From contig JAJDAH010000323.1 in the NCBI GenBank assembly GCA_029261965.1, positions 1-38,370 on the forward strand: a stretch of DNA of 38,370 nt. Reading direction: 5' to 3'. This DNA comes from Polyangiaceae bacterium (GTDB lineage: Bacteria > Myxococcota_A > Polyangia > Polyangiales > Polyangiaceae). Each line of letters opens with the position of its first letter. Position 1 is the stretch's first letter. A program made the translations under genes and the position numbers. The notes beneath the pieces were generated by a model. The model saw nothing but the letters and a program-made list of their open reading frames with translations, was not told where the DNA came from and did no database searches. Positions 1 to 38,370 of the stretch are shown here, in pieces.

Positions 1-1097
1 CCGAGCGGCGCGATGACATCGAAGCGATCGTGGTGCCGGAGTCCGACCATCGCCGCACCTCCGCCACCCATCGAGACTCCGATGACGGCTCGGTGGGTGA
101 GCCGCCGCTGCCGCCGCACCGTGCCGGCGTCGCTCTTGACGACGGCCTGGTAGGTGCCGAGCCACGGGGCCAGGAAGGTCAACTTGTAACCCGCCCCGTC
201 CGGCACGATTCTCGGGTCGGCGATACCCACGACCCGAGGCGTCTGCACCCTAGGCCCGGTGTAGGAGACCGTCACGTGGCGCATGCGAGCCCCGTCGGGC
301 ATGGCTGCAGGGTTCACCGGAACGCTGAACGGAATCTCGCGCTGGAAACCGAGCGTGGCCGGGCCGAAAGAAATCGCCGGACCTATCGCGGTGAAACCGG
401 ACGGAACTTGGTCGGTGCCGCAGTCGATCGTCGCGTCGAAGGGATCCGCGTGCCAGAGGAAGCTACCGGAATTCGGTTTGGTAGCTCCAGTTTGCAAGCC
501 GACGGACGCCAGATCGAGCGTCAAGCTCCCTCCGTCGTCTACGCGGCCCGAAGCCGTGCCTGTGCAACCCGGTAGCTCGGGACCACGAACGTCGATCGGC
601 AACGTTGCGGTCGCGTCGGTTCCGTCCCCTCTCGGCACGCTCGCGGTCAACGTCGCTCGACCGACGGCGCCGCCGAGGACATCGACGTAGACGCGTGGCG
701 TGACCAGATCGATCCGCTGTGCCGCAGGCGCTGTGAAGATGCTCTCGTCATCCGAAGAAAACGACACCATCGTCGGCTCGCAAAAGTCCGGGTCCACGAT
801 GACTTCGACTCGCCGGGTCTGACCGGGAGTGAGCACCGTGAGCGCAGGGTTCATGCGCACACGAATCGCGGACGGATCGGAGTCGAAGCACGACTCGCCC
901 GGTCCGGGTTGCGGGTTCGGTCCCGCATCCACACCGCCACCCGCCGTACCCGCAGATCCGGCCGCCCCAGCCGCGCCGCCGGTACCATCGTCGTTGGCTT
1001 TCTTCGAGCCCGAGCCGCAGCTCGATACCCCCACCGAGCTCGAGAGAAGCGTGATAGCGGCCCAGCCCACTAACCGTGGACGATCGAAAGGTTTCAA
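1..1097 (-). CDS. Lipoprotein with C-terminal alpha/beta-hydrolase (esterase-like) domain, 3' end outside window
   Basis: The frame is open from a TTG codon at 1097 to the window edge (about 365 codons, no stop), so the gene is partial. The start was chosen because an AGGAGGT lies at the right distance upstream and the first residues form a lipoprotein signal: a basic start, a hydrophobic core, then VSSC with the lipid-accepting Cys near residue 27. A Gly/Ala-rich linker follows (about residues 35-55). The middle is a Ser/Thr/Gly-rich region that looks like beta-sandwich domains. The last visible residues read IGVSMGGGGAAM, a GxSxGG nucleophile elbow of the esterase D/PHB-depolymerase type. 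The acid and His of the triad would lie beyond the window. Expected in the outer envelope as a lipid-anchored hydrolase; the substrate cannot be inferred. Confidence 0.72.
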   Translation of the reverse strand, partial: MKPFDRPRLVGWAAITLLSSSVGVSSCGSGSKKANDDGTGGAAGAAGSAGTAGGGVDAGPNPQPGPGESCFDSDPSAIRVRMNPALTVLTPGQTRRVEVIVDPDFCEPTMVSFSSDDESIFTAPAAQRIDLVTPRVYVDVLGGAVGRATLTASVPRGDGTDATATLPIDVRGPELPGCTGTASGRVDDGGSLTLDLASVGLQTGATKPNSGSFLWHADPFDATIDCGTDQVPSGFTAIGPAISFGPATLGFQREIPFSVPVNPAAMPDGARMRHVTVSYTGPRVQTPRVVGIADPRIVPDGAGYKLTFLAPWLGTYQAVVKSDAGTVRRQRRLTHRAVIGVSMGGGGAAMVGLRHHDRFDVIAPL

Positions 1098-1101
1098 AAA
1101 G

Positions 1102-1108
1102 ACCTCCT
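1102..1108 (-). promoter_or_regulatory. Shine-Dalgarno site that fixes the TTG start at 1097
   Basis: On the minus strand the bases read AGGAGGT, then CTTT, then TTG. It is one of the strongest ribosome-binding sites in the window. It supports a TTG initiator in a gene with no nearby in-frame ATG. Confidence 0.7.
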
Positions 1109-1845
1109 GCTCGCGCTGAAAAGAAAGCGAAGCGTTCCCGCAAGAGTAGCGAGGAAGAGGAGGGATGTCACAACCCGGGCTTGGGCCAGCCGGCCGGAGC
1201 CGTCCGCCGGGCGGAAATCGAGCCCTGGCCGCCCCCCCCTCGGCGGCGAGCCGCGACAAACCTGACACCGCGAGCAAGGGTGCCGTCGTCGGGTGAGTGG
1301 CACGTCGACATTGCCCATCACGAGCTGGCCGGTGAACGACGGCTGCCATCCGATCGACGAAAGGACGTTCTCGAACTCACGCGTCGGTGACCGCAAACGG
1401 ATTCGACGGACTGCGCATGATCGGTTTCGGCACCCATCGCAACGAGTCATGTCACGTCGTGGCGGCGAGCAAGGTCGCGGCGCACCCCGACGACCGTGGC
1501 AGATCACAAACTAAGTGTCCGCGCAGAGGGGCCGGGGGGGGACAGCCTCGCTCCACGCGGACGATGCGTGAGGTAGCAGGCGGAGTTCCAAATTGCAAAC
1601 AAGCGCAAGAGCGATCACGCGCCAATTTGGAGACGCGACGAGGTCGTCGTGGCGTGCACGCGTGCATGTCGGAGTGCGCTCGACACCGACGACCGATCCC
1701 TCGACATGGACGACCGATCCTCGGCCGTGCGAACCAGGAAACGCGACGTTGCGAACGCCACGACGACACGACGACGCGCGGTTGGTTTCAAGATTGCAAT
1801 CGGCACCCGCCCCGCGCGCTCCAGCCAAGGGATAAAAATGCAGAG

Positions 1846-1877
1846 CCCCTCGAGGCGCACGCCTTGCACCTGAGGGG
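1846..1877 (-). terminator. Candidate intrinsic terminator after the propeller lipoprotein gene
   Basis: On the minus strand CCCCTC then AGGTGC pair with GCGCCT then GAGGGG, giving about 12 paired positions (one G-T pair, one bulged C) around a 7-nt loop. A run ATTTTTAT follows 7-8 nt later. It lies about 150 nt past the stop codon at 2025. The gap before the T run makes it an imperfect example. Confidence 0.4.
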
Positions 1878-1883
1878 ACGAAA

Positions 1884-1939
1884 GTGCGACGAAGGAAAAA
1901 GCGTGCGACGAAGAAAAACGCGCGACGAAAGAAAAACGC
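1884..1939. repeat. Three tandem imperfect ~19-bp repeats
   Basis: Three consecutive units read GTGCGACGAAGGAAAAAGC (1884-1902), GTGCGACGAAGAAAAACGC (1903-1921) and GCGACGAAAGAAAAACGC (1922-1939). A partial copy GGGACGAAAG sits just before them. The A-rich half stands out in this GC-rich DNA. No function is recognised. Confidence 0.7.
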
Positions 1940-2024
1940 AGAAAATCGTCCGCGCGCCCGCGACGGAGAATCGCGACCGTCTTGACGATTGACTGATTTC
2001 AGTGCGACGGTTTGCTGGGCGAAT

Positions 2025-5000
2025 TTATCGCGCGCAACGAAAACCCGAACGCTGACGCGTGCCGACCAAGGTCAACGGTGTCGTCGCTTCCCCCGAGGGC
2101 GGCCATTCGCTGCCGGGCACGCGCGCCGCCTTCGGAATGTCGGCGCTTGCGCGCGCGGTCATCGCCTCGACGCACACTCCGAGCGGCGTCGCGAGCAGGC
2201 GAACCCGCTCGTCGTCGACCCGAACCTTCTCGGCGCCTCCGACGAGCTCGATGTGCGGCGCGACGTGGGGGGATCCGGCGAGCAGCCAGCCATCGTCGGA
2301 AACACCGCACACTGGAGGTGTCCTGCCGAGGGTTTCGGCGGACAGGTGCATCGGTGTGTCGACAACTCCCGACTCGAGGTCGATGGGGAACACGTACCAG
2401 CTCGACGCAGTCGCGCGCGTCTTTTCCTCCGTCACCCAAATCCCCACACTGTTGCCCCGCGCGTTGCGTACGAGCGTTGGCACGCCGCGCCCGGAGCGGG
2501 AGAGGGCTGGGTAGGTGCCGACTTTGGAAACTTGGTCACCTCGGATCTTCGCCACCACGAACGCGTGGCTGCCATTCATCGCGCCGACGTACCAAGCGTC
2601 CCCGACTTTGACGACGCCGCTGAGCGCATTCCGCCCGAGCAAGCCGTTGGGCACGTCCGCCTTGATGATCGACCGTGATTTTTCAAAGACGAACATCTCG
2701 GTCATCGACCGCGTCGCGATCGAGAGCACGCCTCCGGAACCGCCGGGCTCGAGAGACGCCGACCAACTCGAGTTCATCGAAAAACTCGGGTCGTGACCGA
2801 AGCGCTGCGCACCGACGACGAGATCGGCCCATGGCGCCGGGGTCGCGGTGGTCGACCACACCGAGTTCGTCACGGCGAAAGCATCGATGGCACGGAGCTG
2901 CCACCGCGCTTGCCTCGCCCACGCCGCGCCCTCGGGTCCCCACAAGTAACCGCGAAGTTGAACGTCGCGGCTGCTTATGCCCAGATCGATCGCGAGGTCC
3001 GTCGGCGCCCGCGCGGGAGGCGCGACACCGAAAAACGCCGGCCACGACGTGCTCTCGATGGCCGCAGCGCTCAATAGTCTCCCGAGTGAGCGGCGACGGA
3101 ACGTGCGACCCGACGATCGACGCGGGGGCGGAGACGTGTTGATGGATTTCACGACTTCCCCCGTTGGCGCGCAATGAAACAGCCACCGGCCACCGCGGCT
3201 GCGCTCGAACCGAGTCGAGGCGGGCTCAGGGGCCGTCGGCAGATCATCGTCGCGGTCGCCCTTTCCGCGCCATCCCACGCGTAGCCAATGGCCGAAAGCG
3301 CACCCGACGGGCGAGCAGCCACGTTCGAGCGCCGCCTCCCCACGCTTCGGCATCCCCACGCCGAGTCCACCGACTTGAACTGGAACGTCGAGCTCTCGCC
3401 ACGTGAAGCCCCCGTCGGTCGACTCCACCATCGTTCCCATCCGGCCGATCGAGAGACCGAAGGGGCCCGACAAGAGCGTACGGTCGAGCCCCTCTTTGGC
3501 GATTTCTCCCACGGTGACGGTGCCGTCGAGCTTCACCTTCACGCCCACGAAAGGGCCGGCCGCCGTGACCCAGCCGCGGAGCTCGCCCTTCTTGTATTCG
3601 ACGAAGCCATCGAGCCAGAGCCCCGCTTTCAAGAGCGCGACGGTGGACTTGTCCGCCTTGGGCAGCTTCATCCGAACGTTCTTGGCCTGCCCTTCGGCAT
3701 CGACCAGCGTCAACATACCGTTGGCGCCGTGGCGCGGCGGCACGAGCACCGCGGCCCTTCCATCGCGCAGGGCCACGACGCGCTCGGCGCCGAGATCGCC
3801 GCGAATCCGGATCTCTCGCACCTCACCCCCTCGGGTCACCACGCAATAGGCGCTGCTCGCGTCGGTGGGGTCTTGCTCGCGGTCACACGAGCTTCGGATC
3901 ACGAGCGCTCCGTTGCCGCTCGACGCGACGTAGCGCGGACCATCGAACTCGAGCACCGGTTTGAGAGTCAGCGGAGGGTGGAAGCTGTAGATGATGGTCT
4001 GGCCGCGGTCCACGCCGCACACGAACCCGAACGACTTCCCAAGCCGCACTCCGTCGCATCCCGCTCCCGCCGGTAACGCTCTGGGCTCGATCGCCAAGAC
4101 CTCCCCGTCGTCGAGGGAAATCCTCGCGAGCGCACCGCCATGGGCGACGATCGCGGTCTTCTTCGAGTCCGGCCAGCCATGCAGAAGCGCCGCCCTGAGC
4201 GGGACCCGGCCCAGCGGTCCAACGTGACGTCGGTTCTTGTCGTCCTTGGGGGGTTGGACAAAGCGCGACGAGGCGGCGAGACGTGAGAACAACCCGTCGG
4301 CGGTTCCGGCGTAGCCCTGCTGCCGGAGCACACCATTGGGATCCACGGCGAGTCGCCCGGAGGAGCTGTGGACGAGCAGTTTTCCGTTTTCGAAGGACAC
4401 GTGCGGCGACGTGGTTCGAAAACCCGCCGGGCGCCAGCTCGCTCCGGCGTCGAAGGTCACGAGTACACCGCGATACTCGGCGAAGACCGCTCCCTGCCAC
4501 GCGTCAGCAAACGCCATCGCGCCGAACGTCGGGCTCACCGGCAACGGTCCGAGATCCGTGAGCTCGCCGGACTCCGGATCGAGTGCCACCGTCTCGCGGC
4601 TGTTCTTCAGCCGGACGTAAATCCGATCGAAACCGGGAACGACACTCTCGGCACCAAAAGGCAAATTGGCCAGCGGTTCGAGCTCGCCGGTCCAGGTCTT
4701 CGAGCGCCACAACCAGGTGCTGCCGGATCCGGTCGTGTGAAAGAGGTACCCATCACCAAAACGCTCTGGCAATGACAGGCTTTGGATCCCGCCATCCTTT
4801 GGCAGGAGCTCGTTCGCACGGCGAAGAGTTCCATGGGGGCCGACGACGACGCGCATGCCGTAAACGATGTGGCGTTCGTCCCCAGCGGCGCCGACGTCAC
4901 GTAGATCCCGGCTCGACGACGGCGTGGGCATCAGGCGCGCGGGGCGGACGAACGCCGGAGCTTTCACGACCTGCCGGATGGCGGGCGCCGTGTCTGGAAG

Positions 5001-5078
5001 CTTGGCCGGCGATGCACGACCGCACGCGAGCGTGGCGAGGAAAACGACCGCCGCCCCACCGATCACTTTCCGGCTCAC
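2025..5078 (-). CDS. Large lipoprotein with Asp-box (BNR-like) beta-propeller character
   Basis: About 1017 residues from a GTG at 5078. The frame also offers a GTG at 5126, but the later start gives a compact signal (VSRK, hydrophobic core, LATLAC with lipid Cys near residue 19). Two Asp-box-like motifs, FDAGASW (about 209-215) and STDGGFTW (about 553-560), together with many short hydrophobic strands, point to sialidase/Ycf48-type propeller blades. Such domains bind ligands or scaffold; Asp boxes alone do not imply an enzyme. A more basic, lower-complexity segment around 660-720 may link two propellers. The gene runs back to back with asd on the other strand. Exact function unknown. Confidence 0.75.
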   Translation of the reverse strand: MSRKVIGGAAVVFLATLACGRASPAKLPDTAPAIRQVVKAPAFVRPARLMPTPSSSRDLRDVGAAGDERHIVYGMRVVVGPHGTLRRANELLPKDGGIQSLSLPERFGDGYLFHTTGSGSTWLWRSKTWTGELEPLANLPFGAESVVPGFDRIYVRLKNSRETVALDPESGELTDLGPLPVSPTFGAMAFADAWQGAVFAEYRGVLVTFDAGASWRPAGFRTTSPHVSFENGKLLVHSSSGRLAVDPNGVLRQQGYAGTADGLFSRLAASSRFVQPPKDDKNRRHVGPLGRVPLRAALLHGWPDSKKTAIVAHGGALARISLDDGEVLAIEPRALPAGAGCDGVRLGKSFGFVCGVDRGQTIIYSFHPPLTLKPVLEFDGPRYVASSGNGALVIRSSCDREQDPTDASSAYCVVTRGGEVREIRIRGDLGAERVVALRDGRAAVLVPPRHGANGMLTLVDAEGQAKNVRMKLPKADKSTVALLKAGLWLDGFVEYKKGELRGWVTAAGPFVGVKVKLDGTVTVGEIAKEGLDRTLLSGPFGLSIGRMGTMVESTDGGFTWRELDVPVQVGGLGVGMPKRGEAALERGCSPVGCAFGHWLRVGWRGKGDRDDDLPTAPEPASTRFERSRGGRWLFHCAPTGEVVKSINTSPPPRRSSGRTFRRRSLGRLLSAAAIESTSWPAFFGVAPPARAPTDLAIDLGISSRDVQLRGYLWGPEGAAWARQARWQLRAIDAFAVTNSVWSTTATPAPWADLVVGAQRFGHDPSFSMNSSWSASLEPGGSGGVLSIATRSMTEMFVFEKSRSIIKADVPNGLLGRNALSGVVKVGDAWYVGAMNGSHAFVVAKIRGDQVSKVGTYPALSRSGRGVPTLVRNARGNSVGIWVTEEKTRATASSWYVFPIDLESGVVDTPMHLSAETLGRTPPVCGVSDDGWLLAGSPHVAPHIELVGGAEKVRVDDERVRLLATPLGVCVEAMTARASADIPKAARVPGSEWPPSGEATTPLTLVGTRQRSGFRCAR

Positions 5079-5129
5079 TTCCCGAGGGTAGCAAGGCCGT
5101 GTGGGAGCGGTAGGCTTGCGCGTCACTTC

Positions 5130-5183
5130 GGCCGGGCATAGCGTTCCCGGCCTGCGGCGGCGGCTTTCTGGGCTGCAGCCGCC
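5130..5183. other. Two hairpins in the asd leader
   Basis: GGCCGGG (5130-5136) pairs with CCCGGCC (5146-5152), loop 9. GGCGGCT (5159-5165) pairs with AGCCGCC (5177-5183), loop 11. Both lie just before the asd ATG at 5205. No T run. In GC-rich DNA such stems are common, so a role is uncertain. Confidence 0.35.
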
Positions 5184-5204
5184 AAGTCAGGTCGGAGCAA
5201 GAAC

Positions 5205-6203
5205 ATGGGTGCCGTAGTTGCAGTAGTAGGAGCCACGGGCGTCGTCGGCCGCGAGATGTTGCTGACGCTCGAACGCAGAAATTTCCCCGTCGACCGCGTG
5301 GTCGCGCTCGCGTCGTCACGCTCCGCCGGCCAGAAGCTCAAGTTCCGTGGCAAAAGCGTCACCGTCGAGGAGCTCGGCCCGAAATCCTTCGAAGGGGTCC
5401 AGATCGCGCTGTTCAGCGCCGGCGCTTCGACGGCTCGTGAGTTCGCCCCGGTCGCGGCCGCGGCTGGAGCCGTGGCCATCGACAACTCGAGCGCCTGGCG
5501 CATGGATGATGAAGTCCCTCTCGTCGTGCCCGAGGTGAATCCCGGGGCCATCGAGCAACGGCCGAAGGGCATCATCGCGAACCCGAACTGCAGCACGATT
5601 CAAATGGTCGTCGCGCTCAAACCGCTTCACGATGCCGCGCGCCTCAAGCACGTCGTCGTTTCGACGTATCAAGCGACGAGCGGTGGCGGCCGAAGCGCGG
5701 TCGACGAGCTGACGGCTCAGGTCGAAGCGATCGGCAGAGGCGAGCGCCCGCCGGTAAAACACTTCCCCGCGCAGATGGCGATGAACGTGCTCAGCGACTG
5801 GAAACCCTCATCCACCGACGGGTACTCCGAAGAGGAGATCAAGATGGTCAACGAGACCCGGAAGATCCTCGGCGATCCCGACATCGGCGTTACGCCGACT
5901 TGCGTGCGGGTTCCGGTGATCACGGGGCACGCGGAGTCGCTTCATCTGCAGTTTCACCGCGCGATGAACGCGGCAGAAGCCCGGGAGCTCTTGGCCAAAG
6001 CGCCTGGCATCGTGCTCGGGCCGGACCACTACGAGCGGGGGGCGGAGCCTCAGCCGCTCAAAGCCGCAGGAACCGACCCGGTCTACGTCGGGCGAATTCG
6101 GGACGATCTGGCGGTCGAGGGCGCGATCAACCTGTGGTGCGTCGCGGACAACTTGAGAAAGGGGGCGGCGCTCAACGCCGTCCAAATCGCGGAGAAGCTC
6201 TGA
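5205..6203 (+). CDS. asd: Aspartate-semialdehyde dehydrogenase
   Basis: 332 residues, normal length for the family. It reduces aspartyl-4-phosphate to aspartate semialdehyde with NADPH, the branch point to lysine/diaminopimelate, threonine and methionine. Visible features: an N-terminal Rossmann glycine motif GATGVVG (9-15), the active-site Cys in NPNCST (Cys129), RVPV (about 235-238) and the catalytic His in TGHAES (His242). The ATG at 5205 follows a GGAG-like site. Its stop lies two bases before the thyX ATG, so the two are almost certainly co-transcribed. It is needed for peptidoglycan precursor (DAP) supply. Confidence 0.96.
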   Translation: MGAVVAVVGATGVVGREMLLTLERRNFPVDRVVALASSRSAGQKLKFRGKSVTVEELGPKSFEGVQIALFSAGASTAREFAPVAAAAGAVAIDNSSAWRMDDEVPLVVPEVNPGAIEQRPKGIIANPNCSTIQMVVALKPLHDAARLKHVVVSTYQATSGGGRSAVDELTAQVEAIGRGERPPVKHFPAQMAMNVLSDWKPSSTDGYSEEEIKMVNETRKILGDPDIGVTPTCVRVPVITGHAESLHLQFHRAMNAAEARELLAKAPGIVLGPDHYERGAEPQPLKAAGTDPVYVGRIRDDLAVEGAINLWCVADNLRKGAALNAVQIAEKL

Positions 6204-6205
6204 GC

Positions 6206-7201
6206 ATGAGCGGTTTCGAAACCAAGCGGCCGACGGCTCCGGAGGCCGAAGCGATCCTCGGGGAGTACTTCCCGGTGCTCGACCACGGGTTCGTATCCCT
6301 CGTCGACTACATGGGCACCGACGAGTCGATCGAACATGCTGCTCGAGTGAGCTACGGATACGGCACTCGTAAACGCAATCTGACACGAGGTCTGATCCGC
6401 TACCTTCGGCGCCACCTGCACACCACGCCGACGGAGATGGTGGAGCTCAAATTTCACTGCTGCATGCCGATGTTCGTCGCCCGTCAGTGGATTCGGCATC
6501 GCACGGCGAACGTCAACGAGTATTCGGGCCGCTACAGCCTCATGCCGATGCTCTTCTACACCCCTTCCGAAGAGCAGCTGCAAACCCAGAGCAAGAAGAA
6601 CAACCAGGGCCGGAGCGGCAACACCGTCACACCGGAGCAATACGCCGAGGTCAAGCGACGCTTCGACGAGATCCGGTCGGCGAGCGCGAGCGCCTACGAG
6701 TGGATGACCGAGAACGAGATAGCCCGCGAGCTTGCACGAATCGATCTTCCACTTTCGACCTACACCCAGTGGTACTGGAAGATCGATCTGCACAACCTCC
6801 TTCACTTCTTGACCTTGCGAGTGGACCCCCACGCGCAATGGGAAATTCAAGAGTATGGCCGGGTGATGGCCGGGATGCTCAAGCGAGTGGCGCCGCTGAC
6901 CTACGAAGCGTGGATCGACTACGACGTTTGCGGCGCGCGAATGAGTCGAATGGAGCTGGCGTCTCTCCAAAAACTCGTGCAGACCAAAGACGACGGCCTA
7001 GCCGGCCGGGACGCGTCGCTGTCGAACGACGAGCTCGCGGAGCTCGGCTTGAGCAAGCGCGAGCTCGCGGAGCTGCTCGGCAAGCTCGCTCCCCGGGGGG
7101 TCCCCGACTTCGAGCTCGACTTGTCCACCGCCAAGCCCGCAACTTTCTTCCAGGAAACCTTCGCCGACGCCGTGCCGAAGATCGACAAAACGCCCGAGTG
7201 A
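6206..7201 (+). CDS. thyX: Flavin-dependent thymidylate synthase ThyX
   Basis: 331 residues. The ThyX signature RHRTANVNEYSGRYS (97-111) matches the RHRxxNxNExSxRY pattern that binds FAD and dUMP. The enzyme makes dTMP from dUMP with methylene-tetrahydrofolate and NADPH, without ThyA. The start ATG lies two bases after the asd stop (translational coupling likely). The ThyX core seems to end near residue 260. About 70 extra residues follow, with LSNDELAELGLSKRELAELL-like helical repeats, making it longer than the 220-250 residues common in the family. Use of the ThyX route is common in myxobacteria. Confidence 0.96.
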   Translation: MSGFETKRPTAPEAEAILGEYFPVLDHGFVSLVDYMGTDESIEHAARVSYGYGTRKRNLTRGLIRYLRRHLHTTPTEMVELKFHCCMPMFVARQWIRHRTANVNEYSGRYSLMPMLFYTPSEEQLQTQSKKNNQGRSGNTVTPEQYAEVKRRFDEIRSASASAYEWMTENEIARELARIDLPLSTYTQWYWKIDLHNLLHFLTLRVDPHAQWEIQEYGRVMAGMLKRVAPLTYEAWIDYDVCGARMSRMELASLQKLVQTKDDGLAGRDASLSNDELAELGLSKRELAELLGKLAPRGVPDFELDLSTAKPATFFQETFADAVPKIDKTPE

Positions 7202-7255
7202 CAGCCCCTTTCCACTCGGCGCCGGGCGCCCTACGTTACGCGTGACGTCGTGACG

Positions 7256-8212
7256 ATGGCCGCAGCCACAGAGCCCGACATCGGGCAAGTCGACCTGCTC
7301 GACGAAATTGTCCGCCTCAAGAAGGAACGGAACGCGGTTCTGTTGGCGCATTTCTACCAAGAGAGCGAAATCCAGGACGTCGCCGACTTCATCGGCGACT
7401 CGCTCGCCCTCGCTCGCGAAGCGGAGAAGACCAAGGCAGAAGTGATCTGCTTCGCGGGCGTTCACTTCATGGCGGAGACCGCGAAGATCCTCAACCCGGA
7501 GCGAATCGTCGTCGTGCCCGATCTCGACGCCGGCTGCTCTCTCGCGGACGGGTGCCCAGCCGATCGCCTCGAGCAGTGGCAAAGCCGGTTCCCCGACGAC
7601 GCAGTGACCATCAGCTACATCAATTGCTCCGCAGCGGTGAAAGCGCGAAGCGACATCATCTGCACGTCGAGCAACGCGAAGAAGATCGTCGAATCGGTGC
7701 CCGCGGACAAAACGATTCTCTTCGCGCCAGACAAGAATCTCGGCCGATACCTGATCAAGGAAACCGGGCGCCACATGGAACTCTACCCGGGGACGTGCAT
7801 CGTGCACGAGACATTCAGCGAGCGAAAGCTCGTCGAGCTACGGACCCGACACCCCGACGCGAAGCTCATCGCCCACCCGGAGTGCGAGGAGTCCCTTCTC
7901 GACACCGCCGACTACATCGGCTCGACGTCGAAGCTTCTGTCCTTCGTCGTAGAAGACGCCGCCGAGGCGTACATCGTCGCCACCGAGAGCGGCATTCTGC
8001 ATCAGATGCAGAAAAACGCGCCCGGCAAGACGCTCATCGCCGCTCCACCGGAGGGCAACTGCGCGTGCAACGAGTGCCCGTTCATGAAGCTCAACACCCC
8101 GGAGAAGCTGTACCTCGCCCTTCGCGATCTAAAACCACGCCTCGAGATGGATGAAGAGCTGCGGCTGCGCGCCAAGAAGCCCCTCGACCGGATGCTCGAG
8201 CTCAGTGCTTGA
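7256..8212 (+). CDS. nadA: Quinolinate synthase NadA
   Basis: 318 residues from the ATG at 7256; a GTG two codons earlier (7250) is also possible. NadA condenses iminoaspartate with dihydroxyacetone phosphate to quinolinate for NAD synthesis, using a [4Fe-4S] cluster. The three cluster cysteines align with the known ones: Cys94 in AGCSL, Cys181 in GTCIVH and Cys274 in NECP; the 94-181 spacing of 87 is that of E. coli. Other family motifs seen: [22 protein letters not shown] and APDKNLGRY. It follows thyX by 54 bases. nadB and nadC are not in the window. Its 3' end overlaps the convergent gene by 11 bases. Confidence 0.96.
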
Positions 8213-8636
8213 CGACTTGCTCGGTTTGCATCTCGACGAGCGACACCGGCCATGAAGACGCGTCGCGCGTCCAGGTTTCGTTGGTGACCTCGCGCCAATC
8301 GACCCGCAGCTCGTAGGCACCGACCACCGGCGGCAACGGCATGCCGAAGGACCGAGTTCTGAAGCGCGGCGTGATGCTGCGAAACTTGAAGACCTCGCTC
8401 GGGGTTTCGAGACCGCTCTCGGCGACGAGCACGAACCTCGCTTCGTAGTCGGTGCCAATCTCGTCACCACCGACACGCCAGTATGCGTGGACTTCTAGCG
8501 GAATGAGCCCGTTTGGCGGCGGAGGCGCGTTCGGGGGAACGTTGATTTGCTCGACCAGGTTGAAAAGCGAGAAGTTGTTGCTGTTCTGATCCAGCGAGGA
8601 GCCCCCGCAGGCGATGAGCATGTAGCAGTTGGGCAC
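8202..8636 (-). CDS. Conserved hypothetical protein, small beta-rich, end of sdh-like cluster
   Basis: 144 residues from a GTG at 8636. No signal peptide: the start [14 protein letters not shown] does not have a basic n-region. Alternating strands and segments such as [17 protein letters not shown] and YELRVDW suggest a small beta-sandwich. I recall short bacterial proteins of this look (N-terminal 'hot-start' segment, then a Pro-rich turn), but I do not assign a function. It lies 28 bases after the sdhB-like stop on the same strand, so it may be the last gene of that operon. The convergent 11-base overlap with nadA is real in both frames. Confidence 0.65.
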
Positions 8637-8664
8637 TATCGCACCGCCTCGTAGAACGGCGCCA

Positions 8665-9549
8665 TCAGCCGAAGATCCAGTCTTTTAGAAGACGACGCGT
8701 CGCCGAGCGTCCCACCGCCGCAATCGACTCGGTGAGCGGGATCTTTCGCGGACAGACCTCGACGCAGTTTTGCGCCTTGCCGCAACCGGAAATGCCTCCC
8801 GGCCCCATCGCCGCATCGAGCCTTCGACCATTCGACAGGCCGCCGACCGGATGTCGACCGAGCCTCTCGACTTCGTTGAGAGCGGCGGCGCCGATGAAAT
8901 CACTGTGAGGGCCAAACTGCGGACACGCCTCGAGACAAGCCCCGCAATCGATGCACTGCGATCTTTCGTAGGCGACGCGTTGGTCGGTTTGGGACTGGCG
9001 AGTGGGCTCGTCGCTAGACGCAGCGTCGATGGCGACCCACGCTTCCACCTTGCGCAAGCTCTCTTGCATCCGCGATCGGTCGACGACCAGATCGCGCACC
9101 AAGAGAAAGCTCGAGAGCGGCTGGAGCACGACGGCTTGCGCCTTGGGGGAGACCTCGTCTATCAGCGTCGCGCAGGCCAACCGGGGCTTGCCGTTGACGA
9201 GCATCGTGCAGCCGCCGCAAACCTCTTCGAGGCACGTCGCTTCGAAGGCAACGGGGGCGACATCCGTTCCCGCTTTGTTCTTCGGGGCTCGCCGGATCGC
9301 GTTCAAGGCCGTCACCACCGTCATGCCTGGGGACCGAGGGACCTCGAACTCTTCCCAGCGCTTGCTCTCGGGCCGCGCGCCTTCGTCCTGACGGCGAATC
9401 TTCAGAGTCACGAGTTCGGAGCCGCCAGGCATTGGGGCCGGCGCGGTCTCCTTGCTTTTTTCCCGAGCGGGCTCGCTGGCGTCGACGTCGTCGCCGGTCG
9501 CCGCCTCCTCTTCGGATTCTTCCGGCTCGATGTCGTCTTCGTCCGCCAT
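8665..9549 (-). CDS. sdhB: Succinate dehydrogenase/fumarate reductase-type iron-sulfur subunit with acidic N-terminal extension
   Basis: 294 residues. All cluster ligands are present: the [2Fe-2S] set Cys106, Cys111, Cys114 and Cys126, and two further clusters from CIDCGACLEACP (Cys199/202/205/209) and CGKAQNCVEVCP (Cys256/262/266). VRDLVVDRSRM and the C-terminal IPLTESIAAVGR stretch match the Bacillus/type-B form. The family normally starts near residue 45 here; before it lies a 40-residue Glu/Asp/Ala-rich extension (MADEDDIEPEESEEE...) with no known role. It passes electrons from the flavoprotein to the membrane haems. Order C-A-B on the minus strand, with a 39-base gap from the flavoprotein gene. 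Confidence 0.92.
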   Translation of the reverse strand: MADEDDIEPEESEEEAATGDDVDASEPAREKSKETAPAPMPGGSELVTLKIRRQDEGARPESKRWEEFEVPRSPGMTVVTALNAIRRAPKNKAGTDVAPVAFEATCLEEVCGGCTMLVNGKPRLACATLIDEVSPKAQAVVLQPLSSFLLVRDLVVDRSRMQESLRKVEAWVAIDAASSDEPTRQSQTDQRVAYERSQCIDCGACLEACPQFGPHSDFIGAAALNEVERLGRHPVGGLSNGRRLDAAMGPGGISGCGKAQNCVEVCPRKIPLTESIAAVGRSATRRLLKDWIFG

Positions 9550-9588
9550 GTCAGCTTCCGCCCAAACCTGTGAGCCCGAGAGAGATCA

Positions 9589-11493
9589 TCAGCTCGCCCC
9601 GCCGGGTTGAAAGAATCGTGAATCGATCGCCGAAGACGCCGTCAGCGGTCGGCCGGCGCACTCGTATTCCACCTCTGGCGCGATCCGAGAGCCCCCGTCC
9701 TCGTCGGCGACGAGCAGGATCGTACGGCGCGTCTCGTCGGCGAGGCGCGCCTTCGCCGCGGCAGCGACCACACGAGCAATGCCGACCATGCCCTTGAGGT
9801 GGCGAGCCGCCTGGGTGCACGGATTGAAAGACGTCGACCCATCGGGAAAGTGTGCGCTCGAGGCGCGGTCGTCGAGCGAAACGAGCTCTTCGAGCAGGCG
9901 ATCGAGTGTCGCGGGGTCACGTCGCAAGCCGCAATCGTTGCACATTGCCGTGGCCAAGTCGGCGTGCAGCGAGTGCACCGAGTCCCCGTCGGGTGTTTTG
10001 CCGGCGCTCACCATCGCGCTGAACTCGTCGTCGGCCGCGTTTTGCGCGGAGTCGAAGACCGAGCTCGGCAAGTCGAGCGCGCTCCGCGCCAGAGCCGAAC
10101 GATACGCGGCCATTCCGGCGGCGGCCATTCGCCCGGCGTGAACGAGCCTCAGCAGGGCATCGCCTTCGAGGCGGCAACCGCCCTCGTAGCCGTACTCGAC
10201 GTCGCCAGCGGCGTAGAGACCCGGAATGGTCGTGGCGTGGTTTCTCGGCGACTCTTCGACGAGCTCGCCGCTCTCGGTGGCCTCGAAGTCCACCCAGAGA
10301 CCGCCGTGGATGCCGGCCGGCGCCGGGCCGACGCGAATTGGCTGACTGTAGGGATCGATTCCACTCGCCCGGGCGAGCGAATCGAGCAGCGGCCCGAGCG
10401 AACGGCTGAGCTCGCTCCGTCGGAGGTGGGTCAGATCGAGGTACGCCAGCGGCTGTACGGCTCCATCGGAATCCGCGATGCCTCGGCCCTTGTCGACGAA
10501 CGCTTCGACCAGCGTCGTGGCGGCGTCCCAGCCCGACGCGAGGTTCCCGAGTTCGGCGAAGCGACGCTCGAGGATGTAGTCGCGCTCTTTCTCCGGGATC
10601 TCCACGCCAGCGCGTTTGTCGGCCGCCTCCCGCGGCAGCCAGATCCGCCCGCCGAGTGCGCGGGCTTTCTCCCCGACGGCGCGAGCTTTGTCCGCCGCGG
10701 GAAACGCCGTCGGGTGCACGTGCAGCAGATCCATGTTCGCCATCGCGGCGCCCTGACGATGAGCCGCCAGCGCTGCCGTGCCGGTCTGCCGGGTGCCGGC
10801 CGTGGATCGACTGAACACGTGGCCAACCCCACCGGTCGCGAGGCACACGGCATCGCCGGCGTGGGCTTTGATCCTCAGCGTACGAAGCTCTTGCGCCGCG
10901 ACCCCTACGGCAACGCCGTTGTCGTCGAGCACGACCTGCACGACCTCCCACCCTTCGAGGCGGTGCACCATCGTCTCACCGGGCACCTCGACGCCGTGCT
11001 CGTCCACGACGTCTTTGGCCTCCCAGCGCCTCACCTGCTCCGAAAGTGCGCTGACCACGTGCAGCCCGGTCGTCGACCCCGCGTACGCGGTTCTTTGCGC
11101 CGCGGTCCCGTCGGAGCCGCCCTGGGCGACTCGACCCTCGGTCGTCCGCTCGAACGGCACTCCCATCCGCTGCAGGCGCTCCAAAATCCCGGGCGCCGCT
11201 CGGGTCATCGCTTGGACCGGAGGCTGGTTCGCCAAGAAGCGCCCAGCTTCGACGGACTCCTCGAAATGATTCTGCGGGCTGTCGCCGGAGCCGTCGAGCC
11301 CGAGGGCCGCGCTCATGCCCGACTGCAAACAGGCCGACGCCGCTCGGCTCGATGGGCCGAGGCTGATCAACAAAACCGCCACACCGGCCTCACAAAGAGC
11401 GAGCGTGGTGGAGAGCCCGGCGACGCCGGAGCCGACGACGATCACGCGGCGAAGCTTGCCGCGCTCGCTCTTGAGGGGGCTCGTCTTGGCCAT
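9589..11493 (-). CDS. SdhA/FrdA-family flavoprotein subunit, divergent at catalytic positions
   Basis: 634 residues. The N-terminal FAD-binding motif VVGSGVAGLS (19-28) and long matches to type-B SdhA (GDSPQNHFEESVEAGRFLANQ, GGLWVDF, IPGLYAAGDVEY) place it in the family. His260 and Thr262 in HPTA, Arg278 and Arg441 are kept. However, the histidine that carries covalent FAD (SHS in B. subtilis SdhA) is Ala52 here (SSRAASACLQSGM). The HHRTAFAG histidines are AAQRTAYAG, and the HYSMGG histidine is replaced (PAGIHGG). NRLGANSLL reads CRLEGDALL. So either FAD is non-covalent and the activity altered, or this is not the main succinate dehydrogenase. The gene starts three bases after the sdhC-like stop. 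L-aspartate oxidase was considered but fits worse. Confidence 0.88.
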   Translation of the reverse strand: MAKTSPLKSERGKLRRVIVVGSGVAGLSTTLALCEAGVAVLLISLGPSSRAASACLQSGMSAALGLDGSGDSPQNHFEESVEAGRFLANQPPVQAMTRAAPGILERLQRMGVPFERTTEGRVAQGGSDGTAAQRTAYAGSTTGLHVVSALSEQVRRWEAKDVVDEHGVEVPGETMVHRLEGWEVVQVVLDDNGVAVGVAAQELRTLRIKAHAGDAVCLATGGVGHVFSRSTAGTRQTGTAALAAHRQGAAMANMDLLHVHPTAFPAADKARAVGEKARALGGRIWLPREAADKRAGVEIPEKERDYILERRFAELGNLASGWDAATTLVEAFVDKGRGIADSDGAVQPLAYLDLTHLRRSELSRSLGPLLDSLARASGIDPYSQPIRVGPAPAGIHGGLWVDFEATESGELVEESPRNHATTIPGLYAAGDVEYGYEGGCRLEGDALLRLVHAGRMAAAGMAAYRSALARSALDLPSSVFDSAQNAADDEFSAMVSAGKTPDGDSVHSLHADLATAMCNDCGLRRDPATLDRLLEELVSLDDRASSAHFPDGSTSFNPCTQAARHLKGMVGIARVVAAAAKARLADETRRTILLVADEDGGSRIAPEVEYECAGRPLTASSAIDSRFFQPGGAS

Positions 11494-11496
11494 GGG

Positions 11497-12216
11497 TCAG
11501 TTCACGTCCGAGCAGCTCATGGTTTGGCTACCTTTTTCCGCCATGCCCAACAGCGGCAGCTTCGAGCCCGTAGCGAAGTAGACGAGGGTGTTGGCGCCGA
11601 GGAAAAACAGAAAGATCCCGACGAAACCGAACACCGTCGCCGCCACCCGCTGCGACCGGACCGAAACCGTGATGCCCCAGGTGTTGCAGAACCCCCACAT
11701 GCCGTTGGCGAAGTGGAAGACGCACGAGCCCATGCCGACGAGGTACAGGATTGCCCGAAGCGGGATGCCGCCGGTGATGGTCGCCGACAGACTGGCGCAG
11801 AGCTTCGGGAACAGATCTCCTGGCACCATGTGCCCGAGTAGAATCTGTAGTCGGAACTCGTAGAAATGATAGCCGATGAACGCGAACGCAAAAATGCCGG
11901 TGACGCGTTGGAGCACGTACATCCAGTTGCGCGAATGGCTGTAGCTTCCGACGTTCCAACGTCCCCCGAAGCTCAGACTGATCCCGTACAAGGCGTGGAA
12001 CAAAAGCGGCAGGAGGACGAAGACGACCTCGAAGAACAACAGGTAAGGAGTATGCTCCGGGGCGGTGACGGCGCTGTCGAAATGCTTCCGCCCCCCGAGG
12101 GCGCTCGCGCGAGTCCACAGATGCACGACCAGAAACGCGCCAACGGGCAGCGCGCCCGTGAGGCTGAACAGCCGGTGTAGGACGAAGGCGCGGCGTTCTT
12201 TAGGAAAGAGGGGCAC
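11497..12216 (-). CDS. sdhC: Type-B succinate dehydrogenase cytochrome b558 membrane anchor
   Basis: 239 residues with five hydrophobic helices, the single-subunit dihaem anchor of Bacillus/Wolinella-type enzymes. The four haem-ligand histidines are all recognisable: His32 (GAFLVVHL), His74 (LFHALYG), His117 (GYHFYEF) and His168 (CVFHFANGMW). It anchors the flavoprotein and iron-sulfur subunits and exchanges electrons with quinone. The start is a GTG at 12216 with only a weak purine-rich site. It is the first gene of the C-A-B cluster and faces a lipoprotein gene on the other strand with 49 bases between them. Confidence 0.93.
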   Translation of the reverse strand: MPLFPKERRAFVLHRLFSLTGALPVGAFLVVHLWTRASALGGRKHFDSAVTAPEHTPYLLFFEVVFVLLPLLFHALYGISLSFGGRWNVGSYSHSRNWMYVLQRVTGIFAFAFIGYHFYEFRLQILLGHMVPGDLFPKLCASLSATITGGIPLRAILYLVGMGSCVFHFANGMWGFCNTWGITVSVRSQRVAATVFGFVGIFLFFLGANTLVYFATGSKLPLLGMAEKGSQTMSCSDVN

Positions 12217-12265
12217 CCTCGAGCCTGCTTTGGAGCTGCGTCACCGCGGAAAAAACCCCGGGTCG

Positions 12266-14131
12266 ATGCATTTCCGAGCCGCGGAATACGAGAACCCCAC
12301 CGCTCCGTCAAGCCGAGGCTCGCGGTGGATTCTGCTGGCTCTGATGCTCGTCGCGGCCCCCGTCCTCGGGTGCGGCAAAAAGGAGCCTTCTTCGCCGCCA
12401 CCCCAGAGCGCGCTCTCGGCCAGCCGAGAGGCCCAGGCCCAATTTCGAGTCCTGCACAAGCGCTGGACGGGGTCCACCGCCGCCGAGCGGCAGAAGCTGA
12501 AGGAACCCCTCGAGCAGTTCCTCGAACGCTTTCCGAGCGACAATCGGGCTCGCTTGGTCCGCGTCTATCTCGCGTGGCTCCACGTCGAACGAGGCGAGCT
12601 CGCCGTAGCGCGTGACCTCGCCGCCCAGACGAGGGAGGGGCCGCGCGGAGCGGCTCGAGATTTTGCAAACGTCGCCGAAGCCGCGGTGCTGGTCGGGGAG
12701 AAAAAACCAGAAAAGGCTCTCGCCCTTCTCGAACCGTTGCGCGGCAAGTTGGTGGACCCCGAAGAACGCTTGCTGTTCGGCGAGCAGCTCGTGCGAGCGG
12801 CGCTCGCCGCGAAGGAGTGGACCAAAGCCGTCGCGTACATGATGGGCTGGCTCTCCGAAGCGTCGACCGAGGACAGCGACGCCGTGATGGCCTCCATCGG
12901 GCGGCTGGTGCGCCGTGTCCCCAACGCCGAGCAGCTCGACAGCTTGAAGAAGCTCGACCGGCTGACGAGAAGCGAGTCCCCGGACGACTCGAGCGCGGCG
13001 AAAGCCCGAGCGTGGATGCGCAAGACGCTCTGGCGCCGTCTCGCCGACGTCGCCATCGAGAACGAGGACGGCCAGCTCGCTGAGCAGCTGCTCGCCTCGG
13101 GCCCGGCCCGGCTTCGCATCGGGGATGTCGGCGAACGGTTGCAACAGCTGGCCGCTGGCGGCAGCGTGTTGCCGCGGGTGGCGGGCCGCGCGGTGGGACT
13201 CGTGCTGAGTCTGGCGGACGAAACCAGTCGGCGACGGAGCTCCGAAGCGGCAGCGGGCATGTCACGCGCCCTCGGTCTGCCGAAAGCGGCAGGGAAGCAC
13301 GACGCGGTGCGGCTCTTCACTCGCGACGACGGCGGCGAAATGGACGGCGTGGAAAGAGCTCTCGCGGCGCTCGCCGGCGACGGCGCGACGGTGCTCGTCG
13401 CCGGCTTCGACGACGAGTCTGCGCGGCGCGCGTCGTCATACGCCGAGAAATCTTCGATCCCCGTCGTCCTGCTGCGCCATCCGAAGAAACTCGGCTCCCG
13501 CCATCAACACACCTTCGTGCTCGGAATGACCTCGAATGATGGCGCCGAGGCGCTCGAGGCGACGCTCCGAAAGGACGGCGTCACGTCGGTGGCTCGGGTG
13601 GGCCCCGGTGGCGTGCCCTGCGATTCGACGGCAGTGGCGGGTCAGCCGCGGTTCCCCGTCGGCCAGTGGCTGCGAACCCGAGCCGAAGCCCTGCTTTTGC
13701 TCGGCAGCGTCGGGTGCTCTCGCGACGCGATGGCCGAGGCTCGAGCGGCTGGACTCAGTCCGACGTTTGCCTTCGGCTTCGACTCGGCGGGTCTGCTCTT
13801 GGAGGTCGCGGAGGGCCGCGGGCTCGCGGTCGGCGCCGGCACCTTCCCCTACGACGCCGATGTGCCCTCGGAAGTCACGCGTTGGCGAAAGACCACCGGG
13901 TCGACCCCGACTTGGTTCGAAACGCTCGGTCACGATGCCGCGCTCTTGGCCGAAGCTGCGCTCAAGGGCCTTCCCCTCGACCGAGTCGACGACGCCAAAG
14001 CGGTGGCGGAGCTTCACGCCCGCGCCCTACGACGGCTTGCTGAAGCCAAGGCGCCACTCTGGTCGACTGAGAGCCGTGGGTTCGCGGGCAGGCGAGTGAT
14101 GTCTCGAAAGCTCGGCACGGTCCGTCGGTGA
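12266..14131 (+). CDS. Lipoprotein, TPR-like N-domain plus periplasmic-binding-type C-domain (LpoA-like layout)
   Basis: 621 residues from ATG 12266. The frame is open further upstream, but that part overlaps the sdhC-like gene and carries no signal. A rather long basic n-region, a hydrophobic core (21-32) and APVLGC give a lipid Cys at residue 36. Residues ~45-350 are helical and TPR-like (AQAQFRVLHKRW, ARLVRVYLAWLHVERGELAVARDLA). From ~390 on the protein resembles a type-1 periplasmic binding fold (DGATVLVAGFDDESARRAS, IPVVLLRHPKK, FAFGFDSAGLLLEV). This order matches LpoA, the outer-membrane activator of PBP1a, and branched-chain amino-acid binding proteins. The role in peptidoglycan synthesis is inference from the layout only. 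Confidence 0.78.
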   Translation: MHFRAAEYENPTAPSSRGSRWILLALMLVAAPVLGCGKKEPSSPPPQSALSASREAQAQFRVLHKRWTGSTAAERQKLKEPLEQFLERFPSDNRARLVRVYLAWLHVERGELAVARDLAAQTREGPRGAARDFANVAEAAVLVGEKKPEKALALLEPLRGKLVDPEERLLFGEQLVRAALAAKEWTKAVAYMMGWLSEASTEDSDAVMASIGRLVRRVPNAEQLDSLKKLDRLTRSESPDDSSAAKARAWMRKTLWRRLADVAIENEDGQLAEQLLASGPARLRIGDVGERLQQLAAGGSVLPRVAGRAVGLVLSLADETSRRRSSEAAAGMSRALGLPKAAGKHDAVRLFTRDDGGEMDGVERALAALAGDGATVLVAGFDDESARRASSYAEKSSIPVVLLRHPKKLGSRHQHTFVLGMTSNDGAEALEATLRKDGVTSVARVGPGGVPCDSTAVAGQPRFPVGQWLRTRAEALLLLGSVGCSRDAMAEARAAGLSPTFAFGFDSAGLLLEVAEGRGLAVGAGTFPYDADVPSEVTRWRKTTGSTPTWFETLGHDAALLAEAALKGLPLDRVDDAKAVAELHARALRRLAEAKAPLWSTESRGFAGRRVMSRKLGTVRR

Positions 14132-14153
14132 CGCGGATCTTTGGTGATGGTCG

Positions 14154-14657
14154 ATGAGGGCCGGCGCGAAAATGGAGACACTTCGCGTCGAGCTGCCGAC
14201 CCGTCGATCGACCACACGTTTGGCTCGCGCCCTCTCGTCGGTCCTCGCCGCGGGCGACTGCCTGACACTGAACGGTCCCCTCGGCGTCGGAAAAACCTTC
14301 CTGACGAGGGCGCTTTGCCGCGCGCTCGGTCTCCCCACGGTCGAGCCGGTCACTAGTCCGACGTTTACCCTCGTCAACGAGCACCCTACGGTTCCTCCGG
14401 TCGCGCATGCCGACGTTTACCGGCTCGACAGCCCGGACGAGGTGCGCGACCTCGGTCTCGCCGCGATGCGCGGGGAAGGTCGACTCGTCGTCGTCGAGTG
14501 GGGTGAGCCATTCGTCGAAGCGCTCGGGGGGGACGCCGTGGTCGTGCGGCTGGAACGTGAGCCGCGCGGGGCCGAGATCTCGGCTACCGGCGAGCGTTCC
14601 GCCGCGGTTGTCGATGCTCTCCGGGCGAAACTCGTAGAGGGCGCTGCCGGGTGTTAA
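14154..14657 (+). CDS. tsaE: tRNA threonylcarbamoyladenosine biosynthesis ATPase TsaE
   Basis: 167 residues. The P-loop GPLGVGKT (41-48) and the family signature SPTFTLVNE (68-76), followed by HADVYRLDSPDE and VVVEWGE, identify TsaE. It is the ATPase that drives TsaB-TsaD turnover in making t6A at position 37 of ANN-decoding tRNAs. The start may be the ATG at 14154 or the one at 14172; neither has a strong ribosome-binding site. It lies 22 bases after the LpoA-like gene and 10 before the MlaE-type gene, so these are probably one transcript. tsaB and tsaD are not in the window. Confidence 0.95.
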   Translation: MRAGAKMETLRVELPTRRSTTRLARALSSVLAAGDCLTLNGPLGVGKTFLTRALCRALGLPTVEPVTSPTFTLVNEHPTVPPVAHADVYRLDSPDEVRDLGLAAMRGEGRLVVVEWGEPFVEALGGDAVVVRLEREPRGAEISATGERSAAVVDALRAKLVEGAAGC

Positions 14658-14667
14658 AACCCGACGC

Positions 14668-15474
14668 GTGGCGGAACTTGATACGTCGGACGACGATGCG
14701 GAAGGGTTCGGCACTCGGCTGACCCAACCCGTATTCAACCTGCTCGACGGCCTCGGCTCCCTCGTTCTGCTCACCGGGCGCTCGCTATCGTGGCTCATTC
14801 GTCCGCCCTACCGATTTAGCCAGCTCTTCGATGCGATGGAGTTCATCGGCGTGCAGTCGGTGTTCATCATCAGCTTGACCGGTGTCTTCAGCGGAATGGT
14901 GCTCGCGCTGCAAACGGTGAACGCCCTGCGCGCGTTCGGCGCGGAAGGCGCCGTCGGCTCGATCGTCGCGCTCTCGCTCACGCGGGAAATCAGCCCCGTG
15001 TTCGCGGGTCTCATGGTCACCGCGCGCGCCGGCAGCGCGATGGCGGCGCAGCTCGGCAACATGCGCGTCACCGAGCAGATCGACGCGATCGTCACGATGG
15101 GTGTCAGCCCGGTCCAATACCTGCTCAGCCCGCGTCTGCTGGCCGCAGTGCTGATGGTGCCGCTTCTCACGGTGCTCTACACCTGCGTCGGCATGACCGG
15201 CGCTTGGGTCGTCGCCGTCGAATGGCTTTCGGTGGACCCAGGAGTGTTCCTGATGAACATCGAGGAGTCCGCCGTACCGAAGGATTTCTGGATGGGCGAA
15301 ATCAAAGCCGCCGTCTTCGGATTTCTCATCGCCGCCATCTCGTGTCGTCAGGGCTTCTATGCCTCCGGCGGCGCCAAGGGTGTGGGCGACGCGACGACCA
15401 ACGCCGTCGTGCAGAGCGCGGTCGGCATCCTGATCGCGAACTACGTGCTCACGAGCTGGATGCTCGATATATAG
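14668..15474 (+). CDS. mlaE: MlaE-family ABC transporter permease (lipid transport)
   Basis: 268 residues from a GTG at 14668. Features of the MlaE/YrbE family: LTGRSLSWLIRPPYR, then a first helix, the conserved SLTREISPVFAGLMVTARAGS stretch (about 109-129) and QIDAIVTMGVSPVQYLLSPR. Five or six membrane segments. MlaE works with an MCE-domain protein (MlaD) and an ATPase (MlaF) to move phospholipids between the two membranes; neither partner gene is beside it here, which is unusual. In this window its neighbours are tsaE and an LtaS-like phosphotransferase. Confidence 0.92.
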   Translation: MAELDTSDDDAEGFGTRLTQPVFNLLDGLGSLVLLTGRSLSWLIRPPYRFSQLFDAMEFIGVQSVFIISLTGVFSGMVLALQTVNALRAFGAEGAVGSIVALSLTREISPVFAGLMVTARAGSAMAAQLGNMRVTEQIDAIVTMGVSPVQYLLSPRLLAAVLMVPLLTVLYTCVGMTGAWVVAVEWLSVDPGVFLMNIEESAVPKDFWMGEIKAAVFGFLIAAISCRQGFYASGGAKGVGDATTNAVVQSAVGILIANYVLTSWMLDI

Positions 15475-15480
15475 CGGTCG

Positions 15481-17370
15481 GTGCCGACCTCTGCGACACT
15501 GCGACGCCGGCTCCGATGGCAGCGGCCGGCGAGCCTCGTGCTCTTGGCGACACCCGCGCTCTTGGGAGTCGCTTTGGACGTTTGGCGCCGAGGGGACCGG
15601 CTCGCAGATCTGAGCGGCACGCACCTCGGGACCTACGCGGCGTCGGTCGTGGAAAGTCTGGTCCTCTGGGCGCTATTGCTGTACGCGGCGCTTCGTCAGA
15701 GAGGCATCGGCCGATTCTTGTTCGCTGGCTTGTTCCTCGTTTCACTCACGTTTTCGTTCGGCGGGCAGCAGTACTTTTTCGACCAGTACAACGCCTACCT
15801 GAACGTCGACGTGTCCAAGTTCGCGTCGAACTTCACCGACAGCGTCATCAACCAGCTCCTGGCGGACATCGGTAACTACGTCTGGGCGAAGCTGCCGTTT
15901 TTCGTACTCGGCGCAGCGCTCATCGTCGTCGGCCGTCGGGTGCTCCGGCCGCGGCGGCGCCCGGCGCGCGTCGCGTTCTTTTTGGCGCCAGTCGCGCTCG
16001 TCGCCACATTCTTCATCCCTACCCAGCACCGCCACGCCCAGGCATCGGTGCCCGACGTCTTATACTTGCACGGCGTCGGCGGGCTCATCCGCACCCAGCT
16101 CGGGTTCACCGAGCAATCGAACCAGCTGCGGCCGCGTGAACGAGAGTCGCTCGAGGTCGGCAAGATCTCCACGAAACCTCCGGTGCCGCGCAACGTCATG
16201 CTCCTGATTCTCGAAAGCGTTCGTGCGGACGCGACCTGTGTGCCCTACGACCCGTCGTGCATCCGCACCGCGGCGACGAACCGACTCGCCCCCGAGCGCT
16301 ATCCGCTCCGGCAGGTCCGGTCGCTGGCTTCGTCGACCGCGATTTCGCTCGCGGTTCTCTGGGCGGGCATCGGCCCCCACGAATCCCGCGACGTATTGCA
16401 CACGTGGCCCGTCATCTTCGACTACGCCAACGCTGCCGGCTGGGACACGGCTTTTTGGACGAGCCAGAACATGATGTTCGGCAACGCTCGCCTCTGGGTG
16501 AAAGACCTCGGCGCCCGGAAGTTCATCAGCGCGACCGACATCGACCCCACCTGCGACCTCGACATGGGCGCTCGCGAGGACCTGCTCGCCGAGCACGTCA
16601 ACCGGGAGATCGACGACTTGAAGGAGCCGTTCCTCGCGGTCGTGCAGTTCTCCAACGTTCACTACCCCTACTACGTCGACGAAAAGCTGCCCCAGCCCTT
16701 CCAACCCGCGACGACCAGCAAGGCTGCCGACACCTTCGAGGAGTTCTGGAACCACTACAAGAACTCGGTTCACCAGCAAGACATCCACGTCGCCTCGATC
16801 CTCGAGCACCTTCGAGCGTCGGAGGTGGGCAACAGGACCGTCGTGGTCTACACCAGCGACCACGCCGAAGCGTTTCGAGAGCACGGTCAGACCGGGCACA
16901 CCTTCAGCGTGCTCGACGAGGAGATCAAAGTTCCCGGGTGGGTGGACGCACCGCGCGGCACCCTGACGGAGGACGAATCGAAGCACCTCACCTCGAACGC
17001 CGACGAATTCGTCTTTCACCCGGACATCGCCGTCACGGTGATGGATCTCATGGGGGTTTGGGACGCCCCGGAGCTCGAACCGTTCAAGTCGAGAATCATC
17101 GGAGACAGCCTTCTTCGGGGCAAAGTGCACGACCGGGCGATGCCGCTCACCAACTGCGCGGGCGTTTGGAGCTGCGCGTTCGAAAATTGGGGCTACATGA
17201 AAGGCAGCATGAAGCTCGAGGCACGGTCGTGGGACAAGAACTGGAGCTGCTTCAACCTCGCCGACGACCCGCTCGAGAGCACCGACTTGGGCATCGACGC
17301 TTGCCGCGACCTGCACGATTTGGCGATGCAGACCTTCGGTCGCCTGCCGGGACGAGCGAAGGACGAGTGA
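15481..17370 (+). CDS. LtaS/phosphoethanolamine-transferase-like membrane sulfatase-fold enzyme
   Basis: 629 residues from a GTG at 15481, six bases after the mlaE stop. About four to five N-terminal membrane helices (residues 18-180) are followed by a periplasmic alkaline-phosphatase-superfamily domain. LILESVRAD supplies metal-ligand Glu245, SSTAISL the likely nucleophile Thr286, and TSDHAEAFREHGQTGH supplies Asp460, His461, His468 and His473. The spacing Thr286 to Asp460 (174) is close to that in S. aureus LtaS (Thr300 to Asp475). Such enzymes move phosphoglycerol or phosphoethanolamine onto lipids or glycans. The C-terminal part carries several cysteines. The donor and acceptor are unknown; an envelope-lipid role fits the neighbouring mlaE. 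Confidence 0.87.
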   Translation: MPTSATLRRRLRWQRPASLVLLATPALLGVALDVWRRGDRLADLSGTHLGTYAASVVESLVLWALLLYAALRQRGIGRFLFAGLFLVSLTFSFGGQQYFFDQYNAYLNVDVSKFASNFTDSVINQLLADIGNYVWAKLPFFVLGAALIVVGRRVLRPRRRPARVAFFLAPVALVATFFIPTQHRHAQASVPDVLYLHGVGGLIRTQLGFTEQSNQLRPRERESLEVGKISTKPPVPRNVMLLILESVRADATCVPYDPSCIRTAATNRLAPERYPLRQVRSLASSTAISLAVLWAGIGPHESRDVLHTWPVIFDYANAAGWDTAFWTSQNMMFGNARLWVKDLGARKFISATDIDPTCDLDMGAREDLLAEHVNREIDDLKEPFLAVVQFSNVHYPYYVDEKLPQPFQPATTSKAADTFEEFWNHYKNSVHQQDIHVASILEHLRASEVGNRTVVVYTSDHAEAFREHGQTGHTFSVLDEEIKVPGWVDAPRGTLTEDESKHLTSNADEFVFHPDIAVTVMDLMGVWDAPELEPFKSRIIGDSLLRGKVHDRAMPLTNCAGVWSCAFENWGYMKGSMKLEARSWDKNWSCFNLADDPLESTDLGIDACRDLHDLAMQTFGRLPGRAKDE

Positions 17371-18317
17371 TGTCACTCGAACGATCGGCGCTCTTTGGCT
17401 GGGTCTCGCTCGTCAGCCTGCTCGCCTGCTCCGAGAGCACGCCGGTCGCACCCACACCCGAGCCCGAGCCCCCGAACGAGTTCGACGCCGCGCCGCCGGG
17501 CCCCGTCACCTGCAACGGAACCCAATGCGAGCCGCCATCGGCAGAGCTCGAAAGCCTCGGCGTGACGAGGTGCTGTACGGATGCGGACGAATGCGCATAC
17601 CGGTCTCCCGTAGCCAACGGGTGTTTTGCGCTCGGCGAACCTGGGGGCGTCAGTCCGGAATGTGAATCCGTGGCGACGACCGCGGGGCGTGAGCTACCCG
17701 GGTGCTGCACGCCGACAGGCACGTGTGGCGGTCTCGACCGACTGAGTGGGCTCGGCTGCGTTCCTCGCGATGCGTTCGGCCTCGAGGCGTCGAGCTGCGC
17801 GCCCGATTCGACGTCCATCTGCTCGAACGTCGCCGAGGTCGTGTGCGACGGCCCGGAGGACTGCGACGCGGACAGGCGGTGCTGCGGCCGGCTCGCCGAA
17901 GGAGTCTACGACCGCTTCTCGTGCTTCGAAACTTGCGCCAGCTCAATCGATACCCGCGGCGAGACGTGGTTCGAAATCTGCGATCCCGTAGCCGGATGCG
18001 GCGAGGCCGGCTTCATTTGCGAGCCGAGCTCGCTCTTGCCAGGCTTTCTCTTCCGCTGCTCTCGCGGCGGCGACGCCAGCGCGCCGGACGGTGGTGATGC
18101 GGTCGCGCCGGACGGCGGCCCGGTCGCCGCGGCGGGGATCCGGTGTGGCAGTGAGAGCTGCGCGCCAACGAGCAGCTGCTGCGTGCGACCTCCGCTCGAC
18201 CCCGTGTGCACTCCGGCAGGAGGCTGCGGCTGCGATCCGTCTCGTGTCGATGCTGGCGCCGACGCAGGCAATCTCGACGGCAGTGCCGACGCCGCGGACG
18301 CCGACGGTGCGGACTGA
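17370..18317 (+). CDS. Cysteine-rich lipoprotein with Asp/Gly/Ala-rich tail
   Basis: 315 residues. The start ATG at 17370 shares its A with the TGA stop of the phosphotransferase gene (TGATG) behind an AAGGA site, so the two are translationally coupled. The same frame is open much further upstream, but that part is out-of-frame shadow. A lipoprotein signal ends in SLLAC (Cys near 20). About 30 cysteines follow, often as CC pairs (TRCCTD, PGCCTP, RRCCGR, SSCCVR), suggesting several small disulfide-bonded repeats of roughly 50-60 residues. The tail is DAG/DGSAD-like low complexity. No known domain recognised; the coupling suggests it serves or is modified with the upstream enzyme. Confidence 0.82.
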   Translation: MSLERSALFGWVSLVSLLACSESTPVAPTPEPEPPNEFDAAPPGPVTCNGTQCEPPSAELESLGVTRCCTDADECAYRSPVANGCFALGEPGGVSPECESVATTAGRELPGCCTPTGTCGGLDRLSGLGCVPRDAFGLEASSCAPDSTSICSNVAEVVCDGPEDCDADRRCCGRLAEGVYDRFSCFETCASSIDTRGETWFEICDPVAGCGEAGFICEPSSLLPGFLFRCSRGGDASAPDGGDAVAPDGGPVAAAGIRCGSESCAPTSSCCVRPPLDPVCTPAGGCGCDPSRVDAGADAGNLDGSADAADADGAD

Positions 18318-18328
18318 GCGTCAGAGGC

Positions 18329-19309
18329 TCAGAGGTTCAGCACGGTCCGATAGACCAGCAGAACCTGCAGCGGCCACTCCCCACCGAACAACTCTTGGAA
18401 CGAGTGCGTCCCGGCTTTGTTGTCGCCGATGTCCGCCATGATCTGGAAGAGCAGCACGTCGTCTGACCCGGCGCGCCAACCCACATTGGAAGCAAGCGTG
18501 AAGCCGTAAGCGATTTCGTGCGCGCGCTTCGAGCGGCGGCCGAATCCACCCGCACCGTCGGGGACGGGCTCGCTCCGACGGAGATTCATGTACCTGACGC
18601 TCGGCCCAATGCCACCGAAGTCGCGGTGACGATAGAACATCGTGCCTTCGTACTTGAAGAACACTCCACCATCGTGCGGCGTCATGTGAAGCCAGTCGAA
18701 GGTCGCGTTGGCGCGATCCTCCCAACGGACGAAGGTGCGGTTGAGAAATAGGAGCGGCGCGGTCAAACGTCGCGGCGTCCACGACTCCCCGAGCGGGAAC
18801 GCGAACTGAAACCTGCCCTCGAGGTACGGGTAGGTCTGATGCTTGAAGATGTTGGCGAAGTCCTGATCGGTCTTCGCTTCTTCTTGGAACACTCGGCGGT
18901 CGCGAGTGTTCGCGCGGTTGCTCGCGCACTGCGTGTCGGTCGTGTTCGGCAGCGCGGCACAACTCGGGTCGATGCCCTGATGCGTCCGCCAAACGTCCTT
19001 GAACCCGACGCTGACGCCGAAGTTGTAGAGGAACACGCTGATGTCGAGGTTGAGGCTGCCGTCGAAAAACGGCGTCGTCACGAGAGTGCTCACCCGCGAC
19101 TTGATCTGGCTCATGCCCGGCTCGAGATCGGTGCGGTTCTCGTAGCTCAACTGCGCTCCGATGAAGAGCGTGTCGAACATGATGTCGTTGCCCGGCTTCG
19201 TCGGGTTCAACGCGTTGTCACGCGGTTTGAGCGTCTGTGCGCCCGCCTCACCTGCAAACGCAAGTCCGGCCACGAGTGCGGCCGTAGCGCACACCTTCCC
19301 GCGTCGCAT
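18329..19309 (-). CDS. Predicted outer-membrane beta-barrel protein
   Basis: 326 residues from ATG 19309; the frame is open further, but that part overlaps the next gene antisense-wise and is not protein-like. An N-terminal Sec signal ends in AGEAGA-Q (about residue 24). The mature part has alternating strands rich in Tyr, Phe, Arg and Asp (LFIGAQLSYENRTDLE, LDISVFLYNFGVSVGF, VFFKYEGTMFYRHRDFGGIG) and ends with an aromatic/hydrophobic strand LLVYRTVLNL, as in barrels recognised by the BAM complex. Two cysteines flank a loop (about 129-142). No ribosome-binding site is obvious. Function unknown (porin or channel-like). Confidence 0.75.
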   Translation of the reverse strand: MRRGKVCATAALVAGLAFAGEAGAQTLKPRDNALNPTKPGNDIMFDTLFIGAQLSYENRTDLEPGMSQIKSRVSTLVTTPFFDGSLNLDISVFLYNFGVSVGFKDVWRTHQGIDPSCAALPNTTDTQCASNRANTRDRRVFQEEAKTDQDFANIFKHQTYPYLEGRFQFAFPLGESWTPRRLTAPLLFLNRTFVRWEDRANATFDWLHMTPHDGGVFFKYEGTMFYRHRDFGGIGPSVRYMNLRRSEPVPDGAGGFGRRSKRAHEIAYGFTLASNVGWRAGSDDVLLFQIMADIGDNKAGTHSFQELFGGEWPLQVLLVYRTVLNL

Positions 19310-19424
19310 GGGGCGGCAGGTTAGGTGAGTTTTTTCAGAACCCCAAGAGGAAGTGCGAATCGTGGGTTCGGGGCCACAAATCAGCCATTTTGACGCCGAA
19401 CGGGCCAACCCGGGGGGCCTCCGC

Positions 19425-20102
19425 CTACCTCGGAGCTGCCCGCTGGACGATGTGGAGCACCGCCGGCCAGCGAGACGCGGGGGTTTCGACGGTGGCGGGT
19501 TGGCCATACCCAACCGCCTCCATGCGCTCGGCGGAAACGCCGCGCCTGCGCCAGAGGTACCGAAAGACCGAATCCGCTCGACCTTGGGCGGCGAGCGTTT
19601 CGCCACGCCGCTGTCCAGCCGAATCCCCCACGCGGCGCGACGTGTAGACCTCGATCCGCAGGAGCTGGATGTCGGGACGCTCGGCCATCAGACGCGCGAC
19701 CGCGTCCAGCGTTTTTCGGACCGGTTGCTCGGGGATGGTGCGCTTGGGGTGAAGCGCGACGGGGTGCGCGACGAGAATTCGCGTGCCGTCGCAGCTCACT
19801 TGGGCGAGCCGGCTACCGAGCGAGTCGTCGCAGGGCCCGGCGTCTGGCGCCGCGGCGGGGCCGCGGTCCCTGCCCCCCGGCTCTCCCTCCGCCGTTCCCC
19901 CGACCGCGGTGGGCGAAGCTGACGGGCTCGAAGACCGGCCCGCGTCGGCGAGCTCGAGTGCGATTGCCGCCGTGGGGGGCTCGGCGGGCGGCAGCGAAGG
20001 CTCCGCGCAGCCCCCAGCGACGCATCCAGCGACAGGGGAAAAAAGCAGCGCAGCCCCGACGAAACCGACGAGACCAAAACGTTCGGGTTCCCCCGTCCAC
20101 AC
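19425..20102 (-). CDS. OmpA-family peptidoglycan-associated lipoprotein
   Basis: 225 residues from a GTG at 20102; start uncertain since the frame continues upstream under the divergent MYXO-CTERM gene. A hydrophobic segment ends in PVAGC (lipid Cys near 27), then a Pro/Ala/Ser/Gly-rich linker (about 35-95). The C-terminal domain shows the OmpA pattern: LRIEVYTSRR, GQRRGETLAAQGRADSVFRYLWRRRGVSAERMEAVGYG. In this domain Asp and Arg usually bind diaminopimelate of peptidoglycan; here the HTD-type motif reads YTS, so that binding is uncertain. It may be a stabilising link between outer membrane and wall. Confidence 0.75.
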   Translation of the reverse strand: MWTGEPERFGLVGFVGAALLFSPVAGCVAGGCAEPSLPPAEPPTAAIALELADAGRSSSPSASPTAVGGTAEGEPGGRDRGPAAAPDAGPCDDSLGSRLAQVSCDGTRILVAHPVALHPKRTIPEQPVRKTLDAVARLMAERPDIQLLRIEVYTSRRVGDSAGQRRGETLAAQGRADSVFRYLWRRRGVSAERMEAVGYGQPATVETPASRWPAVLHIVQRAAPR

Positions 20103-20134
20103 GAGCTGTGGAGGATGGTAGCGTTCCGACGCTC

Positions 20135-20140
20135 GGAGGT
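20135..20140 (+). promoter_or_regulatory. Shine-Dalgarno site setting the ATG at 20145
   Basis: GGAGGT followed by CGAG and ATG. It selects the internal ATG at 20145 over an in-frame ATG ten codons earlier, which would add a polar stretch in front of the signal peptide. Confidence 0.75.
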
Positions 20141-20144
20141 CGAG

Positions 20145-21014
20145 ATGCTCACGGCGAAATCGATGTTTTGGATCAAACGATTGGCTCTCACTGCGCTCGC
20201 GCTCGCGGTGTTTCTGTCCTCGACTCCCGCGTTCGCGGTGGGTCGTGTCCAGTGGACGAAAAAGACCATCAAAGAGCGCACCGACACCAAGTCGTGGAAA
20301 ATCGAGGTCGCGATTTTCCTTCCGAAGCCTCCCGACATCCCGCACATGTCGATGAAGTTCGAGTTCCAACCGGTGGCGTACTTCGAGCGAGCTCGCGTCG
20401 ACGACACGGCGAACCCGAGCAACAAGAAGGGCGTGCTCACCGAACGGCGCGTGCCATTGCAGCACCGCCAGTCGCTCATCGAGAGCGTAGATGTCGGCTT
20501 CATCGATCCGAGAGACGGCAAGACCCAGAAGCGAACCAAGTTTTCGTTCAAGGTCACTCGTGGTCACGGCTTCGAGGCCGGCGAGTACAAGGTGAAAATC
20601 CGCGACGCCAGCGGCCGCACCATCGGCGGTCAGACCAAGATTACTTTCGAGGGCGAAAACAAAGTCATCGACCGCCGCACCATCAGCTTCATCCCCGGTG
20701 AAGACGGGAAGAAGAAGAAGAGCAAGATGAAAAAGGTGAAGGACGGCGAAGTCGAAGACGGCGACGAAGAGGGCGAAGAGGGCGAAGAGGGCAGCAAAGA
20801 AGGGGATGAGGAAGAAGCGGGCGATCTCGAATTCGTCGGCGCCGAAGAGACCGGAGAGGCCCTCGACGAGGTCGCGGACGAGCCGACGACGATCAAAGAA
20901 AAGCCCGGCGGCTGCGGCTGCCGCCTCGACAACAACGGCACCGGCAACGCTGCGGGAGCCGCCGCGCTCGCTCTCGTCGCCCTGGCCGGTCTACGCCGCC
21001 GCCGCGCGGCCTGA
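20145..21014 (+). CDS. MYXO-CTERM-type sorted surface protein with charged linker
   Basis: 289 residues. A Sec signal ends in TPAFA-V (about residue 24). The folded part (25-190) has many beta strands and is of unknown family. It is followed by a Lys-rich (KKKKSKMKK) and then a strongly acidic run (about 200-250, Glu/Asp/Gly). The end GGCGCRL, a small-residue membrane helix and LRRRR is a MYXO-CTERM sorting tail: Cys, hydrophobic helix, basic end. In known cases this tail directs protein to the outer surface after cleavage and lipid-like attachment. It is the best taxonomic marker in the window. Confidence 0.87.
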   Translation: MLTAKSMFWIKRLALTALALAVFLSSTPAFAVGRVQWTKKTIKERTDTKSWKIEVAIFLPKPPDIPHMSMKFEFQPVAYFERARVDDTANPSNKKGVLTERRVPLQHRQSLIESVDVGFIDPRDGKTQKRTKFSFKVTRGHGFEAGEYKVKIRDASGRTIGGQTKITFEGENKVIDRRTISFIPGEDGKKKKSKMKKVKDGEVEDGDEEGEEGEEGSKEGDEEEAGDLEFVGAEETGEALDEVADEPTTIKEKPGGCGCRLDNNGTGNAAGAAALALVALAGLRRRRAA

Positions 21015-21032
21015 TCCCCGCTGCGAAACTCG

Positions 21033-21767
21033 TCAGTGATACAGCGCTGAGAACATCAGCGTGCTCGAGAACGTGCCGATGGTGAGATCGCGCACGCTGT
21101 CGTCGGCTGTGGTCGCGCTCGCGGCGAAACGAAGCATCAACCCCATCGACCACTCGTCGGCGACCCACCACCCGTGACCGAACCACGCGGCGCCGCCAAG
21201 ACCCTTGGCGCTAGCGACGTCGTCGCCGGGGGAATCCTCTTCGACCTTCACGGCCGCGAGACCGATCGTGCCCCCGAGATGCCAGCCCTTCTTCGGGTTC
21301 GGAAAACCGTCGATGAACGGGCCCAAGAACCCTACCGTCATGTTCCGGTCCCCCACGTCGCGGGAGCCACGCTCCACCCTCGCCGAGATCGCCGTGTTGG
21401 TGAAAAACCCGCCACCGATGGCGAGCCCGCGGGCGGGTGAGCCGCCGATGAGCACGTCGAACCCGGTGGAGAAACCGGCGAGGTCGAGGTCGAACGCCGA
21501 AGTTCCGTCGTCGTCGATGTTCGCGCGGAGCACACCGACCCCGAGGTTCATCCGAAGATAAAAGCCCTCGTGGAGATGAAAGGTGCGCCGCTCGAGCGGC
21601 TTTTTTGGAGGGCCGGAAAGATCGATCGTGTTCTCCGGCTCCTCGCTCCCCTGCCCGACCAGATCGATCGTCGGTGCTTCTTCACCCTCGGCCGCATGAG
21701 CGACCGTGAAGCTGGTCGAGACCCCGAGCACGGCAGCAAACGCCGTGGCGACTGCGTTTGTTCTCAC
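21033..21767 (-). CDS. Predicted outer-membrane beta-barrel protein
   Basis: 244 residues from a GTG at 21767, chosen because it opens a good Sec signal (RTNAVATAFAAVLGVSTSFTV, cleavage near AHA-A); upstream codons in the frame are Arg/Pro-rich and unlikely. An N-terminal segment repeats TIDLVG/TIDLSG. Then amphipathic strands follow: FYLRMNLGVGVLRANI, GFDVLIGGSPARGLAIGGGFFTN, GWHLGGTIGLAAVKV. It ends in SSTLMFSALYH, a typical last-strand pattern though with His at the end. Likely an 8-stranded barrel. It converges on the MYXO-CTERM gene with 18 bases between. No ribosome-binding site is evident. Confidence 0.75.
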   Translation of the reverse strand: MRTNAVATAFAAVLGVSTSFTVAHAAEGEEAPTIDLVGQGSEEPENTIDLSGPPKKPLERRTFHLHEGFYLRMNLGVGVLRANIDDDGTSAFDLDLAGFSTGFDVLIGGSPARGLAIGGGFFTNTAISARVERGSRDVGDRNMTVGFLGPFIDGFPNPKKGWHLGGTIGLAAVKVEEDSPGDDVASAKGLGGAAWFGHGWWVADEWSMGLMLRFAASATTADDSVRDLTIGTFSSTLMFSALYH

Positions 21768-21864
21768 AGTGGGGGAAATAGCACGAATCGAGCGGGTTGC
21801 ACCCGGGCCCCGCCCGCCCCGCCTCGGAAGGCGGGGACGCTTGGTAGCTCTTTGGCTCCGCGGC

Positions 21865-22158
21865 TCAGCCGCCGCCGGACACCGCTTGCGCAACCTTCGT
21901 GACGCAGTCCGTGAGCTTCTTGTTCGCCGCCTCGATTTTTTCGTAGTCGCTCTCGTCGCCCACGGCGGCGCCGCCGTGCTCTTTGATCCAGGCCGCTTGT
22001 TTCTTCTGGACCTCTTGCACGCACGGAAGCTCCTTGCACGCGCACGCCTCGTCAGCGAACCCCTCTTGGGCCTTCACCATTTCCGCGCCGCCCCCTTTGC
22101 AGGCCGTCATCGACGCGCAGCCCGCGACAAGCACCGCCAGCAACCAAGCTTTCTTCAT
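21865..22158 (-). CDS. Small Cys-containing lipoprotein
   Basis: 97 residues from ATG 22158, behind a good AAAGGA site. The signal MKKAWLLAVLVAGC places the lipid Cys at residue 14 (a second Cys at 20 is possible). The mature chain is helical and charged (EMVKAQEGFADEACACKELPC, YEKIEAANKKLTDCVTKV). Its cysteines at 39, 41, 46 and 84 could form disulfides across a helical hairpin. Proteins of this kind are frequent in myxobacteria; function unknown. It stands alone between a barrel gene and an aminotransferase gene on the same strand. Confidence 0.8.
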   Translation of the reverse strand: MKKAWLLAVLVAGCASMTACKGGGAEMVKAQEGFADEACACKELPCVQEVQKKQAAWIKEHGGAAVGDESDYEKIEAANKKLTDCVTKVAQAVSGGG

Positions 22159-22261
22159 CGTCTGGTCCTTTCTCCACGCACCAAGCGAAATGGTGCGAGC
22201 GAAGAATCATAGCGAGAGCACGGGCAGTGATGGAACCAGAACCGCTCTCGACCGGCGCGAT

Positions 22262-23425
22262 TCATGCCCCAACGAGCGCCGCGAGTCGATTGGCCCCTTC
22301 GCGAAACACGCCTTCGGGGGTGAGCAGGCTCATGACGACATAGGCTTCGCTCCGAAAGTCGTAAAACCAACCCGGCTGGACGACGACCTGCTTCTCTTCG
22401 AGCAGGCGCAGCACCCACTTTTCTTCGCTCGACGTCGTCGGCAGCCGCACGATCGCATACCAGCCCCCTTCGACTCGGAGCACGGTGGCGGGCGAGTCCT
22501 CGTCGATGGCCTGGTGCAGAGCGAAGAGATTCGACCGAATGCGCAGCCGGATCTGGTCATGCACCGATCCGGAGATCTCGAGCAGCCTAGGCAACGCCCG
22601 CTGAACCGGCGTCGCCGGCGAAAGGTAGGTATCGGCGATCAGCTCGAGACGCGCCAGGGCTTCGTCGACCAACTTGTCGGGCCCCCCGACCGCGATCCAG
22701 GCGAGCTTGAGCTGCGGAAGCCCGGCTTGTTTCGACAGTCCGCCGAGGGAAAAAACCAACCTGCTTTCGGCCTCGAGCGCCGTCGTCGAGCGCATCGGGT
22801 CGTCGCGGAACCCGTAGGCGCCGAACACCTCGTCGCTGATGATCGGCAACCCGAGGTCGACGATCCGCTCGAGTTCTTCCTTCTTGGTGTAGGAGCCCGT
22901 CGGGTTATTCGGCGACACCGTCAAGACCGCGCGGGCGCGTTCGTGTTTAGCTCGACCGAGGGACGCCACGTCGAGATGCCACGCCCCGTCGTACGCGAGG
23001 CCGTACCGAGACAGTCGGACCCCTTCGAACTGAGCCAGGTGCTCGAACAACGGATAGCTCGGACGCGGCGCCAACACTTCGTCTCCGTCGTCGCACAACA
23101 GCTTGAATAGGAACGAGTACGCCTCGCTCGTGCTGCTCGTGAGCACGATGCGCGACGGCGAGACAGGACACCCTCGGCTCTCGAGGTCCGCCGCGACCGC
23201 CTCGCGGGCCGACAGCAAGCCGAAAGGCTCCGGCTCGTAGTCGAGGGCCCCGGCGGCGCCGAGCGCCTCGAGAATTTTTTCGCTCGGGTACCGGAGCCCC
23301 GCGATGGTCGGATTGCTCCCGGTGAGGTCGAAGAACTCGATTTTTTTGGCTCGGGCCCGCTCGAGCGCGCGGGCCAGCGAGTTCGGCTCGCGCTCGGTCT
23401 TGCCGCGCTCGGAAAACGTGCTCAC
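22262..23425 (-). CDS. PLP-dependent class I/II aminotransferase
   Basis: 387 residues from a GTG at 23425. The N-terminal FSERG...NSLARAL and DLTGSNPT match the start of this aminotransferase group, so a much later start is unlikely. PLP-site motifs: SPNNPTG (171-177), SDEVF with Asp198, and the Schiff-base Lys232 in LGGLSKQAGLP. Closest in look to alanine/aspartate-type aminotransferases of fold type I. Substrate cannot be fixed from the sequence. Its start lies only eight bases from the start of the divergent NTF2-like gene, so both promoters must sit inside the opposite gene. Confidence 0.9.
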   Translation of the reverse strand: MSTFSERGKTEREPNSLARALERARAKKIEFFDLTGSNPTIAGLRYPSEKILEALGAAGALDYEPEPFGLLSAREAVAADLESRGCPVSPSRIVLTSSTSEAYSFLFKLLCDDGDEVLAPRPSYPLFEHLAQFEGVRLSRYGLAYDGAWHLDVASLGRAKHERARAVLTVSPNNPTGSYTKKEELERIVDLGLPIISDEVFGAYGFRDDPMRSTTALEAESRLVFSLGGLSKQAGLPQLKLAWIAVGGPDKLVDEALARLELIADTYLSPATPVQRALPRLLEISGSVHDQIRLRIRSNLFALHQAIDEDSPATVLRVEGGWYAIVRLPTTSSEEKWVLRLLEEKQVVVQPGWFYDFRSEAYVVMSLLTPEGVFREGANRLAALVGA

Positions 23426-23433
23426 GGTCTCTC

Positions 23434-23850
23434 ATGAGTCACATGAGCACCGAAGAAGATCGAGTCCTTCTGGCAAACGAAGCATTTTACCGCGCGTTTG
23501 CCGAACGAGACCGTCGGGGCATGGAGGCGCTCTGGTCCACGGCGCACCTCGTGGCATGCATCCATCCCGGCTGGCAGGCGCTACACGGTCGCACGCAGGT
23601 CATCGCCAGCTGGAGAGCCATTCTGCAGAACCCCGACTCGCCGGAAATCGAATGCTCCGACGCGAAAGCGCTCGTCATCGGCGACTGCGCCTTCGTGACC
23701 TGCACCGAGAACATGGAAGGTAACCAGCTGGTCGCGACGAACATTTTCGCCCGCGACGGTGAGGACTGGAAAATGGTGCACCATCAAGCCGCACCGTTCT
23801 CCCGGAGCGCTCCGTCATCCGCCGGAGCGCCCGAGGATTCGCTCAACTGA
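23434..23850 (+). CDS. NTF2/SnoaL-like small protein
   Basis: 138 residues from ATG 23434 (a second ATG at 23443 is possible). The pattern of helix (LLANEAFYRAFAERDRRGMEALWS), AHLVACIHPGWQALHGRTQVIASWRAIL and strands ending in NIFARDGEDWKMVHHQAAPF is that of the SnoaL/DUF4440 members of the NTF2-like fold. These form cone-shaped dimers used as isomerase-like or ligand-binding domains. The conserved HPGW..HGR.....W motif is seen in many bacterial homologues. The C-terminal 36 bases overlap the convergent MFS gene. Specific role unknown. Confidence 0.87.
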   Translation: MSHMSTEEDRVLLANEAFYRAFAERDRRGMEALWSTAHLVACIHPGWQALHGRTQVIASWRAILQNPDSPEIECSDAKALVIGDCAFVTCTENMEGNQLVATNIFARDGEDWKMVHHQAAPFSRSAPSSAGAPEDSLN

Positions 23851-25035
23851 GCGACCGCGGTAGCTCCGCAAGAAGCGAGAGAGACCGACGAGCAACAACA
23901 CGACGACGCCGAACCCGCAGAACAGAAAGAGCGAGTGGTGCCCGTGACGATCCACCCCGGCGCCGACCAACGGGCCGATGGCGAGAAACGTCACGCGGAA
24001 CACGAGACTGCGAAACGACACCAGACTGGCGCGGTCCGCCGACGGGATCAGCGACTGCTCCTCGTGCTGCAGGAGCGGCGCACTGAGCCCACGTCCGAAG
24101 GTCAACAGGAAGTAGAAGGCGAACCCGAACAGGGCATGGCTCGACCCGAGACCCGCGTACGACACCGCCACCAATGCGACGACCCCCAATAAAACGGGCA
24201 GAACCCCGAAGCGTCGTCCGAAGCGGTCGCTCAACAGAGAGCCGAGGGCGACGGAGTAATTGGCCACGGCCCACAGCGGCCCGAGCCAAGTGACCGGCGC
24301 CCCCGCATCCGTCGCGTAGAGTTGAATCAACCAGACGGGGATGAACGACGCGAGCCCGAACGACACGCTCACGAACAAGAGCGCGCGCAGCCTCGGATTG
24401 TCTCTGAGGGTGTAGAGCACTATCTGTTTGACTCGCACGGCGTGGTTTTCCACCGGCGCCTGCACGGCGCGCGCTTCCACGAGCCGCGTCGCCACGAACA
24501 CAGCCGCCAAGGCCACGCAAGCCTCGAGCACGAACGGCAACCGCGACCAGCTGGCGTAGAGCACGCCGGCGGCGATCGCGCTGGTGCCCTCGGCGAGCTG
24601 CCCGAAGAAGCGCATGCGGCCGAACCACGCGCGGAATTCGTTCTCTTTTCCCCGAGCGAGCAGGCTCTCGTACAAGAGCGCCGAGTCCGCCCCCGAGAGG
24701 AACGAAAACCCCACGCCGAGCAGCCCCTCGGCGAGGAAAACCCCGATGACGGTGTCCGCCGCGGCGTAGGCACCCCACCCGACCGTGATCAGGCACGACG
24801 CGAACACGAGAGTGCGCCGGTAGCCGAAGCGATCGGCCACGTAGCCCGAGGGAAACTCGAGCAGCGCCACGACGAGCCCGAAGAACGCCTGGACGACGAA
24901 GATCGTCGTCACGCTCATGCCGAGGTCCCGCTTGTAGAAGAGCGTGATGACCGCGAGCGGGAACAGCGTCGAGTGCAATGCGTGGAACACGCACAAGAGC
25001 GCGGGGTTGGCGTCGAGTTTTGTTCGACTCGTCAT
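23815..25035 (-). CDS. MFS transporter
   Basis: 406 residues with about 12 membrane helices. The major-facilitator motif GYVADRFGYRR lies after helix 2, and a second copy (SDRFGRR) after helix 8. The ATG at 25035 was chosen for the GGAG site 7 nt before it and because residues upstream in the same frame run through the terminator hairpin. The substrate is unknown; drug or metabolite export is typical of this group. The region between the terminator (25055-25091) and the ribosome-binding site is too short for a normal promoter, so transcription must come through the hairpin or start inside it. Confidence 0.88.
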   Translation of the reverse strand: MTSRTKLDANPALLCVFHALHSTLFPLAVITLFYKRDLGMSVTTIFVVQAFFGLVVALLEFPSGYVADRFGYRRTLVFASCLITVGWGAYAAADTVIGVFLAEGLLGVGFSFLSGADSALLYESLLARGKENEFRAWFGRMRFFGQLAEGTSAIAAGVLYASWSRLPFVLEACVALAAVFVATRLVEARAVQAPVENHAVRVKQIVLYTLRDNPRLRALLFVSVSFGLASFIPVWLIQLYATDAGAPVTWLGPLWAVANYSVALGSLLSDRFGRRFGVLPVLLGVVALVAVSYAGLGSSHALFGFAFYFLLTFGRGLSAPLLQHEEQSLIPSADRASLVSFRSLVFRVTFLAIGPLVGAGVDRHGHHSLFLFCGFGVVVLLLVGLSRFLRSYRGRSVERILGRSGG

Positions 25036-25054
25036 GACGAAGCTCCAGAAACGA

Positions 25055-25091
25055 AAAAAGCCTTCCGAGGGGGATTCCCGGAAGGCTTTTT
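25055..25091. terminator. Strong bidirectional intrinsic terminator / possible attenuator
   Basis: A perfect 12-bp stem AAAAAGCCTTCC (25055-25066) with GGAAGGCTTTTT (25080-25091), loop 13 nt. Each strand ends in a T run, six Ts on the minus strand. It lies 19 nt before the MFS ATG and 24 nt after the stop of a small ORF on the same strand. Confidence 0.88.
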
Positions 25092-25115
25092 CTGCTGAGA
25101 AATGACCTGAGGGAG

Positions 25116-25301
25116 TTACCCGGGGACCTCCACGGCACCGCAAACGGCGACCGCTGCAATCTCCGTGACCGCAACGATCTCCGTTCGGAGCATCGCGATC
25201 GCGTGCGGCGCCGTTCGCTTCATGTCGAAGCGCGGCTGAAGGTGGGAGGAGAACTGCCAGGTCATGGCGAGACGAGGATGACCGAGGAGACCGACGGGCA
25301 C
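25116..25301 (-). CDS. Possible small peptide ORF in the leuD-MFS leader
   Basis: Open for 61 codons from a GTG at 25301; in-frame ATGs at 25265, 25223 and 25193 give 49, 35 or 25 residues. None has a clear ribosome-binding site. The end reads TEIVAVTEIAAVAVCGAVEVPG-like: a tandem hexapeptide (TEIVAV, TEIAAV) rich in Val, Ile and Ala, encoded by an imperfect 18-bp DNA repeat. The stop lies 24 nt before the terminator stem. It may be a leader peptide that senses branched-chain amino acids, a small secreted peptide, or chance. Confidence 0.3.
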   Translation of the reverse strand: MPVGLLGHPRLAMTWQFSSHLQPRFDMKRTAPHAIAMLRTEIVAVTEIAAVAVCGAVEVPG

Positions 25302-25305
25302 AAGT

Positions 25306-25321
25306 CTGATCGTGAGATCAG
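25306..25321. other. Small perfect hairpin after leuD
   Basis: CTGATC and GATCAG pair around a four-base loop (GTGA on the plus strand). It lies 22 nt after the leuD stop. It lacks a T run, so it is not an intrinsic terminator by itself. Confidence 0.5.
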
Positions 25322-25343
25322 GGTCGCGTCGGCGGCCGACGAC

Positions 25344-25949
25344 TCACCATCCGTGAAAGTAAGGAACGCCCTCGGCGGTCTTCGCGATTTCGGATTCTGC
25401 GCTCAGAAGCTCCGCGGTCGTATCCCAACTGCCGAAAACCAGCTGGCTGCGCGCGCCCTCGGCAATGCGTGCGGGAAAGCTCTCCTCACCGGCGGACACC
25501 GTCTTCGATTCGAGATCGACGCGCACCTCGGCGCCGGTCTCGGCGGCGGCCATCAGCCTGGCCATCGCGACTTCGTCGACCGCTACCGCGGGGATCCCGA
25601 TCGTCAGGCAGTTGCCGAAGAAGATTTCGGAGAAGGACTCCCCGACGATGGCCTGGATCCCCTTATGCCACCGGTTGAGCGCCTGCGGCGCGTGCTCCCG
25701 GGACGAGCCGCACCCGAAGTTCTTGTTCACGAGCAGGATTGTCGCGTCGGAAAACCGGGGATCGTCGAGAGCGTGGGTTTTTCCCGCGTCGGCGAGCTGC
25801 GCGCGGTCGTCGGCGAACACGTGCTCGCCGAGTCCCTCGAAGGTGATCGACTTCAAGAACCGGGCAGGAATGATTCGATCCGTGTCGATGTCGTTGCCGC
25901 GGACGGGCACCGCGGGCCCGGTCATCACCGTGCGTTTGTCGTCTTTCAT
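25344..25949 (-). CDS. leuD: 3-isopropylmalate dehydratase small subunit
   Basis: 201 residues, normal for LeuD. With LeuC it isomerises 2-isopropylmalate to 3-isopropylmalate in leucine synthesis. Motifs: GNDIDTDRIIPARFLK near the N-terminus and NFGCGSSREHAPQAL, the substrate-binding loop. The ATG at 25949 follows GAGGAA with a 6-base spacer and comes 10 bases after the leuC stop. The longer frame (up to 26000) overlaps leuC and is not used. Co-transcribed with leuC and the MarR gene. Confidence 0.95.
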   Translation of the reverse strand: MKDDKRTVMTGPAVPVRGNDIDTDRIIPARFLKSITFEGLGEHVFADDRAQLADAGKTHALDDPRFSDATILLVNKNFGCGSSREHAPQALNRWHKGIQAIVGESFSEIFFGNCLTIGIPAVAVDEVAMARLMAAAETGAEVRVDLESKTVSAGEESFPARIAEGARSQLVFGSWDTTAELLSAESEIAKTAEGVPYFHGW

Positions 25950-25959
25950 CGGTCGTTCC

Positions 25960-27375
25960 TCAGCTCGGGTTGAAGAGCTCGCGGGCGTCGGCGACCTCAC
26001 CGGCGATTGCCGCCGCGGCCACCATCGCCGGGCTCATGAGGAGCGTGCGGCCCGTCGGCGATCCTTGCCGGCCCTTGAAGTTTCGGTTCGAGCTCGACGC
26101 ACACACCTCACGCCCTTCGAGCTTGTCGGGGTTCATCGCGAGGCACATCGAGCAGCCAGCGTCGCGAATTTCGAAGCCTGCTTCCTCGAGGGTCTTGGCG
26201 TAGCCGAGATCGATCATCTGCTTCCGGACCTCTTGGGAGCCGGGGACCACGAGGGCGCGCACACCGGACTTGACCCGGAGCCCTCTACCTTCCACGAGCT
26301 TGGCGACGGTTTCGAAATCGCTCAGCCGCCCGTTGGTGCAAGAACCGATGAACGCCACATCCACCGGAGTTCCGGCGATGGCTCGACCCGGTTCGAGGCC
26401 CATGTACTCGTAGGCTTCGGTGACTTGAACACGCTCGGCCTCGTCGAATGTGCTTGCTTCGGGGATCGTTCCGCCGACGCTCGTCGATTGCCCCGGCGTG
26501 ATGCCCCAGGTGACCATCGGCTCGATGTTCGCTCCGTCGAAACGCGCCACATCGCCGAGCTCGGCGTCGGCGTCGGTCTTGACCGACTCCCAGTACTCTG
26601 TGGCCTTCTCCCACGCATCGCCGTTCGGTGCGAACTCGCGACCACGAAGGTATTCGTAGGTCGTCTCGTCGGGGTTGACGTAGCCGCAGCGCGCGCCGCC
26701 CTCGATGCTCATGTTGCAGACGGTCATGCGCTCGTCCATCGTCATGGCGTCGAACACGTCGCCGCTGTACTCGTAGGCGAACCCCACGCCGCCCTTGGTG
26801 CCGCGCGCCTCGATGACGTGAAGGATGACGTCCTTGGCATAGACCCCGGGGCCGAGCTTTCCCGAGACGTCGATCCGACAAACCTCGAGCCGCTCGATCG
26901 GCAGGGTCTGGGTCGCCAGGACGTCGCGCACCTGCGAGGTCCCGATACCGAACGCGATCGCGCCGAACGCCCCATGAGTCGACGTGTGCGAGTCCCCGCA
27001 GCAGATGGTCATGCCCGGTTGGGTCAAGCCGAGCTCCGGGCCGATGACGTGCACGATGCCCTGTCGACCCGAGTCGACGTCGAAGAACCGGATCCCGTGT
27101 TTTTTCACGTTCGCTTCGAGCGACGCCATCATCTGCTCGGCGAGTGAATCGCTGAACGGCCGGAGCTGACTCTTCGTCGGGATGATGTGATCCACCGTCG
27201 CGAAAGTGCGCTCGGGGTACAGCACCTTCCACCCGCGCTCGTCGAGCATGCTGAAGGCCTGCGGCGTGGTGACCTCGTGGATGAGGTGCAGCCCGATGAG
27301 AAGCTGGCTCTGGCCCGAGTCGAGTTCGCGCACGGTGTGCCGGTCGAAGACTTTGTCGTAGAGCGTCTGTCCCAT
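25960..27375 (-). CDS. leuC: 3-isopropylmalate dehydratase large subunit
   Basis: 471 residues, close to E. coli LeuC. The [4Fe-4S] ligands are Cys346 (GSCTNGR), Cys408 and Cys411 ([10 protein letters not shown]), nearly the same positions as in E. coli (347, 407, 410). [21 protein letters not shown] is also diagnostic. The ATG at 27375 has an excellent AAGGAG site, six bases away, and lies three bases after the MarR stop. So the transcript runs marR-like, leuC, leuD. leuA and leuB are not in the window. Confidence 0.96.
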
Positions 27376-27378
27376 CGT

Positions 27379-27861
27379 TCACTCCTTTTCATGTACGCGG
27401 CTCGCGTACTCTTCGAGTCGGCGTGCGAGCTCCCCGCTGAAGCTCGTGAACGCCGACAGCTCGCTCGGGTCGACGTCGGCCCAGATGTCCCGAATCGCGT
27501 GCTCGCGCTCTTGGCCCAAACGCTCGAGCGTTCGCCGCCCCTTCGCCGTGAGCACGTAGTCGCGCTGGCGCCCGTCGGTCTTCGAAACGCTCACCGACAC
27601 GAGCGACTTGTCGAGCAGCTGCCGAAGCACCTTCGACACGGCCGCCGGCGTGCTCTCTTGGCGGCGAGCGAACATGCTGGGGATGAAGCTCTCGGTCGAA
27701 ATCTCTTCGAGAAACCGCCACTGCTGCTCGGTCACGCCCGCGCCCTCCGCCAGCTGCTCTCGTCGGTGCTGAAAGAGTTCCGTCAGCCGACCGAGCGAGT
27801 CGATCGCGTCGTGAATTTCCCTGCGCGAGGGCTGCTTGCAGGCAGGGGCGCTACTTGCCAT
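27379..27861 (-). CDS. MarR-family transcriptional regulator
   Basis: 160 residues from ATG 27861; a TTG eight codons earlier lies in the AT-rich promoter and is not used. The winged helix-turn-helix is clear: VTEQQWRFLEEI, ESTPAAVSKVLRQLLDKSLVSV (recognition helix) and the wing SKTDGRQRDYVLTAKG. MarR dimers bind palindromes and usually release DNA on binding a small ligand. First gene of an apparent operon with leuCD, so it likely controls its own operon. The ligand may be a leucine-pathway intermediate, but this is inference. Helices before and after form the dimer interface. Confidence 0.93.
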   Translation of the reverse strand: MASSAPACKQPSRREIHDAIDSLGRLTELFQHRREQLAEGAGVTEQQWRFLEEISTESFIPSMFARRQESTPAAVSKVLRQLLDKSLVSVSVSKTDGRQRDYVLTAKGRRTLERLGQEREHAIRDIWADVDPSELSAFTSFSGELARRLEEYASRVHEKE

Positions 27862-27864
27862 GAA

Positions 27865-27910
27865 GATATTATTAACCCTAGTCAATCATTAAGCAAGGTT
27901 AATGATTTGG
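27865..27910 (-). promoter_or_regulatory. AT-rich promoter/operator in front of marR-leuCD
   Basis: This short block is strikingly AT-rich. It has two interleaved inverted repeats: ATTAACC (27871-27877) with GGTTAAT (27897-27903), and AATCATT (27884-27890) with AATGATT (27901-27907). On the minus strand TTGCTT and TTAATA/TAATAT resemble -35 and -10 elements. A MarR dimer could bind either palindrome and block the start. Confidence 0.55.
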
Positions 27911-27959
27911 CGAACGAATCCGCGGCGTTGCGGGCCTCGTCACTTCTTTGAATTTCAGC

Positions 27960-29510
27960 TCACTGCTTGCACTTGAGCGAGCCCATCTTGATCTGGGTCG
28001 CCCAAGCTTGCGCCGCGATTTTTTCGACGCCGGAAACCGTGCGGAGTCGGAGCTTGTACTGTTCGGTGTAGAACGGCAGCCCCGCTTTGCAGCTCTCGGC
28101 CATCGCGATGCACTTCGACGCGCCTTCGAGCGACGACAACGCACTCTGACGCGCACGACTCTGCTTGCGGCGTTCGGCGAAGCAGTTCTTGTCGCCTTTA
28201 CACGGCGCTGCCTTCTCGGGGATCTTCGCGAGCCGTTTCTTGATGATGGCGAAACGCTTGCGGCACTCCGGGCCGTCTTTGGCGCTCGCCACCTTCCGCA
28301 TCTCGTGCTCGGAGCGGATCAGAAAGTCGACATCGTTTTTCGCCGTCGACGCGGGGCACTCGCGGTTCGCCACCTTGCGCACCTCTTCGTCGAGGTCCTC
28401 GTCGCTCTTCAGCCGCTTGACGTCCTTGGCCGCCATCAGCGCGCGGTAGTCCTTCGTGCCCTCGTCGCACCGGCCGGCTCTCATCAAGCACCGCGAGCGC
28501 ACCTGCGGCACCGTCGGGTTGTCCGCCCAACGTGGGTCGAGCACCAGAATGCGGTCGACTATTTCGAGACAGGCTTTGCCGTCGCCATGCTCGTTCAGCT
28601 TGCGGTTCGCCTCCATCCACATGTCCGCGAGCTTCCTCTGCGTCTCTCCGTGCTCGATCGCCGCCGCGACGTCCCCCCCGGCGCCCGGCGGGGGTACGCC
28701 GGGAACCCCGGGCAGGGCGCCCTTGGGATGGCTGCCTGGGCGAACTGCTCGGAGGGTCAGACGAATGGGAACCCGACACGCGCGCTGGTCCTGCGTCTTG
28801 CAGCTCGCCATCTCGCCGCCTTTGCCGGCTTGCGCCTCTTTGTTCTTGCCGGAGCCTCCGATGCCCGCGCCGAACGCGCTCGCCTCGGCCGCCGACGAGC
28901 TTTCGGTCGAGGTCGTCAGCTCGAACGCTCCGAGGTTGTACGCCCATACGAAGTGCGTCACCTCCGGGCACCCGGGTGCGCTCCCGAGGTCGCCGGCATA
29001 GATCGCGTCCCGGCTCGACGTCGCGACCCCGGAAACGAAATACTCCAGGTGCAGCTTCTCTCCCTTTTGCACCCGCGCCGAGAGCTTGGCCGCGCCGAGC
29101 GGCAGCTGCGCGTAGAGCTCCCCCTCGTTGGTGACGTCGAACCCTTGGGTCGTCCCGCTCGTGAACTGCGGGTGCCCGTAGGTGCCGAACGCTGCGGGGT
29201 TCGCCGAGTCCGAGCACTCGTACATCGGCTTCAATTCGCACCCTTCGTACGCCACGAGCACCGTGCCCCGCTTCGCCTTGGCTTCGAAGCTCGCCAAATC
29301 CGTCGCGTCCCACTCGATCACGAACGGCCGATCGTGATCCCGCGCCGCCTCTTCGCACTTCTGCGAAATCGCAGTCCGACTCAGCATGCCGTCGCGCCCC
29401 TCCATCACTGGCGCTGGCGGTGCCGCCCCGCACCCGCTACACAAGCCGACCGCCAAGAGCGCACTCCCCACTCCGCGCCCCGCCAACTGCCCGAAAATTT
29501 CTCCCGTCAT
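27960..29510 (-). CDS. Hypothetical lipoprotein with Cys-rich helical C-terminal part
   Basis: 516 residues from ATG 29510. The signal GSALLAVGLCSGC places the lipid Cys near 27 (or 24). Residues ~40-200 look beta-rich (RPFVIEWDATDLASFEAKA, KLHLEYFVSGVATSSRD). A Gly/Ala/Lys linker (~210-235) and a Pro/Gly stretch (~262-280) follow. The remainder is helical, charged and contains repeated Cys (CLEIVDRIL, RCLMRAGRCDEG, KGDKNCFAERRKQ), with TPR-like content near 290-360. It ends in SLKCKQ. No family recognised. Start codon lacks a strong ribosome-binding site. Confidence 0.78.
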   Translation of the reverse strand: MTGEIFGQLAGRGVGSALLAVGLCSGCGAAPPAPVMEGRDGMLSRTAISQKCEEAARDHDRPFVIEWDATDLASFEAKAKRGTVLVAYEGCELKPMYECSDSANPAAFGTYGHPQFTSGTTQGFDVTNEGELYAQLPLGAAKLSARVQKGEKLHLEYFVSGVATSSRDAIYAGDLGSAPGCPEVTHFVWAYNLGAFELTTSTESSSAAEASAFGAGIGGSGKNKEAQAGKGGEMASCKTQDQRACRVPIRLTLRAVRPGSHPKGALPGVPGVPPPGAGGDVAAAIEHGETQRKLADMWMEANRKLNEHGDGKACLEIVDRILVLDPRWADNPTVPQVRSRCLMRAGRCDEGTKDYRALMAAKDVKRLKSDEDLDEEVRKVANRECPASTAKNDVDFLIRSEHEMRKVASAKDGPECRKRFAIIKKRLAKIPEKAAPCKGDKNCFAERRKQSRARQSALSSLEGASKCIAMAESCKAGLPFYTEQYKLRLRTVSGVEKIAAQAWATQIKMGSLKCKQ

Positions 29511-29613
29511 CCCGGGCCCGACCTACTGGCGCCGCGGCCCAAGAGCAAGCGGCACTCCGGTCGGCTCGCGGGCCAACGCCCGAGGCGCAACAATCGAGAG
29601 CTTTTGGCGAGTG

Positions 29614-30567
29614 TTACGCCCGGTAGCGGTGTCGAGCGCGACGAACTCTCGGTTTGGGCACGCTCACCCCCGCGCAGTGGATCAAGCGGATGACGCGGAA
29701 GCGGTGGCCCGCGTAGGGGGCGAGCAGCTCGAGCATTCGTTCGTCCGTGCCGCGAGGCTCAGCGGCGAGGGCCCAAGTGACCAGGTGCGGAAGGTTGACG
29801 TCGAGCACCGGAACCACGTCGGGCTCGCCGAGGCCGGCGCCGAGCACCATTGCTTCGGTCCACGGCCCAATGCCCGGGATTGTGCGGAGTTTTTTTCCGA
29901 GCTCGTTCGCGGCGGTCACCCGATCGAGAAACCGCGCGCCGGCGGCGAGCTCACGAATCGTCGCGGCGCGGCGTGACTCGACACCCTTCTGCATGAAGAG
30001 CGCGTCGGGTGTTTTCATCAGCGCGGCCAGATCCGGCGGCAGCACGAGCTCCCACGGGCCGGGGGCCGTCTCGGCGTGCGCCTGAACGATGCCCTTCCAC
30101 GCGTAGACCGCTTCTCCGAACGTGACCCGCTGCTCGAGCACGTACCTGATGGCTGTGTAGATGATGACCGGTGCGCGACTCAAACGCACGCCTTGGGTGC
30201 GGTGCACGAGGTCGCACATCGGCCGGTCCGCGGGAGTAAACGAGTCGGGGTCGTCCTCGAGTCCCGCCATCGAGGCCGCTCGTTCGACGAGCCAGCGCGC
30301 CCCCGGCCCGAACGCACGAACCCTCAGCGTGCGCCGGGCCACGGCGAAGCCGATCGCGCCGGGGCCCTCGGGAGTTCTGAGCGCGTGGCACGACTCCTCG
30401 CCGCGCCACTGGGCGGTAGGATCCGCGTTGCCCATGCGCTGGGTCAGGAGCGTCATTCGAAGGTCGAGCGGGTGGCCGAGCTCGAACGTGCGCTCGACAG
30501 GAGTCGAGCACGCCGGCGGTGACGGTGCCTGGGCCACGAAGCCGCCATCGTACTCCTCCGAGGGCAC
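29614..30567 (-). CDS. HhH-GPD DNA-3-methyladenine glycosylase (AlkA-like)
   Basis: 317 residues from a GTG at 30567. The helix-hairpin-helix LRTIPGIGPWT (228-237) and the catalytic Asp256 in VVPVLDVNLPHL identify the endonuclease III/AlkA superfamily. VLEQRVTFGEA (about 143-153) is the family's conserved helix. There is no C-terminal CxxC iron-sulfur set, unlike MutY/Nth, so an AlkA/OGG-like monofunctional glycosylase is likely. It removes alkylated or otherwise damaged bases. The N-terminal ~100 residues correspond to the AlkA beta-domain. Start uncertain, no good ribosome-binding site. Confidence 0.85.
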   Translation of the reverse strand: MPSEEYDGGFVAQAPSPPACSTPVERTFELGHPLDLRMTLLTQRMGNADPTAQWRGEESCHALRTPEGPGAIGFAVARRTLRVRAFGPGARWLVERAASMAGLEDDPDSFTPADRPMCDLVHRTQGVRLSRAPVIIYTAIRYVLEQRVTFGEAVYAWKGIVQAHAETAPGPWELVLPPDLAALMKTPDALFMQKGVESRRAATIRELAAGARFLDRVTAANELGKKLRTIPGIGPWTEAMVLGAGLGEPDVVPVLDVNLPHLVTWALAAEPRGTDERMLELLAPYAGHRFRVIRLIHCAGVSVPKPRVRRARHRYRA

Positions 30568-30632
30568 GGTCGGGGCCGGCAGATGCCCGCTTCCAGCACG
30601 GCTCGCGCCTGCGTGGTAAACCCGGGGCGCTC

Positions 30633-31949
30633 ATGGTGTCGCTGGTTGCTGCGTGGCTGTACTTGGTGGGGAGCGTCGTCGGCGTGGGGTTCACGCTCAA
30701 CGCGTTCTTCCCCCTACGAAGCAAGAACGCGCTCGTCCCGAGCTTTCTCGCGTCGATGCTCACGATCGACCTCGCGGCGCACCATTTGGTGTGGCAAGCG
30801 ATCGTCGGCGGCGGATTCGTCGCTCTCGGCGTGCTCGAGCACACGGTGGGTCGAGCGGCGCTCGGTCTGGCCGCGTTCTCTTGGCTCTCCCTCGCCTACA
30901 TGGTGCTGCGAGCAAGGACCGCACGGAGCACCATGCGAGCCACCCTCGACGGCTTCGCGAAAAGCGTCACGGGGCCGAAGATGCCGCTCGCCAATCTATT
31001 TCGCGCCTACGCCATTCGGCGGCGCGAAGCGCGGTGCATTCGCAACGTCGAGTACGCGAAGATCGCGGGCCAGCGGCTCCGCCTCGACGTTTTTCTGCCG
31101 CGCGCCGAGGGAAAAAATCGCCCCGCGATCCTACAGATCCACGGCGGCGCCTGGGTGCTCGGAGACAAACGCCAGCAGGGAGTCCCCCTGTGCACCCACT
31201 TGGCAGCCAACGGCTGGGTGGCGTTCAACGTGAACTACCGGCTGAGCCCTGGCGCGACGTTCCCCGACCATCTCGTCGACCTCAAGCGCGCGCTCGTGTG
31301 GATCCGAGAGCACGCCAAGGAGTACGGCGTCGACCCGAGCTTCGTCGCGGTCACCGGGGGCTCGGCCGGCGGACACCTGACGGCGCTCGTCGCGTTGACC
31401 GCGGGAGATCCGAAGTACCAGCCGGGCTTCGAGGACGAAGACACGAGTGTTCAAGCCGCAGTGCCGTTCTACGGAGTCTACGACTTCAAGAACCGCTTCG
31501 GCGGCTTCGCCCCCGAGTTCGTCGACAACCTGCTCCGGATCCACGTCATGAAAGCCGACATCGCGGACTTCCCCGAGAAGTACGCGGAGGCGTCGCCCAT
31601 CGATCGGGTGCACACCGGCGCTCCGCCGTTTCTCGTCATTCACGGCGACCGCGACACGTTAGCCCCGTTGAAAGACGCCCGCGAATTCGTGAAGAGCCTC
31701 GAAGCCGTCTCGCAGTCGCCGGTTCTCTACGCGGAGATCCGCGGGGCTCAGCACGCGTTCGACGTGTTCGCCTCGCCACGCTCGGCGCCGGTCGTCGAAG
31801 GGGTCGAACGCTTTTTGCACGAAGTCCACCGTCGGCACGTCGCGGGCGAGGTCGCCAAGCCGGTGCAGCGATTGGCTCCGCAGGATGGGCCAACTGAAGA
31901 ATCCGAGTCGGACATGCCCGCCGCCGAAGCCGCGGCCCTGGGGCAATGA
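30633..31949 (+). CDS. Membrane-anchored alpha/beta-hydrolase (HSL-type esterase/lipase)
   Basis: 438 residues from ATG 30633 (the frame is open upstream, but the extra residues are Arg/Pro-rich). Three to four N-terminal hydrophobic helices (about 1-95), then the hydrolase: oxyanion HGG (170-172), nucleophile Ser244 in GGSAGG, Asp341 in HGDRDTLAP and His374 in GAQHAF. This is the hormone-sensitive-lipase/carboxylesterase arrangement. The tail after 400 is polar and Ala/Glu-rich. The stop overlaps the next start (ATGA), so it is coupled with the TMTC-like gene. Substrate unknown; a surface lipid or glycan ester is a possibility. Confidence 0.88.
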   Translation: MVSLVAAWLYLVGSVVGVGFTLNAFFPLRSKNALVPSFLASMLTIDLAAHHLVWQAIVGGGFVALGVLEHTVGRAALGLAAFSWLSLAYMVLRARTARSTMRATLDGFAKSVTGPKMPLANLFRAYAIRRREARCIRNVEYAKIAGQRLRLDVFLPRAEGKNRPAILQIHGGAWVLGDKRQQGVPLCTHLAANGWVAFNVNYRLSPGATFPDHLVDLKRALVWIREHAKEYGVDPSFVAVTGGSAGGHLTALVALTAGDPKYQPGFEDEDTSVQAAVPFYGVYDFKNRFGGFAPEFVDNLLRIHVMKADIADFPEKYAEASPIDRVHTGAPPFLVIHGDRDTLAPLKDAREFVKSLEAVSQSPVLYAEIRGAQHAFDVFASPRSAPVVEGVERFLHEVHRRHVAGEVAKPVQRLAPQDGPTEESESDMPAAEAAALGQ

Positions 31950-33553
31950 CCGAAGCGTCGGAATCCGAGCTCAGACTCTCCCGGATCGCGCCAGTCGCTC
32001 TCGCGCTCGGCATCGCGCTCGCCTACTCAGGCTCGCTCCGCGGCGGGTTTCTGAACCTCGACGACCCGTGGTTGATTCGCGACAACCTGCTCCTGCAGCC
32101 GGGGAACGACGGCGCGCTCGGCCGCATCTGGGCCGACTTCGGCCGAAACACACGCCTCGCCCTCGGCGCGGAGTACCTGCCAATTCGCGACACCAGCCTG
32201 TGGGTAGAAGCCAGGCTCTGGGGGCTCTCACCCGGGGCGCTCCGGGTGAGCAACCTCGTCTTGTACATCGCCGCGTGCTTGATGATGCGCGCGGCGCTTC
32301 GGCGCACGTTCGGCGGCGGAGTCACCGCCGAAGCCGCCGCGTGGCTGTTCGCGTTTCACCCGGTGCACGTCGAATCGGTGGCGTGGCTCTCGGGCCGAAA
32401 AGACGTGCTCGCCATGTTGTTCGTCGGCGCCGCTCTCTTCGTGCACACCGGCGAGGGTCGCAAACGCGTGGCGCTCGTGCCGTTGTTCGTGGGCCTAGCG
32501 GCGCTCTCGAAGGCCATGGCCGTCGTCAGCATCGGGCTCTTGCTCGCGCACGATTTGCTGACCCGCCAGCGCCCGGATCCCAAAATCTACGCGCCCGTCG
32601 CCGTCGTCAGCGCTGTGGTGGCGTGGATCACCGTGCGCGTCGGCGACACGGTCGGAATGACGACCGAGCCGCTCGGGGGGAGCGCCCTGTCGGCCGCCGC
32701 GGGCATGGGCCGGGTGTGGCTCGACTACGCGCAGGCCATCGTCTACCCGACCAATCTCAGCATCATTCACGATCCGCCAAAGGTCACCGAGTGGGACGCC
32801 GTCTCGCTCGGCGGTTGGCTGCTCATCCTCTCGTGGGGCGCCATCGGGCTCGCCGTGCTCGACAAGGGGCGCGCCAAAACCGAGCACGAGCAGTCGGGAA
32901 AGCCGCTCGTACTCGCCGCATGGCTCTGGTTCGTCGTGCCGCTTCTGCCGGTGAGCCAAATCGTGTTTCCACTCGAAAACTTCTGGGCAGATCGCTATCT
33001 GTTTCTGTCGGTGATGGGTCCGGCGCTCTTGCTCGGCTCGTTTTTCGAAATGGCGGGCGACCGCCGCGCGATTGGCATCGGACTCGTTCTCGCTGGCGGC
33101 GCGGGGCTCTTCACGTGGAAACGGTCGGTGACCTTTCGCGACAGCGTCTCGGTATTCCGCGACGCCGAGGCAAAAACCGAACGCGCGCCGCTGCCGGTCT
33201 ATCAGCTGGCTCAGGCCTATGAGGCCGAAGGGAAAATCAAACCCGCCATTCGCGCCTATCGCGAGGTGCTCGCTCGCGCACCGGGCAGAGAGGAAGAGGC
33301 GCGTCGCGCCACCAACAACCTCGCCAAGCTCCTAGCCCGCGAGAACAAGCTGAAAAGAGCCGAAAAGATCCTGCACCGCGGCCGCGCGCTCTGGCCCCGC
33401 GACCCGAAGATCTTGGGCAACCTCGCCGAAGTCGTGGCGAGACAGCCGAACCGCGATGAGGAGGCGCGCGCGCTGTATGAACAGCTGCTTCGCGAGCACC
33501 CGGGCTACGAGGTCGGCCGAAAAGCGTTCGAAGAGCGGTACGGGGCGCCGTGA
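31946..33553 (+). CDS. TMTC-like polytopic membrane protein with C-terminal TPR repeats
   Basis: 535 residues, ATG overlapping the previous stop by four bases. About 8-10 membrane helices with the GT-C glycosyltransferase hallmarks: LNLDD (Asp39/Asp40) in the first periplasmic loop and FHPVHVESVAWLSGRKDVLA (about 137-156), the TMTC/DUF1736 signature. Two or three TPR units follow the membrane part (about 410-520: YQLAQAYEAEGKIKPAIRAYREVL and others). Human TMTC proteins O-mannosylate cadherins; bacterial relatives are probable protein or lipid glycosyltransferases using a polyprenyl-linked sugar. Specific acceptor unknown. Confidence 0.87.
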   Translation: MTEASESELRLSRIAPVALALGIALAYSGSLRGGFLNLDDPWLIRDNLLLQPGNDGALGRIWADFGRNTRLALGAEYLPIRDTSLWVEARLWGLSPGALRVSNLVLYIAACLMMRAALRRTFGGGVTAEAAAWLFAFHPVHVESVAWLSGRKDVLAMLFVGAALFVHTGEGRKRVALVPLFVGLAALSKAMAVVSIGLLLAHDLLTRQRPDPKIYAPVAVVSAVVAWITVRVGDTVGMTTEPLGGSALSAAAGMGRVWLDYAQAIVYPTNLSIIHDPPKVTEWDAVSLGGWLLILSWGAIGLAVLDKGRAKTEHEQSGKPLVLAAWLWFVVPLLPVSQIVFPLENFWADRYLFLSVMGPALLLGSFFEMAGDRRAIGIGLVLAGGAGLFTWKRSVTFRDSVSVFRDAEAKTERAPLPVYQLAQAYEAEGKIKPAIRAYREVLARAPGREEEARRATNNLAKLLARENKLKRAEKILHRGRALWPRDPKILGNLAEVVARQPNRDEEARALYEQLLREHPGYEVGRKAFEERYGAP

Positions 33554-33572
33554 GCCCGGAGCCCGCCGCCCG

Positions 33573-35198
33573 CTACTGCGAGATCCCCACCAGCACGTCG
33601 TAGAGCCGGGCTCGTGAGGTGCCTCGATTGAGCTCGCCTTCGGCTCGGATGACTTCTTCGTCGATCATTTCTTTGAACTTGGGGAAGGGCTGCGCGCCGA
33701 CGAGCTTTCGACCGTTGATGTAAAACGACGGCGTACCTCGCGTCCCGAACTTCGACGCCAGGGCCTTGCTCTCCTCGATCTTCGCGTTGAAAGCGTTCGA
33801 GTCGATGTTTCTCTGGGCCGTCGGCCAAGAGATGCTGATTCGTCCCGCGATGCGCTCGAGATCCGAGTCTTCGAGGGCTTTGATGTCCTCGAACATGGCG
33901 TCGTGCGCCGCCCAGAACCCGGTGTTCTGGCGCTGCTGGAACGCGGTGCGCGCGAACATGGCCGCCGGCACCGCTCGTTTGTGAAACGGCAGCGGGTTGT
34001 CCTTCCACACGAGCCGCACCTTGTCGCCGTAGGTGCTTCGTACCTGCTCGAGCGTGGGCTGCACGCGCTTGCAGAAAGGGCACTGAAAGTCGCTGAACTC
34101 GACAATGGTCACGAGCGCGTCGATTCGACCGAGAACCGGGTCGTCCGGGTTCACCGGCATCGGGTGCACGGTCTTGCTATCGGTCGGCGGCTTTTTCGAG
34201 GGAGTCGTCACTTCCCCCGGCACGAAGTTCTGCGCCACCCGTGACTCGTAGATGCGTGAGGGGCTCGTACCGCTTCGCAAGAGCTCGCTGGTCGCGGCAA
34301 TCTCCTTGTCGATGACTTCTTTGAACTTTCCGATCTGTTGGGCGCCCTTCACACTGATGCCGTTGACGAAGGTGTGCGGCGTCCCCTTTACCCCGAGCGT
34401 TTGGGCGAGTTTCATGTCGGCGTCGACTTTGGCGAACGGGCCGGGTCCAGCGAGCTCGGCACGAAGCGCAGACGGGCTGACCCCAGCGCGCTGAGCCCAG
34501 AGCTCGAAGTTGCTCGAGTTGAGCGCCTTCTGATCGAGGAACGCCTGGTCGTGAAAGCTCCAAAACGCCTTGCTGCCGCCGACCGCATGCACCGCCACAC
34601 CCGCCTCGTGGGCAGGTCGCGCGTTCTTGTGAAACGACAAAGGAAAGTTCTTCCAAACGATGCGCACCATCGACGGCTGGTATGACTCACGAACCTGCTT
34701 CAGCGTCGCGGAGATGCGTTTGCAATACGGACATTCGAAGTCGCTGAACTCGACGACAGTGACCTGAGCGGTGGGGCTGCCGTCGACGGGATCGGCGCGG
34801 AGCACCGGGATTTTCGCCGAGGCCCCAACCGGCAATCCCCCCGCCACTGGAGCTGGGGCGGGCACGGGTTGCGCCGTGGCGATGACGACTTCGGGCTCCG
34901 TGCTCGAGCTGCGGGAGAGGAAGAACATCGCGCCGGCGGCGGCGAGCCCCAAGAGCAGCACCGCGAAGCCGCCGATGACCCCGACGATCAGAAGGACCTT
35001 CGAGCCGCCTTCGTTCGAGTCCCGGGCGGCGGCCGCCGGCGCACCGGCGTAACCCGGCGGCGGCCTCTTGGCGAACCCCGGCGCCTTCGGGGACGGGCCG
35101 ACCCCGAACCCGCCGGACGCCCGCACCGGCATCGTACAGTTAGTGCACCGTTGCGATGCCTGAGGGATTTCGAAACCGCAGTTGGTGCAACGACTCAT
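33573..35198 (-). CDS. Zinc-ribbon, one TM helix and two DsbA-type thioredoxin domains
   Basis: 541 residues from ATG 35198 behind a GAGG site. An N-terminal zinc ribbon (Cys4, Cys7, Cys18, Cys21), a Pro/Gly/Ala linker, a membrane helix (68-94), then two DsbA-like domains in series. The first has CPYC (156-159) and cis-Pro loop GTPHTF (272-277). The second has CPFC (373-376) and GTPSFY (488-493). Each domain is complete, so this is a natural tandem duplication, not a frameshift. The ribbon would be in the cytoplasm and the thioredoxin domains outside. The domains look like the DsbA/DsbG-like group found with many periplasmic oxidoreductases. Substrates may be the Cys-rich lipoproteins encoded nearby. 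Confidence 0.9.
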   Translation of the reverse strand: MSRCTNCGFEIPQASQRCTNCTMPVRASGGFGVGPSPKAPGFAKRPPPGYAGAPAAAARDSNEGGSKVLLIVGVIGGFAVLLLGLAAAGAMFFLSRSSSTEPEVVIATAQPVPAPAPVAGGLPVGASAKIPVLRADPVDGSPTAQVTVVEFSDFECPYCKRISATLKQVRESYQPSMVRIVWKNFPLSFHKNARPAHEAGVAVHAVGGSKAFWSFHDQAFLDQKALNSSNFELWAQRAGVSPSALRAELAGPGPFAKVDADMKLAQTLGVKGTPHTFVNGISVKGAQQIGKFKEVIDKEIAATSELLRSGTSPSRIYESRVAQNFVPGEVTTPSKKPPTDSKTVHPMPVNPDDPVLGRIDALVTIVEFSDFQCPFCKRVQPTLEQVRSTYGDKVRLVWKDNPLPFHKRAVPAAMFARTAFQQRQNTGFWAAHDAMFEDIKALEDSDLERIAGRISISWPTAQRNIDSNAFNAKIEESKALASKFGTRGTPSFYINGRKLVGAQPFPKFKEMIDEEVIRAEGELNRGTSRARLYDVLVGISQ

Positions 35199-35246
35199 GG
35201 ATGCCTCGATGGTGCGGGGTCGGCCGGAGGGGGGCCCGGGTGTCCT

Positions 35247-36539
35247 CTACTTGTAGAACATTCGGCGGATGACCGAACCTTCGACGATGAATAGATCGCC
35301 CGTTGTTGGGTCGAAATGGACGTCCAAGGGCTTGTTGAACCGGGCCGCGGGGCCGATGCCCACCGCATGGCTGCTCATCCCCGGGGATCCGGCGATGGTC
35401 GTGACGGTCAGGGCCGGCAGGTCGATCGCCCGGATCACGAAGTTGTCGCTGTCGGCGACGACGAGCGCGGTGCCGTCGAAGTCGATTCCTCGGAGGCGAT
35501 CGAACTGGGTGTTCGTGCCGGTGCCGTCCATGTGCCCGGGGGTCGACCCGAGCGCCGTCGTGACGGTGTGCGTGGCTGCCCCGCCGCCGCCGAGCACGAT
35601 TTCGCGAATCAGGTTGTTCTCGGTGTCACCGACCCAAAGCGACCCGTTGGCGCTGCCGAGGTTCCGCGGACGGTTGAACTGCGCAACGTCGCCGCCACCG
35701 TTCGTGGTTCCCTGACCGTTGTTGCCCGCGATGGTGTCGACCGCTCCGATGGACGGATTGATGCGCCGAATCACGCTGGAGTTCCCGGCCTCGGCGACGA
35801 AGATCGACGTCCCATCGTAGTCCATGCCGCGCGCGCTCTCGAACCGCGCCGCAGCGCCCGTTCCGTCGACAACGCCGCCTTGACCCTGAGATCCGGCGAG
35901 CGTGGTCACGTTCCCCGACGAATCGACAGCTCGGATGAGGTTGTTGCCCCCGTCCACGACCCAAACCGTGGTGCCGTCGGTCGCGATACCGTCGACGAAA
36001 CCGAACTGCGCAGCGGTGCCCTGCCCATTGGCAAAACCTTGGTTGCCGAGCTGGCCCGCCACGGTGGTGACGACCGCAGTGCGAATATTGATGCGTCTTA
36101 CGCCGTTGTTGTCGGCCACCCAGATGAAGGTGCCGTCACCGGTGATGCCGCCGAGGGCTTCGAACCGGGCGGCGGTGCCGGTGCCGTCGCGGGTTCCTTG
36201 TTGGGCAAAGCTTCCGGCCCAGTCGATCACGCAGCCCCGAGCGGTGCCTGGACATGCCGGCGCGCCGCCGGCTCCCGCGCTTCCCGCCGCGCCTCCGGTC
36301 CCCGCACCCGCCGAGCCGCCCGTTCCTGCACCAGCGGAGCCGCCAGTGCCCGCGCCTGCAGATCCTCCCGTGCCCGGCGAACCGGCGGAGCCTCCCGAGC
36401 CGGTCGATCCCGATGCGCCTCCGGTGCTCGTCGTTCCCGCCGTTCCGCCAGTGCCTTCGAAAAGTCCGTCGCTCGAGCCGCCGCAGGCGGTCAGTAGCGC
36501 ACACGTCGCCGCCAGTCCCCAGTAAGTAAGTCGTCGCAT
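35247..36539 (-). CDS. NHL-repeat beta-propeller lipoprotein with Gly/Ala/Ser linker
   Basis: 430 residues from ATG 36539, behind an AGAGG site; an upstream in-frame ATG at 36557 is less well placed. Lipobox LLTAC (lipid Cys near 19). A low-complexity linker (about 28-95) made of GTGGSAGA-type repeats follows, then a propeller of NHL-like repeats, each containing GxGxxARF..., a 'GI..DG..VWVAD' strand and 'IRxI' (for example GNNLIRAVD, ENNLIREIV, DNFVIRAID). Such propellers bind proteins, nucleic acids or polysaccharides. The gene stands between a thiol oxidoreductase gene and the PEGA gene, all on one strand. Confidence 0.9.
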   Translation of the reverse strand: MRRLTYWGLAATCALLTACGGSSDGLFEGTGGTAGTTSTGGASGSTGSGGSAGSPGTGGSAGAGTGGSAGAGTGGSAGAGTGGAAGSAGAGGAPACPGTARGCVIDWAGSFAQQGTRDGTGTAARFEALGGITGDGTFIWVADNNGVRRINIRTAVVTTVAGQLGNQGFANGQGTAAQFGFVDGIATDGTTVWVVDGGNNLIRAVDSSGNVTTLAGSQGQGGVVDGTGAAARFESARGMDYDGTSIFVAEAGNSSVIRRINPSIGAVDTIAGNNGQGTTNGGGDVAQFNRPRNLGSANGSLWVGDTENNLIREIVLGGGGAATHTVTTALGSTPGHMDGTGTNTQFDRLRGIDFDGTALVVADSDNFVIRAIDLPALTVTTIAGSPGMSSHAVGIGPAARFNKPLDVHFDPTTGDLFIVEGSVIRRMFYK

Positions 36540-36571
36540 GGATTCGCCTCTCGTCAAAGTTGAAGTACGCC

Positions 36572-38065
36572 TCAGAAGTGTCCCACTAACGAAAATCCTC
36601 CGCTGTCCCGCGAGACCCAGCCCACAGGCTTGATGTCGTGTTTGGCGAAGACGTCGCTCTCGGCTTTGGGTTCGTACCGATCGGGATCGTTGCCGGTGAG
36701 CATGATGACCAAGCTCGTGATGGCGGCAGCGCCGCCGATGCCTATCCCGAGCCAGCCGAACTTCTCGAGATCCCGAGCGTCTTCTAGGGCTTTCAACCTA
36801 ATGTTGAGCAACTCGATGTTGCACGACTCCGTCGTCGTGCCGCGCTCGCATTCTCCGCCCGGGCCCTGCCGAACGGCCTCGGCGTCGAACGCCTTCTTCT
36901 TGTCCTTTTCGTCCGCCTTGTTGATCGGAAGAAAAATGGCGCCCGCGGCGAGCATCGCCCCGCCAACGCCAATGCCGATACCGCTTCCGATGCGCCGCCG
37001 CTTCGCGGACGCTCGATAGTCGGCCCGATAGTCCGCTGTCGGCTGGAGCTCGATCGGCAAGATGGTCGTGCCTCCCTGTTTCACGACCACCTCGCGCTCG
37101 TAGGTGATGAAGTCCGCACGCTCGACCCTCAATCGATGACGCCCCTCGGGTAGGCGCATCGGCCCGGAATACGGACCTCGCGCGGCGCCATCGACGAAAA
37201 TCACGGCGTCCTCTTCGGAGAGGTCGAGGGCGAGAGAGCCTCCCTGAGCGCCCAGGGCCGACGCATCCTCTTCGAGCGCGATTTCGACTTTACCCGCCGC
37301 ACCGTCACCGAGGGTCATGGTCTGGCGGACGGTCTTGTACCCGGGGCGTCTGACCTCGAGCGTGTGGTTGCCCGGCGCAAGCGCCAGCGAAGCCGGCAAC
37401 GGTGATTCTCCAACCACGATGTCGTCGACGACGACCTCGGCCTCAGGAATGCTCACCACGACTTCGAGGTGAGCCAACCGGCCCTCGAGCGCCTGCAGCT
37501 CGACGTTGACCGTCGCTTTCGCTTGCCCGGCAACGGTCACCTGGCGGCGAACCGGGAGGTACCCGGGCGACACGATGCTCACGACGTGGCTACCCACCGG
37601 AACCTTCACGGGCTCGGCCAGCGGTGCTTTCGCGACCTCGACGCCGTCGACCTCGACCGAAGCCCCCGCGACGTTCACCGTGATCTCAATCTCGCCGATT
37701 CTCGCGAGCTGCTCCCCACGCAGAGCCAACACTCGTTTCGAGCGTTCGGCGCCGAGCTTGCCGGGATCGGCCAAGAGCCGGTCGGCGGCTTCCACAGCCT
37801 TGACGGGGTCGTTAACCGCGGCGTGCACCAGCGCGAGGTTGAAGAGCACCATCGGGTGGGGGACGAGCTCGTACGCGCGCAGAAACTCTGCGAGCGCTCC
37901 GGGGTTGTCGCCCTGATTGAACAACCTGAGCCCGCGATCGAAGCGCTCGCGGGCTTCTTTCCGAACGTCGTCAGCGGCCGTTTGCGCCGAGGCGATGGGG
38001 GCCTGGGTCACCGCGCCGGCCAAGAGCGCCGCGGCAAGAACGGCGGCAGGAAAGCGCACAGTCAT
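36572..38065 (-). CDS. TPR protein with three PEGA domains
   Basis: 497 residues from ATG 38065; a TTG one codon earlier is possible. An N-terminal signal ends near SAQ (about 28). A helical TPR-like part follows (about 35-120, RLFNQGDNPGALAEFLRAYELVPHPMVLFNLALVHAA), then three PEGA domains (about 125-191, 199-264, 275-340), each with 'V.VDG...G..P' and 'G.H.L.V...GY'. After them come a basic YRADYRASAKRRR stretch and two hydrophobic segments (about 360-382 and 438-462). The start overlaps the previous stop (TGATG), so it is coupled to the upstream Pro-rich protein. PEGA domains are common in myxobacterial surface and signalling proteins. Confidence 0.9.
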   Translation of the reverse strand: MTVRFPAAVLAAALLAGAVTQAPIASAQTAADDVRKEARERFDRGLRLFNQGDNPGALAEFLRAYELVPHPMVLFNLALVHAAVNDPVKAVEAADRLLADPGKLGAERSKRVLALRGEQLARIGEIEITVNVAGASVEVDGVEVAKAPLAEPVKVPVGSHVVSIVSPGYLPVRRQVTVAGQAKATVNVELQALEGRLAHLEVVVSIPEAEVVVDDIVVGESPLPASLALAPGNHTLEVRRPGYKTVRQTMTLGDGAAGKVEIALEEDASALGAQGGSLALDLSEEDAVIFVDGAARGPYSGPMRLPEGRHRLRVERADFITYEREVVVKQGGTTILPIELQPTADYRADYRASAKRRRIGSGIGIGVGGAMLAAGAIFLPINKADEKDKKKAFDAEAVRQGPGGECERGTTTESCNIELLNIRLKALEDARDLEKFGWLGIGIGGAAAITSLVIMLTGNDPDRYEPKAESDVFAKHDIKPVGWVSRDSGGFSLVGHF

Positions 38066-38370
38066 CAAAACGGGTTGTCCTGGGATAGACCGTGTTTTTC
38101 GGCGCGGGTGGTGCCGGTGACGGCGGGTTTGGGCGGCGCTTTCTTCCCGGTGGGCGTCGATCCGCTCGGCGGTTTGCTCGGCGCCTTGGCGACGTCCGGG
38201 GGAGCAGCAGAAGCGCTAAGCGCCGGGGGATCGGGCGGCGCCAGGGGATCGGGAGCCGCGAGTGTGGGCTCGACTTTCGGCCCGGCCTGTTCGGTGGCCG
38301 GCGGCGCGGCTGCCACCTGCGGCTCGTCGGAGACGGGTTCGACCGACGCGGGGCCGCCGCGAAGGGCTAC
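38065..38370 (-). CDS. C-terminal end of an upstream protein (Pro/Ala-rich tail), 5' part outside window
   Basis: The frame is open from the window edge to the TGA at 38065-38067, about 101 residues. All visible sequence is Pro/Ala/Ser/Lys-rich low complexity, ending AEKHGLSQDNPF. In Myxococcota, Ser/Thr protein kinases with such tails often sit just before a PEGA/TPR gene and end in short, polar motifs, so a kinase is my guess, but no kinase domain is visible here. It shares bases with the PEGA gene start. Confidence 0.55.
   Translation of the reverse strand, partial: VALRGGPASVEPVSDEPQVAAAPPATEQAGPKVEPTLAAPDPLAPPDPPALSASAAPPDVAKAPSKPPSGSTPTGKKAPPKPAVTGTTRAEKHGLSQDNPF

Follow-up and report, generated by a model that had tools for sequence, protein, structure and literature searches.

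An sdhCAB operon with a damaged flavoprotein

Complex II is usually regarded as inseparable from succinate/fumarate chemistry. What, then, could a complex II be doing whose flavoprotein has lost key residues for that chemistry while its partner subunits look intact? The question is raised by a 38,370-nucleotide contig of a Polyangiaceae bacterium (JAJDAH010000323.1, assembly GCA_029261965.1; here called the window). Its minus strand carries a type-B sdhC-sdhA-sdhB operon with gaps of a few to ~40 bases, in the following setting:

12065..14131, plus strand: divergent neighbour that matches Peripla_BP_6/TPR weakly; its real start probably lies further in
11497..12216, minus strand: sdhC, cytochrome b of the b558 type, 239 aa, GTG start
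9589..11493, minus strand: sdhA-like flavoprotein with a degenerate catalytic site, 634 aa
8665..9549, minus strand: sdhB, iron-sulfur subunit, 294 aa
8202..8636, minus strand: orf144, conserved small protein 3' of sdhB, 144 aa, no Pfam match

The sdhC-sdhA-sdhB order with a di-haem SdhC, the cysteine sets of SdhB, and the SdhA fold are those of a type-B succinate:quinone oxidoreductase. A preliminary description of this DNA held that the cofactor ligands of SdhC and SdhB are intact, and we found all four haem-ligand histidines (His32, His74, His117, and His168) and all 11 cluster cysteines (2Fe-2S, 4Fe-4S, and 3Fe-4S sets) in place. SdhB passes the NCBIfam cutoff for the type-B iron-sulfur subunit (299.9 versus 244 bits), and SdhC is borderline for the b558 family (94 versus 96). 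The sdhA frame contains no internal stop. Its product scores 452 bits, below the NCBIfam SdhA equivalog cutoff of 855, against 971 for a canonical orthologue of the same family.

Some further features of the region were recorded. The N-terminus of SdhB is extended by an acidic stretch of about 45 aa (residues 1 to 45) that is absent from most orthologues. The orf144 product has 49 to 57% identity to counterparts in several relatives; where found, it is always at the sdh locus, including after the loss of sdhA and sdhB. A long open reading frame on the minus strand (2025-5126; 1,033 aa) has no Pfam match.

Catalytic residues of the flavoprotein

We aligned the window SdhA with ~60 canonical orthologues. 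Residue roles were taken from the alignment to Escherichia coli SdhA and from established knowledge of the E. coli enzyme. The codons concerned are these:

11338..11340, minus strand: Ala52, site of the FAD-linking His (His in 60/60 canonical orthologues)
10714..10716, minus strand: His260 (HPTA), kept in the alignment
10660..10662, minus strand: Arg278, catalytic Arg site, kept in the alignment
10315..10317, minus strand: Ala393, site of the HYxMGG substrate His (His in 60/60 canonical orthologues)
10171..10173, minus strand: Arg441, substrate Arg site, kept in the alignment

The alignment bears out what had been read from the letters alone: the covalent-FAD histidine and the histidine of HYSMGG are both replaced by alanine, NRLGANSLL has become CRLEGDALL, and His260, Arg278, and Arg441 are retained. 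Glu275 is likewise kept, and the FAD Rossmann motif and ATGG are present. We also found that Gly replaces the conserved Ser at position 274, which corresponds to Thr254 of E. coli SdhA, and that Asp replaces Glu431 of the FAD site. The dicarboxylate site (His, Thr/Ser, Glu, Arg, His, and Arg) is thus incomplete at two positions (Ser274 to Gly and His393 to Ala), with the remaining four present. A third histidine previously counted as lost, that of HRTAFAG, has indeed changed (Gln133), but catalysis does not universally depend on it. In the canonical SdhAs of Chromatiaceae and Planctomycetota, the position is Lys or Arg, and the histidine is a local family feature. Histidines that had moved to nearby positions had been named as a possible objection to the reported losses. 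The 20 residues on either side of Ala52 include no histidine, and that of the FAD site has therefore not merely shifted; His396, at the Met position, sits 3 residues past Ala393.

Succinate oxidation by complex II needs covalent (histidyl) FAD, and related enzymes that bind FAD non-covalently reduce fumarate (PMC9557727). Since Ala52 takes the place of the histidine that marks type-B SdhA, the window complex is very probably not a succinate dehydrogenase. Fumarate reductases with non-covalent FAD are recognized by both substrate arginines together with the substrate histidine; here Arg278 and Arg441 are present and His393 is gone. The window protein itself may have some residual fumarate-reducing activity. 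Its NadB family score, 148.6 bits against a cutoff of 452.75, does not place it with L-aspartate oxidase.

Predicted fold and other succinate dehydrogenases in the genome

An AlphaFold2 model of the window SdhA (27 aligned sequences) had a pLDDT of 90.5 and a pTM of 0.93. In a PDB comparison, the model resembles SdhA/FrdA chains over its whole length (Z 46.5, rmsd 2.3 Å, and 545 residues aligned for E. coli FrdA 1kf6). The full-length match predicts a folded SdhA rather than debris.

The preliminary description had suggested that the classic enzyme may be elsewhere, and a genome search located it. The window's genome encodes four further full-length FAD_binding_2 proteins. One belongs to a canonical type-B sdhCAB on contig C308 (all motifs intact, 1127 bits versus the 866 cutoff) and another to an Sdh1-type sdhAB on C212, so the tricarboxylic acid cycle reaction is covered. 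The others are NadB on C388 (727 versus 629 bits) and an unrelated FAD dehydrogenase on C470. The quinolinate synthase gene nadA (7250-8212, plus strand) lies past orf144, convergent with the sdh operon. A joint function of the complex with NadA was considered and dropped: nadA is convergent, and the true NadB is encoded on C388.

Canonical and degenerate relatives

Orthologous SdhA was sought in 108 genomes of the family and in the rest of the order and was present in three families. In ~60 relatives, SdhA is canonical at every motif. Degenerate SdhA occurs in 16 Polyangiaceae genomes, the window's and 15 others. These comprise 13, among which L064 (G105) is only partly degenerate, and three with a shortened SdhA of ~458 aa (G021, G022, and G023) that lacks roughly window residues 284 to 347 and the C-terminus. 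The 458-aa form is also predicted to fold (AlphaFold pLDDT, 89.1). Rescanning with the alignment of degenerate copies gave 48 loci. All Chromatiaceae, Planctomycetota, and other groups in the motif table are canonical, leaving no degenerate SdhA outside Polyangiaceae there. No close relatives of the window protein were found among GTDB contigs, and plasmids held only distant SdhA relatives. We found no report of degenerate SdhA in myxobacteria or elsewhere in the open-licence literature.

Two irregular arrangements were seen among the loci. At L050 (G026; 3018-5017), sdhA is split over two overlapping frames (a frameshift or an assembly error), and sdhB is on another contig. In one genus (G041, L115, and G042, L046; also L249 and L250), sdhA is apart from sdhB (on another contig) and adjoins a 2-oxo-acid dehydrogenase-like gene.

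Canonical and degenerate operons occupy the same locus, the degenerate ones mostly so. The divergent neighbour of the window and often also tsaE lie upstream of sdhC in both alike. In a three-gene species tree, the degenerate genomes fall at four separate points, and two of these lie in genera that include canonical members (G041/G042; G105,G106/G107). Well-supported branches force at least three changes; a larger tree was also built. The SdhB, SdhA, and concatenated gene trees, in contrast, unite the degenerate copies (support of 99/94, 93/100, and 89/99), as would be expected if one old degenerate SDH lineage had spread or had persisted via differential loss. The copies sit on very long branches, which warn of attraction, and because of these branches the gene trees do not decide how many origins there were. 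The scatter over the species tree, the synteny common to degenerate and canonical operons, and the vertical grouping of G105, G106, and G107 (genus g48), which is not rejected (p-AU 0.25), all speak against a single old lineage. We therefore favour repeated independent damage, which is not proven, and regard the single lineage, a matter of history and not of function, as a serious but doubtful possibility.

Redundancy, gene loss, and selection

In at least four species, SdhC is all that is left of the operon. An sdhC remnant at the locus without sdhA and sdhB is clear in G094, G050, G014, and G071 and weak in G024 and G067; in G049, it lies at a contig end. As read from the sequences, the remnant SdhC keeps four haem histidines in G014 and G071 and fewer in the others. 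At L280, L281, L282, and L285, orphan sdhC remnants have neither sdhA nor sdhB beside them, and some keep four haem-ligand histidines.

All 16 degenerate genomes have another complete SDH, and no case of degeneration was thus seen without such a spare. In 15 of them, this is an SDH of the C308 type (motifs read and intact in 12, the window's genome included), and the sixteenth (G016) has a different canonical SDH (L047). The C308-type SDH is present in 58/108 family genomes and missing from 37 of the 58 canonical ones (Fisher P = 3.6e-5, uncorrected for relatedness).

The main rival to a retained function is plain erosion, in which a redundant operon decays slowly under relaxed selection without serving any purpose, the window representing a mid stage. 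It would account for the restriction to genomes with a second SDH, for the gradation found at a single locus (from degenerate SdhA through the truncated form in G021-23 to SdhC only in the four clear cases), and for the loss of haem ligands from some SdhC remnants. However, the frames are intact over deep divergence, and pseudogenes that old would be expected to carry stops and frameshifts.

The rates of substitution also tell against erosion. As the window copy has no close sister, dN/dS was estimated from pairs of relatives (NG86 with bootstrap); the window's own copy, outside these pairs, has an open frame. The ratio for degenerate SdhA ranged from 0.16 to 0.39, being 0.31 (0.22-0.44) for G019/G020, 0.29 (0.22-0.38) and 0.39 (0.31-0.47) within G021-23, and 0.16 (0.12-0.21) for G095/G096. 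All upper bounds were below 0.5. Canonical SdhA gave 0.05 to 0.22. In G022/G023, SdhA, SdhB, and SdhC had equal values (0.29, 0.31, and 0.31). Selection on degenerate SdhA in these relatives seems mostly relaxed, yet dN/dS is clearly below 1.

Conservation differs between the subunits. Degenerate SdhA retains 55% of 256 canonical-invariant columns, and its seven key active-site residues are retained in 46/90 cells (51%), no better than the SdhA average. The SdhB cysteines, in contrast, are retained in 131/132 cases in degenerate operons, while other invariant SdhB columns stand at ~64% (fractions derived from the table). Near-complete retention of cysteines does not fit erosion well, and its contrast with the active site argues most strongly that the electron-transfer part may still be wanted. 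The cysteines could alternatively persist since SdhB folds only with its clusters. We regard functionless decay as a less likely but live explanation.

Altered substrate or assembly artifact

The preliminary description had proposed an altered dicarboxylate or a different substrate. The window enzyme could then be a changed flavoenzyme with non-covalent FAD, such as a fumarate reductase or an enzyme that oxidizes or reduces another acid. The retention of His260, Glu275, Arg278, and Arg441, of the FAD Rossmann motif, and of ATGG fits such an enzyme, as does the reduction of fumarate by related enzymes with non-covalent FAD (PMC9557727), although the substrate His393 and Ser274 are lost. Comparison with the relatives weakens the proposal. 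The damage varies from copy to copy: among the 13, the FAD histidine is kept in 4, the HYxMGG histidine in 2, and each arginine in 8. Relatives with the same trait thus also lose Arg278 or Arg441, and no common new site was found among the degenerate SdhAs. In the three species with the shortened protein, part of the active-site lid is deleted. We consider a changed flavoenzyme improbable. An assembly chimera or contamination, conceivable because the source assembly comprises 480 contigs, is very improbable, as the gene order of the contig agrees with that of relatives and independent assemblies, including one of 5 contigs (G021), show this state again.

A possible role outside dicarboxylate chemistry

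The boldest reading, somewhat less likely than not, is a pseudo-complex II: an Fe-S/haem membrane complex capped by a dead SdhA, which may be selected in many Polyangiaceae for an electron transfer or structural role unrelated to dicarboxylates and may have had several origins after a second SDH had come to be present. In the reading that we prefer for the window itself and think fairly probable, SdhA is a non-catalytic folded scaffold, probably with non-covalent FAD or poor in FAD, and SdhB, with its three Fe-S clusters, and SdhC, with its two haems, are redox-competent and under selection. The second SDH would have made the operon redundant and lifted selection on the dicarboxylate site. The complex would still be selected because its membrane and Fe-S part serves some role outside dicarboxylate chemistry, and SdhA would be needed, as a scaffold or cap, to assemble or shield SdhB. 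In several lineages the retained role may have lapsed too, and sdhA and sdhB were then deleted. These deletions count against a retained role: at least four relatives do without both genes, so the role is dispensable. No partner protein was found either.

Known systems offer partial parallels. The window is like type-B SdhCAB (NCBIfam PRK08641/PRK08640 and TIGR01811/TIGR02046) in operon order, fold, SdhB clusters, and di-haem SdhC, and its operon is orthologous to the canonical Polyangium and Sorangium operons at the same locus, but the FAD-linking and substrate histidines are gone and SdhA falls below the family cutoff. Soluble fumarate reductases and L-aspartate oxidase, with non-covalent FAD, likewise lack the FAD-linking histidine; unlike the window complex, with its SdhB, SdhC, and partly lost site, they keep the dicarboxylate histidine and have no membrane anchor. 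A complex II membrane subunit, yeast Sdh3, is reused outside complex II, in TIM22 (PMC10238741). The likeness is that a complex II part is retained outside succinate oxidation; in TIM22, however, the membrane subunit is reused without haem, whereas the window keeps all three subunits and has the damage in its flavoprotein.

Polyangiaceae thus offer a natural series, from an intact enzyme, through one in which a dead flavoprotein is joined by intact Fe-S/haem subunits, to SdhC alone, all in genomes with a second SDH. The series lets comparative genetics test a non-catalytic role of complex II subunits, and it cautions that homology-based annotation of sdhA can mislead on activity. The window's bacterium and, repeatedly, its relatives seem to have kept a respiratory complex for a purpose other than its known reaction.
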